Source: Magnetovibrio sp. PR-2 (lineage in GTDB: Bacteria > Pseudomonadota > Alphaproteobacteria > Rhodospirillales > Magnetovibrionaceae). From it: a stretch of 59,945 nt of DNA. A program made the position numbers and the translations under genes. The notes under the pieces were generated by a model. It ran no database searches. It saw only the letters and a program-made list of their open reading frames with translations, and had not been told where the DNA came from. Of the stretch, positions 1 through 59,945 are shown piece after piece. The first letter of the stretch is position 1. Every line of letters begins with the position of its first letter. Where the stretch lies: positions 1-59,945 of the forward strand of contig NZ_JBAHUR010000019.1 of NCBI RefSeq assembly GCF_036689815.1, given 5' to 3'.

Positions 1-298
1 CCATATCTCCAATGGCCTTTTTGTTTTCCGTAATTGCAAGTGAAAGGCCGAGTTGGGCGAGCGGATTGACAATAGCCAGGTTTCGTCGCCCTTCAACTGT
101 TCTTGGGACGGTATAGGTCTCAAAGTCAGTGTTTAATTTGCTTAGTCGGCGGCGTTCAGGTTCAAGATACGAGAAGTCCAATTTGCAGTATTCAGAGAAG
201 GTCTTTGTTGTTAAGACAGGTGGTACTTCCTCCGGGAAATATGCCGTTCTAATTAGGCTGGACAGGAATTCGTTTTTGGGAAGTCGACGTGGTCTCAT
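1..298 (-). CDS. Reverse transcriptase of the UG/Abi-like defence type, N-terminal part only
   Basis: Reading the minus strand from an ATG at 298 gives an open frame of 99 codons that runs off the left edge of the window, so only the N-terminus is present. The protein contains the motif YTVPRTVEGRRNLAIVNPLAQL near residues 64-85, followed by ITENKKAIG. This pattern (basic fingers motif, then a ..NP..Q.. stretch) is what I expect at the start of defence-associated and abortive-infection reverse transcriptases; it differs from the retron RT at the right end. An AGAGG ribosome-binding site lies 7-8 bases before the ATG. It is divergent from the Gabija pair, consistent with a defence island. The catalytic YxDD motif lies outside the window, so the subclass (DRT class, Abi or other) cannot be settled. 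Confidence 0.62.
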   Translation of the reverse strand, partial: MRPRRLPKNEFLSSLIRTAYFPEEVPPVLTTKTFSEYCKLDFSYLEPERRRLSKLNTDFETYTVPRTVEGRRNLAIVNPLAQLGLSLAITENKKAIGDM

Positions 299-693
299 GC
301 TGTAGCCCTCTGTTCCTTATCCGTACAAGCGTCACGTATTGAAGAGTTTCTAGGAGCCATTGGCAGATGATTTCGGTCAATGCGATGGTCGCCACTAACC
401 AGCCGCTCGTGATCGAAATACACTTGTCATTTAGTACAGTTTCCCAGGTTTTTATTCGTCTTCTTACAAAATGGGTCTGGTTGATGCTTATAAGAAATTG
501 ATGTCTGCATGTGTTCGGCCACACCTTTTGATGGACTTGGCAGATTTACATGGTCATAAATGTACCTGAAAATTGCAGAAAACCAAGGCATCAATACATC
601 CTTACAGTTGTAAGGTAAGCGTGTTGTGGATAATCAGCCCTTGTCTTGCCCTGCCATCACGAGAGAAAATTAACAAAATGATCGATTCTCTTG
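299..693. promoter_or_regulatory. Divergent intergenic region between RT and gajA
   Basis: About 395 bases lie between the two divergent start codons. Open frames that cross it are in other phases than the flanking genes and have no family features. It must hold promoters in both directions, but I see no convincing -35/-10 pair or operator repeat. Confidence 0.4.
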
Positions 694-2463
694 ATGGAAG
701 CTGCCGTGCACCTCGACACGTTGATATTGACACGCTTCAAATCCTGCAAGCTTACGAAAGTAAAGCTGCAACCTGATCTTGCGGTTCTTGTTGGTCCCAA
801 CAGTGGTGGCAAGTCAAACCTGATTGATGCTCTTCGCCTGCTGACGCCCCCGTTGAACGGGCGGCGTGACCGGTATCCTGAGCCTGATGATCTTCAGCGG
901 GGTAGCACTGAAACCAACTTTCTGATTGAAGGGCACTTTTCCGGTCTGAGCGTGGCCCAAAAGGGGCTGCTCATCAGCGCGGTCCCCGATCCGACGCAGG
1001 ACCTAGCTATATTTGGAATTCGCCATGACACAGAAGCGGGCAAGAGCGCGCGTGGGCGCTCCACCTACTGGGCTGGGAAATTCCAGGAAACAAGCCCAGA
1101 GCCCGGCTCAAGGGACTTGATCCGCCATGTCTACTTGCCGCCATTGCGCGATGCACAACAAGCCTTGGGTTCGGGGAGTGCTACGCGGGTTACCACTTTA
1201 ATCCAACACTTCCTCGCGGAAGACGAGGAGGAGAATTTTAAGAACCATTATCAAAGAGACGATGCTGCCCCGCACCCTGTCGTGACTGACATAAACACCG
1301 CGATTGGCAACGCCCTTACCGATTTAACCAGTGGCGTAAGGCCACATGCTGCCGAACTGGGCTTTAAGACAGAGACCCTTTTTGATGTTGCTCGCGACCT
1401 TCGGTTCCGGATAGCCGATGCAGGTTTGACTTTGGAAGAAATCCGCATGTCGGGCCTCGGGTATGCAAATCTGCTTTACATGGCAACCGTCATCGTCGAA
1501 CTGGCGAAGGCACGGGAAGCTGATCTCACATTATTCCTGGTCGAAGAGCCTGAGGCACACCTTCACCCTCAACTTCAAATGCTGGTTTTGGACTTCTTGT
1601 TGGGCCAAGCCAAGAAGTCGAGGGAACGTCCATTGGTCCCAGGGGAGCCCGAAGGCCGTATCCAAGTTATCGTCACCACACATTCCCCCAATCTGACCGC
1701 ATGGGTTTCGCCCAAGCACCTTGTCGTGGTTCGACCGATTAAGGATGACACCGTTGAGCCTCCCGCGCACCGCACTGCTTGCGTGCCAATTGCGGAGCTT
1801 GGGGTGGACGACAAAACGCTGAACAAGGTGAGTCGATATCTAGACGTTACCCGATCAGCAATGCTGTTCGGCGGACGTGTTTTGCTGGTCGAGGGCATTG
1901 CGGAAGCGCTGCTCGTCCCGGTTTTTGCGAAGCACGTTGTTTTTCAGAAAGCACCTGCCTCGTGGAAACGCTTTCAAGGGGCGGTGCTTGCCTCCATTGA
2001 AGGCGTTGATTTCAAGCCCTATGTTGAGATGCTGCTTCGTCAGCACGACGGGCAGCATGTGGCGGATCACGTTGTCATCGTCACGGATGCCGATCCATCG
2101 GTTCCAGGAAACCGGCAGGACGAACTCGAAGCGCTGGCGAACTCCTTCGGATCGCGAGAGAAGCTAAGTGTGCACGTTAACCAGCGCACGCTTGAGCATG
2201 AACTTTTTTTGGCAGGCAACGAAGCTTTGTTGAAGAAGGTGTTCATTGAGATTTACCCTCAGTCCGAACATCGCTGGCAGGAAGATGTCGAGATTTTCGG
2301 GGACGATGCCTGTCGCGCTGATGCGTTTGTAGAGCTTCTTGCCGACAAGCAAACGCGCAAAGGGGACTTCGCTCAACATCTCGCGCAAATGATCCAAGAG
2401 GGGGAGGCCGTCACAGTTCCTGACTATCTTCTCCAAGCCATTAATGCGGTGGTGACGGAATGA
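694..2463 (+). CDS. gajA: Gabija GajA: OLD-family ATP-dependent DNA endonuclease (AAA/ABC ATPase plus TOPRIM)
   Basis: A 589-residue protein. Its N-terminal half is an SMC/ABC-type ATPase: Walker A GPNSGGKSN (about residues 34-42), signature region MSGLGYANLL (about 252-261), Walker B LFLVEEPEAHLHP (about 280-292) and a switch histidine in VTTHSPN (about 330). The C-terminal half is a TOPRIM nuclease: LLVEGIAE with its acidic residue near 400 and TDADPS with DxD near 465-467. This layout and length match GajA, a nucleotide-regulated DNA endonuclease that cuts phage DNA and works with GajB. The ATG at 694 is chosen over the TTG three bases upstream. The stop overlaps gajB by four bases (ATGA), so the two are translationally coupled. 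A generic OLD nuclease is the alternative, but the helicase partner favours Gabija. Confidence 0.9.
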   Translation: MEAAVHLDTLILTRFKSCKLTKVKLQPDLAVLVGPNSGGKSNLIDALRLLTPPLNGRRDRYPEPDDLQRGSTETNFLIEGHFSGLSVAQKGLLISAVPDPTQDLAIFGIRHDTEAGKSARGRSTYWAGKFQETSPEPGSRDLIRHVYLPPLRDAQQALGSGSATRVTTLIQHFLAEDEEENFKNHYQRDDAAPHPVVTDINTAIGNALTDLTSGVRPHAAELGFKTETLFDVARDLRFRIADAGLTLEEIRMSGLGYANLLYMATVIVELAKAREADLTLFLVEEPEAHLHPQLQMLVLDFLLGQAKKSRERPLVPGEPEGRIQVIVTTHSPNLTAWVSPKHLVVVRPIKDDTVEPPAHRTACVPIAELGVDDKTLNKVSRYLDVTRSAMLFGGRVLLVEGIAEALLVPVFAKHVVFQKAPASWKRFQGAVLASIEGVDFKPYVEMLLRQHDGQHVADHVVIVTDADPSVPGNRQDELEALANSFGSREKLSVHVNQRTLEHELFLAGNEALLKKVFIEIYPQSEHRWQEDVEIFGDDACRADAFVELLADKQTRKGDFAQHLAQMIQEGEAVTVPDYLLQAINAVVTE

Positions 2464-4238
2464 CGCTTCCTGCTTTGACCGATGAGCAACAGGCGTTCGT
2501 CGATCATGCTGGCGAGGCTTTTGTTGAAGCTTGCCCGGGCGCGGGGAAAACCAGAGCTATTGTTTCGCGAATTCACAGGCTCAGCTTAACCTTGCCCCCG
2601 CGCAAGGGGATCGCGGTCCTGTCTTTCACCAATACCGCTGTCGATGAATTCAAGGAGCGTTGTTTTTCCATAGGACTGGAAAGCTCACTCCGACACCCGG
2701 GGTTCATTGGCACCTTTGATGCGTTTATCCGGCATTTTTTCGTAATGCCTGCGGGGATACCCGGGGTGCATGCTCGGCCACACATTGTTGATAGCTGGAA
2801 AACACTTGGGATTGATGACATCCGGCTATCTGGGGAAGCTGCCTTTTATGCTGGCGTCTCTCTGGATAAATTTAGTGCAGTTGATGGGACAATTGACTTC
2901 ACCAAAATAAATAATGATGCACTTCAGCGTCACGTCCAGCAGTACCAGGACCGGTTTGAAAACGCGGCCCTTGCTAGACGTAACGCACTGCGTCGAAACG
3001 GCACATTAAGTTCGGCAGATGCTCGAGTTGTAGCAATAGAAAACCTTGGCCGCGAAGGCTGGGAGCAAGCTTGGCAGGATGCTCTCTCTGCTCGTTTTTC
3101 CGAAATTATCGTAGATGAGGCCCAGGACAGCAATGACGTTGATCTAGCTTTATTGGAACTGCTTAAGGCAGGAGGAATACCCGTCACAGTCGTTTGTGAT
3201 CCAGACCAAGCGATTTATCAATTTCGCCACGGAATGCCGTCTGAACTCGGGGAATTCAGGCAGACCTATTCTGCGGCCAATCAGCTTAGCTTGACCGGAA
3301 ACTTTCGCAGCAGCCCAAGCATTTGCCGGCTTGCGGCCACCCTACGCGCACGAGAGGAACCCGATGACACTCTAGGTGCGAGCCGGGATATCCAAACGCC
3401 AATTCAAATACTGGAATATGGCGCATCTATCCAACCCGCTATTGGGCAGTCCTTTTCCGCTCTGGCCCTGGAGCGCGGAATTTCTATTGATCAAACGTAT
3501 ATCCTGTCACATGGACGTAGTGCCGCTATCCGGGCGGCGGGGAAAGGGGGCAGCACGTCAAATAGTGGAGCAAAAACGGCCCAAATGGCGGTGGCTGTTG
3601 GCGCATATTGGTCTTCAGCTGGGTCAAACAAGACACGCGAATATGCGCTCAGGACTGTTGAGAAACTCATCCTTCAACTCACGGGTATGGTCGAAGATAA
3701 CCAGCCCTTGAGCAAAGCGATTGAGCGCAACAACCTAAGCGAACGAGAACTTCGTCGCACGGCACTTACTCTACTTACATCGCTACCGAAAGCTTGTGCT
3801 CACACTGATGATGGGCGCGCAACATGGCTTGAAGCCCTACGTGCCTCCACGGTGGGTCTCAATCTGGAACTGCCGCAGGGCCAAACCATCAGGAGCTTTT
3901 TTTCAAGCCGAGGCAACACAGACTGGAGCAAGGCTCTCCAGGAGAATGATCAACAGAGCTCACTCCCCTGTGCCACCGTTCATGAAGCAAAGGGGCGAGA
4001 GTATGACGCTGTCTGTTTTGTGATCCAACCCAACCGAGCGCCGCAGAACTATACGGAACAACTCTTTCATGCCTGGGAGGAACGCGAGGGCGATGAGGCG
4101 AAACGTGTTGCTTACGTGGCGATCACACGCGCTAAGAATCTTGCGGGCATCGCAGTTCCGTCGGCGTACTCAAGACGCTTGACCTCAATTTTGGATGCAG
4201 CAGGTGTGCAATGGGAACGGCACGATCTAACGCAGTAA
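2460..4238 (+). CDS. gajB: Gabija GajB: UvrD/PcrA-like superfamily 1 helicase
   Basis: A 592-residue SF1 helicase-like protein with the motifs in order: Q-motif LTDEQQAFV (7-15), Walker A ACPGAGKT (24-31), motif Ia LSFTNTAVDEF, motif II VDEAQD (218-223), motif III VVCDPDQAIYQFRHG, motif IV LTGNFRSSPS, motif V TVHEAKGREYD and motif VI RVAYVAITRAKN. Length and gene order fit GajB, which senses DNA ends or termini and binds GajA. Typical housekeeping UvrD proteins are more than 100 residues longer. The start overlaps the gajA stop (ATGA), so both are made from one transcript. All catalytic motifs look intact, so the system should be functional unless regulation has been lost. Confidence 0.9.
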   Translation: MTLPALTDEQQAFVDHAGEAFVEACPGAGKTRAIVSRIHRLSLTLPPRKGIAVLSFTNTAVDEFKERCFSIGLESSLRHPGFIGTFDAFIRHFFVMPAGIPGVHARPHIVDSWKTLGIDDIRLSGEAAFYAGVSLDKFSAVDGTIDFTKINNDALQRHVQQYQDRFENAALARRNALRRNGTLSSADARVVAIENLGREGWEQAWQDALSARFSEIIVDEAQDSNDVDLALLELLKAGGIPVTVVCDPDQAIYQFRHGMPSELGEFRQTYSAANQLSLTGNFRSSPSICRLAATLRAREEPDDTLGASRDIQTPIQILEYGASIQPAIGQSFSALALERGISIDQTYILSHGRSAAIRAAGKGGSTSNSGAKTAQMAVAVGAYWSSAGSNKTREYALRTVEKLILQLTGMVEDNQPLSKAIERNNLSERELRRTALTLLTSLPKACAHTDDGRATWLEALRASTVGLNLELPQGQTIRSFFSSRGNTDWSKALQENDQQSSLPCATVHEAKGREYDAVCFVIQPNRAPQNYTEQLFHAWEEREGDEAKRVAYVAITRAKNLAGIAVPSAYSRRLTSILDAAGVQWERHDLTQ

Positions 4239-4250
4239 GTGGAGATATCC

Positions 4251-4910
4251 ATGTCGCTCAAACTTTCAGATTTTTTTCAGCCTAAGCTGGTTTACAGCTT
4301 TCTCAAGGCCTGCGTTCTTATCGGCATGATTGGGTTTCTTGTTGCCACAGGGCACATACCCGTTCGCGAAGTCGCTCTAGAAGTATACGGAGTAAAAGCT
4401 CTGCTAAGTGGTGCAACTCAAGAAAAATGGAAACCAATTTTGTCACGAATAGTTCTGGAGGCGGATACACCGTGGGCCACGGAAGTAGGACTATTCCTTC
4501 AAATCAATAACGAACAAAACATCGATGGAAGGTTGGCCCGAAACTATGGGGAGATTTGTTACGCTGTTCGAAAAGCACTGAAACCTTCCCCTAATCAGGA
4601 TGTCACTTGTACCCCAGAAGATTTCGCACGCACACGGATGGCTGTTGAGACTCTGAAACATTGGGGTTTCCTGGAACCCCACAAGTACGTAGCGGCTGAT
4701 TATTGGAGTTATAGATTAAATGCTTTGGGCACGAATGCCTTTGAGGCTGTAAGAGTAAAATGGCTACAGGAAGGGAATGAGAAGGCTAGAATTATCGCAC
4801 TCTTAGATTCTGAATACCCCGGCCTAAGAAGGAAACTTTTGGAAGCTCGTGATTGGTACGGTGCGCAAATCAAAGCCGAGTTAAAGAGGGGCAACGATTA
4901 CAATAGCTGA
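4251..4910 (+). CDS. Small single-pass membrane protein of unknown function, Gabija-linked
   Basis: I do not recognise this 219-residue protein. The ATG at 4251 is chosen because GGAG at 4241-4244 is correctly spaced in front of it; an in-frame GTG at 4239 would place the start before that site. Residues about 15-34 form one hydrophobic segment (FLKACVLIGMIGFLVATG) after a short amphipathic start, so it is probably anchored with the rest on one side of the inner membrane. It begins 12 bases after gajB stops and is followed 9 bases later by the HEPN-like gene, so all may be one operon. It is not a known Gabija component. Confidence 0.7.
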   Translation: MSLKLSDFFQPKLVYSFLKACVLIGMIGFLVATGHIPVREVALEVYGVKALLSGATQEKWKPILSRIVLEADTPWATEVGLFLQINNEQNIDGRLARNYGEICYAVRKALKPSPNQDVTCTPEDFARTRMAVETLKHWGFLEPHKYVAADYWSYRLNALGTNAFEAVRVKWLQEGNEKARIIALLDSEYPGLRRKLLEARDWYGAQIKAELKRGNDYNS

Positions 4911-4919
4911 GTTTATACA

Positions 4920-5519
4920 ATGGGCCATCATTCACGTGAAAATCCGACCGAAGAATTTCGCATAGCTGCTGATATGTTTAAGGCGGATCAAAGAAACTTG
5001 GACGCCCCCCATCTGTTTGCAGGTCAACCCATCTCAGCTGAAATGTTCAGAGACTGGGTCAATGAATACGATATTCCAGAACATTGTCCCGAGGATATCC
5101 GTGTTCAGTTTGACGTTTCCAGAAACTTGTACATCTACTCTTGGTATGTCTATAGGTTCACATCCCCGGCACAAGCCCAGGCATATGCAACACTTGAGCT
5201 AGCGCTGCGGACTAGGTTTGAAGAACTCGGTATTAAATTCAATAAGCGGAGGGATGGTCTATCTGTGCTGCTTCAGAAAGCAATCAAAAAAGGCTTTCTT
5301 CGAGACGGGGGATTCCCTCATCTTAAACACACTCCTATAGCAGATAGCCTAGATCCGAACGGAGTTGAATACTGCCAAATGCTCCCGAAGATTATATCTA
5401 CCTTCAGAAATTCTTTCGCTCATGGGGGCACAACTCTTCTCAATTTGCCACCATCGTTAATGGCCCTGCAAGCGACATCGGCAATTATCCATCAGATATA
5501 CTCAACTACTGAAGACTGA
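4920..5519 (+). CDS. HEPN-like protein with RX4H motif
   Basis: A 199-residue soluble protein, mostly helical by composition. Near the C-terminus it has TFRNSFAHGG with R163 and H168, an RX4H arrangement followed by glycines, which is the catalytic signature of HEPN ribonuclease domains. The remainder (for example LELALRTRFEEL) is typical of the helical bundle. HEPN proteins are frequent RNA-cutting effectors in defence and toxin-antitoxin loci. The gene starts 9 bases after the membrane protein and ends 41 bases before a second RX4H protein. The family assignment rests on the motif and context only. Confidence 0.6.
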   Translation: MGHHSRENPTEEFRIAADMFKADQRNLDAPHLFAGQPISAEMFRDWVNEYDIPEHCPEDIRVQFDVSRNLYIYSWYVYRFTSPAQAQAYATLELALRTRFEELGIKFNKRRDGLSVLLQKAIKKGFLRDGGFPHLKHTPIADSLDPNGVEYCQMLPKIISTFRNSFAHGGTTLLNLPPSLMALQATSAIIHQIYSTTED

Positions 5520-5560
5520 ATTCGGGATAATTGGGAACCAGATGTTATTGAGATAACCAG

Positions 5561-6868
5561 ATGTCAGATGCCCTATCTCTCCAAGCAATTAAATTAATAT
5601 TAGAGGCAATGTCCTCCAAACCAGGAGATGGCCTCCTTGCATCCTTTATGTTCGGTAAACCAGGGGCTCCTGATTGGGATAAACGTATGGGGACCGAGGT
5701 TTACTTTGACCCAAGCAAGCTTATGCGTGTTGCATCGCTCGTGCGCCAGAAGGGGCCTCCCCACCTTAGACATCTTGCAGCAAGCGATATTTCAAACATG
5801 TTGCAAGACTTTGTAATAGAAAACTTTTGGTATTTAGCCGACGACGTATTTTTGTCGCGCAATCAAGGCCCCTATTCAGAACAAGTTCGTCCACAAACCG
5901 TGCTAACCCTGGTGAGTGTCCTCACAAATTCAAAAATCTTTCAGCCCGAAAGCCATCTCACCCTCTTCCCCCTTGTTACTGTAAAAGTGCATGCCAATTT
6001 CCAGGCCTATTCGTATTTTCTTATTTCATCAAATTCCCTGACTGAGGGCTTTCTTCCTTCGAGCGTTGATGAACATTATATCGTGCCCGATCAATTTCCC
6101 CCAATTCGTGATTGGGAAGGTGTCAAAAACAAGCCTTCTTGTTGGTTAGGAGTCCACTCACCTGTGGTGCAGACCGCCACTAAAACGAAGTCAGCGATTT
6201 TGGGGGCAATAGCCCTAACACCTTTGCCACAATATCGGCATATGTTTTCAGGAAGGAAGATGTTCGGCGGGTACTGTTCAATAACAGATCGAGCAACAAC
6301 GACATTTGAAGATGTCCACACTCCTCCTTTAATGCACAATATCGAAATTACTAAGGAAGACCACAAGTGGCTGGAAATCCTTGCCACAAAACTAGTTGCA
6401 AATGACAAAGTGACGCGCCGTCAGATTAAGGCGCTGGAATATTTTTACAGAGCTTGGGGTCAAGAGCCTTCACAACGGTTTCCTACCCTCTGCATGACCT
6501 TAGACGCAATTTTTGGGGATGCAGGTGGCGCTACCCAATCCGTAATTGATGGCGTTAGAAATGTGTTAGGGCCCCATATCCGACATGAGCGTTTAAGTTT
6601 GCTCATGAAATTACGTGGTTCCGTCATACATGGCGGTGCTCCAGATGTATATGAATCGCGTAAGTATGCGAAATACTTTGATACATACGAGGCCGATCCA
6701 ATTCACGACTTAGAGTTGGTTGTCGCGAAATGCCTGCGCCAAGTCATGTTTGCAGACGCTCTGAAAGAGCATGCCGATCCGAATGCGGAGCTAATTGCAG
6801 AGGCGAAAACGAAGGGTATGATCCCAAAGGAAACCAGGAAACCAAGTATCCTGGAAGATAAGGCCTAG
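5561..6868 (+). CDS. Large HEPN-domain protein (Apea-like HEPN at C-terminus)
   Basis: A 435-residue protein. Its C-terminal third carries KLRGSVIHGGAPDV with R352 and H357 (RX4H), preceded by a helical stretch with LCMTLDAIFGD; this arrangement is characteristic of Apea-like/abortive-infection HEPN domains. Residues 1-270 do not resemble anything I can name and may sense a trigger. It is the last gene of the apparent run from gajA and is followed by about 460 bases without a clear gene. An RNA-cleaving effector role is inferred, not shown. The two RX4H proteins side by side may form a pair or be independent additions to the island. Confidence 0.6.
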   Translation: MSDALSLQAIKLILEAMSSKPGDGLLASFMFGKPGAPDWDKRMGTEVYFDPSKLMRVASLVRQKGPPHLRHLAASDISNMLQDFVIENFWYLADDVFLSRNQGPYSEQVRPQTVLTLVSVLTNSKIFQPESHLTLFPLVTVKVHANFQAYSYFLISSNSLTEGFLPSSVDEHYIVPDQFPPIRDWEGVKNKPSCWLGVHSPVVQTATKTKSAILGAIALTPLPQYRHMFSGRKMFGGYCSITDRATTTFEDVHTPPLMHNIEITKEDHKWLEILATKLVANDKVTRRQIKALEYFYRAWGQEPSQRFPTLCMTLDAIFGDAGGATQSVIDGVRNVLGPHIRHERLSLLMKLRGSVIHGGAPDVYESRKYAKYFDTYEADPIHDLELVVAKCLRQVMFADALKEHADPNAELIAEAKTKGMIPKETRKPSILEDKA

Positions 6869-7101
6869 CAGTGCCTGCGACGATGTTAGGTCTTTTTCAG
6901 TGATTATCTGCAGTCATCTGCGGGTGCCTCAGTGAAAAGGGTGCCCCCACCCCCGGAAGTGGTCTCTAAAATACCCCCCCACCTAGTATGTCTAAGCGCA
7001 GCAATGAGGCGTTATTAATATGACGGTGGCTTGTGCATTGCTGCATCTAACACTCAGATATCTCTTCCGTTTTTCTTCTCGATTTGCCATCCTATAGCCG
7101 G

Positions 7102-7319
7102 AACAGCCGACGCAGCTGTTTTGGGGCTTTGTAACCCCGATAAACCGGTATTGCTCCGACCGGAACGGAGCAACCCTGATCCTTGAGGTCGGGGAGCCTG
7201 CGGCGTATGTCCAGGTTCCTCGAACTAAAGGCCGTAGGGACCGTGTTTATCCGGTTTACAAACTCCCCGATCACCAGAGGTTAGGTATCGAAATGCGGTG
7301 GGCGCACCGCATGCTCTGG
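7102..7319. ncRNA. Candidate structured RNA or hairpin-rich leader
   Basis: No credible gene lies between 6869 and 7328. The second half is dense in complementary arms: TTGCTCCG at 7151-7158 with CGGAGCAA at 7166-7173, TAAACCGG 7141-7148 with CCGGTTTA 7251-7258, TCGGGGAG 7189-7196 with CTCCCCGA 7263-7270, and CCAGAG 7274-7279 with CTCTGG 7314-7319. The last pair encloses a perfect 8-bp stem, ATGCGGTG 7293-7300 with CACCGCAT 7305-7312. Such nesting suggests a folded transcript or a regulatory leader of the lipoprotein gene starting at 7329. Bases 6869-7101 show nothing I can name. Confidence 0.35.
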
Positions 7320-7328
7320 GGACGTGTT

Positions 7329-7586
7329 ATGAAAATCCGTACTGCTAAAACAAAGATGGCCGTAAGAGCACTATGTGTGTTCGGGCTTGTGGTTCCTATG
7401 CTTGTCGGCTGCACAGCACAAGGAAGGCTCATCAGTGGAAGCCCCTCATCTGCGATCATTAAGCACGATGGTTCATATGAACAGGCCACGGGGATAGCCG
7501 TTCAGCATTGTGCGCAATATGGCAAGGACGCTCGATTGATCCACACAGAAGGCTGGATCATGTCTTTTGATTGCGTCGAGAGGTGA
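7329..7586 (+). CDS. Small lipoprotein, unknown function
   Basis: An 85-residue product. The ATG at 7329 is preferred over an upstream in-frame ATG at 7293 that sits inside a perfect hairpin. The N-terminus is a lipoprotein signal peptide: basic MKIRTAKTK, hydrophobic core, then the lipobox LVGC with the lipidated cysteine at 28. The mature part has two further cysteines (VQHCAQYGKD and SFDCVER), possibly a disulfide. It should reside in the periplasm on a membrane. A small polytopic protein follows 15 bases later, so the two probably form an operon. Confidence 0.65.
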   Translation: MKIRTAKTKMAVRALCVFGLVVPMLVGCTAQGRLISGSPSSAIIKHDGSYEQATGIAVQHCAQYGKDARLIHTEGWIMSFDCVER

Positions 7587-7601
7587 GCGTGGAGGGCGTA
7601 G

Positions 7602-7889
7602 ATGAGTGACAGTAAAAACGATAAGGGCATTGCTCTTTTAGCCATCTTTGCATTCATTGGCGTAGTGGTTGTCACACTGTTTTTGAAGGATGCGTGGAAA
7701 TGGATGGAATATAAGGGCTACGATATCTACGTGGTCTATTTCGTTCTGGGCGTAGGTCTCTTGTGGGGCATGTTTGTGACTTACACGCGAGATGGATTGG
7801 TAGCCGCTTTTTCATTGCCATTGGGTCTTGCCGTTGTGTTGGGTGTGATTTGGGGTGTGGGGGAACTTGTTGCTGGTGTCTTTGGTTGA
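7602..7889 (+). CDS. Small polytopic membrane protein
   Basis: A 95-residue protein with about three hydrophobic segments: residues 9-26 (ALLAIFAFIGVVVVTLFL), 41-58 (DIYVVYFVLGVGLLWGMF) and 69-92 (AAFSLPLGLAVVLGVIWGVGELVA). I recognise no family. Its position 15 bases after the small lipoprotein suggests joint expression. It is the last gene before the presumed island boundary at 7988-8005. Confidence 0.6.
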   Translation: MSDSKNDKGIALLAIFAFIGVVVVTLFLKDAWKWMEYKGYDIYVVYFVLGVGLLWGMFVTYTRDGLVAAFSLPLGLAVVLGVIWGVGELVAGVFG

Positions 7890-7987
7890 ACGGAATAACG
7901 TGAGGCCAAAAGGAGTATTGTTTGTGGGCTTATTTGTGGGTAAATATAAAAAACAATTATAGTGAATTGTTTTAAAAGATAATTATT

Positions 7988-8005
7988 ATCCCTCCCTGTC
8001 CGCCA
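7988..8005 (+). other. tRNA-Ser 3'-end copy: likely attachment site of the left island
   Basis: The 18 bases ATCCCTCCCTGTCCGCCA read as the 3' half of a T-arm, an acceptor strand and the discriminator-CCA of a tRNA-Ser whose 5' acceptor would be GGACAGG. No D-arm or anticodon arm lies upstream; the preceding bases are AT-rich. This is the usual footprint left when an element integrates into a tRNA gene and duplicates its 3' end. The intact tRNA would lie beyond the left edge. The serine identity is from memory of the acceptor sequence. Confidence 0.5.
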
Positions 8006-8011
8006 ATTCAA

Positions 8012-8041
8012 AAGCCGGGTCCAATTGGGCCCGGCTTTTTT
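8012..8041 (+). terminator. Rho-independent terminator
   Basis: An 11-bp stem (one G:U pair), arms 8012-8022 and 8027-8037, loop AATT, followed by a run of T to 8041. Its place immediately after the tRNA-Ser 3' end suits the original tRNA terminator; it now ends transcription leaving the island. Confidence 0.85.
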
Positions 8042-8193
8042 GTGATTTTTTTCACCCCAACCTCACTCATATTTCAACACCTTAGCCATTTCCTCCCCAA
8101 TCCGACCTAAAATAACGCTGGACATATGGGTACAGTATATTAGATAAAGCTAAATTAGAAACTTATGGACTTCCCCGAGTTCGGAGTGAGGAC

Positions 8194-8778
8194 ATGCGGA
8201 TCGACCGTTTTCCTGCTTTTGTGGTTGCATTTTTTGCGCTGTACCTGGGTGCCGATTTGGCGCACCAGTCGTTTGCGAGCGTGCCGAAATCTTATGAACC
8301 GCGCGCAGAGCAGTGCTTGGCGTTGAACGTTTATTGGGAAGCCCGTTCTGAATCCGAACTGGGGCAAAAGGCTGTGGCGGCCGTGACGCTCAATCGTGTC
8401 AAAAGCGAAGCCTTTCCCAACGATATTTGTTCCGTGGTGCGTCAAGGTGGCGAACGCCGTCATCGCTGTCAGTTTTCCTGGTGGTGTGACGGTAAAAAAG
8501 ATACGCCCACGGACAGGACCGCCTGGGACGAGGCCGTGCGCATTGCGCAAGCCGCCCTGGATGAGCGCCTCGAAGACCCGACACATGGGGCGCTGTTCTA
8601 TCACGCGACCTACGTCAATCCCAGCTGGGCCGGGCGCATGACCAAAACCCGAAAAATCGGGCAGCACATCTTTTTCAAAGACCCGACCTTGTCTGCCGAC
8701 AACTCCCCCATGCCGGTGCAAAATCGCGATCTGGAGCAAACCCGTTTGGGCGAGCGGATTATCGCGTCGTTATTCTAA
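8194..8778 (+). CDS. Cell-wall hydrolase, SleB/Hydrolase_2 family
   Basis: A 194-residue exported protein. The first 27 or so residues form a signal peptide (FPAFVVAFFALYLGADLA). The mature part has the family hallmarks: LNVYWEARSES with the catalytic-type glutamate, AAVTLNRVKSEAFPNDIC, CQFSWWCDGK and HGALFYHATYVNPSW. SleB-type enzymes are lytic transglycosylase-like hydrolases of peptidoglycan; in Gram-negative cells they act in the periplasm on wall remodelling. It stands alone, between the island terminator and the long oxidase gene. GC content and codon use are those of the core rather than of the island. Confidence 0.88.
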   Translation: MRIDRFPAFVVAFFALYLGADLAHQSFASVPKSYEPRAEQCLALNVYWEARSESELGQKAVAAVTLNRVKSEAFPNDICSVVRQGGERRHRCQFSWWCDGKKDTPTDRTAWDEAVRIAQAALDERLEDPTHGALFYHATYVNPSWAGRMTKTRKIGQHIFFKDPTLSADNSPMPVQNRDLEQTRLGERIIASLF

Positions 8779-8996
8779 GGTTTTTGATTTCGCATGTGCA
8801 GCATCGAAAGTGCTGTGAGATCAGAGACTTGAGCAAAAATGGGGCGAATCTCCCTCTCTTCAGCATGGCTAAAGCCCTTAGAAATCAAAGAAATTTTCGC
8901 CCAATCCGCTTGAAATCCGACTAAACTTAGGGGTAGTAATGGCGCTTCCTTCGCTTCCCCAGACTGTCCAATTAAGGACTGAAATTGTCGGCCGCC

Positions 8997-11900
8997 ATGC
9001 GCATTCGTGAAATACCGTACAACTACACATCCTATTCCGACCGGGAAATCATCATTCGTTTGTTGGGCGAAGAGATGTGGGACGTTCTCAATGGGCTGCG
9101 CGAACAACGCCGCACGGGGCGCTCGGCGCGGATGCTGTTTGAGGTCTTGGGCGATATCTGGATCGTGCGCCGCAATCCGTTTGTGCAAGACGATTTGCAA
9201 GACAATGCGAAGCGCCTGCGTGATTTGGAAGACGGCATGTATCGCCGCCTAGATGAAATCGACAAGCGCGCGCAAGACAATGAACAGGTTCAACTTCTGG
9301 CGGCCCGTGCGCGCGAAGCCGTTGTGGACTTTTACGACTGGCTCAAAAACCAAAAGAAATTGCGCCGACGTGTCGAAAGCCATTTCAAGCGCCACACCCG
9401 CAAAGACCATGTGGATTTCAGCGGCGAAGCGCGCGTGGCCCATGTGACCGACGCCACCGACTGGCGTGTGGAATATCCCCTGGTGGTGTTGACACCGGGC
9501 CGGGAAGACGAAATCGCGCCGCTGGTGCAAGACTGTATCGAGCTGGGCCTGACCGTTATCCCGCGCGGTGGCGGTACGGGCTACACGGGTTCTGCGGTGC
9601 CGCTCTATTCCGATACGGCCGTTCTCAACACCGAAAAGATGGACTTCATTGAGCCGGTCGAGGTGCGCACCATCCCCGGACGTGAAGAGCCTGTGTCCAC
9701 CATCCGCGTCGGCGCCGGGGCCGTGACCAAACGTGTGGCCGAGGCCGCAGAAAAGGTCGACGCCATTTTTGCCGTCGACCCGACGTCGCAAAATTCTTCG
9801 ACCATTGGCGGCAACATCTCCATGAACGCAGGCGGCAAAAAGGCCGTCATGTGGGGCACCACGTTGGACAACCTGTTGTCTTGGCGCATGGTCACACCCG
9901 ACGCCGACTGGATTGAAGTGACCCGCCTGGATCACAACATGGGCAAAATCCACGACATGGATGAAGTCCAATTCCAGGTCGAACACTTTGCGGCGGATGG
10001 CGTTACCCCCAAAGGCGACATCGAAGTCATTACGCTCAAAGCTGCAGACGTGCGCAAACCGGGTCTGGGTAAAGACGTCACCAATAAGTTTTTGGGTGGC
10101 CTTCCGGGCGTGCAAAAAGAAGGGTGTGACGGGCTGATCACCAGCGCCGTGTTTGTGCTACACCCCAAACCGAAACACATCCGCACGCTGTGTTTGGAAT
10201 TTTACGGCAAAGAGCTGGGCCGTGCCGTGCCGGCCATTGTTGAAACGCTGGATTATCTGAAAAAGACGCCGGGTGTCGGTTGTGCGGGGCTGGAGCACTT
10301 GGACCAGCGCTACATTCGCGCGGTGGGCTACAGCCCCAAATCACAACGCAACGATCCGCTGAAAATGGTTTTGGTGGCCGACATCGTCGGTGAAGAAGAA
10401 ACCGCCGTCGTGCAAGCGGCGAAACACATTGTTGAGCTGACGGTGCAGCGCGAAGGCGAAGGTTTTATTGCCACCAAACCCGCTGCGCGGGCACGTTTTT
10501 GGGCTGACCGGTCGCGCACAGCTGCGATTGCCGCGCACACCAACGCGTTTAAAATCAACGAAGACGTCGTCATCCCCATTGAGCGCATGGCGGACTATTC
10601 CGAAGGGATTGAGCGCTTCAACATCGAACAATCCATCACCAATAAAATCCGTCTGTTGGAAGCTCTGGAAAGCTATTTGGACCAAGGCTCGTTTATGGAC
10701 GTGCTGCCCAAAGAGCTGGTCGGTGCAGGGGTCAACGCCGATATTTTGGCGGGTAAAAAAGAAACCTCGCTCCAGCTTTTGGAAATGGTGGCCGAGCGCT
10801 GGACGTCGGTTTTACACAACTTGGATGGCACGGCGGAAAGTTGCACGTATCTGCCGCACTATGCCCCAGATCCGGGCCACCTTCCAGACGATTGGAAGGG
10901 GCTCTCCATTGAACGGTTGATGCTGCGCGGCGACATTCGCATTTCGTATCGTGAAGAAATCGAACGGCCCCTCAAAAGCATCTGGGCAGGCGATCAGTGG
11001 ACCGCGTTTCGCGACGCGATTGACGAAATTCACAAGGATGTCTTGTCGAGCCGTCTGTTCGTGGCCCTTCATATGCACGCGGGCGATGGCAACGTCCACA
11101 CCAACATTCCGGTAAACTCAAACGACTATGCCATGCTGCAAGAAGCGGAACACCTGGTTGATCGCATCATGCATCTGGCCCAAGACCTGGGCGGCGTGAT
11201 CTCGGGCGAACACGGGATTGGGCTCACCAAATTCGATTATCTGGAGCCGGAAAAGATCGAAGACTTCCGCATTTACAAAGAAAAGGTCGACCCCGAAGGC
11301 CGGTTCAACCGCGGCAAGTTGATGGCACAATCGAAACATCACGAAGCCTATACGCCGTCGTTGCGTTTGGTGCAGCAAGAAGCGTTGATCATGAAAGACA
11401 GCGCGTTCGAAATCTTGAACGATATGACGCGTCATTGCTTGCGCTGTGGCAAGTGTAAAGAAGTCTGCTCGACCCACGTGCCGGGGGCGAATTTGCTTTA
11501 TTCGCCGCGCAACAAAATTTTGTCATTGGGTTTGATCATCGAAGCGTTCTTGTACGAAGAACAAACGCGCCGTGGCGTGTCGCAGCACCATTTTGACGTC
11601 TTGAACGACGTGGCCGATCACTGCACGGTCTGCAACAAATGCGAGGTACCGTGTCCGGTCAACATCGACTTTGGCGACGTGACCGTGAAGATGCGCGAGA
11701 TTTTGCTCAGTCGGGGTAAAAAGCAAACGGCCATCGGCGCAAAGTTGGCCATGGCATTTTTGACCACCAGTAACGACAAAGCCATTCGCGTGATCCGCTC
11801 GGGCTTTATCCGTGGCGGCTATGCGGGCCAAAACCTGATGAGCACCATTGCCAAAGCCACAGGTGCCTTGAAAGAAGACGCCGAGCCGTTAGCAACGACG

Positions 11901-12842
11901 GGCGCGGCCCCCCTGTCCAAGCAGTTGTCCAACATGCTGCGCACGCCCTTGCCGCTGGACAAAGTCCCCAACCGCACTGCACGCGATTTCTTGGAACTGC
12001 GCGACGATGGGGCCAGCATCCCCGTGATTAAGCCTTTGGGCCTGCCCAAAGACGCACGTGAAGCCGTGTTCTATTTTCCGGGCTGTGGGTGCGAGCGATT
12101 GTTCAGTCACGTGTCTTTGGCGACCATCGCCATGCTTAACGCTCAAGGTGTTCAGGTGGTTTTGCCGCCCAGCCAGAACTGCTGTGGCTTCCCACAAAAA
12201 AGTGCGGGCGACGCGGCGTTGGGCCAATCCATCGCCACGTCCAACCGGGTGCAGTTCCACCGGGTCGCCAACATTTTGGGCTATCTGGACATCAAAAACG
12301 TGATCGTGTCGTGCGGAACGTGCCACAAGCAATTGACAGGCTATGCGTTTGACCAAATTTTCCCGGGCTCACGCCTGATGGACATCCACGAATTCTTGTT
12401 TGAAAAGAACGTGAAGCTGCAGGCGCAAGAGGGTGAGGCCGGTTATCTGTTCCATGACCCGTGTCACACGCCGTTCTCGCACTACGACCCGATGGAGGTT
12501 GCGTCCGAATTGATGGGCCAGCCGACAAAACTGACGGAGCGCTGCTGTGGCGAGTCCGGAACCTTTGCCGTCAGCCGTCCGGATATTTCAACTCAAGTGA
12601 AGTATTCGAAAGCCAACTCTATTGCGGCCGCGGCTTTGGATAATCAAGCGCAAACCGGCAAGGCGCCGCAAAAGGTTCTGACCGCTTGCCCGTCGTGTTT
12701 ACAAGGTTTGTCCCGTTTCGAAAATGCCCCGGACGCCGAATTTATGGTCGTCGAACTGGCGCGCAAAATGTTGGGCGAAAACTGGCAACGTGATTTCTTG
12801 AACGACGCCCGAAATGGCGGCGTGGAATACGTGGTGCTTTAA
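8997..12842 (+). CDS. Fused FAD-linked oxidase / Fe-S oxidoreductase (GlcD-GlpC-like, DUF3683 N-terminus)
   Basis: A 1281-residue fusion. Order: DUF3683-type start (REIPYNYTSYSDREI), FAD-binding oxidase with PRGGGTGYTGS near residue 180, a C-terminal FAD-oxidase cap with HMHAGDGNVHTNIP and GEHGIGLTK, two 4Fe-4S ferredoxin motifs (CLRCGKCKEVCSTHVPG and CTVCNKCEVPCPVN), then two CCG domains (PGCGCERLF...NCCGFP and DPCHTPF...CCGESG). The layout resembles D-2-hydroxyacid (lactate or glycolate) dehydrogenases that pass electrons to the quinone pool; the actual substrate is unknown. The ATG at 8997 is chosen over an in-frame TTG at 8985 because the conserved family start begins there. It appears to be monocistronic. 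Confidence 0.9.
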   Translation: MRIREIPYNYTSYSDREIIIRLLGEEMWDVLNGLREQRRTGRSARMLFEVLGDIWIVRRNPFVQDDLQDNAKRLRDLEDGMYRRLDEIDKRAQDNEQVQLLAARAREAVVDFYDWLKNQKKLRRRVESHFKRHTRKDHVDFSGEARVAHVTDATDWRVEYPLVVLTPGREDEIAPLVQDCIELGLTVIPRGGGTGYTGSAVPLYSDTAVLNTEKMDFIEPVEVRTIPGREEPVSTIRVGAGAVTKRVAEAAEKVDAIFAVDPTSQNSSTIGGNISMNAGGKKAVMWGTTLDNLLSWRMVTPDADWIEVTRLDHNMGKIHDMDEVQFQVEHFAADGVTPKGDIEVITLKAADVRKPGLGKDVTNKFLGGLPGVQKEGCDGLITSAVFVLHPKPKHIRTLCLEFYGKELGRAVPAIVETLDYLKKTPGVGCAGLEHLDQRYIRAVGYSPKSQRNDPLKMVLVADIVGEEETAVVQAAKHIVELTVQREGEGFIATKPAARARFWADRSRTAAIAAHTNAFKINEDVVIPIERMADYSEGIERFNIEQSITNKIRLLEALESYLDQGSFMDVLPKELVGAGVNADILAGKKETSLQLLEMVAERWTSVLHNLDGTAESCTYLPHYAPDPGHLPDDWKGLSIERLMLRGDIRISYREEIERPLKSIWAGDQWTAFRDAIDEIHKDVLSSRLFVALHMHAGDGNVHTNIPVNSNDYAMLQEAEHLVDRIMHLAQDLGGVISGEHGIGLTKFDYLEPEKIEDFRIYKEKVDPEGRFNRGKLMAQSKHHEAYTPSLRLVQQEALIMKDSAFEILNDMTRHCLRCGKCKEVCSTHVPGANLLYSPRNKILSLGLIIEAFLYEEQTRRGVSQHHFDVLNDVADHCTVCNKCEVPCPVNIDFGDVTVKMREILLSRGKKQTAIGAKLAMAFLTTSNDKAIRVIRSGFIRGGYAGQNLMSTIAKATGALKEDAEPLATTGAAPLSKQLSNMLRTPLPLDKVPNRTARDFLELRDDGASIPVIKPLGLPKDAREAVFYFPGCGCERLFSHVSLATIAMLNAQGVQVVLPPSQNCCGFPQKSAGDAALGQSIATSNRVQFHRVANILGYLDIKNVIVSCGTCHKQLTGYAFDQIFPGSRLMDIHEFLFEKNVKLQAQEGEAGYLFHDPCHTPFSHYDPMEVASELMGQPTKLTERCCGESGTFAVSRPDISTQVKYSKANSIAAAALDNQAQTGKAPQKVLTACPSCLQGLSRFENAPDAEFMVVELARKMLGENWQRDFLNDARNGGVEYVVL

Positions 12843-12869
12843 CGAACGGCAAGACCGCCGAGGTGGGGG

Positions 12870-13427
12870 TTAGGCTTTGACGTTAATCGCTGTTAAAAAT
12901 GTAGAGATCGAGCTTTCCAAGGCACCGCCATTGTCGATCATAATCACGTCTTCACCGTCGAGCTGATAAGCCTGTGCCCGTTCGACCCTGCGTTTGATGT
13001 CAGACGCTGATTCCCGGCCGCGCGCTTTTAAGCGTTCTGCCAAGATGTCCTCCGAAACGTTGATGTAGAGTACTTTCATAGGCTGAAGCTGTTGACGGGC
13101 TTCCTCCACAACGGTGCGCGAGACATTGACGACAACATTGCGCCCTTGCTCCAAATGGTCTTGCACAGCGGCGGGAACACCATAACGCAGTTTGTGGGCG
13201 TGCCATTCCAGAACCATATCGCCGCGTTGGAGCATGGTTTCAAACATCTCTGTCGCGACGGGTATGTGGTCTTCGCCACCTGCATCGGCGGGGCGGGTGA
13301 TGTAGCGGCGCGGGAAAACGTACTGCCCATTGCCGACAAGTTCGGCTTTGGCCCCGTCGATGAGACTGTCCTTGCCGGCACCACTGGGGCCGACGACCAA
13401 ATATAAAGTTCCGCGTTGTTGGGGCAT
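12870..13427 (-). CDS. phnN: Ribose 1,5-bisphosphate phosphokinase PhnN
   Basis: A 185-residue guanylate-kinase-like protein with Walker A VVGPSGAGKDS (11-21), RRYITRPA, a central LEWHAHKLRYGVP and ERLKARGRES. These are the features of PhnN, which makes phosphoribosyl pyrophosphate from ribose 1,5-bisphosphate at the end of the C-P lyase (phosphonate) pathway. No other phn gene is present, so it either serves as a stand-alone PRPP route or the rest of the pathway lies elsewhere. It converges on the FAD/Fe-S oxidase gene with 27 bases between the stops. Confidence 0.85.
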   Translation of the reverse strand: MPQQRGTLYLVVGPSGAGKDSLIDGAKAELVGNGQYVFPRRYITRPADAGGEDHIPVATEMFETMLQRGDMVLEWHAHKLRYGVPAAVQDHLEQGRNVVVNVSRTVVEEARQQLQPMKVLYINVSEDILAERLKARGRESASDIKRRVERAQAYQLDGEDVIMIDNGGALESSISTFLTAINVKA

Positions 13428-13686
13428 GGGGGTTCCGTGGTTAGTTTGTGCTGCATCATTTCATGCCAAGCCACAGGCCGGATGACAATCTCAATTATAT
13501 GACCCTTTTGTGACTGAAGTGTTTAAGCCGACCAGACGCACCAAGTGGTGCAGGGCAAGCGCAGCCATCAAAGCCCCTTGGCTCAGTGACAGATCAGCTC
13601 GAAAAACGATGTGTACATACTAAAAAGGATGGCCAAAATAAATTCCGCTTAGGATTGCTACGGTTTATTTTAGGTATGGAGCTCAC

Positions 13687-13955
13687 ATGGCGTTAACGGA
13701 TATGCCGGGTCACTTGATCCGTCGATTGCATCAAATTTGCACACAGCTGTGTCAACAGCATATGCAAGACGCAGGTTTTGACATGACACCCGTGCAATAT
13801 GCAACGCTGGAGGCCTTAGACAAAACACCGGCTTTGAACAAGTCCAGATCCACCCAAAGGTCAAAGCGCTACAGTCAGGGATATTGAGCAATCTCATGAA
13901 ATCCGAGCAGAAAAGCTTAACCGCGCTCTTGCAAAAAGCCGTCGCTGAGGATTAA
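13687..13955 (+). pseudogene. MarR-family regulator, internally deleted and frame-broken
   Basis: The first 40 codons (from MPGHLIRRLHQICTQL to TPVQYATLEALDK) are a normal MarR N-terminus. The frame then runs into unrelated residues and stops at 13885-13887. A second phase reads VQIHPKVKALQSGIL and then LLQKAVAED to the TAA at 13953-13955, which matches a MarR C-terminus. The winged-helix core between the two parts is missing and the phase differs, so this is a deletion relic that cannot bind DNA. Nothing nearby shows what it once controlled, though the OlsB-like gene follows. Confidence 0.72.
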
Positions 13956-14083
13956 GCGCAGCCCCCTGACACAATCCTAAAACGAAACAGACATACAAGA
14001 GTAGCCGTGCAGTCATGTTTCTAAAACGTTTCGGGTAGACCCTATCCAAAATGGACTTTTGTGATTCGTTAAGGGAAAAACAT

Positions 14084-14929
14084 ATGCGTCCCTTGCGTGT
14101 GAACGGTTTAGAAGTGCGCTTGGCGCAGACGGCGCGTGAGGTTGATGCCTCACAAGGGCTTCGCTATCGCGTGTTTTATGAAGAGATGGGCGCAAAACCC
14201 AGCGCCTTTTTGGCGGCCTGCCGACGCGATGTCGATCGTTATGATGAGCGGTGTGACCACTTATTGGTGATCGACACGGAACGCGGCACCGCCAAAGATC
14301 CAAGTGTGGTTGGAAGCTATCGGCTGCTGAAAGGTGAAGTTGCCGAAACGCATGACGGGTTTTATTCACAAAATGAATTTGATCTCACCCAGTTGGTGCG
14401 GGGGCGCGAAGATATTCTTGAACTGGGGCGCTCATGTATCGACAGCGATTACCGATCGCGCGGCACCATCCAACTGTTGTGGCGGGGGCTTGCGCAGTAC
14501 ATTTTTGACCAGGGTGTGCGCTACCTGTTCGGCTGCGCATCGTTTCCGGGGACCGATCCCGATGAAGTGAAGCTGCCTTTGTCGTATCTGTACCATCACC
14601 ATTTGGCGCCTACAAAAATCCGAACGCGGGCGCGTACCAAGCACAGTGTCGAAATGAACATGATGGACAAAGACACCATCGATGCGCGCCAGGCTTTTCG
14701 CGAGTTGCCCCCCTTGATCAAAGGCTATTTGCGCGTCGGCTGTGTCGTTGGGGATGGAGCCGTGATTGATCATCAGTTCAACACGATCATGACGAACATC
14801 GTTATCGACACACAAGCCATCACACGCAAGTACTTGGATCATTACACGCCCCAAGCGGACAGCTTTGCCCCGCACAATCCGGCAGAACCCGTGATGACCA
14901 CTCCCGAGCCCTTAGCACCCTGTGTTTAA
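14084..14929 (+). CDS. olsB: GNAT-type N-acyltransferase, OlsB-like (ornithine lipid synthesis)
   Basis: A 281-residue protein of the acyltransferase family that includes L-ornithine N-acyltransferase OlsB and hemolysin-like proteins. Visible features are LRYRVFYEEMGAK, a central RYDERCDHLLVID, SYRLL, the turn DILELGRSCIDSDYRSRG (acyl-carrier interaction region of GNAT folds) and FGCASFPGTD. OlsB transfers a 3-hydroxyacyl chain from ACP to ornithine to form lyso-ornithine lipid. The ATG at 14084 has AGGGA 7 bases upstream and replaces an upstream in-frame ATG at 14051. Its stop overlaps the convergent selO stop. A relaxed substrate range is possible. Confidence 0.75.
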   Translation: MRPLRVNGLEVRLAQTAREVDASQGLRYRVFYEEMGAKPSAFLAACRRDVDRYDERCDHLLVIDTERGTAKDPSVVGSYRLLKGEVAETHDGFYSQNEFDLTQLVRGREDILELGRSCIDSDYRSRGTIQLLWRGLAQYIFDQGVRYLFGCASFPGTDPDEVKLPLSYLYHHHLAPTKIRTRARTKHSVEMNMMDKDTIDARQAFRELPPLIKGYLRVGCVVGDGAVIDHQFNTIMTNIVIDTQAITRKYLDHYTPQADSFAPHNPAEPVMTTPEPLAPCV

Positions 14930-16413
14930 GTGCCGCAAAATGTCAGGTGAACGATTTCATCCGGCTTTGGCGGATTTTGAAGCGTCTTGAACGCGGCCTG
15001 ATCATCGAAGGGTTTGGACAAGCAGTTCACAAGGTCTTCAAACAGGGTGAAGTCGCCGTCACGGGCTTTTTCGATCATCTCTTCAATGCGGTGGTTGCGT
15101 GGGATAAAGGCGGGGTTGGCTCGCATCATCGTCTGTCGAACTTCTTCGGGCGTCCGGCTTTCTTGGTGTAACCGGTCTTGCCAAGATTTAGCCCAGGCGT
15201 CGAAGGCCTCTACATTCTTGAACATGCCGCGCACAGCATCAGCGCCATCGGCTAGTCCGCGAAACAGCAAGGTAAAGTCCGCACCGCTTCGGGCCATTTC
15301 ATGGAGCAACGTCCGCGCCAGTCGGGAATCTTCGGGCTGTATTTTCGCCAAGCCCAACTTCGCATTAAAGACCTGGGTCCAGTAGGCTTCGTGCACGTCT
15401 TCAAAGGTGTCCAAGGCGGCTTGCGCCATGTCTTGGGCTTTGGTTTCGTCATCGTGCAAAATCGGGATTAACGATGCGGCTAAGCGCGATAAGTTCCATT
15501 TGGCGATGGGCGCTTGGTTGGCGAACGCGTAACGCCCCATCTGATCGATGTAGCTAAAAACGGTTTTCGGGTGGTAGGCGTCCATGAACGCGCAGGGGCC
15601 GTAATCGATGGTTTCTCCACTGATCGACATGTTGTCGGTGTTCATGACCCCGTGGATAAACCCGATGCCCATCCATTGGGCGACCAGACGGGCTTGGCGG
15701 TCCAAGACGGATTCAAACAGGGCCAAGTAAGGCTGATCCGCCTCCCGGCAATTGGGATAAAAGCGGTCAATGGCGTAATCGGCCAATGTTTTGAGTGAAG
15801 TCAAATCGCCCTTGGCTGCAAAATATTCAAATGTGCCAACACGCACATGCCCCTGCGCCATGCGCACGATCAGGGCACCGGGCAGGACCTCTTCGCGCAC
15901 CACGTCTTCGCCCGTGCTGAGCGCGGCCAAAGCCCGCGTGGTGGGAATGCCCAAAGCGGCCATGGCTTCGCTGAGAACGTATTCCCGCAAAACAGGACCC
16001 AGCCACGCGCGTCCGTCCCCGTTGCGTGAATAGGGTGTGCGCCCAGCACCTTTCAGGTGAATATCGAACAATTGTCCTGTGTCGTCCGCGACTTCGCCCA
16101 GCAACACCGCACGTCCATCGCCCAGTTGGGGGACAAAGTTGCCGAACTGGTGACCTGCATAGGCCATTGCCAACGGCGTCGCGGTTGCGGGGATGAGGTT
16201 ACCGGACAACACGCTGACACCGGCGGGAGAGCACAAGAAGCCGTCATCAATGTTAAATGCGCGGGCAAGCCCGGTGTTGACTTTGATCAGTTGCGGTGCG
16301 CGCACGGGCGTTGGGTCAATCCGGCTGTAGAACGCATCTGGCAGTCGGGCGTAGCTGTTGTCGAACCGGGCGGGTTGGGTATCGTCATAGGGGGGGAGGA
16401 GGGGTGCTGTCAT
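14926..16413 (-). CDS. selO: Protein adenylyltransferase SelO (YdiU/UPF0061)
   Basis: A 495-residue protein with the hallmark stretches of SelO: RFDNSYARLPDAFY, AYAGHQFGNFVPQLGDGRA, LKGAGRTPYSRNGDGRA and HGVMNTDNMSI with DYGPCAFMD. SelO is a pseudokinase-fold enzyme that transfers AMP to Ser/Thr/Tyr of target proteins and is linked to redox stress. The start at 16413 is chosen because the family begins shortly before RFDNSYARLP; an in-frame ATG at 16500 would add 29 residues. The C-terminal cysteine (LTFCGT) lies where some relatives carry selenocysteine or cysteine. It converges on the acyltransferase gene, their stop codons overlapping. Confidence 0.9.
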   Translation of the reverse strand: MTAPLLPPYDDTQPARFDNSYARLPDAFYSRIDPTPVRAPQLIKVNTGLARAFNIDDGFLCSPAGVSVLSGNLIPATATPLAMAYAGHQFGNFVPQLGDGRAVLLGEVADDTGQLFDIHLKGAGRTPYSRNGDGRAWLGPVLREYVLSEAMAALGIPTTRALAALSTGEDVVREEVLPGALIVRMAQGHVRVGTFEYFAAKGDLTSLKTLADYAIDRFYPNCREADQPYLALFESVLDRQARLVAQWMGIGFIHGVMNTDNMSISGETIDYGPCAFMDAYHPKTVFSYIDQMGRYAFANQAPIAKWNLSRLAASLIPILHDDETKAQDMAQAALDTFEDVHEAYWTQVFNAKLGLAKIQPEDSRLARTLLHEMARSGADFTLLFRGLADGADAVRGMFKNVEAFDAWAKSWQDRLHQESRTPEEVRQTMMRANPAFIPRNHRIEEMIEKARDGDFTLFEDLVNCLSKPFDDQAAFKTLQNPPKPDEIVHLTFCGT

Positions 16414-16562
16414 ACCTTCATACTTAAGCGCGTCCGACGCGTGTTCAATACCGCCGGGGGAAAATAAAGCCCTTAAGGTCTCTGGGGGGACCGGGTTCAA
16501 AAAACGTTTGTCAGCTGGGCCGTTCCACTCATATGACGGACCCCCTTTCTTGGAACGGCATT

Positions 16563-17028
16563 ATGGCACCCCAATCCAAAGTCTTCACAGAACGCCACCG
16601 GCTTTATTTGTTTGCAGCACTCGTTGCCATCATGGGGATGGTTTTGGCGCAGCTGACGCCGTATCTGTTTGGTGTTCGCAAGCTTGAAAACAGGACGCCG
16701 ATCAAGGTTGGGGTGTTGCACTCCATGTCCGGCACCATGGCGGTTTCGGAAAAGGCGGTGGCGTTTGCGACTTTGTTTGCGGTGGATCAGCTCAATGAAA
16801 ACGGCGATGTTCTGGGCCGCAAGGTCGAACCGATCTTGATTGACGGCTGGTCGGATTGGGATGTGTTTGCCGAAGAGGTCGAGAAACTCATCGACGATCA
16901 AAAGGTCTCCGCCCTGCGAGGCGAAGTTATTGGTGAGGCCTAGGTGCCGCTGGGCGGGCGGGATTTCTCGGCCATTGTGAACGACATCGTGACCAAGCGG
17001 CCGGATGTTATTTTCAACACCATCAACG
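16563..17028 (+). pseudogene. Urea/amide ABC-transporter substrate-binding protein relic (UrtA-like)
   Basis: The reading frame begins with a membrane/signal segment and PIKVGVLHSMSGTMAVSEK, a typical UrtA/FmdD-type start, and continues through NGDVLGRKVEPILIDG and EKLIDDQKVSALRG. The region that should follow (about 100 residues or more) is missing. The frame resumes at EVIGEA, hits a TAG at 16941-16943 where relatives have tyrosine (GE.YVPLG), and then reads VPLGGRDFSAIVNDI and RPDVIFNTING. Homology ends at about 17028, where the minus-strand MobC-like fragment begins. Three lesions (deletion, nonsense, truncation) make it inactive. With the ureG relic it marks a lost urea-use cluster. Confidence 0.75.
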
Positions 17029-17234
17029 GCGCGACCGGCTTCCTCAGCGCGCCGTTCGATATTGGCGTATTCATCGCTGGTCAATGTGCCATAAACCCGC
17101 TTGCGGGTTTTGTGAAACCGCTTCCAATACTGCTTACGATAAACGCGCATCTTCTCAGCACGATCAGGGGTGCTGTCCTGGGCGTGCTCTGCGTTTTCGT
17201 CTTCAGGGTTGGGTGAGGTTTCGTCTTTGCTCAT
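17028..17234 (-). pseudogene. N-terminal fragment of a MobC-like mobilization protein
   Basis: From an ATG at 17234 the minus strand reads an acidic start and then YRKQYWKRFHKTRKRVYGTL and ANIERRAEEAGR, the arrangement seen at the start of MobC/TraD-type relaxosome accessory proteins. After AEEAGR (about 17031) the frame continues only through the antisense of the UrtA-like relic, so the native C-terminus is gone. The open frame to 16497 is therefore a fortuitous fusion. Together with the hairpin just upstream at 17255-17275 this is a scar of a mobilizable element that landed in, and removed part of, the urea cluster. Confidence 0.6.
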
Positions 17235-17254
17235 GGCTCATTGATGTTCGGGTT

Positions 17255-17275
17255 CCAAGGGGGCACTCCCCTTGG
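17255..17275. repeat. Perfect 8-bp inverted repeat, oriT-like
   Basis: CCAAGGGG at 17255-17262 and CCCCTTGG at 17268-17275 with a 5-base loop. It lies 20 bases in front of the MobC-like fragment start, where oriT inverted repeats of mobilizable plasmids usually sit. No T-run follows on either strand, which argues against a terminator. Confidence 0.5.
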
Positions 17276-17397
17276 CAAGTTAGGGATTTTCTGCCGGAAG
17301 TCATGGCTTTGTCCATGCTCTGTGCAGAATCCCAATCGTGCACGGTGCTCTTTGCTCTTCGATCAAAGCTCATCGCTGGCGCGATTTTGGGGCGTAA

Positions 17398-17790
17398 TTG
17401 TTAGCGGTGAAGGATATGTCGCAAAAGTTTCCGGAGTTGGAAGCTGTATTTGTGGAATCCGGGGGTGACAACTTGTCCGCCACGTTCTCCCCCGAACTCG
17501 CCGACATTACGATCTATGTGATCGATGTTTGCGCAGGCGAAAAGATCCCGCGCAAAGGCGGCCCAGGCATCACCCGTTCGGATTTGCTGGTCATCAATAA
17601 AATCGAGCTGGCCCCGCTGGTCGGTGCAAACTTGGACGTTATGGACCGTGACGCCAAAAAAATGCGAAAAGACCGCCCCTTTGTTTTCGCCAACGTCGAA
17701 AAAGGCGACGGCGTGGATGAGATCATCGACTTCATCATCGAGACCGGCGGGTTAGAACAACGCGAAATCAAAACGAAAACGGCTGGCTAA
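17398..17790 (+). pseudogene. ureG: Urease accessory GTPase UreG lacking its N-terminus
   Basis: The frame reads [61 protein letters not shown] and ends [17 protein letters not shown], an unmistakable UreG C-terminal half. Complete UreG has about 200 residues and starts with a Walker A loop (VGGPVGSGKT); that loop, the TNDIYT segment and the CPH nickel-binding motif are absent here. The remaining about 130 residues cannot bind GTP, so nickel delivery to urease is lost. No ureA-F genes are nearby. The TTG at 17398 is only the first possible codon of the relic. Confidence 0.8.
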
Positions 17791-17992
17791 TCGCCTAGAC
17801 CTTGAGGGCGCATAATCCCTTGGCGGCGGTTTAGACACCGCTGTTGGGATGTGCTCGGCTCAGTATAGATTAGCGCGGCACACCTATAAGTAGTTATATT
17901 AGCTGAATAGTGTTGACGCACGAATAAAGAGTACATATTGTCGGAAGCAACTTAACAGTGTTTTTATTGATTTTGTGCGTGCGGTGCTCTCC

Positions 17993-18835
17993 ATGTCCAA
18001 TTTCCGAATACTCATTTCGGGTTTTCTACTCCTTTTTGTGACGTCTTGCGGGCCAACAGCCAACGAGATTCGCGAAGAAATAGCCAAGAGAGATCAGAAA
18101 GCCAGTCTTGAAAGACTGGAGCGTGAACGCGAGTTCAAAATAATAATCGAGGAATTTAAGCGCGAAAGAGATGCAAAAGACAGACGTGTCGCAGAAGAAG
18201 AGCGTCGGCTAAATGCAGAGCTGGAGGCGCAGCGCCGTCGTGCACAAGAGCTGGAGGCTCAGCGGCGTAAAGAACTCGCCGCTCGTCTAGAAATCGAACG
18301 TCAAAAGCGTGAGGCAGAGGCCCGCGCAGCTGAGGATCTGCGCAAAGCACAAGAGCGCGCCAGCGTCGAAAGCACCTTAGTTCGTCAAAATACTGAAAAC
18401 TTTCAAAACCTTAAAAAACTAATTATGGAGCTGGATTATAAATTGCTCGAATTGGGTTCTGAAATCGATGCCTTTCTTTCGCCGAACAGTGCGAAGAATG
18501 TCGAAGATGTCGGTGCCACCATTGTGCGGCTGAACAACGAAATCAACGTCTTGAAGCAAGAGATCATTGAAGGCAGCGCCCCTCCTGAGGAAAGCATGGA
18601 AAAAATCACCGCGATTACCGAACAAGCAAAAAAGGTTCAGGGGCAGCTTGGTGAAATTGAGCAGGAACAAAAGCGACAAGTCATCTCTTTGACACCGAAA
18701 TCATATGGTAAGGGAGAAGATTGGGACGCCTTTAAAGAGTATGACCTGAAAAGCATCGCGCCTGAGATCTACAACTTTTACATCCTCAAGAGGAGAACCA
18801 TTGAAGGCTTGGCAAAGGACGCAGCTCGACGATGA
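17993..18835 (+). CDS. Coiled-coil lipoprotein, first gene of a five-gene envelope operon
   Basis: A 280-residue protein. The N-terminus is a lipoprotein signal: FRILISGFLLLFVTSC with the lipidated cysteine at 19 (lipobox VTSC). Residues about 27-130 are an unbroken highly charged coiled coil rich in E, R, K and A, with repeats such as QRRRAQELEAQRRKEL. The C-terminal 100 residues are less charged and may form a short globular cap. I know no specific family. The stop overlaps the next start (ATGA at 18832-18835). The coiled coil could span the periplasm from a membrane anchor. Confidence 0.75.
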   Translation: MSNFRILISGFLLLFVTSCGPTANEIREEIAKRDQKASLERLEREREFKIIIEEFKRERDAKDRRVAEEERRLNAELEAQRRRAQELEAQRRKELAARLEIERQKREAEARAAEDLRKAQERASVESTLVRQNTENFQNLKKLIMELDYKLLELGSEIDAFLSPNSAKNVEDVGATIVRLNNEINVLKQEIIEGSAPPEESMEKITAITEQAKKVQGQLGEIEQEQKRQVISLTPKSYGKGEDWDAFKEYDLKSIAPEIYNFYILKRRTIEGLAKDAARR

Positions 18836-20526
18836 TTTGGGGTTTGACAGAACACCGTAAGGCCTATGAAGAACTCAGCCAGGAGGCCCAACGGCTTGAG
18901 GCTGAGGTTGAGGAGCATAACGGCACACGTATGCGTCTAGAAGCCGAGATGAAAGAGGTAATCGGCAATGCCGACAGTCTGGGCCGAAAAGCGGCACAAG
19001 ATATAATTCGGCGTCGGCCCGCGTTGACATCTCCTGAGCAACTTCAAATTCCCGTGGACAAGCATGGCTTTTCGCTTGGCATGGTGACCGGTATATTGGA
19101 TCCGGCTATTGAAAGAGTTCAGTATTGGGACAGCTGGCGAAAACGCACACTTCTCGAATTTGAGAACATCGGAAACAAGGCGAATGAACTACTCCAAGGT
19201 AAGCCGTCAACATTGGATCTATTGGTTCGCAAGAAAAAATTGAAACGGCGCCTTGAAGCGTTACGCGAAGATTGCTCACATGAAAAAGCCGATCCGGAGC
19301 TTTCCGATTATCTTCAGGTCAAGGAACGCTTCGTCGAACAACAAACAGTCGATAACGATGGCTATGCATCAGGTTCGTTACTGAAATACATTTTGATTGC
19401 CAGCGGACTTTTTATCGTAGATAGCGTCGTCAATTTTTGGATATTGAAGGGCTACTTGGGAAAAACAGGGTTTGTCAGTTTCTTTTTTGCGGCCCTAATC
19501 GTGGTGTTCTTTGGCATTGCCGCGCATTTGGCGGGTGGCTTGTTAAAACATGGCGTGACAAGTACCAATGAGAACGCTGAAAACAATGCCCGTGTGTTTG
19601 AGAACGCAGTGTTGGGGCCATTCCGATTCAATCGGTTGTACCGCCCGTTTACCACGGCCAGCTTTTTTGTGATGTTTTTTTTAGGCTCGGGAATAGCCTT
19701 TTTGATTTTGCCCCGCTTGTCTGATTTGAACGGTTTGGTGAGCTCTATTTGGGACAGTTTGACCGGTTTGTTTCAAGATGCTGCAGAACAAACCGCACGT
19801 GTACGTGAGAATTTGAGCGGCGTCGCGGATAACGTAACGGCACCGTTAGAAATGACTGGCGCAGTCAATATAACGGGGTTTTCCGCACTGGATCCGGTGT
19901 TTTGGGCATTGCCTTTTGCGAATGTCTTGTTGATTGCTGTAGCCATCACAAACGCCTACCGCTATCACCCAAGCTTTCCAGAACTTAGTCAAACGGAAAC
20001 GAAACTCGCTGAGCGTGAGGTGCGCTGGCAAAGTGCCTTGGCACAAGCCAAAGAGGACTATGAAACGGTAGATGCACAAATTAAAGAAAATGAGACGGTG
20101 CAACAAAATATTGAGCAGAACCTAAAGGGAATAGCTGCACGGGTTGAAGGGCAACGAAACGGATTAAATGATACGAGCCCTGCAGTTGTCTACAGCTGCG
20201 TAGCCCAATTTACCAACAAGGCGTGCATGATTTTTCACGACGCATTTGAACGTTTATTGTGCGCTGAACTTAAAATTCATGAACCAAAATATATCAAAGT
20301 CCCACGCAGTGGAGATGCCGATTTTGAGCGTGCTGACCCGAATCCAACATATCTAGGATCGAATGGCGACCTCTTGGACAAATTGGTAAGCCGGCCTCAC
20401 ACACGATTAAGCTTGCAAGTTCCGCTGGTCTCTGCAACCGCAATGGTTTGGGGCGGTCAAAAGAATGAAACGACATCTCAGGCAATCGATCCATATTTGA
20501 ATCTCGGTAAAGAGGAGGGAGTATAA
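18832..20526 (+). CDS. Large membrane protein with coiled-coil flanks, unknown function
   Basis: A 564-residue protein. Residues 1-45 are a coiled coil. Hydrophobic segments follow near 183-205 (LKYILIASGLFIVDSVVNF), 211-237 (FVSFFFAALIVVFFGIAAHLAGG), 275-297 (ASFFVMFFLGSGIAFLILP) and 360-378 (PVFWALPFANVLLIAVAIT). A second coiled coil lies at about 390-450, and the C-terminal 100 residues are soluble. The predicted shape is a polytopic inner-membrane protein with long cytoplasmic or periplasmic rods. It is coupled to the lipoprotein gene by a 4-base overlap and to the next gene by one base. No family recognised. Confidence 0.72.
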   Translation: MIWGLTEHRKAYEELSQEAQRLEAEVEEHNGTRMRLEAEMKEVIGNADSLGRKAAQDIIRRRPALTSPEQLQIPVDKHGFSLGMVTGILDPAIERVQYWDSWRKRTLLEFENIGNKANELLQGKPSTLDLLVRKKKLKRRLEALREDCSHEKADPELSDYLQVKERFVEQQTVDNDGYASGSLLKYILIASGLFIVDSVVNFWILKGYLGKTGFVSFFFAALIVVFFGIAAHLAGGLLKHGVTSTNENAENNARVFENAVLGPFRFNRLYRPFTTASFFVMFFLGSGIAFLILPRLSDLNGLVSSIWDSLTGLFQDAAEQTARVRENLSGVADNVTAPLEMTGAVNITGFSALDPVFWALPFANVLLIAVAITNAYRYHPSFPELSQTETKLAEREVRWQSALAQAKEDYETVDAQIKENETVQQNIEQNLKGIAARVEGQRNGLNDTSPAVVYSCVAQFTNKACMIFHDAFERLLCAELKIHEPKYIKVPRSGDADFERADPNPTYLGSNGDLLDKLVSRPHTRLSLQVPLVSATAMVWGGQKNETTSQAIDPYLNLGKEEGV

Positions 20527-21746
20527 TGCCGTTGTCTGCCATCCGTGCCGTTGCGTTTTTTCTATGTGCAATGACGATTTTACCCAATGTTCCTACGGCC
20601 TCCCCGCGGGCTGAACGGGAAGCTTCCGTGTTCATCGAAGAATGCGACCCTACGGTCACGCGTCAGACAATTGTCTTGATAGATTTGGCCAGTGTGGCAC
20701 AAGCCCGCAAAGAATTTGAACGCGCGGTTCTGCAGCCGTCTGGCATACTTGGCCCCAACGGTTTGGTCGACGGTGAAGGCTATCACATTTTGGTGTTTGA
20801 TAGTCGTTTCGACAATCCATCACGGTTCCAGTACCACATTCGTGGGTGCACCATTGGCCCAAAATCCAGGGCAGCTCCGGCCGGGAGAGATCCATTTGAT
20901 TTAGCAGACGACAAGCGCCAGCTCGCAACACAGCAGTTATCGGCTTCTCTTCGAAATTTGGTGGAGCTTGCGGGGGTGCCATCTAGTGATGGATACTCAC
21001 CGAAGTTGTCGACCTTGTTGAATGCCTTGTATGGCGTTACTGAATTGACGGACAATCGCGATACGATCTCCCGTCTATTTGTTTGCGCCAATTTGTACGC
21101 CCACGAGCAGGGGGCCAGTGGTCAACGCCAGGTGCCCGGTGCTGTGGTTAACCAGAAGTCCCGTATTACAATCAATGATTTGAACCTACAAAGGGTTGAA
21201 ACTCACGCTTTCTGCGTCGACAACCAAACGCTTCCGCGTGATCAATCCAGCAGGGTTGCCGAGTTGTACCTGAAGTATTGGAAGGGTTTGTTATCTGGTG
21301 CGGGAGGCAAACTGGCGTCCTTTGGCATGGACCTTGGCTCTCCAGGCATGGCAGGGAATAGTGTTCCCGCAGGCCTGCCCGTTATCCTTCACGCCAAGGG
21401 CTATTTAGGCCCCGCCGGTGCGTTAGATGATAAGGGTATTGAGATTAAACTGGATCTGACCATGCGCAACAATGGCGGTAAGGAAATGATTGATTGGTTA
21501 ACCGTCTTTCGCCCCGGCGGCACGATGAGTGCTCCTGTAAAAGGCATGATGACATGCGGCAGCCGAACATGTAGCTATCGCGGCGTCGTCGACGGTTTGG
21601 TTGAAGATCAAGCGGGTGGGCCAAAAAATGGTGACATTATTGAAATGGTTATTAGCCAGATCATCTATGGAGTTGTCTTAAAGCCGGGGGTGAACGGACC
21701 CCCCCATAAGCCGAAATATAGCTTCGTGGCTGTGGTGGATCGATAG
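20526..21746 (+). CDS. Secreted protein, possibly with a von Willebrand-A-like fold
   Basis: A 406-residue protein with a signal peptide (AIRAVAFFLCAMTILPNVPTA). After it comes QTIVLIDLASVAQARKEFE, which has the form of a hydrophobic strand with an Asp (DxxS) as in vWA-type domains, and a long middle domain with several cysteines (ECDPTV, GCTIG, FVCANLY, FCVDNQ). The C-terminal part, from about residue 270, is rich in beta-type sequence. It is expected in the periplasm. Its first base is the last base of the preceding stop codon (TAATG), so synthesis is coupled. The vWA suggestion is weak; structure prediction would settle it. Confidence 0.65.
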   Translation: MPLSAIRAVAFFLCAMTILPNVPTASPRAEREASVFIEECDPTVTRQTIVLIDLASVAQARKEFERAVLQPSGILGPNGLVDGEGYHILVFDSRFDNPSRFQYHIRGCTIGPKSRAAPAGRDPFDLADDKRQLATQQLSASLRNLVELAGVPSSDGYSPKLSTLLNALYGVTELTDNRDTISRLFVCANLYAHEQGASGQRQVPGAVVNQKSRITINDLNLQRVETHAFCVDNQTLPRDQSSRVAELYLKYWKGLLSGAGGKLASFGMDLGSPGMAGNSVPAGLPVILHAKGYLGPAGALDDKGIEIKLDLTMRNNGGKEMIDWLTVFRPGGTMSAPVKGMMTCGSRTCSYRGVVDGLVEDQAGGPKNGDIIEMVISQIIYGVVLKPGVNGPPHKPKYSFVAVVDR

Positions 21747-21748
21747 TT

Positions 21749-22702
21749 ATGGGTACATATCGGTATTTTTGGTTTTTTATCCCAGCAGTTGCGGCTGTGG
21801 TGATTTTGTTTGGTCTTCTCCCGCTTGTTTTTGTGAGCCAAGAAAAATTCGTCTTGCTTGCGGGTGTTGTCATGGTTGCAGAAATGTGCGCTTATTTTAC
21901 GCACCTTTGGGTTTTGCACCACACCTTGAACAAGATCAATTGCTTTTGGTTCAAACCCTGTGTGGAGACTGGCTATTTAAACCCTGATGTTCTGCGCGCG
22001 CTTGGCTGGGTTGACAGTCCGCATTGTAAAGGGAGGAATAACCCTACAATAGGACATCACTTTGGCGATCCTGAAAGTCGCAAAGGGGCAGGCTCAGTAC
22101 CAATGCAAATTTTTGGCTATGGCATTTTGACGTTCATTGTCCCTTGTTTATTTGTGATCATCACCAACGTACTTCCCTTAGAAGAAATTCGCCGTCTCTT
22201 GAATCCTGAGCATATTATAGGCCTCGGCAGCAGTCTGGAAGCCAGAGACTCAGGGGAGGTTGTTTGGAGCATCCCCAGAGGCTTGTTGGCGCAAATTGCC
22301 ATGGGCAGTCTGATTGTATTGATCACGGCAGAGCTATCCACGCTCTTTTCCCTGCATTCGGAAACAGCCCCGATTGCTCGAGATTCGCTTATCATCACCA
22401 TGGCGATGGATGTTTGCGCTGTCTTTTTTATATTGATTTTTGATGTTTTAGATTTGTTTCCGTCTGATGTTGGTAGCTCTGGGGATGGCAAGTATGCGTT
22501 ATCCTTATTCCTTGTTGCGCTTTGGGCAACGGCATCACTTGTCAGTCTAACAACCCTTGTTTTTGCAAGGCGCATGGCGGACCAACTGCCGGATATGACG
22601 TACGAACTTTTGAAGATTGTCGGTGCTGGCCATGTGCGCCAAGTTCCGCTCTGCAGAGGCAATGCACGCGGCGAATGTGGGTGTTTCGACGGGCCGCAAT
22701 AG
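21749..22702 (+). CDS. Polytopic membrane protein, unknown function
   Basis: A 317-residue protein with about six hydrophobic segments: near 5-30, 34-53, 120-141, 178-198, 208-231 and 249-272. The loop between the second and third carries several cysteines and histidines (INCFWFKPCVETG, SPHCKGRNN, GHHFGD), and the C-terminal tail has a Cys cluster (PLCRGNARGECGCF), perhaps metal-binding. It starts 2 bases after the secreted protein's stop. I recognise no transporter or enzyme family. Confidence 0.7.
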   Translation: MGTYRYFWFFIPAVAAVVILFGLLPLVFVSQEKFVLLAGVVMVAEMCAYFTHLWVLHHTLNKINCFWFKPCVETGYLNPDVLRALGWVDSPHCKGRNNPTIGHHFGDPESRKGAGSVPMQIFGYGILTFIVPCLFVIITNVLPLEEIRRLLNPEHIIGLGSSLEARDSGEVVWSIPRGLLAQIAMGSLIVLITAELSTLFSLHSETAPIARDSLIITMAMDVCAVFFILIFDVLDLFPSDVGSSGDGKYALSLFLVALWATASLVSLTTLVFARRMADQLPDMTYELLKIVGAGHVRQVPLCRGNARGECGCFDGPQ

Positions 22703-22717
22703 TCGGAGTGTTCAAAA

Positions 22718-23473
22718 ATGGCCGAACGTGAGTCTAATTCAACAACTCAACTGGCGAACAGTGAGATAAACGATTTCTTGCAGCTCCGTGATCGGCTGAT
22801 GGCCGACATGAATGCGCGTGAGCGCAAGTCCAGCTTGGGATTGATTATTCTGTTTACAGTATTGATCGGTCAGCTGTTTTATTTCGGGACCTATTTCATC
22901 CGGGCAGATGAGAAAGCATCATCGAACTTTGACGAAATACGACGGGATGTGGCTGAGCTCCAGGAGATCTACCGGGATCAGCAGAAGCTCTTAGACAACA
23001 TTGGTGAGGCGAACATCGGCTTGATACAAATGCCGCCTGCCGCAGAGCCGCAGGATAACGCAATCCTTGAGCGTCCCAAAGTTAATCCTGAAATGCCTGT
23101 TGACCTTGGAGCTTCGTCGCGCTCGCCCGATGAGACGCCAGTGCCCCCGGTGTTGGAAAAGCTTGAGCCCGCGTCTCTTCCCGACCTTTTTTCTTCGGGG
23201 TCACGCCAGAACGAGGGTCCGATTGGTGATCGCGCGCCCACTCAGCAATTGCCTGTCGAACAGGTATCAAAACCGGCACAACGGCCGCTGGGATGCAGTC
23301 AGGGTTTAATCTCAAGATTTACGAATACGGCCTTCGTAGAGAATTTACCCATAGGGATGGACAGGGCAGATATTTATGAGCGCTTATCAGCATTGTTGCA
23401 AAACTGTCGTTCGGTGCTCAGCCGTGAAGAACGCTCTGGGCTAGAGGCGAACCGAGCGCGGCTGCTGGAGTAG
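22718..23473 (+). CDS. Single-pass membrane protein with periplasmic coiled coil and Pro-rich linker
   Basis: A 251-residue protein. A cytoplasmic start of about 40 residues, one transmembrane helix near 42-64 (LGLIILFTVLIGQLFYFGTYF), a coiled coil near 70-100, a proline-rich linker (about 105-185) and a small C-terminal domain with two cysteines (PLGCSQGL and NCRSVLS). The overall plan resembles scaffold proteins of envelope complexes. It is the last gene of the run that begins at 17993 and converges on the cNMP-binding gene of the export cluster. Confidence 0.7.
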   Translation: MAERESNSTTQLANSEINDFLQLRDRLMADMNARERKSSLGLIILFTVLIGQLFYFGTYFIRADEKASSNFDEIRRDVAELQEIYRDQQKLLDNIGEANIGLIQMPPAAEPQDNAILERPKVNPEMPVDLGASSRSPDETPVPPVLEKLEPASLPDLFSSGSRQNEGPIGDRAPTQQLPVEQVSKPAQRPLGCSQGLISRFTNTAFVENLPIGMDRADIYERLSALLQNCRSVLSREERSGLEANRARLLE

Positions 23474-23508
23474 TTGGTACGCCTCCACCCAAGCCAATAG
23501 TCGTCAGC

Positions 23509-24048
23509 CTAAGCGCCAATTAATTTTTTCAGCATGCGATCAAACCGTGCCCCGGCGAGATGGACGCTGTCTAAAACATTGAGGTCTAACTCACCCTCCA
23601 ATTCGATTTCATCGTCAAGACCGCCGTCATTGTCGCCGTAGCCCATGGTTTGCACTGTGCCACGCATGCGGTCCGACAAGAACGTTGCCAGGGCTTTGTA
23701 AAACCGTGCTGCAAAGCCGATGTCTTGGAGCAGTTTTTGATTAATCACATCCTGGGACAAAGCCAGCACAGTTGCATCCTCTTCGACGATGATGGACGCA
23801 GAGGGCGGGCGGGAGTCGATAAATGACATTTCCCCCACAATTTCGCCCGAACCGAGGTCCGCGACTTTACCAAGCCCTTTGATTGATGCGGACATTTTAC
23901 CATCCAAGATGATGTACATGTCAGATAATGGTTTGCCCTGCGCAATCAAGACATCGCCCTGGGCTGCGCGCTTGCGGGTACCGTTTTGGGATAGCCAGTC
24001 AACGTCTTCATCGCTTAATTGGCCCAAAATATAGAGAACCTTTCTCAT
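23509..24048 (-). CDS. Cyclic-nucleotide-binding-domain protein of the NHLM export locus
   Basis: A 179-residue protein. The cNMP fold spans about residues 5-130, with GDVLIAQGKPLSDMYIILDG, a phosphate-binding cassette region GEIVGEMSFIDSRPPSASI (E and R as in functional cassettes) and VLALSQDVINQKL. No helix-turn-helix follows, so it is not a CRP-type regulator; the C-terminal 35 residues are acidic. Such proteins occur in NHLM peptide-export clusters next to the ABC transporters, perhaps gating transport. It lies 21 bases downstream of the second ABC transporter on the same strand. Confidence 0.8.
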   Translation of the reverse strand: MRKVLYILGQLSDEDVDWLSQNGTRKRAAQGDVLIAQGKPLSDMYIILDGKMSASIKGLGKVADLGSGEIVGEMSFIDSRPPSASIIVEEDATVLALSQDVINQKLLQDIGFAARFYKALATFLSDRMRGTVQTMGYGDNDGGLDDEIELEGELDLNVLDSVHLAGARFDRMLKKLIGA

Positions 24049-24069
24049 GGCGCACTCCTTAGGTTTTCA

Positions 24070-27015
24070 TCAAATCAGTTGACGACGGGCCAGTTCGGCA
24101 AATGCTCCGTCGCGTTTCATGAGGTCAGCGTAAGTGCCGCTTTCAACAATGTGGCCTTGGTCAAACACATAAATACAATCGGCATTGATGACCGTGCTCA
24201 GCCGATGGGCTACGGCAATGCGGGTGACGGAAAGTCCGTCCAAACTGTCCGTCACAATCTTCTGGGTGTGATTGTCCAATGCGCTGGTGGCTTCATCGAA
24301 CAGCAAAATTTTGGGTTTGGAAACCAACGCTTGTGCGATGAGCAGACGTTGGACTTGTCCGCCGGACAAGGTCGAGCTACCTTCTGTCAACATGGTGTGC
24401 ATGCCCATGGGCATCTCGCGAATATCGTCTTCAAGCCCGGCCATGCGCGCGGCGTCCCATGCATCGTCTTCCGTTGCAGCTGAGGCACCGCGAATGTTTT
24501 CAAAGATGGATCCGGGCATCAGCTTTCCGTTTTGTAGAACCACACCAATTTGTCGGCGCAAAGCCTGCAAGTCCAGGGTCCGGACATCCTTACCATCATA
24601 AAACACGCCGCCCGTATTGGCTTTTTCAAACCCTAACAGCAATTTGATAAAAGTCGATTTTCCGCAACCTGACGTGCCGACAATGGCGACGGACTCGCCC
24701 GCATGAATATTCATTGATATGCCGTTCAGAACGCGGGGGCTGTCGGTGGCATAACGAAACCCAAGATTGTTAACTTCGATTTCACCGGAAATGGTTCCGG
24801 GGTGGTCCATGCTGTCGTCGACTTCAGGCAGGGCGTGCATGATAGGTTGGGCGCGTTTATACATAGGTGCGGCGTGGAAACACTGGACCACGGCCATGCT
24901 CATTTGGTAGCTGGCGGCTAAGAAGCTGGAAAAGGCTGCAACAAAGGCTAAGAACGCCCCCGTGGACAGGGGGTCTTGATCCGCGCGCATATTGACCAAG
25001 CCAATGACGCCGAATATGGCCGCCATGGCCAAAATTTCATAACCGGATTTAAAGACGCCAAATAGGTTGCCTATTTTCCGCGAAGTGATCATTCGGGCGC
25101 GCACATCACCAAAAGCTTTGCCCCACAAGTTGAAAGCCCGCGTTTCCGCACCCGCAAGGCGCAGTTTCGTGACGCCATTGATGATTTGGAGAACCATGCC
25201 ATAAATCTTTCCACCGATTTTTTCGGCTTCAAAATTGGCTTTCAATTGGGCATAGCCAACCCAAACGGTTACGCCCATCAAAACAAGAAACAGGCCTGTT
25301 GCGAGCATTGCCGCTCGCGGCTCATAATAAAACAGCAGTGCGAAGGAAAAGATCGAAAACACGCCGCTGAGAATTCCGGATAAAACGATTCCGGTTATGG
25401 CGGCACGAATATTTTCCACCATCATGGTGCGCACAGCTAAATCACCTGCGGAATATTGTGCGAAAAAGCTGTTGGGCAAACGCAACAGCCGGTCCAAAAT
25501 AGCGGCCTGCAATCCCCCAGACATGCGCCCTTCTATACGCAATAAGGCGATGTCCCCTGTTATTTTAAAGGCATATGTTGCAACGGCTGCGACAACGAGC
25601 GCTAAGCCAATTTGCATCAGTTGCCCGACTTCATGTCCAGGAACGACGGAATCGAACACCAAAGCGGTTGCAATCGGTGTTACCAATGCGATCAGTCCAC
25701 CGACAGCCCCCATGATGAACACAGTGAGCAGGTCTGATCGGTTTTGAAAAATGCCAAATTTCAAGAGATCCATGATCGTCAATGAACGTTCCGGCAGGGG
25801 CGTGTAGAGCATATAGGCCATGGGCGCAATTGCGCGCGCAATCTCAGCGTCAAGTTCCGTAATCTTGTCCTCAACGGGATCGTGAATGCAATATGAAGCC
25901 CTGCGCCCACCTGTCTGTTTCAACAAAGCCACGGGGCGTTCATCGTTGCCGACAAAACCGACCAGTTGGCCTAAGTCCTGTTTCCACCATTCCCCACTGA
26001 GTGTGACTTGTCGCACGCGCAAGCGTGAAACGCGTGCGATGTCTTCGACGCTGATGCCTTGGTCGTCTGAGCGTCGACCCAGTCGGTCAAGTGATTTCAG
26101 AGAAACTCCAATGGCATCAGCAACCAGTCCACACGCCATAACGGTAGGGCTGCTTGACGTATACTTGTCGCGCCGCTGCCCTGCGTCATCGAGTACCGTA
26201 GCAAATCGGCCCAAGACCTTTGAGGTGTCGGCTTGCACGCGTTTGAACAAATCGGTCAAACGGCGCTTCTCGCGGTCTTTTGCATGGCGTAGGCTGTGGC
26301 TCAAACAGCCAACAGCAATCTCATGAAACTTTTGAATGTGGTTCCACCACATCGGTTGACACAGTAAAGCCGTGCTCGTCATACCATGGACAGTCGTCTC
26401 AGTATCACAGTGCAACCAAGACTGTGGTGTCAGGGGAACCCGGTCGCCATCATGTCCGGGGCCAATAGCAACGATGTCTTTGTAGCGTGCTGTGCCTTCG
26501 CTCAAGGTTGCCCAGACCACTCCGCGCCTAGAGGTCATACGCTCCCCAGGTTCGGCCGTGAGGGTTTCTCCCGCTGCAGCATATGTGTCGGCTGGGCCAC
26601 GTTCGACGATATAGCGCGCCACTCCAGAACCCAGATCCCGAACCCAGGTTTCCACAAGGGGGGTGAGATCTTGCGCAGAGGGTTCATCCAATGGGGTGTT
26701 GGGGTCGTCAGGACAGGAGATACGGCTGATCTGAGATGTTTTTCCGCCGACGCCAATAAAACGCAGATGACTCCCCGGACCTTGGTCGAAGACAAGTGGA
26801 AACAAAATGCCACCAGCAGGCACATGGAACAAAAATGTCCGTGTTTCGGGTTGGTCGGTGTCGTCGCCGGAGACTGCAAAGACATCCACGCTGCCACCGT
26901 CAACACGCCACAGACAAGATTGGTCGTTCAGTTCAATGCTGGCGCCGCCTTCCAAGGAGCGGTGTTGGTGTTCGTCTGAGCCGGCTTGCCACCAGTTTGG
27001 CGCAGGGTGCGTCAT
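24070..27015 (-). CDS. NHLM-family peptide export ABC transporter, second subunit (permease/ATPase)
   Basis: A 981-residue protein. A long N-terminal region of about 400 residues with a cNMP-like beta domain at the start and no peptidase cysteine is followed by an ABC membrane domain (about 405-690) and a nucleotide-binding domain: Walker A VGTSGCGKST, signature TLSGGQVQR and Walker B ILLFDEATSALD. This size and order is that of the partner ABC transporter (ABC2 type) in NHLP/nitrile-hydratase-leader bacteriocin export. The ATG at 27015 follows the stop of the peptidase-bearing partner by 2 bases, so both are co-translated and presumably heterodimerise to move the peptide made from 35030. Confidence 0.9.
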   Translation of the reverse strand: MTHPAPNWWQAGSDEHQHRSLEGGASIELNDQSCLWRVDGGSVDVFAVSGDDTDQPETRTFLFHVPAGGILFPLVFDQGPGSHLRFIGVGGKTSQISRISCPDDPNTPLDEPSAQDLTPLVETWVRDLGSGVARYIVERGPADTYAAAGETLTAEPGERMTSRRGVVWATLSEGTARYKDIVAIGPGHDGDRVPLTPQSWLHCDTETTVHGMTSTALLCQPMWWNHIQKFHEIAVGCLSHSLRHAKDREKRRLTDLFKRVQADTSKVLGRFATVLDDAGQRRDKYTSSSPTVMACGLVADAIGVSLKSLDRLGRRSDDQGISVEDIARVSRLRVRQVTLSGEWWKQDLGQLVGFVGNDERPVALLKQTGGRRASYCIHDPVEDKITELDAEIARAIAPMAYMLYTPLPERSLTIMDLLKFGIFQNRSDLLTVFIMGAVGGLIALVTPIATALVFDSVVPGHEVGQLMQIGLALVVAAVATYAFKITGDIALLRIEGRMSGGLQAAILDRLLRLPNSFFAQYSAGDLAVRTMMVENIRAAITGIVLSGILSGVFSIFSFALLFYYEPRAAMLATGLFLVLMGVTVWVGYAQLKANFEAEKIGGKIYGMVLQIINGVTKLRLAGAETRAFNLWGKAFGDVRARMITSRKIGNLFGVFKSGYEILAMAAIFGVIGLVNMRADQDPLSTGAFLAFVAAFSSFLAASYQMSMAVVQCFHAAPMYKRAQPIMHALPEVDDSMDHPGTISGEIEVNNLGFRYATDSPRVLNGISMNIHAGESVAIVGTSGCGKSTFIKLLLGFEKANTGGVFYDGKDVRTLDLQALRRQIGVVLQNGKLMPGSIFENIRGASAATEDDAWDAARMAGLEDDIREMPMGMHTMLTEGSSTLSGGQVQRLLIAQALVSKPKILLFDEATSALDNHTQKIVTDSLDGLSVTRIAVAHRLSTVINADCIYVFDQGHIVESGTYADLMKRDGAFAELARRQLI

Positions 27016-27017
27016 GA

Positions 27018-29207
27018 TCAACTCTCAATCAGGCGTTTGTAGACGCCATCTTCAGCGATCAAGGTTTCATGATTGCCCCTTTGAACAATTTTTCCACTTT
27101 CCATGACGATGATTTCATCACAGTCACGAATGGTGCTGAGCCGGTGTGCGATGACGATGCACGTACAGCCCCGTCGGCGAATGTTATCGACCACCATCTG
27201 TTCCGTGGTGGGATCCAAAGCACTTGTGGCTTCATCTAAGATCATCACGGCAGGATCCCCCACCAACGCACGGGCTATTTCGATGCGTTGGCGTTGGCCG
27301 CCACTAAAATTTCGCCCCATTTCTTCAACATTGTGATTATAGGCCTCGGGCCGTTCGTTCACATCGTTGTGGATCATGGCATCTTTTGCCGCTTGCACGA
27401 TGCGCACCTCTGGCATGGTTTCATCCCACAGCGTGATGTTGTCGGAAATTGAGCCTTCAAAGAGGGCGATGTCTTGATCGACCATAGCAACAGATGTGCG
27501 CAACACATGGCGGTGAATGGCTCCAAGATGTTTGCCGTCCAGCTCAATAACGCCCGACCATGGCTCATACAGTCCGGCCAGTAATTTACCCACCGTGGAT
27601 TTCCCACTTCCAGACCCCCCCACCAAAGCAACCCGCTGGCCGGGTTTTAGGCTCAAGCTAAAATCTTCGATCAAAGGGGGATTGGTCGGAATGAAGCCAA
27701 AGGTTAGGTTTTTAACGTCAATGGCGCCGGTGAGTTTTTCGCCGATTGTGACGTCGTCGGTTTCATCGGAAAATTCTTCGGCTTGGCTTTGGCGCAGGAC
27801 ATCGTCGATACGACCGAGATAACCTTGTGCTTCTTGAAATTGAGTACCCAACCCAACCAAGCTGTTTACAGGGGCGGAAAAATTGCTCAGCAGTGTTTGA
27901 AAGGCAATCAACATGCCAATTGTGATGGCGCCATCCATGACGCGCAACCCGCCAACCACCAAGACGGACGTGGTGGCAATCATACCCAGGAGAACCGGTA
28001 CCCCCATCAATAAAATGCGAAAACGTGTGAGCTCTTGTTCGGCGTTGACAACTTTGCTGTGATAGCCGGCCCAACGGTTGAAAAAAAGCCCATCGGTTCC
28101 GCTGGCTTTAATGTTGTCGATCATCTGTAAGCCTTGCATGGCAATGCCGGTTAGCTTGCCCTGATCCAACAACAGGCGTTGGTGGGCGTCTTGTAATTTC
28201 CGAGACACCAACACAAAAGCCAACAGGTTCATCATGGCAAAGCCAATGCCGATGACGGTCAGCACTGCATCATACTGCACCATAATCAGTGCATAGATCA
28301 CCATGGTCATCAAATTGAGAATTGCGACGGATAAGTCACCCGCAACCAGGTTGGCGACACGATCATTGAACTGAATGCGAGAGCCAATTTCGCCGCCATA
28401 TCGTTGGGCAAAAAAGCCAATGGGCAACCGGAGCACATGCCAAAAAAATTGGCTGGATGACGTTAACGACATTTTGGTTTGCAAACGCAGAAGATAGTGT
28501 TGTTGAAACCAGGTTAAGCCCGCGCGCAAAATGGCAACACCGATCATGGCGACGATCAACGGGGTCAGCCAATCGCTGAGCCCTTCGATCAAGATGTAAT
28601 CGATATACACACGGGTAAAGGCAGGCACTAAAAGTCCTGGAACCACAAGCCCAAGACTGATCACCACAATCAAAAGCATCGCCATGCGTGAACCGGCCAA
28701 GCGTTGACGCAGCCCCGCCGTCACGCTTGGGGGCTTTCCGCCGGGGACAAAATCGTCACTTGGTTCAAAAGCCAAAGCCACGCCAGTGAAGGCTTCGTCA
28801 AAATCCGCAAAGGCCACCTTGCGGGGGCCCGTAGCCGGGTCGTTGAGGAAAAAACCATCTTCGTCATAACCTTCAACAACAACAAAGTGATTGAAATTCC
28901 AAAAGACGACCATGGGAAAGGGAAGGTCTTTCAGGCCTTCCGGCTCTTTGCGAAATCCTTTGGCCTTTAAGCCATATGACTTGGCGGCTTTGACAATATT
29001 GCTGGCTTTTGTGCCATCGCGCGATATGCCGCAGTCGTAGCGAAGATTTTCCAAAGATACATATCGACCGTGGTAGCCTAATATCATCGCCAAGCATGCC
29101 GCACCGCACTCCACCACTTCCATTTGCAGCACAGTTGGTGTGCGAAAGCGCACGACATCTGATGCCTTTCCCATGATGCGGTTAAACAGGGGGGGGATCG
29201 CGTTCAT
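27018..29207 (-). CDS. NHLM-family peptidase-containing ABC transporter (C39 peptidase, permease, ATPase)
   Basis: A 729-residue protein. Residues about 22-145 are a C39 bacteriocin-processing peptidase with catalytic C34 (VECGAACLA), H107 (NFNHFVVVEG) and D123 (LNDPATG). A transmembrane domain (about 165-460) and an ATPase follow: Walker A VGGSGSGKST, signature NFSGGQRQR and Walker B VMILDEATSALD. C39 domains cut leader peptides after a double glycine while the transporter exports the product; the precursor encoded at 35030 has such a GG. It sits 18 bases after the HlyD-like gene in a four-gene minus-strand operon. Confidence 0.93.
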   Translation of the reverse strand: MNAIPPLFNRIMGKASDVVRFRTPTVLQMEVVECGAACLAMILGYHGRYVSLENLRYDCGISRDGTKASNIVKAAKSYGLKAKGFRKEPEGLKDLPFPMVVFWNFNHFVVVEGYDEDGFFLNDPATGPRKVAFADFDEAFTGVALAFEPSDDFVPGGKPPSVTAGLRQRLAGSRMAMLLIVVISLGLVVPGLLVPAFTRVYIDYILIEGLSDWLTPLIVAMIGVAILRAGLTWFQQHYLLRLQTKMSLTSSSQFFWHVLRLPIGFFAQRYGGEIGSRIQFNDRVANLVAGDLSVAILNLMTMVIYALIMVQYDAVLTVIGIGFAMMNLLAFVLVSRKLQDAHQRLLLDQGKLTGIAMQGLQMIDNIKASGTDGLFFNRWAGYHSKVVNAEQELTRFRILLMGVPVLLGMIATTSVLVVGGLRVMDGAITIGMLIAFQTLLSNFSAPVNSLVGLGTQFQEAQGYLGRIDDVLRQSQAEEFSDETDDVTIGEKLTGAIDVKNLTFGFIPTNPPLIEDFSLSLKPGQRVALVGGSGSGKSTVGKLLAGLYEPWSGVIELDGKHLGAIHRHVLRTSVAMVDQDIALFEGSISDNITLWDETMPEVRIVQAAKDAMIHNDVNERPEAYNHNVEEMGRNFSGGQRQRIEIARALVGDPAVMILDEATSALDPTTEQMVVDNIRRRGCTCIVIAHRLSTIRDCDEIIVMESGKIVQRGNHETLIAEDGVYKRLIES

Positions 29208-29225
29208 ACGGGGGTTAACTCACCT

Positions 29226-30527
29226 CTAGCTGATAGGGCCAAGCAATTGTTCCAATGCGGGGATCACGACGCTGATTAATCGCACCCGGCGCACGGTGAC
29301 CTTGGCGTCGGCGAGCGTGCCGGGGTTCATTTGTACATTCGGGCCTTGGGATGATGACCACTTAAATCCGGATGGCGTATCGGGGTTGCGGTGCAATTCG
29401 ACGGTAATTTCAAATGGCGCACCACCGCCGGATAAGGTTTCGACCAGCTTTTCATTTTTTAAAATGCGCGTCATGCCTTGGGATGTTGACGGAATTTCTG
29501 CGACACTTCTGACCTGACCTAGGATAAATCCATATTCTTCTTGTTTGACGGTGGAGGGCGAGATGTGCACATCCATGCCCGTTTTTATTTTTTTGCCATC
29601 CGTTGGGGCCACATACAGCACGGCGATCAGGTTGTTCGCTTCGTTTTGTGCTGATCCTGTCGCAACATTCGCGGACCGCGGTTGCGTGGGGAGAAGACTG
29701 AAAACGGAAACACCTGTGTCGACAATTTCTCCTGGGTTCAGCTTCAGCTCCACAATACGTCCGGTGTAGGGGCTGCGCAGGCGGGTGTTGCGTTCGTATT
29801 GGCCTTCTAAACTTTCCACCTCACGCCCCAGGACCAGGGACTTTAGGCGCAGATCCAGAATTTCGCGTTCCTTGGCAATGGCTAAGGTGCTTTCTTCGAG
29901 GTCGATTTCTTTCAGCGCGTTTTGTGATTTCGACAAATCTTCGCGGGCGGTGTTGATTTCAATTTTGGTGTCGATGACCTTTTGGGTTTGGATGTACCCT
30001 TTCTTTTGCAGCTTGCCTTCGTTGCGCGCTCGTTCTTCCAACCATTTTAAGCGGTCCGACAAAAAGCCAATGCTTTGTTGAACGTTGATGCGGCGTTGTT
30101 GCAAGACGGACAACTGGATGTCCATTTCGCGTTGATGAAAGGCTTGGACTTGTTCTAACTGCAACACCAATTCGGACAGCTCGGCCTTTTTCGAATTGAG
30201 TTGGTGTTCTAGGTCGGGCTGTTCGATGTGGGCAACCACATCCCCGGCCGTGACCTGTTCACCGGGACGGGCCTGGAAGGTTCTAATCCGGCCTTGGCTG
30301 GCCGACACGATGTCTAAAACACCCGATGGCGAAATTAAGATGCCTTGGCCGGCAACCTTGATCGGCACACTGCCAACAATACCCCACACAACACCAGAAA
30401 TCACGAAACAGACAAAAACGACCGCTGCGAACCAGCCCATGGGCGAGGTTACGCGAATGGCTTGGTCCAAATTTTCCGGCGTCGAAAGACGATCAACCGC
30501 AGCTTGACGGAAAATTTGTTTGCCCAT
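29226..30527 (-). CDS. NHLM-type secretion adaptor (HlyD family)
   Basis: A 433-residue membrane-fusion protein. Its start RLSTPENLDQAIRVTSPMGW is characteristic of the NHLP-system secretion protein; then one transmembrane helix (WFAAVVFVCFVISGVVWGIV), a lipoyl-like half (VHAHIEQPDL type), a long helical hairpin (about 110-215) and a beta-barrel region (LRSPYTGRIVELKLNPGEIV). It should bridge the inner-membrane ABC transporters to the outside. The ATG at 30527 with GGGAGA about 7 bases upstream replaces a longer frame starting at 30680. It is the first gene of the export operon. Confidence 0.9.
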   Translation of the reverse strand: MGKQIFRQAAVDRLSTPENLDQAIRVTSPMGWFAAVVFVCFVISGVVWGIVGSVPIKVAGQGILISPSGVLDIVSASQGRIRTFQARPGEQVTAGDVVAHIEQPDLEHQLNSKKAELSELVLQLEQVQAFHQREMDIQLSVLQQRRINVQQSIGFLSDRLKWLEERARNEGKLQKKGYIQTQKVIDTKIEINTAREDLSKSQNALKEIDLEESTLAIAKEREILDLRLKSLVLGREVESLEGQYERNTRLRSPYTGRIVELKLNPGEIVDTGVSVFSLLPTQPRSANVATGSAQNEANNLIAVLYVAPTDGKKIKTGMDVHISPSTVKQEEYGFILGQVRSVAEIPSTSQGMTRILKNEKLVETLSGGGAPFEITVELHRNPDTPSGFKWSSSQGPNVQMNPGTLADAKVTVRRVRLISVVIPALEQLLGPIS

Positions 30528-30755
30528 TCTTGTTTCTCCCCAAGGTCTCGCACAGCTGCATCTTTGTTGTTTATTTTGAGATGCTTGCACTATGGTGACA
30601 AAAGTTTGACCCGATTTATAGTTTTTTTTCCCAAATGAGCTCTCAGGGCGATTTTTTACTCTTGGGCCAGCGCCGATCAATGCTTAAATGAGTAGGGTTG
30701 ACGCGAAGCTGTTAACCGTCACAGCCAGGACGTTGTCTCGACTATTGAGGATCCC
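30528..30755. promoter_or_regulatory. Divergent promoter region of the RiPP locus
   Basis: These 228 bases separate the export operon (minus) from the two radical-SAM genes (plus), so promoters in both directions must lie here. The middle is AT-rich (about 30575-30660). I see no clear operator repeat. Confidence 0.5.
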
Positions 30756-32249
30756 ATGGACCACCCGGTAAGCCGCCGGACATCCCGAAAGACAGTGATC
30801 GCTGCCGCCCCCATCGGCAATGGCGGTGTCAGCGAGTTTATGCGCGTCAACGGCCGGGCGATGGCTTTTAATGGCCGGGATGGAGGCTTTTTACCCACAG
30901 TTGATCCTGATTTTGCAGCCCTTCTCGACCTCATTGCGGATCACGGCGGGTGGGATGACGGGTTGTTAAATGGTGAGAAGCCGACACCTGAGCTGAAAAC
31001 ATTTATAGATCAATGGTTGGTTGCCGGCCCCAACAGCTTGTCGGGCGGGTTCGAGTCTTATCTGAACTTACAGCAGCTGATCGTTTTTCCCGCCACCAGC
31101 TGCAACATGGCGTGTTCATATTGCAGCAATGGCCGTGGGGCATACAGTGGCCGTGAAACCGCCGGGTTGATGACCGTCGAGACAGCTGAAAATTTTGGGC
31201 GCTGGCTTAAAGCCGGAGCCGACGGACATTTGGCAAAAGACACACAACTGATTTTGTTGGGTGGAGAGCCCACCTTGGCGGTAGACGCCTGTGTAGAATT
31301 GATCCGCACGCAACACTCCAACACATGTGGTGGGGGCACCCATCGCGTCAAGCTGACCACCAATGGTTTGGTGATTGAGGAACGGTTGTTAACGGCGCTG
31401 AGCGAAAATACAGCCTTGAGCCTTGTTGGGTTCAGCCTGGACGGGGACGCAGAACGTCATGATCGGTTCCGCCCAGACACCAAAGGTCAAAATACGTTTG
31501 CGCGTATTGTTGAAAACTTGGAACGTGTTCGGCGCAAAGGCTTGCGCACAACCGTGACTGCCGTGGTGCCATATCCGTTTGATTTTATCGGAGCGTTCAA
31601 GGAACTTGAAGCTCTGGGTTTTGAACGCATCGAATTGAAAGCCGCAACCGTGAACGCCCACAATGCTGAATTCGGTCTTCGGGTTTTGCCCGATGACTGG
31701 CTGGAGATTTGGCGTGAACAGTATCTGGCTTATAGCGATTTTTTGATCGACAATATTGCAAACGGACAAGACCCGGCCATGTCGGAACGCCGTCATATCG
31801 TGCACCAAACATTTCAGACTTATGGCGGGGATGGGTTGTCGTGTGATGCGGGGACCAAACAACTGGCTTTGGCGCCGGATGGGCGGGTGTATCCTTGTGA
31901 TCGTTTCTTTGGCCGCGATGACTATGTCATGGGTGACTTTGCCCCCACTGACGATGCACCGAGGGGTGCAGGGTTGCACGAAGACAGCGTGCAACGCTAT
32001 CACCACAGCGTCGCTGAGGAAGGGCAAATCGTGCATAGCCACCCCTTGTGCAAATCTTGTGTTGCCCGCGAAATGTGTCGGGGGGGGTGTTACGGACATA
32101 ATCTCGATGCGCTCGGAAATATCAGCGCTGCCGAAGCCACACAGTGTGCCCAACGGCGCGATAAGTTGCGAATAGACCTCTATTACATTGCCCGGTTGGC
32201 CGAAGTTTCACCCACAGGCTTTCAAACGTTAGGGGGGCGCATTGGCTGA
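30756..32249 (+). CDS. Radical-SAM/SPASM peptide maturase 1
   Basis: A 497-residue enzyme. The radical-SAM cluster motif is CNMACSYC (CxxxCxxC) near residues 119-126, with LLGGEPTL downstream. The C-terminal SPASM region binds auxiliary Fe-S clusters: CDAGTKQLALAPDGRVYPCDRF, then CKSCVAREMCRGGCYGH and a final TQCAQ. SPASM enzymes modify ribosomal peptides through thioether, C-C or epimerisation chemistry. The N-terminal about 110 residues may recognise the leader peptide. It is coupled to maturase 2 by an 8-base overlap; both stand close to the double-glycine precursor, the likely substrate. Confidence 0.88.
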   Translation: MDHPVSRRTSRKTVIAAAPIGNGGVSEFMRVNGRAMAFNGRDGGFLPTVDPDFAALLDLIADHGGWDDGLLNGEKPTPELKTFIDQWLVAGPNSLSGGFESYLNLQQLIVFPATSCNMACSYCSNGRGAYSGRETAGLMTVETAENFGRWLKAGADGHLAKDTQLILLGGEPTLAVDACVELIRTQHSNTCGGGTHRVKLTTNGLVIEERLLTALSENTALSLVGFSLDGDAERHDRFRPDTKGQNTFARIVENLERVRRKGLRTTVTAVVPYPFDFIGAFKELEALGFERIELKAATVNAHNAEFGLRVLPDDWLEIWREQYLAYSDFLIDNIANGQDPAMSERRHIVHQTFQTYGGDGLSCDAGTKQLALAPDGRVYPCDRFFGRDDYVMGDFAPTDDAPRGAGLHEDSVQRYHHSVAEEGQIVHSHPLCKSCVAREMCRGGCYGHNLDALGNISAAEATQCAQRRDKLRIDLYYIARLAEVSPTGFQTLGGRIG

Positions 32250-33627
32250 TCCCTGTTTCCATATAGCGACCACCCATTGTTTCGGTGATCAGAACCATTT
32301 ATTGGATATTCAGTTCGGTGATGACCGACTGGTGTTTGACGGGATGCGCCGGGGCCTTTATGCAGATCTGCCCGCAGATTTATGCGCCGTTCTCGATGGG
32401 CAAAAAACGGACCCGTCAAACCCTGAAATAGCGCGCTGGGTTGCGACTTTAAACGATTGGACTATTTCCCCCGCCCCAGAACAGCCCCTAACAACCAACG
32501 AAGAGCGCGGCCCACGTTTTTTCACTGTGTACCCTGCGGGTGCGTGCAATTTGGCTTGTGGATACTGTTATAACGACCGGGGCCGTTTTGGCGGTCACGG
32601 CGTGATGATGAGCGACGAAACCGCTGAACAATCCCTGGCCTATTTGAAAGATCATTTTTCCAAAACCAACTGGCCGCAAGTGCAAGTGACACTGTTGGGG
32701 GGCGAGCCCACGACCAATCCCAAAGTGGTGAATTTTTTGGCCCGTGAAGTGTTAGCCTTAAATACACAACCCAATATGCCGGTCATTGATTTGGTGATCG
32801 ACAGCAATGGCGTGGCCTGGGATCAAACGGAGCTCTTTGAAATCTTACGGCCACATGCCAAACGTGTTTTGGTTGAATTGAGCCTTGACGGATTAGCGGA
32901 GCGACACGATGCCCAACGCCCCCGCACCAACGGGGGTGGTTCTCACGATCACGTCGTGGCGACGGCCAAACGGTTGCAAGACTTAGATATCAGCGTGCGC
33001 ATCGTCGCCGTTGCGCCGCCTCCGTTTGAGTTTGTCACGATTGGTGAAGAGCTTCTGGCGCAAGGCTTCACAGATTTTCGCATCAATCAATTGGAAGCCT
33101 ATCAATTCGGAACAGGGGAAGAAATTGAACGGGGCTTTCGCGATTGGGCCCAGCGCTATGAATCCTATGCGAAGTGGACGTTGAGGCACAAACAAGCGGG
33201 CTTGGATTTTTATTCGGACTTGGATCAAAGCCGCGATAAAATATTGCGCATGTTAAGTGCTCCGGTCTCGCCCTATGCCTGTAATGCGGGGCGAAAGTTG
33301 ATCGGAATTTCTGCCGAAGGCCAGATTGCGCCGTGTGATCGTTTTTTTGATCTCGATGGCTATCATTTGGGTTCAGTCGCAGATCCAAACAAAACAAATT
33401 CAGCACATTGGCTGGAACAACTTGCCGACGATGGTCACCCCATGGACGGTGACGGGGATTGTTCGCGCTGTTTTGCGCGTTGGAAATGCCGTGGGGGTTG
33501 TTATGCGAAGCAAGTCCGGCGACCAGGTGGCTTAGGCGATATTGAACGCAAGGACTGCCCCTTTATCCGTCATCGATTTGCCGTTGATCTTTGGTATACA
33601 GCAAAGGTCAGCCTGATGGCGTCGTGA
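32242..33627 (+). CDS. Radical-SAM/SPASM peptide maturase 2
   Basis: A 461-residue paralogue of the preceding enzyme: radical-SAM motif CNLACGYC (CxxxCxxC), LLGGEPTT, and SPASM motifs (CNAGRKLIGISAEGQIAPCDRF, then CSRCFARWKCRGGCYAK and a final DCPF). The start is a TTG at 32242, supported by an AGGGGGG ribosome-binding site about 5 bases upstream, inside the end of maturase 1. The similarity of the two suggests a duplication with each acting on a different site of the peptide, or a heterodimer. Its 3' end overlaps the convergent HD-domain gene by 20 bases. Confidence 0.87.
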   Translation: MADPCFHIATTHCFGDQNHLLDIQFGDDRLVFDGMRRGLYADLPADLCAVLDGQKTDPSNPEIARWVATLNDWTISPAPEQPLTTNEERGPRFFTVYPAGACNLACGYCYNDRGRFGGHGVMMSDETAEQSLAYLKDHFSKTNWPQVQVTLLGGEPTTNPKVVNFLAREVLALNTQPNMPVIDLVIDSNGVAWDQTELFEILRPHAKRVLVELSLDGLAERHDAQRPRTNGGGSHDHVVATAKRLQDLDISVRIVAVAPPPFEFVTIGEELLAQGFTDFRINQLEAYQFGTGEEIERGFRDWAQRYESYAKWTLRHKQAGLDFYSDLDQSRDKILRMLSAPVSPYACNAGRKLIGISAEGQIAPCDRFFDLDGYHLGSVADPNKTNSAHWLEQLADDGHPMDGDGDCSRCFARWKCRGGCYAKQVRRPGGLGDIERKDCPFIRHRFAVDLWYTAKVSLMAS

Positions 33628-34138
33628 TCAATTCAAAACGGGGATAAGCTTTAAATTGCTGCTGGGCCATTTCAATGGTTTCAGCACGTTTGGCCACATC
33701 GCTAGACAGGCGATTGATGTTGGGTTCAATGCCAATGCGCCACAAATCCAACCGATCGGAATCCCAACACAGTTGGATGGTGGGGTCGTCATGGCTGCGC
33801 GCCTTGGAATGATCGGCGCATGCGCGGGCCAACAGGTCCAGTTGCTTGGGGGTGCAGGTAAACCAGTCTCCGTTTTTGGTGCGTATAAAGTCGGCGGCAC
33901 GTGATCCATGCTGGGGGTCCGCACCGTCCGTTGTGCGTTCAATGTCGTGAAGTATTGCAAATAGCCCGACAACGTCACGATCAACTGAACGTTTGGATCC
34001 CGTCTGATCGCATAAATATTGCCCAAGGGTATACACCCGCACCCAATGGGCAAGGCCATGAATACTGTCAAGCGGCAGGTGGAAATGTTGAGAGGCGATC
34101 TGAACGAGGCGTTCGACATCATAAACAGGTGTGCTCAT
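33608..34138 (-). CDS. HD-domain phosphohydrolase-like protein
   Basis: A 176-residue protein with the metal-binding pattern of HD hydrolases: HGLAHWVRV (first His), LFAILHDIERTTDG (the HD pair) and a later Asp in RACADHSKARSHDD. Such proteins remove phosphates from nucleotides or related compounds. It overlaps the upstream ART-like gene by 4 bases (ATGA), so the two are coupled. Its presence inside a RiPP cluster is unusual; it may serve immunity or remove a nucleotide-type modification, which is guesswork. Confidence 0.7.
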   Translation of the reverse strand: MSTPVYDVERLVQIASQHFHLPLDSIHGLAHWVRVYTLGQYLCDQTGSKRSVDRDVVGLFAILHDIERTTDGADPQHGSRAADFIRTKNGDWFTCTPKQLDLLARACADHSKARSHDDPTIQLCWDSDRLDLWRIGIEPNINRLSSDVAKRAETIEMAQQQFKAYPRFELITTPSG

Positions 34139-34908
34139 ATCAGCCCCCCAATCGCCAAGACCGCATCAAAACGATCGCGTTTGTCGCCCTCAGGTGTGAC
34201 GGTCGTGACATCCTGACCGAGATCGACAGGGGACGGCACAATGATTTCCGGCACCAGTGGGAATAAGGCATGGCGTGCGTAGAAATCTTCTACAGATTTG
34301 TGCAGATGATCGAATGCGCGGCCTTGGTGCGCGGTGAAAACAAAATCGAGATACGCAGACATATGTCCATGATGGACGGCTTGGACGTAGGCCCAAATGA
34401 TTTGACTGGCTTGGGCGGGCGGGAACAAGTGGCTCATATAGACATCAACAGCCTGCTGAAATTTATCAGATTGCTCGCGGACATCGCGGGCTGTTATGCG
34501 AAAGACTTTGAGAATGTCTGCGAAATCATGCGCGGCAAACAGGGAGCCTTTGGCCTGGATCACGGTTTGAGATTTTGCGCGGGATAACACGACCCCGTGC
34601 CCATCAGGATGGGCGGCGTCAATGGTGGCAAAGCCGGGGGTGAAAAATACCCCAGTGCCCAAGCCGAGCATCCGATCAAATGAATACGTGTTGGTATCTT
34701 TCAAACTGGTCAACTGACCACTTTGAAGAATGACGGGCAATGCGGCGGGTGGGCAACAATGGACCAGGGAAAATGAAAGCCGGTCATTGTCATGGTCAAC
34801 GTTGGGCGCCAATTGTGACAGATATCTTTCCGCGTTGTTGTGCAATCGATCAGGCTGGGTGGCAAATGCATGCTGCATGCGCGAGATATCCATAAAAAAA
34901 TAAGGCAT
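34135..34908 (-). CDS. Unknown protein, weakly ADP-ribosyltransferase-like
   Basis: A 257-residue protein. Residues about 45-100 read LVHCCPPAALPVILQSGQLTS and LGLGTGVFFTPGF, the form of an ADP-ribosyltransferase start (a His that holds NAD, then an xxxILxxGxL helix, as in DarT-type and related folds). The catalytic Glu cannot be assigned by eye. Coupled to the HD protein by a 4-base overlap, it could form a modification/removal pair. The start could also be at the internal ATG codons at 34893 or 34878. It is divergent from the precursor gene. Confidence 0.5.
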   Translation of the reverse strand: MPYFFMDISRMQHAFATQPDRLHNNAERYLSQLAPNVDHDNDRLSFSLVHCCPPAALPVILQSGQLTSLKDTNTYSFDRMLGLGTGVFFTPGFATIDAAHPDGHGVVLSRAKSQTVIQAKGSLFAAHDFADILKVFRITARDVREQSDKFQQAVDVYMSHLFPPAQASQIIWAYVQAVHHGHMSAYLDFVFTAHQGRAFDHLHKSVEDFYARHALFPLVPEIIVPSPVDLGQDVTTVTPEGDKRDRFDAVLAIGGLI

Positions 34909-34953
34909 ATCATCTTGTATGATTTAATATGTGATGTTAGCCTAATTATCGTA

Positions 34954-35025
34954 TTCAATCAGCCAAAGTATTTGTTATTCAATCAGTTTAATTTTGTACT
35001 ATCCAATCAGCCAAAAAGCGGAGGG
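34954..35025 (+). repeat. Three 24-bp tandem repeats in front of the precursor gene
   Basis: The nonamer T(T/C)CAATCAG occurs at 34954-34962, 34978-34986 and 35002-35010, exactly 24 bases apart; copies one and three also share the following CCAAA. The repeats fill an AT-rich promoter region and end at the GGAGGG ribosome-binding site of the precursor. They look like operator or activator sites lying on nearly the same DNA face. Confidence 0.7.
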
Positions 35026-35029
35026 TTAT

Positions 35030-35215
35030 ATGGCCGACGATAAGAAAGATGAAGAACTGTCCGAAGACGATCTCGATAACGTGTCAGGTGGTCGTGGAGC
35101 AACTTTAGATCCCAAAAAAATTGGCGGCATTAAACCTGCCGGTGATCTTGGTTCAGCAAGTGCCGAAGAAACGGGTGGCGCACGTTGCGGCATGGCATTC
35201 CAGTGTGATGCTTAA
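35030..35215 (+). CDS. RiPP precursor peptide with double-glycine leader
   Basis: A 61-residue peptide starting at ATG 35030 with GGAGGG a few bases upstream. The leader MADDKKDEELSEDDLDNVSGG is acidic and ends in the LxxDxLDxVSGG form that C39 peptidases cleave after the GG (residues 20-21). The predicted core is residues 22-61 (40 residues): RGATLDPKKIGGIKPAGDL, a Ser/Ala/Glu stretch, then GGARCGMAFQCDA with the only two cysteines at 53 and 59. Two SPASM enzymes, a B12 radical-SAM enzyme and the NHLM exporter surround it. A terminator follows 33 bases after the stop. I cannot match the core to any known RiPP. Confidence 0.85.
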   Translation: MADDKKDEELSEDDLDNVSGGRGATLDPKKIGGIKPAGDLGSASAEETGGARCGMAFQCDA

Positions 35216-35248
35216 CGCAAAGCCTACGTTTCCCATAAGACCGTAAGA

Positions 35249-35275
35249 AAGGGGGCCTCGCGGCTCCCTTTTTTT
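35249..35275 (+). terminator. Terminator of the precursor gene
   Basis: A 9-bp stem with one G:T pair: AAGGGGGCC (35249-35257), loop TCGC, GGCTCCCTT (35262-35270), then T to 35275. The T-run reaches the stop codon of the convergent B12 radical-SAM gene (35274-35276). Confidence 0.88.
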
Positions 35276-37097
35276 ATTCGGCGCTCTGTTTGATCGGCGA
35301 ATTTAAGAGGGGCACATCCGCTAAAAAGTGCCGTAAAGACAGTTCTGGGTAATGTTTGTGAAGCACGGAACGGGCGTCATCAATCACTAAGCCTTCCCCA
35401 CCATCGCGACGCAGCCGTTTTAAAAACAGCGGGGCGTAATGATTGGTGTTCAACGCATGCCCAGCCCCTTCACTGGTGACATTGTCGTATAGATTTTCCA
35501 GTTCGCGGAAACGTTGGTTGTTCAACGCATCATATTCAGGTGTGGTGAAGCTGTTGTGATCGATACGGTACAAAGAGATGTCTTTGATCCGTTGTGTTTT
35601 GAGCGTTTCAAGCGCTTCTTTGATTTTTGCATAGCCGTATCCTTTACCCAAATAGGCCAGTTCTTCATCGACCGTATTTTCCACACCGATGTAAACGTAG
35701 TCCACGGCGTGGGTGTAGGTCCCTTTGTCATAATTGAAAAAGCGCTCAATTTGATCTCTTGTGGCTTTGTTGATCATACGTATGCCCGTTTGAAACGCGC
35801 ACACGCGCAAGCCTGTTTGATGAATGATCTCCGCCATGCGGCTGACACCTTCAATATCGCTGAACAAATCATCGTCGATGAAGGTGACGTTTTTCGCACC
35901 TGGCGGGATGTCGCCATCGTAGGCTTCATGTAAACGCTGCATCACGGATTGAAAAAAGCTCTGCATTGTTTTGTCGCTTGGAACGCGAACCGCCCCATGG
36001 AACGGTGCGGAACAAAACGAACAATAATTGCGACACCCGCGGGTGAGATAAATACACAGTCCCGTTTTCAGGTCTTCGGCGCTAAGCGATTGAAGGTCGA
36101 ACGGCACATGATCTTGCGTATATTGATTGATGACCGTCATGCGCTCAGAGCGCATCACATTTTCCCCAAAGACCAAAGTCCCGGGAAGGCTGCGAACATC
36201 TAGGTCGTCCAAAGCATCGCGCCCCCGCGTGCCCAAACGCCGGGCCAGCTCGGGCAGGATGTCTTCGCCCTCACCACGCACAAAGATGTCGGCCCCTTCC
36301 ATGGCCGCTGCGGCCTGTTCAGGGATGAGTGTTGGCGCGACACCGCCAATGGCGACCGCACAATTGGGTAAGACCTGACGAATGGTTTTGATGACGGTGT
36401 TCATTTCCAATTCGGAACGGGCAAATAACGTGATGGCAATCAAGTTAGGCGTGTGCGGCAAGGCGGTGATTTGGTCTTTTAAGTCTTGAGGTGAGCCGTC
36501 GCGCAAGCGCCAATCCAAGATGTCAAACGGCACATTTGCTTCACGCATGGCCCCTGCCAAATACTGCGTTGCACTGGAATACGCCCAAGGCGCACCGCTG
36601 CGGACATAGTGATTTCGAAACAACAGCACACGCGCTGGTTTATCTTCGTGCTGAACCTGAGGCAAAGAAGACGGCGAAGCAGGGCAAAGCGGTGTGCTCT
36701 TATCCCAAGCCTGGAATAGTTTGAGCTGTGCCACGAAACGACTGGTCGGGGTTGGGCTGTCCGGGTCAGGGAGTGTGATGGTGATTGTCCCATCGGGCTG
36801 GATACGAACGTCATAATCCGCACCGGGTTGCACAGAAATGTCGACATCCGTAAGGCCTGGGTATCGCAATTGCAAAACGGCGGCCACAACACGGGCTTGG
36901 CGCAGTGCAGCAATGCGGCCATTGGTCCAATCTAGGCTGACGTGCATCTTAGAAGAAAAGCCGATGGGGTCTTTGACATACAACACCGGACCGATTGTAG
37001 ATGGGAAATCAAAGATCAGCTTTTGTCCACTGACTTCTTCCCAAGCGGTGGCGTGGGCAAGCTCGTCATTTGCCAATGGAATGTAGAGATGATCCAT
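35274..37097 (-). CDS. B12-binding-domain radical-SAM enzyme
   Basis: A 607-residue enzyme. Residues about 1-160 are of unknown type, about 165-320 form a cobalamin-binding-like Rossmann region (VLLFRNHYVRSGAPWAYSSA, then CAVAIGGVAPTL and GADIFVRGEGE), and the radical-SAM motif is TRGCRNYCSFC (CxxxCxxC) near 369-379, with TFIDDDLF downstream. B12 radical-SAM enzymes methylate unactivated carbons or do other carbon chemistry; in RiPP loci they are C-methyltransferases. The ATG at 37097 is preferred over one at 37130. It converges on the precursor gene, sharing the terminator region, and is divergent from the unknown gene at 37141. Confidence 0.82.
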   Translation of the reverse strand: MDHLYIPLANDELAHATAWEEVSGQKLIFDFPSTIGPVLYVKDPIGFSSKMHVSLDWTNGRIAALRQARVVAAVLQLRYPGLTDVDISVQPGADYDVRIQPDGTITITLPDPDSPTPTSRFVAQLKLFQAWDKSTPLCPASPSSLPQVQHEDKPARVLLFRNHYVRSGAPWAYSSATQYLAGAMREANVPFDILDWRLRDGSPQDLKDQITALPHTPNLIAITLFARSELEMNTVIKTIRQVLPNCAVAIGGVAPTLIPEQAAAAMEGADIFVRGEGEDILPELARRLGTRGRDALDDLDVRSLPGTLVFGENVMRSERMTVINQYTQDHVPFDLQSLSAEDLKTGLCIYLTRGCRNYCSFCSAPFHGAVRVPSDKTMQSFFQSVMQRLHEAYDGDIPPGAKNVTFIDDDLFSDIEGVSRMAEIIHQTGLRVCAFQTGIRMINKATRDQIERFFNYDKGTYTHAVDYVYIGVENTVDEELAYLGKGYGYAKIKEALETLKTQRIKDISLYRIDHNSFTTPEYDALNNQRFRELENLYDNVTSEGAGHALNTNHYAPLFLKRLRRDGGEGLVIDDARSVLHKHYPELSLRHFLADVPLLNSPIKQSAE

Positions 37098-37140
37098 ACA
37101 AGTTGCTCTTGCAAAAGCTTCGGGCCACAATGACCACGCT

Positions 37141-38058
37141 ATGAACTATGATCATACCCTTGATGAAACGGAACTTCCAGGAAATGCCCCCACAAATGCT
37201 TTAGGTGGGGCGACGCCGGATCGCTTGCCGCGCGATGGACGGTATCGGGTGAATTATCATCACGGTATGAATAAGCTCAACTGGGACCAAATTTCTAAGA
37301 TCGAAGCCATCCCTGGTTACCAAGAGGTCTTTTATTATCCCTATCCCCACAACTACGTTCTGATTGCGTTACCGCAGCGCTCTGACCTGGATGGATATTT
37401 AGCGTCTATTCGAAAGACGTATGCGCCCTTGAACGATGCAGATGGGGCCTTGTTGGACTTCCTAGATCAGCAGATCACAGGCGAAGAAGCCCGCAACATC
37501 ATTGCACGTTGGCGTGAACGCCGCAGTCGTGGGCTAAATCTGGAAGGTGTGCGTTATGCTCATCAGTTAACGGGCTTGATGGGAAAAACATCTCTGCCTG
37601 AGTTGATCATGGAAGAACAGCCGGGTTTGATCGACCGCTTTGTGTTCATTTCGCCATCCATTCAAGCCACCGAACGGATCAATATCTATACACCGATTGA
37701 GAAAGCCGTCGACAACTTGGCGGCCCTGCTTTCTGCACTGGGAACAGATGAAAACATCACGGCTTCTTTTGACCGGATCGAAGTGGCAAAAGCGGGCTTG
37801 GATAGTGAACAAGACGAAGCGTTTCCGAGTTTGATCCTCTACCCTAAACAGAATGCTTCTGCTTTGGACCGGATTAAAGGGGCTCTCCAAACCTTGGCCC
37901 CGGCTTTGCTGCCAAAGCAAACGTTTGCCCAAGAATGGACCCATAATGCAACCTACAGCCAAGGGTTTAGGTTGTATAAATGTTATTTGCAGCTATTGGG
38001 GCAGCTGGACCACGTTTATGATTCCCAGCGCAACTATGCAAAGCTGCGCTCAGACTGA
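37141..38058 (+). CDS. Unknown protein of the RiPP locus
   Basis: A 305-residue soluble protein that I do not recognise with confidence. It has a disordered start (ELPGNAPTNALGGATPDRLP), an aromatic stretch (YQEVFYYPYPHNYVLI) and a middle with RFVFISPSIQATERINIYT followed by helices and SLILYPKQ. The second half vaguely recalls HopA1-type domains found in some lanthipeptide clusters, a weak impression. Its position, 43 bases from the divergent B12 radical-SAM start, implies that the two share control, so it probably helps modify, bind or regulate the same peptide. Confidence 0.6.
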   Translation: MNYDHTLDETELPGNAPTNALGGATPDRLPRDGRYRVNYHHGMNKLNWDQISKIEAIPGYQEVFYYPYPHNYVLIALPQRSDLDGYLASIRKTYAPLNDADGALLDFLDQQITGEEARNIIARWRERRSRGLNLEGVRYAHQLTGLMGKTSLPELIMEEQPGLIDRFVFISPSIQATERINIYTPIEKAVDNLAALLSALGTDENITASFDRIEVAKAGLDSEQDEAFPSLILYPKQNASALDRIKGALQTLAPALLPKQTFAQEWTHNATYSQGFRLYKCYLQLLGQLDHVYDSQRNYAKLRSD

Positions 38059-38190
38059 GACTTTCAGGCCGGCTTGCTCTCATTCTCATCAAATGCGATC
38101 AGAGCTTTAAAGCTGACTTGGGACTTGAGATTGTAGCGCACAAATAATTTAGAGATATAAACCTTGCCGATGTGTTTTGTTGATCATTTT

Positions 38191-38334
38191 TTATGCCTCT
38201 TTTGCACAATAAGCTGCCCACTTATCCATAAGCGGCACGCGCATCTCAAAGAGATCGCTACGCATGTAGGCGACCTCAACAGCGCTGCCGAGTGTGTGTG
38301 CGAGGGCAGCCTCGGCTGCTTCGCGCCGAACGTT
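38191..38334 (-). pseudogene. C-terminal remnant of a P4-type integrase
   Basis: The minus strand reads RREAAEAALAHTLGSAVEVA, then YMRSDLFEMRVPLMDKWAAY and stops at 38191-38193. This is the standard tail of P4/CP4-type tyrosine integrases (ALAH..G..VE.AY.RSDLFE.RR.LM..WA.Y). Nothing integrase-like continues upstream; the open frame merely runs on into the tRNA fragment at 38467-38525. It is a scar of an earlier element at the same tRNA site and belongs to a different integrase family from the intact one at 48351. Confidence 0.8.
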
Positions 38335-38466
38335 GGCAACTTCTATTGCCCATATATACACGCGAAAATCAGCGAAATTAAGCGAACCCTGATGAGATCG
38401 TTCAGAGTTTAATGCGTTGAAATTAAGCTTGTTTTTAGGTATTTGCGGACTTCCGCGAAAGTGGGG

Positions 38467-38525
38467 ATGGCGGAGAGAGAGGGATTCGAACCCTCGGTGC
38501 CCGTGAAGGCACAACGGTTTTCGAG
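38467..38525 (-). repeat. tRNA-Ser 3' part, left attachment site of the mobilizable element
   Basis: On the minus strand these 59 bases read from the anticodon loop (CTCGAAA, anticodon CGA) through variable arm and T-arm (GGTTCGAATCC) to the acceptor end CTCTCCGCCA. The 5' half of the tRNA is absent. The same 59 bases recur at 49494-49552 with one difference (G/A in the variable arm). They are the direct repeats created by site-specific integration. Confidence 0.9.
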
Positions 38526-38889
38526 ACCTGTAGTTTCAATAATATAACACATTCAAAATCAAAGATAAATATTATAAGTCATTGTTATTAAAGTAATATG
38601 TTGTCACTCTAAATTGCACCTTATTACCTGCAATCACTGCCATTTACGATACTAATTGCAACGAAATTGTGATGAGTAAAAGTGTGTTATTACCGCTAAT
38701 GACTTGGCGGCGTTTCACTCGTTTTTGCTGTTTTTCACAGATTTTTAATTAAAGACCTGATACGGTATTCAAGTCGCTCACGCGATCTGCATATCTTACT
38801 GCAGAAAGGGTTTGCCCTGCGTAACCAAATTACGACATTGATGCGATCTATAATGCCTATCTGGATTTGGAACTTACGTACCTAGACGG

Positions 38890-39120
38890 AAACCAAGGAA
38901 GTGGAGCTCTCATTGGATTCGAGAGAGTGAGGAACATCTGAGCCTAAACAGGATGCGGCTAGGACGAGGCTAGTTAGAAGGGTCGTCCCGTTGGGGAGAA
39001 AGCCAAGATCGCAGGATGACCGTGAGCATACACGGGCAGTGAGGGTATCCCGCCGGCAACGCGTATAAGATCCGGTTTCTGAAACTATAGGCGCATAGCG
39101 TCTAAAGATCGGAGGCCGAG
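38890..39120 (+). ncRNA. Candidate structured RNA in the element's left end
   Basis: The first 360 bases of the element (38526-38889) are AT-rich and without a gene. Then a GC-richer block begins with several stems: GGACGA 38962-38967 with TCGTCC 38983-38988, and CCGTG 39020-39024 with CACGG 39031-39035, among others. It runs up to the ribosome-binding site of the gene at 39124. It could be a folded leader, an origin region or an unrelated ncRNA; no known class is recognised. Confidence 0.3.
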
Positions 39121-39123
39121 CTT

Positions 39124-39480
39124 ATGCACGGAAACCATCATGACCGCTTCGTGACACGTCAGCAATTAGCTGACATATACCCACATATTTTCAAAGAAAA
39201 CACTCTGGCAAATTGGGCAAGCCAGAAGAAGGGGCCGCCGTTTACCAATATCGGTGGAGGAAAGACTGCCCAAGCGATATACGACCTTGTTTTGGTTGAA
39301 AGGTATATTGCAAAAAACATTGTAGCAGATGCGCAGGAGCGATGCCCTGAGGTGCTAGAAGGATTTGATCCTTTGAGCATAGCGTCACTACCCAGACAAC
39401 CTGACAAGAAAATTGACCGACGTAGAGCTTCTGGCGGGCGTGGGCTTGCTTCCATTAAACGGAAGGGAGCTAAGTCATGA
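39124..39480 (+). CDS. Excisionase/AlpA-like small DNA-binding protein
   Basis: A 118-residue protein. Residues 8-60 (RFVTRQQLADIY, NTLANWASQKKGPPF, IGGGKTAQAIYDLVLVERYI) have the shape of a MerR-like winged helix as used by AlpA and excisionases: a recognition helix followed by a basic turn and a hydrophobic helix. The C-terminus is basic (KKIDRRRASGGRGLASIKRK). Such proteins steer excision or activate the integrase of integrative elements. The stop overlaps the next start by four bases (ATGA). Confidence 0.65.
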   Translation: MHGNHHDRFVTRQQLADIYPHIFKENTLANWASQKKGPPFTNIGGGKTAQAIYDLVLVERYIAKNIVADAQERCPEVLEGFDPLSIASLPRQPDKKIDRRRASGGRGLASIKRKGAKS

Positions 39481-39692
39481 AAAAGCTTCGGATGATGTTT
39501 GAAAGGGCGGGGCACTATGTGGCGATAACCATTTTGGTTGTTGGATATCTCGGTGCTATTTATACCGTCAGTTTTAAACTAGCGATCATAGCGACAGTAG
39601 CGGTGATTCTATATTGGGCTAACAATCGCTGTTTTGGCAAAACATTACCCACAAGGTCAATGATCAGGAGGGGGCGTGATGGAAATGGATAA
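39477..39692 (+). CDS. Small membrane protein of the mobilizable element
   Basis: A 71-residue protein with two hydrophobic segments near 13-31 (YVAITILVVGYLGAIYTV) and 33-48 (KLAIIATVAVILYWAN) between basic ends. It is coupled to the excisionase-like gene by an ATGA overlap and its 3' end overlaps the following gene by 14 bases. Function unknown; it resembles small entry-exclusion or accessory proteins only in size. Confidence 0.6.
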   Translation: MKKLRMMFERAGHYVAITILVVGYLGAIYTVSFKLAIIATVAVILYWANNRCFGKTLPTRSMIRRGRDGNG

Positions 39693-40008
39693 TGAAATTC
39701 ATTTTGAAGATGTGCGCCCAATCGGCTCAGTACCAGAAGACATCTTGATCGATCCGGAGATTTCTAGTGATGCAAGATTAGTGTTGGCATGGATGGTATC
39801 GCGTGGAGAGCGGTGGAAAATATTAGTCTGGTATCTAAAAGAAAGATTGGATCTTTCGGATTACATGTGGAGAAAGGTTCGAGAAGAATTGAAGGAAAGG
39901 GGGTATTACCAGCAGTATCAAAAGCGTGGTGAAGATGGAAAATTGCACTGGGTGAAGAAAGTTACAAATAAGCAAATTTACTTTCCTCCAAAAAGAAAGC
40001 GGAGGTAA
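39679..40008 (+). CDS. Winged-helix protein, possible replication or copy-control factor of the element
   Basis: A 109-residue basic protein. The start at ATG 39679 has AGGAGG (39667-39672) well placed. It reads ISSDARLVLAWMVSRGERW, a first helix pair, then LKERLDLSDYMWRKVREELK, a clear recognition-type helix, and ends with basic KRKRR. This is the pattern of winged-helix domains in plasmid replication initiators and helix-turn-helix proteins of integrative elements. It is too short to be a full initiator. It is the last of three overlapping genes. Confidence 0.55.
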   Translation: MEMDNEIHFEDVRPIGSVPEDILIDPEISSDARLVLAWMVSRGERWKILVWYLKERLDLSDYMWRKVREELKERGYYQQYQKRGEDGKLHWVKKVTNKQIYFPPKRKRR

Positions 40009-40500
40009 CCCATATATGTAAAACTCACCACCCTGGGAAATTTCCAGGGTAGTGAGTTTGCCACGGTACGGAATTTTTCGTTAATAGATTTAGAGATGAT
40101 GAGATTAAGAGTAGATATATACTATACGAACCGTTCCGCGCAGCGGATCGTCCACAGCTCGTGAAGCGCGCCTTCATGGAGCGCTGTAGCGAGCGAGCTG
40201 TGGGCGAAACCCGGCCAACGTTTGTCTCCGTTGTGAGTGATGTTTTTAGATCTAAATCTTTTAAACCTTAGATCTAGGATCTAAAGATCTAACAGCCGCC
40301 CCTTAGGGCGGCGTCCTTGCCAAATTTTTCGAAAGTATCGAAGCTGCTCGCGTAAAAGAGCTCGTGCGTTGTCGAGTTGTCTGCGAAATGGAGCGAGCTT
40401 AGCTCGCAACCTGGCGTCTCAGCCTACGGCTTCGACCAGGCGCGGCCCTAACGGGCCTATAAGCGCCTGTGATGCCCTGCGGGCTGTCTCCAAGGGGCAT
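40009..40500. other. Hairpin-rich intergenic region between the small operon and mobA
   Basis: No gene is visible. Three symmetrical elements are: AAACTCAC 40021-40028 with GTGAGTTT 40052-40059 enclosing an ACCCTGG/CCAGGGT stem (a strong hairpin, likely ending the 39124-40008 operon); CCACAGCTCG 40151-40160 with CGAGCTGTGG 40194-40203; and the 12-base palindrome TTTAGATCTAAA at 40245-40256 followed by further AGATCT copies to about 40291. CCGCCC/GGGCGG at about 40297-40312 may end mobA transcription. The AGATCT cluster could be a binding region of a plasmid-type initiator. Confidence 0.5.
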
Positions 40501-42411
40501 TTATTCGCGCCCTTTGCCTTTGCTACCTTTGTTAACCGATTTGCTCATCGATGTTGTTTTGATGTCTTCCAGAAGTTTTGGGCGTTCGGCCTTAATGAAT
40601 GCATTTATCTGATTTACCCCAGCCCTGAAGTGACGATTCTTTTTGGCATTGTTAGATATCTGAGGGGCACGTTTTGCCGCAGCCAAGGCTTCTTTCGTGA
40701 CTTTTTGGATCGCAATTATCTGCTTGTCTGTTTTAGGACCAAGAACCCTGTAGGCAACCTCTTTCGCTTTGGGATCTTCCGGGTCAAACTCAAGAGGCTC
40801 TGCCTTTGTTTCTGTTGGTGAATTCTTCTTATCAGCTGTTCTGGCCCCTTTTTTCAATGACTGTTCAATTCGGTTCAGGGCCATTTGGGCTTGCTGAATT
40901 TCTAACCAGTCAGCACCAGACCGCTCCTTCTCATGCAACTTCGTTTTGGTTGCTATATGAGTTTCTGCCTTCTCTTGATCGGACATTTGAGAAAGAAGCT
41001 CTTCGCACTCAGTAGTAAACGCGATGTTAGTGAAGCCTGTTCTCGGCTGGCCAGGCACATCTGGATATTCGATGATCCAAGGTTTGCCCACTACATCCCG
41101 CAGACGCGATTGGAGTTCTCTTGCTTCATTTTCATTCTGTTTATGTGCTTGTGGTTCTGTGATCGGCTGAGATGAAACATCGGGCTTTCTTTCAGTTGCG
41201 GATGGTTCCGGTATGTGGGCTGGATATGATTGTATGGTTGGACGGAATTCTGCAAACAGTTCGTCAATTTCCTTCTTATGCAAATCATCCTGGCGTTGTT
41301 TTTCGGCTTTGTAATTCTTTTCTAACTGTTCAATAGTGATGCCTTGTTGCTTTGCTTCAAGATAGAATGTCCAGTCACAATCGAACCTATCTTCAAGCTT
41401 TTGCCGCCCGTTGCCTGCGCCAGCAATTTTCGTGAGCTTGGCTTCGTTGCCATGATCGTCGCAAAGCTTCATGCCTCGACCGGAGGCACGAAGGTGATAG
41501 CCATCCCGGTTGAGCCGGTCTTCTAACTCCTCCCAGCTGGTGAGAGTTGTGAAGGGTTTGTCAGCAAGATCTTGTTTAACCTGACGGGCAAACTTTTCCA
41601 TATCCACGCGTGATTTGCGAGGGCGATTCCGAGGGACCTGGATTTCTCCACGGCGCACTTTATCCCAATCGTATGTCTTTCCAGTACTTGGATCGATGTG
41701 TCGACCAGGTTCAATTTTTAAGCCAAAATCTTTTTCGATTTGGCACTTCATTTCTTCAAGCTTAATTAAGTCACGCAACGGATCTGACACTGTGCATTTA
41801 GTCGGATGAACACGATTTATCATGACGTGCATATGCCGATTGTCAGTATCGCCATGAACAACGTATAGAGCCTGATGCTCATCCATGCTCAAGGCCCGCA
41901 GCATTCGCTCTGCCGTCGCACCCCAAAGCTCAGGGGTTGATTTGTCATTGTCAATTTCGGGAAGGGATACAACATAGTGCAAGGAGGCCGCTTTTCGTGC
42001 ACGCGTGTTGAGGGCCGCTGTTTCACCCATCCAATTCGCTACATCTCGAACTTGGTTTGCTGTGAGAGGTTTTTTGTCATTGAACTGGCAGTTTAATGAC
42101 GCTGATATTTCCACGCGCCCCTCCCCATCTTTATGCGGGCGGTTACCGTTTGAATCTGGCTCACCTTCCAGAAAATATTCAGCCAATCCAATAAAATCAC
42201 GCCGGTGTTGATGGCGGGGGCGTGGGGTAGAGCCAATGGGGTTGGCAGGAGTGCTGCGGCGGTTTCCACCGGTTCTTACAGAGGGGCCGATAATGCCTAT
42301 TTTCTGCCCCTTAGTGAGCTCGCGCATGGCTTTGTCTTCTGCAACACCAGCCCCCCCTGTGTGACGCCTTGTGGGGTCGTCTTCAAGCTTCTGAATTTTT
42401 TTTACGATCAT
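40501..42411 (-). CDS. mobA: MobA-type relaxase
   Basis: A 636-residue relaxase. The metal-binding histidine motif is VVHGDTDNRHMHVMINRVHP, with H186, D188, H193 and H195, typical of MOBP-type enzymes; HYVVSLPE precedes it. The N-terminal about 300 residues form the nicking domain; the rest is charged, helical and without helicase or primase motifs. MobA nicks oriT and pilots single-stranded DNA into a helper's conjugation channel. It begins inside the end of mobC (29-base overlap), the usual arrangement. The basic C-terminus (SKSVNKGSKGKGRE) is intact. Confidence 0.9.
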   Translation of the reverse strand: MIVKKIQKLEDDPTRRHTGGAGVAEDKAMRELTKGQKIGIIGPSVRTGGNRRSTPANPIGSTPRPRHQHRRDFIGLAEYFLEGEPDSNGNRPHKDGEGRVEISASLNCQFNDKKPLTANQVRDVANWMGETAALNTRARKAASLHYVVSLPEIDNDKSTPELWGATAERMLRALSMDEHQALYVVHGDTDNRHMHVMINRVHPTKCTVSDPLRDLIKLEEMKCQIEKDFGLKIEPGRHIDPSTGKTYDWDKVRRGEIQVPRNRPRKSRVDMEKFARQVKQDLADKPFTTLTSWEELEDRLNRDGYHLRASGRGMKLCDDHGNEAKLTKIAGAGNGRQKLEDRFDCDWTFYLEAKQQGITIEQLEKNYKAEKQRQDDLHKKEIDELFAEFRPTIQSYPAHIPEPSATERKPDVSSQPITEPQAHKQNENEARELQSRLRDVVGKPWIIEYPDVPGQPRTGFTNIAFTTECEELLSQMSDQEKAETHIATKTKLHEKERSGADWLEIQQAQMALNRIEQSLKKGARTADKKNSPTETKAEPLEFDPEDPKAKEVAYRVLGPKTDKQIIAIQKVTKEALAAAKRAPQISNNAKKNRHFRAGVNQINAFIKAERPKLLEDIKTTSMSKSVNKGSKGKGRE

Positions 42412-42748
42412 CGGTGTGACCTATTTGTTTTACAGCAACACTGAGTTCATCAAGAACGCAAAAAATGCGCTCTTCAAGTTCCTGTAAACCTTCGTTATGA
42501 GCCCTGCGAGTTAGTTGGTTGAGGTTGTTTCCTAGCAACATCAATTGACGAATAGTTTTTGCGTCTGTGCGTGAAAATAAGCGTTTCAGGGACGCGTTGC
42601 GGATGTATGTCGAAGTGCTATTGAAGCCAGCGCTCTCGGCAAGTTTTTCGAGTTCTTCGTTTTCACGCGCGCTGTAGCGAACAGACCAAATACGTTCACG
42701 GTAATCTGGCTTCTTTTCGCGCTTTTTTGAGGGGCTTTTTGGGTTCAT
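42383..42748 (-). CDS. mobC: MobC-type relaxosome accessory protein
   Basis: A 121-residue protein. The ATG at 42748 is chosen over a longer frame starting inside the oriT repeats at 42832. Residues about 18-60 (RIWSVRYSARENEELEKLAE, SAGFNSTSTYIRNASLKRL) form a ribbon-helix-helix-like DNA-binding part; MLLGNNLNQLTRRAHNEG is the MobC signature (N-x-L-N-Q-L). MobC opens oriT for the relaxase. It is transcribed away from the oriT candidate and overlaps mobA. Confidence 0.85.
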   Translation of the reverse strand: MNPKSPSKKREKKPDYRERIWSVRYSARENEELEKLAESAGFNSTSTYIRNASLKRLFSRTDAKTIRQLMLLGNNLNQLTRRAHNEGLQELEERIFCVLDELSVAVKQIGHTDDRKKNSEA

Positions 42749-42810
42749 TTTTAGACCTTGAGTGGGCCTGCGGGCTCCACGAAAGCTGGTGATAATTATA
42801 CGCGTAGCGT

Positions 42811-42970
42811 ATGACATTATCCTCGCCAGCACTATACCTAATATCTATTTTTTCTTGAAAACATGGTGTGTCTAGTGTAGTGTGGGGCGTGTGTCACAAA
42901 TTACTGAACAGAGATAAGTGTGCTGGCGAGGATAATGTCATACATAAATGTATGTCCTTATCGCCAGCAT
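42811..42970. other. Candidate oriT: 22-bp perfect inverted repeat plus hairpin
   Basis: ATGACATTATCCTCGCCAGCAC at 42811-42832 is repeated, inverted and without error, at 42920-42941. A third, shortened copy (about 42952-42970) pairs with the second to form a hairpin whose tip is ATACATAAATGTAT. The block separates divergent mobC and the gene at 43043, the standard place for oriT. The nick site cannot be fixed by eye. Confidence 0.75.
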
Positions 42971-43042
42971 TCGGGGATGGCTGCGCCACCCCTCAAGTCT
43001 TTGGGAAAGCTGATATGACGTCAGCATTAAAAGGAATGTGAC

Positions 43043-43471
43043 ATGCAAAATGAATCGAACGAATTCATCGCGAAACAACCGAAAAATTTAGACGCCCATG
43101 AGCAGATTGGAGCCGAAGAAATCGGCCACGAAACTGTGACTGATGGGGCTGTGCCGGAGAGCCAATTTCAGCGTGTTCTCGGGTGGGGATATGCTGGCGC
43201 GTCTTTCGTCTTTGCGGGGGTTTTGTGGTTCGTTGATGAAGCGTCAGTACCCGTTGTAACGTTCGGCTTTATTGGCTTCATTCTTCTGATTTTTGCTGCC
43301 GTTAAAATCAAGGGATTTTTGTCTGATCCCGCGTCAATTCCCTATAAATATGATCAGGTCGAAAAGTGGATAATTATTGCTTTTGAGCGCCTACGTCTAG
43401 AGCTCGGAAACAAAACTCTTGGCACGTTGATTGTGCTCGCAGTGCTCGCCCCATTTATTCTTTCTCTTTGA
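43043..43471 (+). CDS. Membrane protein of the mobilizable element
   Basis: A 142-residue protein with a soluble acidic start of about 45 residues, hydrophobic segments near 48-64 (GWGYAGASFVFAGVLWF) and 69-88 (VPVVTFGFIGFILLIFAAV), and a last one at 126-141. AAGGA sits in front of the ATG. It is followed 10 bases later by the TrbL/VirB6-like gene, so both belong to one transcription unit leaving the oriT region. I recognise no family; a role in docking to the mating channel is a guess. Confidence 0.6.
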   Translation: MQNESNEFIAKQPKNLDAHEQIGAEEIGHETVTDGAVPESQFQRVLGWGYAGASFVFAGVLWFVDEASVPVVTFGFIGFILLIFAAVKIKGFLSDPASIPYKYDQVEKWIIIAFERLRLELGNKTLGTLIVLAVLAPFILSL

Positions 43472-43481
43472 GGGGTGTGCT

Positions 43482-45035
43482 ATGACAAACGGATTTTTTT
43501 CTGCGCTGATTTGTCTTGTTTTTATGGCTGCGATTGGTCCTAACGTGGCTTATGCGCAGACACCTATTATGAACGCACCAGTAGTCGATGAAAAAACGGT
43601 CATTCAAAAGATTGAAACCGTTTTGAATAAGGACTGTTACAGCTGCCCACTTTTTGAAAAGCTCGATGAAGTTAAAAAAGAATGGGTGATTGATTTATAC
43701 AAAAAGCTAGCGCCCCATCTTCTTATTCCGCTTAAAAATATAATGATCCTGTTCATGGTCATCACTGGAGTACGTATGGGATTGAACCCCGGTGGCGCAA
43801 TGGAGATCGGTAGAAAATCATTAATCTCCCTGGGTGTTTTTACAGGTGTTGTCGTGTTGCTCTCGGCGACCAATGGTGACCCTCTAGCGTGGATGATAAT
43901 TGAAAAAATTGAGAGTGGAGCTCTCAAGCTTGGAGCCTTTGTGGTTCAGAACACGATCGATAAAGATATTGCTCAGGACTACGCATCACTAGGTGGTGGG
44001 TTCTACGGCATTTTAAGTAAGTCAATTGAGACTTCGATTTTTGAAGTCCTTCATGTTGGTGGTGTTCTTATAACCGGTCAAAATGCTTCAACGTTTGGTG
44101 TCACGGAAGCAATTGTTCGTGTGGCAACCGGGCTCATGTTGATCCTTCCTTTTGTATTTGTGTTGGGGCTCTTTATGGCCTTCTTAGTTGAGGCCATGTT
44201 TAAGTTTGCTGTGATCTCTATGCTGTCTCCATTGTTAATTGCAGCACTCTCATTTCAATGGTCTCGAGCATATGTAAAACAATCATTTCAAGTTCTACTG
44301 AATGGGTTTCTGATTATTGTTTTTGCATCATTTGCGATGAGCCTTTCAATAAAAGTTATCAATGCACAAGTGTCGGAACTTATGTTCATTCAAGATAAAT
44401 ATAGCCAGTTGAAAGAGGAGGCAGAGCAAGAAGCAAACAAGGTTTGTTCTTCTCAAGTCTATGCCCACGAAGACGATGGTCTCGGCAATGAACATGATGA
44501 AGTTTTTGATGATCAGTGTAAGCGTTACTGGCAACAGATAGACGCTATAGACGCGAAAGCATTCAGTGTGTTGGGCACTGAATATTTTATGGTCGTCGTT
44601 ATCGGCTTGATGTCCGTTCTTCTGCATCTTCAATCGAAGACGTTGGCCTCTAATATTAGCAGCGCACAGGATGGGGCAGGTGCTGCTGCAGGTGTGGTTG
44701 GAGGTGGCAAGATTGCTACTGGTGCTGCGCTAGGTGTGGCCTCAAGGTTTGTGTCTGGAGGGGCTCGAGCGGCTGGGCGCGCAAGTCCTGTTGCCAATGT
44801 GATGAATCACGGCTTGGCAGGTGGAGCCGTTCATACTGCTACGCAGATGATGGGCATGGGAGGAGGGGGGGCAAATCCCTCTGATCCATTCCGCCAAGGC
44901 CCAATTCATGCAGCTGGGGGGATGCCACAGCCTCAAGCATCATCTGCGCCCACGTCCAGCTCTGTTGGAGACATGATGGCCACTGCTGGGGATGCTTTGT
45001 CAGGGGAGGGCCTTCGCAAAGGGCCTAAAAAATAG
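43482..45035 (+). CDS. TrbL/VirB6-like type IV secretion membrane protein
   Basis: A 517-residue protein. The ATG at 43482 (GAGGGG upstream) begins a signal-like segment ending in ANVAYAQ-type residues. Then come a soluble stretch with two cysteines (NKDCYSCPLF), a set of about five to six membrane helices (for example LISLGVFTGVVVLLSA, ATGLMLILPFVFVLGLFMAF, FAVISMLSPLLIAALSF) and a Gly/Ala-rich tail. This is the plan of TrbL/VirB6 channel subunits. No other type IV secretion gene is present, so it cannot build a channel alone; it may modify a helper's pore. Confidence 0.72.
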   Translation: MTNGFFSALICLVFMAAIGPNVAYAQTPIMNAPVVDEKTVIQKIETVLNKDCYSCPLFEKLDEVKKEWVIDLYKKLAPHLLIPLKNIMILFMVITGVRMGLNPGGAMEIGRKSLISLGVFTGVVVLLSATNGDPLAWMIIEKIESGALKLGAFVVQNTIDKDIAQDYASLGGGFYGILSKSIETSIFEVLHVGGVLITGQNASTFGVTEAIVRVATGLMLILPFVFVLGLFMAFLVEAMFKFAVISMLSPLLIAALSFQWSRAYVKQSFQVLLNGFLIIVFASFAMSLSIKVINAQVSELMFIQDKYSQLKEEAEQEANKVCSSQVYAHEDDGLGNEHDEVFDDQCKRYWQQIDAIDAKAFSVLGTEYFMVVVIGLMSVLLHLQSKTLASNISSAQDGAGAAAGVVGGGKIATGAALGVASRFVSGGARAAGRASPVANVMNHGLAGGAVHTATQMMGMGGGGANPSDPFRQGPIHAAGGMPQPQASSAPTSSSVGDMMATAGDALSGEGLRKGPKK

Positions 45036-45077
45036 GCCTGTTGTTTTCTTGGTTAAATTGGCTTTAGGGGAGATGCT

Positions 45078-45545
45078 ATGAGGTACACAGTCGTCGGATA
45101 TTGCGCAGATCTATACGATCTCCAGACGTGGGTTATTGAGGCACGAAATGTTGATCAAGCAATTCGCTGCGCTTTCCGCAATGCGGATTGCACTTGGCGA
45201 TTTGTGGCTGCCTTTGATGGTGAGGTAGCCATCAAGGCTCAACATGAGAATTTCCCAAAAACGATGCCTGAGCCACCTCATTCCCATGCTTATGGCTTCA
45301 TGCCATCAGAGCCGTATACGTCAATGTGGATCGATGAGCATAGTGAGAAGGTGGCTATATTCTCATCCCAAGAAACACATTGGTTATTTCATGTGCGTGA
45401 ATTCTCTTTGATGCACAACGAACAGGGAAACTATACATTTGTAGGATGCCTTAAAGGGGATCATACGCCGGTGAGAATCCTAGCGCCGATTGGCTCAAAT
45501 AAGTTGTGGTTACAGCCCATCGAACATTCTGAGGCTATGGTTTAG
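45078..45545 (+). CDS. Hypothetical protein of the mobilizable element
   Basis: A 155-residue soluble protein, start supported by AGGGGAG just upstream. It reads like a compact alpha/beta domain (RYTVVGYCADLYDLQTWVIE, ARNVDQAIRCAF) with a later GCLKGDHTPVRIL. I recognise no family. It follows the TrbL-like gene by 42 bases and faces the convergent cargo operon across about 240 bases in which I see nothing distinctive. Confidence 0.6.
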   Translation: MRYTVVGYCADLYDLQTWVIEARNVDQAIRCAFRNADCTWRFVAAFDGEVAIKAQHENFPKTMPEPPHSHAYGFMPSEPYTSMWIDEHSEKVAIFSSQETHWLFHVREFSLMHNEQGNYTFVGCLKGDHTPVRILAPIGSNKLWLQPIEHSEAMV

Positions 45546-45782
45546 GCACTTCTTGGATAAAGTCGTCAGCTGCCTTGCAGCTGAGCTGAAAGAGGACGGC
45601 AAACACCAATATCAAATTCATCTTTGACAACGAGTTTATGGTCAGCACTTTCGAAACGCCGCCGGGAGGTTCTGTGTTGACGAGGCACATGCTGGGGGGC
45701 GAAAGCGAGTTAATCTCGTTTCCCACTAACACTGCGCAAGCGATGCTTCACAGTGCCCCTCCCTTAACGCGCGAAGTGGAGG

Positions 45783-46937
45783 TTAGCGGACTTGTGACAA
45801 ATGTACTGCGCTGTTGAAGAGATTTACGCTCACACTTCCGTCCTTTGGGTCCACCCGAAGTCGAACATGTCCGTTTTTGGGATAGAGATCATAACGGTGA
45901 ATGTTGTGCCGGACTAGAATCTTATCGTTTCTACCCAACCTTTTTTTCTTTTGCGTGGAGAAACTGGAAGTACTGTATGCATCGTTGGTATGTCCAAGTA
46001 TGCGCTTAACATCGGATGACGTTGGTAGCTCAGTCGAGCCGCGTTTGAATGGAGAGAGAAAGGCTACTGGCGAGTTCATGTTTTTCCACAACTGTGGAGC
46101 ATCGGCGTTTGTGGAGCCGTGATGGGCCACTTTGAAGGCACCAGCTGGTTGCGCAGCTTGATAGGACAAAGATGTATTCAGGACGGATGTCCAGCCCTTT
46201 CCTGGTGTTTCTTCTAAGTCAGCTCCAAATATTGCCGAAAACGGCTGGACGCTTGAGTTAGTGTTACTTGCATTTTGTTCCAGAAGTATCGCGGCAGAAA
46301 CATCGTTAGGACGCAATTGCGTTGCGCCTCTTCGTTCAGCTTTAAAGTCAGGTGTCTGGGTCGATACATATGCGAGAAATTGGCCGACCTTAGCGTCGGA
46401 CGGAGCCAGGGCGCTTACGCGCATATCTGGTGTGTTGATGAAAAGGGTATCTTGTTTAACAAAGGTGGGGGTTTTCGGCGCGCGGGCAGTACTGAGCTTT
46501 AAAACATTATATAGCTCTCGAGTTGTTTGACTGAGAGCAGCTGGGTCATTGTTGGCGAAATAGGTGATGTATTTCACCATCTCTTTAGTTGCAAGAATGC
46601 TAGGGCAGACAAGCTTTGCTGATTTGCATTCATCGAATAGTTTTGCAATTCCACCAACATGATCCCCGTCTGGATGAGTAATCACATTATGCGTTACTTG
46701 CTCCGCAACATTCACGCCAATAGCTTCTAGGTATGCAAGAGCAGAAGGGGTTCGTTTGTCTTCTTCAAGACAGCTATCCACTGTAAACCATAGGCCGTCG
46801 CCATAGTGGACAACAATGCACTCCCCATAGCCGGGGCCAAATAGAGATATTTCCAACTCTTGAGGAGATGGCGAAGAGTACTCAGCTTTTGAAGTTGTGG
46901 GCTGAATTGCTCTTTTAGCTACCAAACTTATCCTCAC
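45783..46937 (-). CDS. Metallo-beta-lactamase-fold hydrolase, cargo operon gene 3
   Basis: A 384-residue protein. SLFGPGYGECIVVHYGDGLWF opens a ComEC/competence-type MBL fold; the metal motif is ITHPDGDHVGG (HxDxDH), later FGADLEE and VAHHGSTNAD supply the remaining ligands. Such domains hydrolyse nucleic acids or nucleotides. The start is a GTG at 46937 that overlaps the upstream gene by 23 bases. With the two preceding genes it forms a three-gene operon inside the mobile element, a position typical of defence cargo. The substrate cannot be deduced from the sequence. Confidence 0.75.
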   Translation of the reverse strand: MRISLVAKRAIQPTTSKAEYSSPSPQELEISLFGPGYGECIVVHYGDGLWFTVDSCLEEDKRTPSALAYLEAIGVNVAEQVTHNVITHPDGDHVGGIAKLFDECKSAKLVCPSILATKEMVKYITYFANNDPAALSQTTRELYNVLKLSTARAPKTPTFVKQDTLFINTPDMRVSALAPSDAKVGQFLAYVSTQTPDFKAERRGATQLRPNDVSAAILLEQNASNTNSSVQPFSAIFGADLEETPGKGWTSVLNTSLSYQAAQPAGAFKVAHHGSTNADAPQLWKNMNSPVAFLSPFKRGSTELPTSSDVKRILGHTNDAYSTSSFSTQKKKRLGRNDKILVRHNIHRYDLYPKNGHVRLRVDPKDGSVSVNLFNSAVHLSQVR

Positions 46938-47526
46938 GAGTTTCTGTTAATGAAGCTTGGGCTGGAGCAGCCATATCTTCTGCAGAAGCTGGGCTCTCAA
47001 TACTTCCAAGACTGCGCCAGAGTTCATCAGCTACTGCGTCAGCGCGTTCTAAATCTCGTTTGCCCCAACGAGGCATGCGCCGGAAGACTAATCGTGTGGT
47101 TTTTTGGCGCCCTTGCCCAGGGGGATGGATGACACCAACTGTGAGGTAAAAAATGGAACCTTCTTTAAGGAGGTCTAGATCTCCATGGTCCACCTCATCA
47201 ATTCCAATTTCGACACCATCTTCAGCTACAGATAAATCGCTATTTGTTTTTCGAATTGATGCGTAAAACTTCGTTTGCTCAACCGCAGTAATGACTCCTT
47301 CCCAGTTGGAAAGAACATCAAATCGAACAGCGTGATGATTTGAGGCCCGGGCTACTTTTTTTCGGGTACGAATATGAGGGCCATTTCCTTCAGCTGCCGT
47401 GTCTTTGTAATCCGCATTTCGAGGAGCCGAAGGGCCAACTTCAGGGGTCCTGGAAAAGACAGGCATAGCTTCAGCGCTGATGGTGTCGTCTTCGAAATAG
47501 ACTGGTGCGGTTGATGCCTCAATCAT
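46915..47526 (-). CDS. Unknown protein, cargo operon gene 2
   Basis: A 203-residue protein, not recognised. Residues 1-70 are probably disordered, residues about 70-165 look beta-rich (FDVLSNWEGVITAVEQTKFYAS, GSIFYLTVGVIHPPG, TTRLVFRRMPRW) and the tail is acidic. Its start overlaps the upstream TIGR04255-like gene by four bases and its end overlaps the MBL gene by 23, so the three are made together. The beta part might be a small binding domain that links sensor and nuclease, which is inference from context. Confidence 0.6.
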   Translation of the reverse strand: MIEASTAPVYFEDDTISAEAMPVFSRTPEVGPSAPRNADYKDTAAEGNGPHIRTRKKVARASNHHAVRFDVLSNWEGVITAVEQTKFYASIRKTNSDLSVAEDGVEIGIDEVDHGDLDLLKEGSIFYLTVGVIHPPGQGRQKTTRLVFRRMPRWGKRDLERADAVADELWRSLGSIESPASAEDMAAPAQASLTETREDKFGS

Positions 47527-48221
47527 TGTTTTACGCTTTCAATGGTTTCCATGAGGCCATCTGCGATAAATTCAGCCTTTTCCATCACAGCTGACCAGTG
47601 TGTATGTAATACGTCTATAGCTTCAGTGCAACCTGTTGTATTTTCTGGGTCACTGATGGAAAAGTGATTGTTGATACCAAGCTCAACTGCAGAGTGGTCG
47701 TCTTTGACCGCCCGAACCTCAGCATCAATGTATCCTTCAATGCCATCTGGACGGGGTTGTTGTCTCATGGCCATGCGAATCATGCCACCATGCTTTTGAG
47801 CATCTTCTCCCTTGATCTCATCACCCCATTTCCCCCAATGTTCTTTAGGGGCGAGTAATGAACCAAATGCATCCCTGGTAGCTTCGTTGCCACAGGAGAA
47901 TAAAATAGTACGGTTAAGACCAAGCTGCCAGATTTGCGAATGAACGAGGTGCTCTCCAAAAATGGAAACAGCCATATCTTTAATCAAGTCTTTATATATA
48001 GCTTCGCAACCTACCATAAAGCGGTTAGCCTGGATTTCGAATGTAATATACCCAGCTGTAAAGCGGGTAATATCGGCATGAATAATCTCTATATCCGCAT
48101 CTTCGGCTTGTTCTTTTGAAATCAAGCTATTGAGCTCAAGCCATGCTGGATGGAAAATGCGGGGATTAAATGCCCCGCGTAAAACAATACTTGCTTCATC
48201 CCGTAGCGGTTCGATGCGCAT
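47523..48221 (-). CDS. TIGR04255-like protein, cargo operon gene 1
   Basis: A 232-residue protein. RIFHPAWLELNSLISKEQAED, then IEIIHADITRFTAGYITFEI and ANRFMVGCE have the rhythm I associate with TIGR04255-family proteins, which occur next to enzymes in defence or mobile loci and have an alternating-strand fold. The family call is from memory and uncertain. It is the promoter-proximal gene of the three-gene unit that ends with the MBL hydrolase, its start lying about 130 bases downstream of the integrase stop. Confidence 0.5.
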   Translation of the reverse strand: MRIEPLRDEASIVLRGAFNPRIFHPAWLELNSLISKEQAEDADIEIIHADITRFTAGYITFEIQANRFMVGCEAIYKDLIKDMAVSIFGEHLVHSQIWQLGLNRTILFSCGNEATRDAFGSLLAPKEHWGKWGDEIKGEDAQKHGGMIRMAMRQQPRPDGIEGYIDAEVRAVKDDHSAVELGINNHFSISDPENTTGCTEAIDVLHTHWSAVMEKAEFIADGLMETIESVKQ

Positions 48222-48350
48222 GGCCGTATCCTGTTGAGAGCGTGCTTACTACTGTAAGTACAATACGTTACGTTAATATAGTTATAAACTCAAAAAACTC
48301 GGGTATGTGGTGTTCTGATTAACTCGTTGAGAAATAGAGCTATTTCAGGC

Positions 48351-49370
48351 TTATCCGAGCTTTTTGGCTAAGTCTGTTGCCTTTAGATGAGTGTACCGTC
48401 TCAACATATCTAACGTTTTGTGGCCAGTTATGTGACTAACTTCCATGATGTCGAGACCGTGTTCGAAAAGCCGTGATGTCGCTTCATGCCGCAAATCATG
48501 GAAGCGAAAATTCTCAATTTCAGCAGCCGCGCGGGCTTTCTTGAAATGGTGCTCAAGGGAGTGTGTTGTGATTGGGAAGGCTCGTCCTTCTTTGTCTATG
48601 GACGCGGGCGTGTTTTCCAAAGCATCCAAGGCACGAGAGCTCAATGGCACATCACGTGAGGTCCCATTTTTCGTATCTGGTAGGTGAATGACCGCGTCCT
48701 TGTAATCGATGTGTGCCCGTTTGATCGACAGAATTTCTCCCAAACGCATGCCGGTTTCGATCGCAATAATAACAATTGGTTTTAGCCAATGGCTCTTGCT
48801 GGCATCACAAGCCTTCAGGAGGCGGGCCTCTTCGTCTTGTGCCGGATCCGCATGTTTGACTAGCCGACGATCGCGGCCAGGTCGATGCTTTGGCATGGGC
48901 AAACCCTTCACTGGATTGTGCAACCCTTCCATACCCCATTCGAATTTTGCTGTCTCATAGACCTGGGAAATGATGGTGGCCATGTTTCGGATTGTCGTTG
49001 GTGCTTTGTCCATTCCGACAAGATCATCCCGCCAGCTCGCAATATCTGATGAACGAAGCCGGGTTAACGTGAATTCAGAAAGCTTCATACGCTTTAGAAG
49101 GTCAATCCGCGCCTCTTCCTGCTTTGCCCCTTTCTTATTAGGAGTGACCTCTTTGAGATAGCGGTCGAGGGCATCGTGCAGCGTAGTGTTTTCTGCGTTT
49201 CCAATTGGTACGAACGAGCGCTTATCCATCTGGCCTTCAATATCGCGTGCCCAGGCCTTGGCATCAGGGTGCTTATTAAAAGTACGGGTTTGAGTGGGAT
49301 AACCTTTGCGCCGAATCTGGACGCACCAGGCCACCCCCTTCTTGGTTTTTCGTTTGCTGATGGTAGCCAT
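48351..49370 (-). CDS. int: Tyrosine recombinase/integrase of the mobilizable element
   Basis: A 339-residue phage-type integrase. The catalytic set is visible: R209 (ETGMRLGE), K234 (DTKNGTSRD), H291 and R294 (HDLRHE), H317 (ITGHKTL) and Y326 (RRYTHL). The N-terminal part has a SAM-like core-binding domain (about 60-165). The ATG at 49370 is chosen; the longer open frame to 49541 only translates the attachment-site tRNA. It lies next to the right repeat (49494-49552), as expected for an integrase acting on tRNA-Ser. It is followed downstream by the cargo operon on the same strand. Confidence 0.92.
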   Translation of the reverse strand: MATISKRKTKKGVAWCVQIRRKGYPTQTRTFNKHPDAKAWARDIEGQMDKRSFVPIGNAENTTLHDALDRYLKEVTPNKKGAKQEEARIDLLKRMKLSEFTLTRLRSSDIASWRDDLVGMDKAPTTIRNMATIISQVYETAKFEWGMEGLHNPVKGLPMPKHRPGRDRRLVKHADPAQDEEARLLKACDASKSHWLKPIVIIAIETGMRLGEILSIKRAHIDYKDAVIHLPDTKNGTSRDVPLSSRALDALENTPASIDKEGRAFPITTHSLEHHFKKARAAAEIENFRFHDLRHEATSRLFEHGLDIMEVSHITGHKTLDMLRRYTHLKATDLAKKLG

Positions 49371-49493
49371 GCCACATTCCCCAAACTGACGATGCAGTGT
49401 GATTAAATTGTGACATATCGAGCGACCGCAAGCAAGTTTATGGCTCGGAGGTAATGGGCTGTGCCTTCTAAGCACTTGTTTTTCATTTGTAAA

Positions 49494-49552
49494 ATGGCGG
49501 AGAGAGAGGGATTCGAACCCTCGGTACCCGTGAAGGCACAACGGTTTTCGAG
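49494..49552 (-). repeat. tRNA-Ser 3' part, right attachment site
   Basis: The second copy of the 59-bp repeat, identical to 38467-38525 except one base in the variable arm. Again only the 3' part of the tRNA, starting at the anticodon loop, is present; the sequence to its right does not rebuild a 5' half. A complete tRNA-Ser must therefore lie beyond the right edge, and the DNA between is a further island in the same site. Confidence 0.9.
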
Positions 49553-49723
49553 TTCGTTTGAGTATTGCATCACGAAGGCGATGAAGTAGCTGTGTTTGAC
49601 ATAATCATCTGAAAATAAGGACTAATGTTATGCGTCAATACAGAAATTAGAGATTTTAGTGAATTTGGGGTCGTTACAAACTTGTCACACTAACATCTTT
49701 CAACAAATGAAATGTAAAGTGGT

Positions 49724-49932
49724 TTATGTCGCCTTTGACGCATGGGTAAGTTGTTGCTGTCTTCGGTTGGTCGTGATGTCACGCTTTGTGATAAACTCTT
49801 CCCAGCCTTTAATGATTGCATAGATCGCGAGGTCTTTGGCTTTCAATCCCATTCAGAAAATGCCTGATCTAGGTTTTTGTCTAGATATAAACTGGTATTT
49901 ATGACGTCACCATGAACAATCTTTTGCCTCAT
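49724..49932 (-). pseudogene. Broken copy 1 of a ribbon-helix-helix gene
   Basis: From ATG 49932 the frame reads MRQKIVHGDVINTSLYLDKN and then stops; after a small deletion with phase change, another frame reads GLKAKDLAIYAIIKGWEEF and continues to a TAA at 49724-49726. Together they match the intact gene at 59655-59822 over its length. A GTGACGT-like motif precedes it, as in the intact copy. The region 49553-49723 holds nothing visible, and 49933-50219 holds only a short plus-strand frame without a start. Confidence 0.78.
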
Positions 49933-50219
49933 CAATTTGCGACGTTACATCGATCATTGGTAGTAGTTCTTCAAGGCCAAAAGCAAAGCATGGATATTTC
50001 AGGGGGACATGGTGTCGTGACGTGCATCTGCAAAAGGTTGAGGTAAAGAGTTTCTCGGTCAGCATTATTGACCACGCACGACACTATGGGGAAGGTGGAC
50101 ATATCCGTTACGCAGCTCTGCGGATTGACCTAGCTACCGCTTAAGTAATGCATGACCTTCCCCGACAACCCGGCTGATGCGAAAATACAATCGTTTATGC
50201 ACTATAAGCGGCAGAACAT

Positions 50220-50903
50220 TTATTCAGAATCAGGAATTGATTTACTCAAGATGATGACGAAGAAAAAGAAAGTATTTATCAGCTCTGACGCAAACAACAC
50301 ACGCGCTTCTTGAACAAGGGGCTGAAAACCTCCGTAGGTCAATGTGAATGCGGTTGCAACACTAAGGTACAACGCATTCGTAGTGTTTACACAACCGTCT
50401 GGCCAAGCAATTAAATCGCTATATTGATACTCGTAAAGGTATGCATAACAGACAAGGTAAAAGGCGAGAGAAAGCATAAATGCTAAAAAGCGGCGTTGTT
50501 GATGAGGCAGATCCTTTTTTACTGGCAGGATGCCGCTCCAGGCATGGTAGTAAAAATAACTGAATAAATTGGACGCAATAAGGTACCAAATGACGTAGCC
50601 CATAATAGTGGAAGACACCTGATAGTAGATTGCGAATAAAACTAGTCCCCATTTCAGGATCATATAAACATCAATGGCGATACTTTTCGCTTTCCGATCG
50701 CCATCTTTTGACGCATCTTCACCGTTACAAAACAAGTAAAAATACCCGGAAAACACCTTCAACCATTCAATTAAATTTAATAATCTCAATAATGTGATTA
50801 TTGATTTGGCGGTAGGGTAAATAAAACCATATTTATATTTACTATTTTTTTCATAATCATCTTTTGTGTCTAAAAAATAGGCTCTAACATATCTTGCAAA
50901 CAT
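50220..50903 (-). CDS. Ion-channel-like membrane protein
   Basis: A 227-residue protein with helices near 78-96, 100-120, 138-158 and 200-220. Between the last two lies NALYLSVATAFTLTYGGFQP, which has the form of a two-helix potassium-channel pore (pore helix, then a T-x-T/V-x-YG filter; here TLTYGG at about 187-192). The ATG at 50903 has AGGA 9 bases upstream; a longer frame begins at 51023. It is transcribed divergently from the FAD/unknown/PIN operon, with about 205 bases between. A pore-forming effector that depolarises the infected cell is a reasonable guess, given many defence systems ending in a membrane effector. Confidence 0.68.
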   Translation of the reverse strand: MFARYVRAYFLDTKDDYEKNSKYKYGFIYPTAKSIITLLRLLNLIEWLKVFSGYFYLFCNGEDASKDGDRKAKSIAIDVYMILKWGLVLFAIYYQVSSTIMGYVIWYLIASNLFSYFYYHAWSGILPVKKDLPHQQRRFLAFMLSLAFYLVCYAYLYEYQYSDLIAWPDGCVNTTNALYLSVATAFTLTYGGFQPLVQEARVLFASELINTFFFFVIILSKSIPDSE

Positions 50904-51108
50904 TATGAGAAATTCCTGAGAATCTATGATTTCTACAGTGGTCCAGAAATGTATATGCGATAGATCTAAAACCAGCAGCTTCTGAGTTGAAACACAAACA
51001 GGGAGAAACCCGGACCAGATCATCCTATTGACGAACGCGCTATGCTACCTGTACGCTAATTCCCTAATCAATCACAATTACCTGTCACACTCGCACTTTA
51101 TTTTGATC
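50904..51108. promoter_or_regulatory. Divergent promoter region of the channel/FAD/PIN module
   Basis: AT-rich DNA between the two chosen starts. Both genes have longer open frames reaching into it, but the ribosome-binding site at the channel start and the domain start of the FAD protein favour the shorter forms. No operator is evident. Confidence 0.4.
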
Positions 51109-52740
51109 ATGTCTGTAAATTTGACGCCACAACGCAATGAACGCCTAGATAGATATCGCGTAGATGGGCAACTCTATACCATTGGAACTTCAGCAGGGCG
51201 GGTTGGCTTTCATGCGCAACAGTGGCGTGCTCTTGATCTGGTGAGCAATTTGATTGTCGACCTTCAGTCTGTTGAAAATCCTGAAGTTGGGGTTCTCGGC
51301 GCAGGTGTGTCGGGAACGGTCTGCTTTACAGCCTTAAAGGCCTTGGGCGTGAAAAACGTAAAGCTCATCGAAGCACACGATGATATTTTGCAACAGCAGG
51401 CGACCGCAGAACATCGTCATGCCCATCCGAGTTACAATGATTGGCCGATTCAACTCGACCAGGGAAGAGAATACCTGTCGACGACCAATCTACCGTTCAT
51501 GAACTGGTATGCCGATAATGTGAAAGAAATTACGGAGCAGATAAAGGAAGACGAAAATTTTGCGTCTTTTTGTAAAGAAAACTCTGATGATGTGTTGACG
51601 AGCCATACAATTACTAACATCCGTCTCGATAAGATGGATGACCGAATTTATGTCACCGCCGATCATCCGCTGAAGAGAAACAAACGGTTTAGGTTTGATT
51701 TCACGATTATCGCTCTCGGGTTTGGTCGGGAAAAACACCTCCACCTGTCAAGTTCAGGCTCTTACTGGTGGAGCGATAACGTGAAAAACTATCGCAGCGA
51801 TCACTTGTACGCAGACTTGCCGCGATATGTGACGGGGAAAGGGGATGGCGGCCTCATTGATTATGTTCGTCTCGCCCTAAAAGAGGGAAATGTCCTCGAT
51901 AAAAATGAAACAAACCCGGCCCTTGAAGTTATCGGATTGCTGAGAAAAGAAGAGTATCAAAAATTAGATAACGCCTGGCCTGAGAAAAACCAGCAGGCAA
52001 CGGACGCCGAAAAGCATCTTGCCGAATGCTTTGCCCCTCAAGAAGGGGAGCCTAATCCCCAAAATTTTTATAATTTCATGCACCGCCTTTGCACGGAAAA
52101 CAGCCATTACCCTGGCGCTGAAGAAATACAAAAAATGATTGAAAGAAATTTTAAGCGTGCGGAAGAGCTCGACAGAATTCACTTGGTCGGAGATGGGGAT
52201 ACGCCATTCAATGAAAAAGTCTCTCCGGTCAACGCGCTTTTGTATTCATTGTTTTACACATCAAATGAAAACGAACGGTACAAGCAAGGGGGCATTGAAG
52301 ACAATCGTCTGCAAATCAATGGGGAGCCGGTTTCTGAAAAACATATCCATTTCACCAGAACGGGCTCACAAGACCTCATTGAGGGCTTGCTGGTCGGTGA
52401 AGATCTGAAAGAAAAGTATACGAAATTGCTGGCCGAAAGAGGGGTGAATAATGACCTGATCTTTGAGTGGGAGCGGATTTTCGTAAACATTCCAGTTAAA
52501 TTCGATAGCAATAAACGCCTGGATCTAGCTGAAAAGTTTTTGCGGCGATACTTCAATAATGCCGACATATATCTCGAACCGGATGAAACTTTTGTTGTTT
52601 GTCTGCCTGAAGATGACTCAAATGATAATGTCTATAAAAAACTTGGCGGCTTTGACCGGCAGATTTTTGGTGTGGGCGTGAAATATGAGTTTCGGCACGC
52701 ATGCCCAGTATGTGGCGTTGATTTTGAGGCTGCACCATGA
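51109..52740 (+). CDS. FAD/NAD(P)-binding Rossmann protein
   Basis: A 543-residue protein. Residues 58-75 (PEVGVLGAGVSGTVCFTAL) are a dinucleotide-binding fold with GxGxxG at 64-69, then VKLIEAHDDIL with the acidic end of strand two, and ATAEHRHAHPSYNDWP, which recalls the FAD_NAD_binding_9-type FAD proteins. FTIIALGFGREKHLHL is the usual second ATG-like motif. The C-terminus has a CPVC pair. It probably holds FAD and could be a redox or metabolite sensor rather than a true oxidase. Its stop overlaps the next gene by four bases (52737-52740). The ATG at 51109 is preferred over a TTG at 51028. Confidence 0.7.
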   Translation: MSVNLTPQRNERLDRYRVDGQLYTIGTSAGRVGFHAQQWRALDLVSNLIVDLQSVENPEVGVLGAGVSGTVCFTALKALGVKNVKLIEAHDDILQQQATAEHRHAHPSYNDWPIQLDQGREYLSTTNLPFMNWYADNVKEITEQIKEDENFASFCKENSDDVLTSHTITNIRLDKMDDRIYVTADHPLKRNKRFRFDFTIIALGFGREKHLHLSSSGSYWWSDNVKNYRSDHLYADLPRYVTGKGDGGLIDYVRLALKEGNVLDKNETNPALEVIGLLRKEEYQKLDNAWPEKNQQATDAEKHLAECFAPQEGEPNPQNFYNFMHRLCTENSHYPGAEEIQKMIERNFKRAEELDRIHLVGDGDTPFNEKVSPVNALLYSLFYTSNENERYKQGGIEDNRLQINGEPVSEKHIHFTRTGSQDLIEGLLVGEDLKEKYTKLLAERGVNNDLIFEWERIFVNIPVKFDSNKRLDLAEKFLRRYFNNADIYLEPDETFVVCLPEDDSNDNVYKKLGGFDRQIFGVGVKYEFRHACPVCGVDFEAAP

Positions 52741-53765
52741 CGACAAATGCTGCCCCCCCCATACAAATAGGTCAAAAACTGTATTCTGCGCCGAATGAAA
52801 CTGGCGGCAGATATTATTCTTTCATGAGCGGTTTCCTTGAAAACGCGCAGGGCTACGAATGCGAAGATGATCTTCGGCTGTACGGTTTGGTTCCTACCTC
52901 CTTCTTGGATAACTTGGGCACCGGGAAAATTTACATCAAAAAGGAAGATGGTGATTTTGCTGAGGTCGGTACGTCGCACCTGCCGTCGAATATGAACGGC
53001 GATGCCTTGGGGCAAGCTCTCCTTGGGTGTTTCTCGATTAAAGACGATGTGGTGATCGATCCCAATTTTGATCCAGAGGCCATTGTCACGGAGATCGTTG
53101 GAGGGCTTCGGCTCCTCTCTGCGCATGATGAAGATAGAAACAGGGCAACTGAGCTTTATATTGCGCATCCAAACCGCACATTAAGGTGTGACGCAATACA
53201 TCTGCCTCAAGGTGCCCCCTCTACGATTGAGGGCTGCATATGTGTACGCTCGATGGGAGAGGCAAATCAGGACTTTCCTTCACAAAAAGAGTTTGGTGCG
53301 ATTTATGCAACCCAAGACGGTTATCTTGGACCGACGATTGCTATCGACGAGGGGCGTTCTGAAACTTTTATTCTGCCTTACAAAGCCATCAGCGCCTTGC
53401 TTAAAACGACGTCTTTCAAGTTCGCCACTCCCAAAGTTCTGTTGGCCCAAAACGAGCGAAATAAACCGGAGCTTGTTTTGCTAAATCCGATAGAATTGGC
53501 TGCGCTCTTCAAAGCTGATCATGAGGCCAAACTGCTCGGGGCACTCGAACATTTAGACAATTGGAGTGGGATGATAGGTGAGTTAAGTGTCCCTGATTTC
53601 AATGAGTATACGGAACCTCTTCTCGGACTTGACGATATTCTTCATTTTTCCAATGATAATGTCTTCATGATGAGGCGCATTGGTGATTCACACGAGGTTC
53701 CAATTTCTGATTACATTCAGAAATTTAGATCTAAGAATCGTGAAGGGTTAGGGAATGTGTCATGA
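52737..53765 (+). CDS. Unknown protein, middle gene of the FAD/PIN operon
   Basis: A 342-residue soluble protein with no motif that I can name. It is acidic, has alternating beta-type stretches (SFLDNLGTGKIYIKKEDGDF, ETFILPYKAISALLKTTSF, VLLAQNERNKPELVLLNP) and no membrane segment. Both ends overlap neighbours by four bases (ATGA at 52737-52740 and 53762-53765), so its amount is tied to the FAD protein and to the 888-residue protein. It may be a scaffold between them; that is inference from coupling alone. Confidence 0.65.
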   Translation: MTTNAAPPIQIGQKLYSAPNETGGRYYSFMSGFLENAQGYECEDDLRLYGLVPTSFLDNLGTGKIYIKKEDGDFAEVGTSHLPSNMNGDALGQALLGCFSIKDDVVIDPNFDPEAIVTEIVGGLRLLSAHDEDRNRATELYIAHPNRTLRCDAIHLPQGAPSTIEGCICVRSMGEANQDFPSQKEFGAIYATQDGYLGPTIAIDEGRSETFILPYKAISALLKTTSFKFATPKVLLAQNERNKPELVLLNPIELAALFKADHEAKLLGALEHLDNWSGMIGELSVPDFNEYTEPLLGLDDILHFSNDNVFMMRRIGDSHEVPISDYIQKFRSKNREGLGNVS

Positions 53766-56428
53766 GAAAGCGGCATGGCGACCAACGTAAACTCCTTTCC
53801 GCGATGGCGTTTCTTCATTGCGAGATCATGGGGCGACAGGAGAGTGTGTCATTTAAAAGCAAAGATGATCACGATATTACTTTTATATATGACACCGATA
53901 TCATCGCGACTTATCTTGAGCCGTGGAAGACAGGCCCCTTGGATAATGAGGGGGGGTGGGGCTACGGCCAACTCTTGCCACGTATGCATAGGGACGAAGA
54001 CAAACTCCAGTATCGCGCGTCGGAAGATAGCATTGCTTGGTTTACAGCCTCTTTGTTGGCGCGCAAAGCCCTGAAGGCTCCTGTCGAGTATGAGGATGGT
54101 AGTTCATCTGACGAGAATGCCGAAGATCAATCTTTTAGCCGAGCATTGAGTTGCATATATCAATTCCCACACCATTACTCTGAAACAAATAGCCATTTAA
54201 AATATTTAGATAGAGAAACTAAATCTATCGCCAATCGTGACCCTGAAACGAACGAGGAAAGACGGTTTAAAGTTCTAACGGAAGTCCTTGTTGTTTCTGC
54301 CATCGAAAGAGGACAATCGGATCAGCAGATCGTTGATCTTATTTCTAAACGATTTGAATCTCGATTTATGAGATTTGGGAGCAAACAGTCGAAGCTTCTA
54401 AGAGAAAAAGAAAATTATACAAAGTTTTTAAATCGTTATGGCGACATTCATAAGTTTGATTTTGACGCATTTAACGACCTTTTGAACGACGCGAAAGAAA
54501 AAGTTGATTTAAATTTCGAATATTTTGAAGTTGAAAAATATGCTCGGCGTGCTCTTGAGCTGTTTTGGCAAGATCGTCTAGGGTCAAAATCTGGTGATAG
54601 CTTAAAGGCAGATGCTCGCGCTTTAACCGACATGGCCATTTACAATAAACGCCTCTTGATGCAGGGCGTTAAGCGGCGGCTCGTGTTTGTGACTGGGGAT
54701 AGAACTCTAGTACGAGCAACATACAATACGAAACCTGAGTACTTAGAGCCAATCATCAGGCGTGTGCTAATGGCTGATGTTTTTGCACACAAATTAAACG
54801 TCAATGATAATCATGAAGCAGCCCAGTTATTAGAAAAGCTGTACGAATTTTTTGGAATTATCACAGATGAATCGGATGAGTATTCATCGTGGTTTAGCCG
54901 ATTTTCATTTCATTATATTCGTCACTTCTGGGCAATTGCGCCTGATGCACTTCTGGAAAATGCAAAGACGATCCAGCTCAAAGATCTATTCCATGGATTA
55001 TTCGCAACTGAAGGCGAACGTTTGTCCCTCTCGCGACAGAATATGGAGCGGCTTGTCCTGAACGGCACCTTCGGGGCACGTGGGGCAGAACTTAATCACG
55101 AAGGCTTCATTGACCTTTCTGACTGGTACCAATTTACAAAAGAACGAATTGAAACGGCGCGAGCTGAGGAATTCGGCCTTAACGACATTGATGTCAGAGC
55201 GATCCGAAACCAATTGAAGGCGGAAGGTGGTGAGAGCTTTTACACTCGTCTATCTGATGTATTCGAAGAATATCTCAGTCGTCAAAGAGACAGAACGATG
55301 TTGTCCTTTTCCAACCGCGGAGCGACAGAGCTAGTGCGTTCAGCAGAGAACGCATCTCGGCCACCGGATCTCTTTTTCCAAACGCTAACGAACACAAACA
55401 AAATATTCACTAACCTTTCTATCCGTGATTATTACAAAAATACGGAACATAGTTTCATGGATGACTTCCTGGCCATTAAGGACGACTGCTGCGATAAAAA
55501 TGTCCGGGGTGAACTGGATGATCGGCAGAAATCGCACTTGAAGTTTCTGGTCTTAGCAGCCGTGTTTGCGGCAGCAGAAAAATGGGAAGCCGCATACGGC
55601 CATGCTAGGCGTGCGATCAATATCATCGAACGATCAGATGAGCCAATTCCCGTTCGCTCAGAGATTAAAAGCAACATGTCCGGTCGCGAAGCATATTACA
55701 TCGCTTCGGTTTGTCGCCGTATGTTGGCCATCACCGAACAAGATTTAATAAAATATGCAAAACAGCATTTGGATAGTGCTCGAAAAGCGCTTGTCAAAGA
55801 TATGAAAGCCAACGAAGACCTTATACAAGAAAAGCATAATTTAAGGTTTAACAACGAAACTCTCTCGCAGTACATCGCCACGTATTACTTCGTGAGAAGT
55901 CAAGTCAATGGTGACGTCGAGAGCGTATATAAACCGCGCAAGGGGCAAGTTTACGACTGTGTGTCTGAGTATGCGCCTGCTTTCATAACATTCTTACAAG
56001 AAATGCTCGCCGAAGATCGGGATGAGACCTTTAAATTGACCTGCGATATTGTCAGTTGCAACATCTTACAATCCAAAGTCATTGCTCATTTCTGGCAAGA
56101 CAATATCTTTATACCAGGTGATATGGACCACTTCAGAGAGTTATACGAGCTAGCACTTCAGTGGCTAAATAAGAGAAAAGAAGAAGAGAACTATATAGAA
56201 ACGTTTATTATTGGGTGTTACAGAAGGGTTTGTAATGGCCTGCAACAAATAGAATACAGCACGTCAGAAACGACCGTTGATGTTTTCGATACACCAGAAG
56301 ATGTAGAAGCGTTCTTCGATATTGATTGGGATAAGGGTACATATCAGAACAAACAACTTTCGCGCTACGAGTTCTGGCGCCTTGAGGCACTGAAAGATTT
56401 TGCACTTGTTAATTTATTTAACGGCTAA
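53762..56428 (+). CDS. 888-residue protein with PIN-like nuclease part and long helical region
   Basis: The N-terminal 330 residues have the pieces of a PIN ribonuclease fold, split by an insertion: FIYDTDIIATYL with D44/D46, a middle acidic ARALTDMAIYN (D290), and LVFVTGDRTLVRA with D313, the typical last strand (vTgD). Residues from about 330 to 888 are almost entirely helical, with TPR-like pairs, and probably bind a partner or RNA. The gene is the last of a three-gene coupled operon. PIN domains cut RNA, so this is the likely effector or one of two effectors together with the channel protein. It ends 26 bases before a ribbon-helix-helix relic. Confidence 0.68.
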   Translation: MRKRHGDQRKLLSAMAFLHCEIMGRQESVSFKSKDDHDITFIYDTDIIATYLEPWKTGPLDNEGGWGYGQLLPRMHRDEDKLQYRASEDSIAWFTASLLARKALKAPVEYEDGSSSDENAEDQSFSRALSCIYQFPHHYSETNSHLKYLDRETKSIANRDPETNEERRFKVLTEVLVVSAIERGQSDQQIVDLISKRFESRFMRFGSKQSKLLREKENYTKFLNRYGDIHKFDFDAFNDLLNDAKEKVDLNFEYFEVEKYARRALELFWQDRLGSKSGDSLKADARALTDMAIYNKRLLMQGVKRRLVFVTGDRTLVRATYNTKPEYLEPIIRRVLMADVFAHKLNVNDNHEAAQLLEKLYEFFGIITDESDEYSSWFSRFSFHYIRHFWAIAPDALLENAKTIQLKDLFHGLFATEGERLSLSRQNMERLVLNGTFGARGAELNHEGFIDLSDWYQFTKERIETARAEEFGLNDIDVRAIRNQLKAEGGESFYTRLSDVFEEYLSRQRDRTMLSFSNRGATELVRSAENASRPPDLFFQTLTNTNKIFTNLSIRDYYKNTEHSFMDDFLAIKDDCCDKNVRGELDDRQKSHLKFLVLAAVFAAAEKWEAAYGHARRAINIIERSDEPIPVRSEIKSNMSGREAYYIASVCRRMLAITEQDLIKYAKQHLDSARKALVKDMKANEDLIQEKHNLRFNNETLSQYIATYYFVRSQVNGDVESVYKPRKGQVYDCVSEYAPAFITFLQEMLAEDRDETFKLTCDIVSCNILQSKVIAHFWQDNIFIPGDMDHFRELYELALQWLNKRKEEENYIETFIIGCYRRVCNGLQQIEYSTSETTVDVFDTPEDVEAFFDIDWDKGTYQNKQLSRYEFWRLEALKDFALVNLFNG

Positions 56429-56454
56429 TGGCGTTCTTATATCAACATTGCTCA

Positions 56455-56564
56455 TTGGCCTTCAATCCAGTTGAGTTGGCAAGTTGTGAGAGAGCCTGAT
56501 GAAGATTTTTATCTAGATATAATCATATTTTTATGACGTCACTATCAGCAATTTTGTGTCTTAT
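56455..56564 (-). pseudogene. Broken copy 2 of the ribbon-helix-helix gene
   Basis: The minus strand reads IRHKIADSDVIKI, a stop, then LYLDKNLHQALSQLANSTG and LKAN, matching residues 1-36 of the intact protein at 59655-59822, with the start codon changed to ATA and the C-terminal half absent. The upstream GTGACGT-like motif is also kept (56570-56576). Confidence 0.75.
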
Positions 56565-57100
56565 CGATTTGTGACGTTACGACTTTGGTTCCACTGCTGT
56601 GAAGCTATACCTTGCTTGGCAACCCTACGGGAACTGACTTCCTTTCCAATGATGAGGAAACACTGACCTGCAAAAATTGGGAAAATGATTGCACAAAGAA
56701 AACAGCTGCTGGATATGTCCTTGGGAGCATCATTCCCTTTGGCGGAATGATGGCCGGTAGCGATACGGAAATCAGAAGCCTAACTATTTTATCTCTTCGA
56801 CCGGTGTCGTGAGTAAAATATCGCAAGGCGACATGATCATGAAAACCAGCGTGTTCCAGCTTTGATATTTATCTTTCAAGGATAAAGACTACAGCCCCTT
56901 TGGCAACAGAGGGAGCTGTGTGGTTACTATTACTCCCCCTTGCCAAGGCCCGTATTCCCGCACTTTTCCTTAACACATAGCACCGGAAAACTTCGGTTTT
57001 TTGCCCATTTGAGGCCTTTTTACAGGGTTTCGTGCCAGGCTGTTACGAAACGAATGCTCAGGACCGGTGTGGTAATTCAGTAGATTTCTTGACCGGGACT
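56565..57100. other. Intergenic stretch before the retron
   Basis: No well-supported gene. A plus-strand frame of 66 codons (56612-56812, TTG start) contains AAGYVLGSIIPFGGMMAG but lacks a good ribosome-binding site. Two hairpins occur: a CCTTTGGCAA/TTGCCAAGG pair at about 56896-56952, and GTTTCGT 57027-57033 with ACGAAAC 57045-57051. The retron promoter must lie in the right part of this region. Confidence 0.4.
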
Positions 57101-57104
57101 CCCT

Positions 57105-57292
57105 GTGCGCGTAACTTGATTATACCTTTACGCGGATTGGAACATCCACATGGAACATCCGGTGTCGGGCGCTTCGCCAGACGGGTTATATTGACGACTT
57201 TTATCGGCGCGATTGAGGCCTTTTCATCACCTCCGCTCGCTCCGGTAATGAAAAGGCCTCATCGCGCCTTATCAAGGGTAAAGGAAATTATC
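57105..57292 (+). ncRNA. Retron msr-msd non-coding RNA
   Basis: The msd part is a long hairpin: arm 57206-57231 and arm 57244-57268 pair over about 24 bp with one bulged T and one mismatch, loop TCCGCTCGCTCC. The msr part before it has a stem at about 57163-57185 with GGCG CTT CGCC at its tip and two GGAACATCC direct repeats. CCTTTAC (57125-57131) and GTAAAGG (57278-57284) are candidates for the a1/a2 closing pair. The RNA is expected to prime its own reverse transcription. Its 3' end contains the ribosome-binding site of the effector gene. The exact 5' end is uncertain. Confidence 0.8.
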
Positions 57293-57293
57293 G

Positions 57294-58262
57294 GTGAATC
57301 CTTATATTGAAAGGTTCACGAAAAGCATTGATGTATTTAAATCGCGGGTTGCGAATACGTCTGATCACATATTTTTCTGTGGTGGGCCGAAAAACCCGGA
57401 GTTAGATCATGGTGCAAAACCACATTCGGCACGCGATTATATTTTGCGCAAAACGTTGGTACACAAGACCAGCCTTTATGAACGCTTCTATTTAGAAGAA
57501 AACATGCGTGAATGGCTTTTTGGGGGGCATTTTCAAGATTTGGCGAGTTTTGAGAGACACGTTTCGCAAATCTGTTCACTTGTGTTTTTGATTTCAGAGA
57601 GTCCCGGCTCGTATGCTGAATTGGGAGCATTTGCCCACGATGAGGATATCAGCGAAAGGCTCTTTGTGGTTATAAACTCGTCTATCGACAATGACGAGTC
57701 GTACATTTCACTTGGACCAATTCTGAAGTTGAGGGAAATTGATGAGGATAAAGTCCTAACCTTTCGTTGGGGGGCAGTTTTCGAAACCGGTAAACCGCCT
57801 CGTATCAACGAAGGGCATCTCGATGATGTCTGGGAAAGCATTATCAACAAGCTTCTTGAGTACGAAGAAAAAATCAAAACAGAAACGAAGCTTGATAAAA
57901 ACAACAGCGGACATGTGTCCCTGATGTTGTTGGACGTCTTGAAAGTATATGGTGCTGCAACGGTTCGTGAATTGGTCGAGGCCATGCAGAATGTGATCCC
58001 TGGTGTTACCGAGAGCGACGTAAAACGACACTTGTTTGTTCTTGATAAATTGGATTTGATTACAATACGAACTCACGGCAGAAAATTTTACGTTTCGAAT
58101 TCCGATCTGCGCCACATCAACATTGATTATGTTGAAGGTACTGACACAGATATTTCTGATCGCACCCGGTTGGGTGTTCTAGTTCGCGAGTGGTTCGAGA
58201 AAGAAGATCCTGGCCGCTATAAAGTAATCAAACGGCATGCAGCGGAGGTTCCCGATGAGTAA
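57294..58262 (+). CDS. Retron effector: nucleoside-deoxyribosyltransferase-like protein with C-terminal winged helix
   Basis: A 322-residue protein of the Ec86/St85-type retron effector family. The N-terminal half has the nucleoside-deoxyribosyltransferase fold: DHIFFCGGPKNPE near 24-36, a long charged helix, and SESPGSYAELGAF (101-113) with the catalytic-type E109. Residues about 205-270 form a winged helix (HVSLMLLDVLKVYGAATVRE, SDVKRHLFVLDKLDLI). In such retrons the effector is held inactive by RT and msDNA and, when released, degrades or modifies nucleotides (NAD or DNA precursors). The start is a GTG at 57294, preceded by AAAGGA in the ncRNA 3' end. The stop overlaps the RT start by eight bases. 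Confidence 0.85.
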   Translation: MNPYIERFTKSIDVFKSRVANTSDHIFFCGGPKNPELDHGAKPHSARDYILRKTLVHKTSLYERFYLEENMREWLFGGHFQDLASFERHVSQICSLVFLISESPGSYAELGAFAHDEDISERLFVVINSSIDNDESYISLGPILKLREIDEDKVLTFRWGAVFETGKPPRINEGHLDDVWESIINKLLEYEEKIKTETKLDKNNSGHVSLMLLDVLKVYGAATVRELVEAMQNVIPGVTESDVKRHLFVLDKLDLITIRTHGRKFYVSNSDLRHINIDYVEGTDTDISDRTRLGVLVREWFEKEDPGRYKVIKRHAAEVPDE

Positions 58263-59217
58263 CCTCCTTAAAAGAATTGCTACTGATTTTGGAGTTACCA
58301 TTCGTGAGGCTAGAATGCTGGTTAATTCAGCACCAAAGAGATATAAAGTTTTTGAAATCGATAAGCGCAATGGCACTAAGCGTTTAGTTGCCCAACCAGC
58401 AAAAGAAATAAAAGCCTTGCAAAAGTGGTTGGTTGAAAATGTACTTTCAGAACTTCCTATTCATGATTGCGCAACGGCTTATCGTTCTGGGCGTGGCATC
58501 AAATATAATGCCTCCAAGCACGTAAATAACGCATACCTTTTGAAGATGGATTTTAGAAAGTATTTTCCATCAATCAAAAAACTTGATTTAGCCAAACATC
58601 TTGCATCCTGTATGACGGACAGGTTTGATGCTGATGATATAGACTTCATATGTAATATCGCTTTATGGAGGCCAAAGAATATCAACGGAAGGCTTAAGGC
58701 TGGTAGAGGGCTTGAATTATGCATTGGCGGACCCAGTTCACCGTTCATTGCTAACTCTATTGCATATGCCTTTGATTTACTTGTTTCTGAAGAGTGCAAG
58801 CGTATGGGGGTTACCTATACCCGTTATGCTGATGACCTTACATTCTCAACAAATGAAAAGGGTGTGCTTAGAGAAATAGAGTCATTCGTCACCAAAGCCT
58901 GCAAGCAAGTGGAGTACCCATATTTAAGAATTAATACTGAGAAGACGGTTCATGCTTCTAAAAAACATAAACGATTTGTAACTGGGGTTACCTTATCTAG
59001 CCAAGGGAAGCTTTCTTTGGGGCGAGTGAGGAAAAGAAATATTCGAGCAGCAATCCATAAATTTACTCAGGGACAATTGGATTCAAAATCTACTCTTAGG
59101 CTCAGAGGGCTATTAGCCTTTGCTTTAGATGTAGAGCCTTCATTTATAAAGTCTATGAAGAATAAATATGGCGATCATAAAATTGAATCCATTCTAAAAT
59201 GGGAAAAGCCAGTTTAA
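58255..59217 (+). CDS. Retron reverse transcriptase
   Basis: A 320-residue RT of retron size. Motifs in order: YKVFEIDKRNGTKRLVAQP (fingers), NNAYLLKMDFRKYFPSI (motif A with D99, preceded by the retron-type NN), GGPSSPFIANSIA (motif B), YTRYADDLTFS (motif C, YADD at 191-194), and FVTGVTL with the VTG element (242-244) that retron RTs use to recognise their msr. The ATG at 58255 has AGCGGAGG six bases upstream and overlaps the effector stop by eight bases. With the ncRNA and effector this is a complete type II retron, so all parts for function appear present. Confidence 0.93.
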   Translation: MSNLLKRIATDFGVTIREARMLVNSAPKRYKVFEIDKRNGTKRLVAQPAKEIKALQKWLVENVLSELPIHDCATAYRSGRGIKYNASKHVNNAYLLKMDFRKYFPSIKKLDLAKHLASCMTDRFDADDIDFICNIALWRPKNINGRLKAGRGLELCIGGPSSPFIANSIAYAFDLLVSEECKRMGVTYTRYADDLTFSTNEKGVLREIESFVTKACKQVEYPYLRINTEKTVHASKKHKRFVTGVTLSSQGKLSLGRVRKRNIRAAIHKFTQGQLDSKSTLRLRGLLAFALDVEPSFIKSMKNKYGDHKIESILKWEKPV

Positions 59218-59226
59218 GGTTTGTTG

Positions 59227-59388
59227 ATGGACACTTTAAAAAATGCAGAAATATCTTCAAAACTGATTAGAAGCTCTACTACACCTGATGATTATGTGAC
59301 ATGGAATCAAGCAATGAAGAGCTTGGCCTTAGTGTTGTATTCACCTGATCCAAATACTGCCCGTCAGCATGTGATTGATGAGGGGTAG
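59227..59388 (+). CDS. Small protein downstream of the retron RT
   Basis: A 53-residue frame starting at ATG 59227, 9 bases after the RT stop and ending at 59388. It reads a polar helix, then DDYVTWNQAMKSLALVLYSP, and ends in ARQHVIDEG. The composition and placement suggest a real gene co-transcribed with the retron, but no clear ribosome-binding site is visible and I know no family. Confidence 0.4.
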   Translation: MDTLKNAEISSKLIRSSTTPDDYVTWNQAMKSLALVLYSPDPNTARQHVIDEG

Positions 59389-59654
59389 TTTTCCGAAAAC
59401 GAGATTGAACTTTTTTGGGGCGGCTCTTAGTTCAGCTTCAAACCGAGAAAAATAACTGGAATGGGTATTATTTCAACGTGTCTTGTGCGAAAGCCCAGAA
59501 GACATTTAAGCAGATATCTCGGATGCCTGCGGGCAGGGGGCGGCCCTGCCACATTCAACGTGGGTTTTGTGGCGGCCAAGCTGGCGTGAATGATATTATC
59601 TTACGAGCTGTAACGTCGCATATTTTACTGTGGCGCCACGACTGTTTCGTCGCG
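59389..59654. other. Intergenic region after the retron
   Basis: No gene with support. A GC-rich hairpin, GGCAGGG 59532-59538 with CCCTGCC 59544-59550, may end retron transcription although no T-run follows. GTGGCGCCAC at about 59630 is a 10-base palindrome near the 3' end of the convergent regulator gene. Confidence 0.4.
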
Positions 59655-59822
59655 TCAGACATCTTGATCAAATTCCTCGAATAGTTTGATGGTGGCGTAG
59701 ATCATGAGGTCGTTGGCTTTCATACCTGTTGTGGTAGCCAAATTAGAAAGAGCCAGGTGGAGCTTTTTATCTAGGTACAAGCTGGTTTTTATGACGTCAC
59801 CGTCTGCTATCTTTTGCCGCAT
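59655..59822 (-). CDS. Ribbon-helix-helix DNA-binding protein, intact copy
   Basis: A 55-residue protein. A short beta strand region (DGDVIKTSLYLDKKLHLAL) followed by two helices (NLATTTGMKANDLMIYATI) is a CopG/Arc-type ribbon-helix-helix, usual for plasmid copy control, partition or antitoxins. The ATG at 59822 is chosen, not the in-frame ATG at 59864, because both broken copies have an in-frame stop just upstream of the same position and because GTGACGT sites occupy the extra part. It likely represses itself. No toxin partner is visible in the window. Confidence 0.7.
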   Translation of the reverse strand: MRQKIADGDVIKTSLYLDKKLHLALSNLATTTGMKANDLMIYATIKLFEEFDQDV

Positions 59823-59828
59823 CGTTTT

Positions 59829-59889
59829 GTGACGTTGCGGTTTCGGGCTGGGTTGTGACGTCATGGTTTTGTCTGCGGTGGTGTGACGT
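59829..59889. promoter_or_regulatory. GTGACGT repeats upstream of the ribbon-helix-helix gene
   Basis: GTGACGT occurs at 59829-59835, 59855-59861 and 59883-59889, spaced 26 and 28 bases. A related TGACGTC also lies inside the gene at about 59792-59798. Repeats in phase in front of an RHH gene are typical operators for its own product. Confidence 0.55.
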
Positions 59890-59945
59890 TCTGACTTACT
59901 TTGCTTATCTGAAAGTGGGGCAGGAGAGATCCAAATGTTAAAGGG

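Follow-up and report, generated by a model that had tools for sequence, protein, structure and literature searches.

An undescribed-looking three-gene module with a Lamassu-type FAD/NAD(P) protein beside a channel gene in Magnetovibrio sp. PR-2

The window analysed here, the whole stretch of 59,945 nucleotides from Magnetovibrio sp. PR-2, contains a three-gene unit, A-B-C (51028-56428), with a channel gene lying divergently beside A. Our best reading is a system without an evident NTPase in which A and probably C would be effectors and B an adaptor. We see about an even chance that A-B-C is a mobile, modular conflict system, most likely anti-phage, with A as the effector, C as a PIN-type protein, B as an adaptor and an interchangeable membrane part. 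A preliminary description of this DNA had called the module undescribed-looking, and this is borne out as far as the literature that we searched; mention in papers beyond it is possible.

Results

Layout of the module and its island

The three genes joined by ATGA overlaps and the neighbouring divergent membrane protein of the preliminary description were found again. The open reading frames of the channel (50220-51023, minus strand), of A (51028-52740) and of B and C (Table 1) are real, and the overlaps couple A to B at 52737-52740 and B to C at 53762-53765. Judged from the extent of the alignments to relatives and from our reading of the sequence, it is likely that A starts at the internal ATG 51109 instead of 51028 and the channel at an internal start at 50903 instead of 51023, so that the two divergent genes would lie some 205 bp apart.

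The broken regulator copies reported on both sides of the module are real as DNA, and may be remnants of a regulator. They belong to a 99-nt repeat that occurs a third time at 59738; compared with the first copy, the two later ones have identities of 74 and 76%. The copies border the module and then the retron, with one of them separating C from the retron. The retron, already seen in the same island, was identified as type II-A; its NDT and RT are not regular partners of A-B-C, as neither is matched by tblastn (E<=0.01) at any of the 11 loci besides the window (L049 being without flanks).

Table 1 Features of the module and its borders.
Feature	Position	Strand	Basis
99-nt repeat, left copy bordering the module	49848..49946		Repeat search
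Channel-like membrane protein, pore motif TLTYG	50220..50903	-	Likely start; ORF readable to 51023, relative aligns within 50903
Probable divergent promoter region, channel/A	50904..51108		Inferred from sequence reading
Gene A, free-standing effector-type protein of the FAD/NAD(P) double-Rossmann ('FMO') kind	51109..52740	+	Likely start, ORF from 51028; LmuA PDLC03858 match and glycine motifs
Gene B, putative degenerate trypsin-like protein (pseudoprotease)	52737..53765	+	Profile alignment, catalytic sites lost, Foldseek of low-confidence model
Gene C, putative split PIN-like domain (residues about 36-325), then helical TPR-like region	53762..56428	+	Conserved residues, short profile alignments, Foldseek
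99-nt repeat, right copy between module and retron	56480..56578		Repeat search, 74% identity

Distribution and neighbours of A-B-C

A, B and C were found in the same order and on the same strand at 12 distinct loci, namely the window, two plasmids and nine genomes (L037 and L052 are one contig and were counted once), and at these loci neighbouring genes overlap or nearly touch. Ten of the 11 loci besides the window are from Alphaproteobacteria. Counting the stronger matches, at least 3 of 398 genomes carry A-B-C, the window's own included. The search with A gave 100 matching genomes, of which we followed the own genome and the five with E below 1e-29; the other 94, from E=3.5e-8 upward, match for the most part over a short stretch at the nucleotide-binding site. 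The five strong matches comprise A-B-C in G695 and G815, Lamassu in G706 and G718, and a third context in G769 (L038).

When A alone was used as query, only the own genome was found among 100 genomes of its order and nothing in phages, while B alone had no plasmid match. C alone found only the window among 385 genomes of the class, only a Ruegeria plasmid among plasmids, and nothing in phages or viral contigs. The idea that C is exclusive to A-B had to be rejected, as G247 has a C homologue that follows two other genes and is accompanied by neither A nor B, on a contig that ends 389 bases further on. Small extra genes lie 3' of C in L002 and L004 and have no match to each other.

A selective neighbour scan, run with no control set, showed at least five loci where known defence genes lie no more than several genes away from A-B-C: genes for DNA cytosine methyltransferase and for very short patch repair (L002), a methylase and an MvaI/BcnI endonuclease (L051), type I restriction (L054), PDC-S73 (L065) and the type II-A retron of the window. 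Integrase genes are nearby in L052 and in the window. The A-B-C genes of L043 lie near a dnaE-type polymerase gene and an impB-type gene.

Gene A carries a domain used elsewhere as an effector

Only residues 48-285 of A match PADLOC LmuA (PDLC03858, E=1.1e-36); this type of LmuA is labelled 'FMO'. A had been introduced as a Rossmann GxGxxG protein with an FAD_NAD_binding_9-like segment. The motif and the segment HRHAHPSYNDWP are both present, but none of the five Pfam families listed for A up to E=1 is FAD_NAD_binding_9, and the FAD/NAD(P) Rossmann matches (Pyr_redox_2, E=0.0018; DAO, E=0.0025) are all sub-threshold. Within the A family the glycines of two nucleotide-binding sites (GAGVSG and GKGDGGLID) are largely invariant.

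Homologues of the A domain are fused to NB-ARC and TPR in L057, which matches the LmuA domain too (E=1.5e-98), to NB-ARC in L062, to TPR in L073 (where NB-ARC is matched weakly), to LRR-Roc-COR in L067, to TIR-Mrr in L046 and to NACHT-HEAT in L069, with the NACHT match of L068 just below the cut-off. As judged from these sequences, the A domain sits in the position of effectors, as in LmuA and in the NB-ARC, NACHT and Roc-COR-type fusions, which speaks against the earlier view of the FAD protein as a redox or dinucleotide sensor. In the tree of A, a branch with support values of 98/99 has 12 A-B-C rows, six A-B rows and one TIR fusion on one side, and the Lamassu and STAND rows across it. A is 570 aa long, compared with 789-843 aa for LmuA of L006, L039 and L040.

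Gene B, a putative degenerate trypsin-like protein

B and C had no meaningful match when searched against Pfam and PDB sequences (B had no Pfam match in five members), so the relations to trypsin-like and PIN folds were tested by hhalign. The profile of the B family without the window row scored 32.2 against 17 HtrA-type proteases (20 loci of relatives gave 18 usable segments, one of which was removed because its extension contained a stop), where the maximum of 60 shuffles was 16.6. With the window row included the score was 30.1. For B the hhalign probability was at best 33%, over 61-65 columns by default.

In a looser profile alignment both catalytic motifs and the later VG...P stretch of HtrA/trypsin-fold proteases (PF13365) are in register with B. 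Unlike these proteases, all 15 B members are without the catalytic His at the aligned site (L047 has a His close by), and 13 of the 15 are without the catalytic Ser, which is kept in L065 and L043; around the His loop the alignment is unsure in several rows, the window row included. The 50 Foldseek rows shown for the model of B include 42 that are trypsin-fold proteases by title (best E=9.1e-3). The models of B and C are both poor, with pLDDT 51 and alignments of only 12 and 9 rows. B, previously listed simply as an unknown 342-residue protein, thus looks from profiles and model like a degenerate, catalytically dead trypsin fold, a putative pseudoprotease that had been overlooked. The long B tail in L045, L047 and L048 was rejected as a replacement of C by descent (score 15.9, shuffled maximum 16.1).

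Gene C looks like a split PIN-like protein with a helical tail

D44, H138, E141 and D284 of C are kept in all 12 relatives, and the position of D313 is D in nine and N in three, so the conserved acidic quartet of the PIN domain (D44, E141, D284, D313) is found in order. Of the PIN-like acids proposed earlier, D44 and D313 hold, and D46, which is D, N or S across the relatives, suits the second position of the PIN strand; D290 is D in two of 12. The order D-x-N/D strand, E, D, T-x-D is that of PIN ribonucleases (PF01850), from which C differs by the spread of these residues over about 270 aa, a long insert, a helical tail of about 500 aa and the lack of a Pfam PIN match in five members.

Against 17 usable PIN segments (from 20 loci of relatives) hhalign gave 22.8 for residues 1-60 over 18 columns (shuffled maximum 12.4) and 18.8 for residues 130-345 over 14 columns (shuffled maximum 14.8), with a probability of at best 27% over these 14-18 columns. 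The strands of D44 and D313 thereby align to the two ends of the PIN domain above all 60 shuffles, the E141 and D284 regions being unaligned. PIN is absent among the 50 Foldseek rows shown for C, and the low-confidence model speaks neither for nor against a PIN fold; Foldseek rows of helical-repeat type were found, all at E above 0.06. From conserved residues and short profile alignments, C looks like a split PIN-like domain followed by a helical, TPR-like tail. Where complete, and with the short-ended L049 excepted, C is 767-962 aa long.

The channel and other membrane partners

The channel is 42% identical by alignment to L051:14987-15643 (tblastn 43% over 198 aa, E=1.25e-35), a copy that directly abuts C. 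This sole relative found keeps the pore-like motif pointed out earlier, as TLTYG, and passes Pfam Ion_trans_2 with 23.0 bits (cut-off 22.5). For the window channel itself nothing in Pfam matches up to E=1, and NCBIfam gives a weak potassium-channel match (E=0.048). Because the family is so rare (full-length in 1 of 398 genomes, the window's own) yet recurs beside C at L051, the link between channel and operon, as already suspected, is real.

The preliminary description had named homologues found mostly without the channel, and in housekeeping contexts, as grounds for giving up its proposal. Half of this is borne out: the channel copy was not found by tblastn at the other 10 A-B-C loci (L049 is nearly without flanks and three other flanks are shorter than 3 kb), and among the chosen neighbours that were identified there was no sign of A-B-C within a housekeeping operon. 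An adjacent membrane protein is present at 5 of the 12 loci: the channel in the window and L051, a 7-TM protein in L044 and L052, and a 3-TM protein in L004; membrane proteins other than the channel thus adjoin 3 of the 10 channel-less loci. The two 7-TM proteins resemble each other only weakly (22% identity when aligned; E=8e-7 over 95 aa), and of 398 genomes 1 has their family. Another weak 7-TM copy, also in G815, lies away from any A-B-C and was rejected as a marker of another module.

Discussion

What we computed, namely the gene order, the kinship of A to LmuA, the catalytic loss in B, the acidic residues in C and the recurrence of rare membrane partners, has to be set against known systems. 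In PMC10586767 a 'double-Rossmann dehydrogenase' is one of the LmuA effector domains listed. Lamassu (ABC-three-component) systems with an FMO/double-Rossmann LmuA have the FAD/NAD(P) effector domain and the short cluster in common with A-B-C, in which no SMC-like LmuB or middle component was found and B and C fill the two remaining places. A-B-C as a divergent Lamassu whose ATPase was replaced by B and C is a disfavoured and very unlikely explanation. The LmuA-like domain of A and the likewise three-gene Lamassu operon of L006 fit with it, as does a protein of 818 aa in L037, which lies past an integrase gene at a distance of about 4.6 kb from C and is similar to the L006 ATPase along 80 aa (E=4e-4). 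However, A is clearly shorter than LmuA, and the 98/99 branch parts its A-B-C rows from the Lamassu rows. No ATPase was matched in Pfam up to E=1 by the window's four proteins, nor SMC or ABC by B and C of five members each. The ATPase and the middle component of L006 are both unmatched at the 11 other loci (tblastn, E<=0.01), and the middle component has no BLAST match to B of the window, L002 or L004 at E<=1. STAND/NLR-like FMO proteins (L057, L062 and L073 with NB-ARC or TPR; L068 and L069 with NACHT-HEAT) have the effector-type domain in common with A, and their TPR or HEAT repeats are the likely sensor part, comparable to the helical part of A-B-C. They differ from A-B-C, where the helical protein is a separate gene with a PIN-like domain and no NTPase switch was detected: NB-ARC, NACHT and AAA had no match up to E=1 in A, B and C of the window, nor in B and C of five members.

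PIN domains are common toxins, and C could be the toxin of a toxin-antitoxin-like or plasmid-maintenance cassette in which A and B neutralise it; two loci are on plasmids and integrase genes lie near L052 and the window. We find this quite unlikely, since C greatly exceeds known PIN toxins in size, the three genes are co-conserved and A has an effector-type domain. It is unlikely, too, that A is a redox or dinucleotide sensor controlling an RNase C and an ion pore, as first proposed: the glycine motifs of A, the PIN-type residues of C and the linked channel agree with this, but the A domain is used elsewhere as an exchangeable effector and the channel copy was not found at 10 other loci in the available sequence. 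The least probable alternative, which we hardly credit, is a metabolic or stress-response operon of a flavoenzyme with regulators that is on islands by chance. The oxidoreductase motifs of A and the polymerase and impB-type neighbours of L043 would suit it, whereas the rarity and patchiness of A-B-C, the restriction and retron genes nearby and the immune-type fusions of A-domain relatives argue against it.

For the conflict system that we prefer, we infer the detailed folds of B and C, every biochemical activity, the order of activation and phage as the trigger. A would be an FAD- and NAD(P)-binding oxidoreductase effector that, once activated, consumes NAD(P)H or oxidises some cell constituent. 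The helical part of C probably senses or docks and its PIN site probably cuts RNA, while B would be a dead trypsin-fold, peptide-binding adaptor that most likely holds A (and C). Next to the operon, the membrane protein (the channel in this case) may be an interchangeable fourth part, serving as a second, pore-type effector or as a membrane anchor. A fuller version, which we rate as less likely than not, is a hitherto undescribed immune system that has no nucleotide-hydrolysing switch: the dead trypsin-fold B might relay the signal between C, as a PIN-carrying helical-repeat sensor-nuclease, and A, as an FAD/NAD(P) effector standing by itself, and exchangeable membrane pores would supply a fourth effector.

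A single FAD effector domain is seen here to be spread over Lamassu, NLR-like, Roc-COR and TIR-type proteins. If our reading is true, A-B-C would be a new type of defence system that has a pair of putative effectors but lacks an evident NTPase, B would be a case of a pseudoprotease serving as a signalling adaptor in bacteria, and the biochemistry of the Lamassu-type FAD effector would become testable in the stand-alone protein A.

Organization and borders of the module

The module consists of A (FAD/NAD(P) double-Rossmann), B (candidate degenerate trypsin-like) and C (putative split-PIN/helical), with a channel-like gene divergent from A (see the table). Relatives suggest that A really starts at 51109 and the channel at 50903. 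The G+C content of the module genes (0.37-0.47) is below the 0.52 of the window's first 38 kb. Copies of a 99-nt repeat flank the module on both sides, and a third lies past the neighbouring retron; since the copies separate the two like cassette borders, the module and the retron seem to be adjacent cassettes.

Positions of the module and of related features
Feature	Position	Strand	Remarks
Channel-like gene	50220-51023	-	ORF, opposite A-B-C
A	51028-52740	+	ORF, ATGA overlap with B
B	52737-53765	+	ORF, ATGA overlaps with A and C
C	53762-56428	+	ORF, ATGA overlap with B
99-nt repeat	49848-49946, 56480-56578, 59738-59836		three diverged copies of one short sequence
Type II-A retron	56980-59217		NDT E=1.8e-63, RT E=2e-119 (PADLOC)
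tRNA-3'-end-like copies	38479, 49506		near-identical
Rfam RF04351 match	49498-49549		score under gathering threshold
Three-gene set	45783-48221	-	overlapping ends, adjoins integrase gene
FAD-domain protein, 717-728 aa, with a small protein behind it	L038:8722-11219, L041:9932-12493, L042:5902-8425		further context of A's domain
Trypsin_2 protein	L043:7304-8272	+	few genes upstream of A
818-aa protein	L037:11207-13663	+	80-aa stretch like the Lamassu ATPase of L006, E=4e-4
C homologue of genome G247, behind two unknown genes	L126:5322-9814	-	

The two near-identical copies, which look like tRNA 3' ends (ARAGORN found no whole tRNA), bound a stretch with a relaxase, a TrbL-like protein and an integrase, and thus the A-B-C island lies just beyond the right end of that stretch. 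The three-gene set next to an integrase gene is possibly a second defence-type operon; one of its products is a metallo-hydrolase-fold protein (PADLOC LmuA PDLC03854, E=1.8e-10; RTasMBL, E=1.7e-7), and the other two are unknown proteins. PADLOC types the retron as II-A and NCBIfam as St85; nothing at the 11 other A-B-C loci matches its genes. A hairpin-like stretch without an Rfam match, just before the NDT gene, is perhaps the retron's RNA.

Distribution of A-B-C

In all, 12 distinct loci were found to carry A-B-C: the window, L002 (Ruegeria plasmid), L004 (Asticcacaulis plasmid), L036 and, among the 31 loci of one search, L043, L044, L049, L050, L051, L052, L054 and L065. Ten of the 11 other loci are alphaproteobacterial (L036 by shared class), the exception being L049, a Lysobacterales MAG. 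Seven of the C proteins (E 1e-16 to 2e-47) were recognised with a profile made from the other five, and a B profile recognised B at five of these seven loci; the B proteins of L043 and L054 were assigned from position only. A is accompanied by an elongated B (510-575 aa) at three more loci (L045, L047, L048) and by a B-like 281-aa protein (E 4e-4 to 6e-4) at three near-identical ones (L055, L056, L061).

A-B-C is present in at least 3 of 398 genomes of a phylum-wide draw, the window's own included, and a C profile found C in two of 289 class genomes, the own one and G247. In G247 the C homologue is preceded by two unknown genes, whose 345- and 365-aa products have no Pfam match; A and B were not seen nearby, on a contig that stops 389 bases further on.

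The FAD domain of A in other contexts

Residues 48-285 of A match the PADLOC model PDLC03858 of the Lamassu effector LmuA (E=1.1e-36), and the Pfam matches are FAD/NAD(P) Rossmann families, all sub-threshold. The domain recurs in Lamassu operons (L006, and L039 and L040, where BLAST with the L006 proteins gave matches) and fused to NB-ARC and TPR (L057), NB-ARC (L062), TPR with a weak NB-ARC match (L073), LRR-Roc-COR (L067) or TIR-Mrr (L046), as well as in NACHT-HEAT proteins (L069, and L068 with a NACHT score just under the cut-off). Given these varied contexts, the domain behaves as an exchangeable effector.

In a tree of 42 such domains, one side of a 98/99 branch holds 19 rows (12 A-B-C, 3 long-B, 3 B-like and 1 TIR-Mrr), within which the A-B-C rows do not form a single clade (5 changes) and the window's A sits on a long branch. 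The FAD domains of the 717-728-aa proteins form one starred clade; in L041 and L042 a small protein follows, presumably an ASCH domain judging from its motif.

B as a putative pseudoprotease and C as a putative PIN protein

The B motifs GDAG...VG...AxP and LTAAQ/LTSNR resemble GNSGG and TxxHV of trypsin-like proteases. Compared by hhalign with 17 HtrA-type proteases, the B family scored 32.2 without the window row (60 column shuffles of this set: mean 12.6, maximum 16.6) and 30.1 with it. The default alignment covers 61-65 columns around the Ser motif, and a looser setting carries it in register to the His motif. None of 15 B members has His at the aligned catalytic site, the His loop being poorly aligned in several rows and the L047 protein having a His close by; the Ser site holds Ser in 2/15, Ala in 7/15 and another residue or a gap in 6/15. 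The Trypsin_2 protein of L043 (Pfam E=1.3e-7) is matched by the 15-member B profile (E=4e-4). With a weak B model (pLDDT 51), 42 of the 50 Foldseek rows listed were trypsin-fold proteases by title, the best E being 9.1e-3 and none among those listed below 1e-3. B is probably a pseudoprotease, and likely an adaptor.

All 12 C members share D44, H138, E141 and D284; position 313 holds D in nine of them and N in three. Against 17 PIN domains, the D44 strand aligned to one end (18 columns; score 22.8, 60-shuffle maximum 12.4) and the D313 strand to the other (14 columns; 18.8, maximum 14.8), while the stretches holding E141 and D284 gave no alignment by themselves. The C model is poor (pLDDT 51), and the 50 Foldseek rows listed for it were helical-repeat proteins, several of them TPR, all with E above 0.06 and no PIN among them. 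Judged from its sequence, C is likely to carry a PIN-like domain.

Membrane partners and defence neighbours

A membrane protein adjoins A-B-C at 5 of 12 loci (L049 cannot be judged), a proportion that could be chance, going by hydropathy alone. It is hard to explain by chance that rare membrane families recur in different positions. The L051 relative of the window's channel (43% identical) abuts C convergently; the other 397 genomes gave five weak partial matches around the pore, and no full-length relative turned up in them, in plasmids or, by a pattern-based search, in viral contigs. A 7-TM protein recurs downstream in L044 and upstream, divergently, in L052; the two are weakly similar (E=8e-7 over 95 aa, 22% in the alignment). 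Their family occurs in one of 398 genomes, that of L052, which has a second, weak copy apart from A-B-C. In L004 a 3-TM protein lies behind C.

At no fewer than 5 of 11 flanked loci, counted on chosen neighbours without a control set, A-B-C has known defence genes no more than several genes away: the retron in the window, DNA cytosine methyltransferase and very short patch repair genes in L002, a methylase and an MvaI/BcnI endonuclease separated from A by one gene in L051, type I restriction in L054 and PDC-S73 (E=1.8e-150) in L065. A dnaE-type polymerase and an impB-type gene are near L043. The 818-aa protein of L037, on the same contig as L052, sits about 4.6 kb behind C, past an integrase gene.

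The window's B, C and channel have no match in PADLOC-DB 2.0.0, and the part of the literature that was searched gave no description of A-B-C. We take A-B-C with its membrane protein to be a modular conflict system: A would be an effector, C probably another, and B a dead-protease adaptor, with the membrane protein as an exchangeable addition; from domains and context, we infer that its purpose would be defence.
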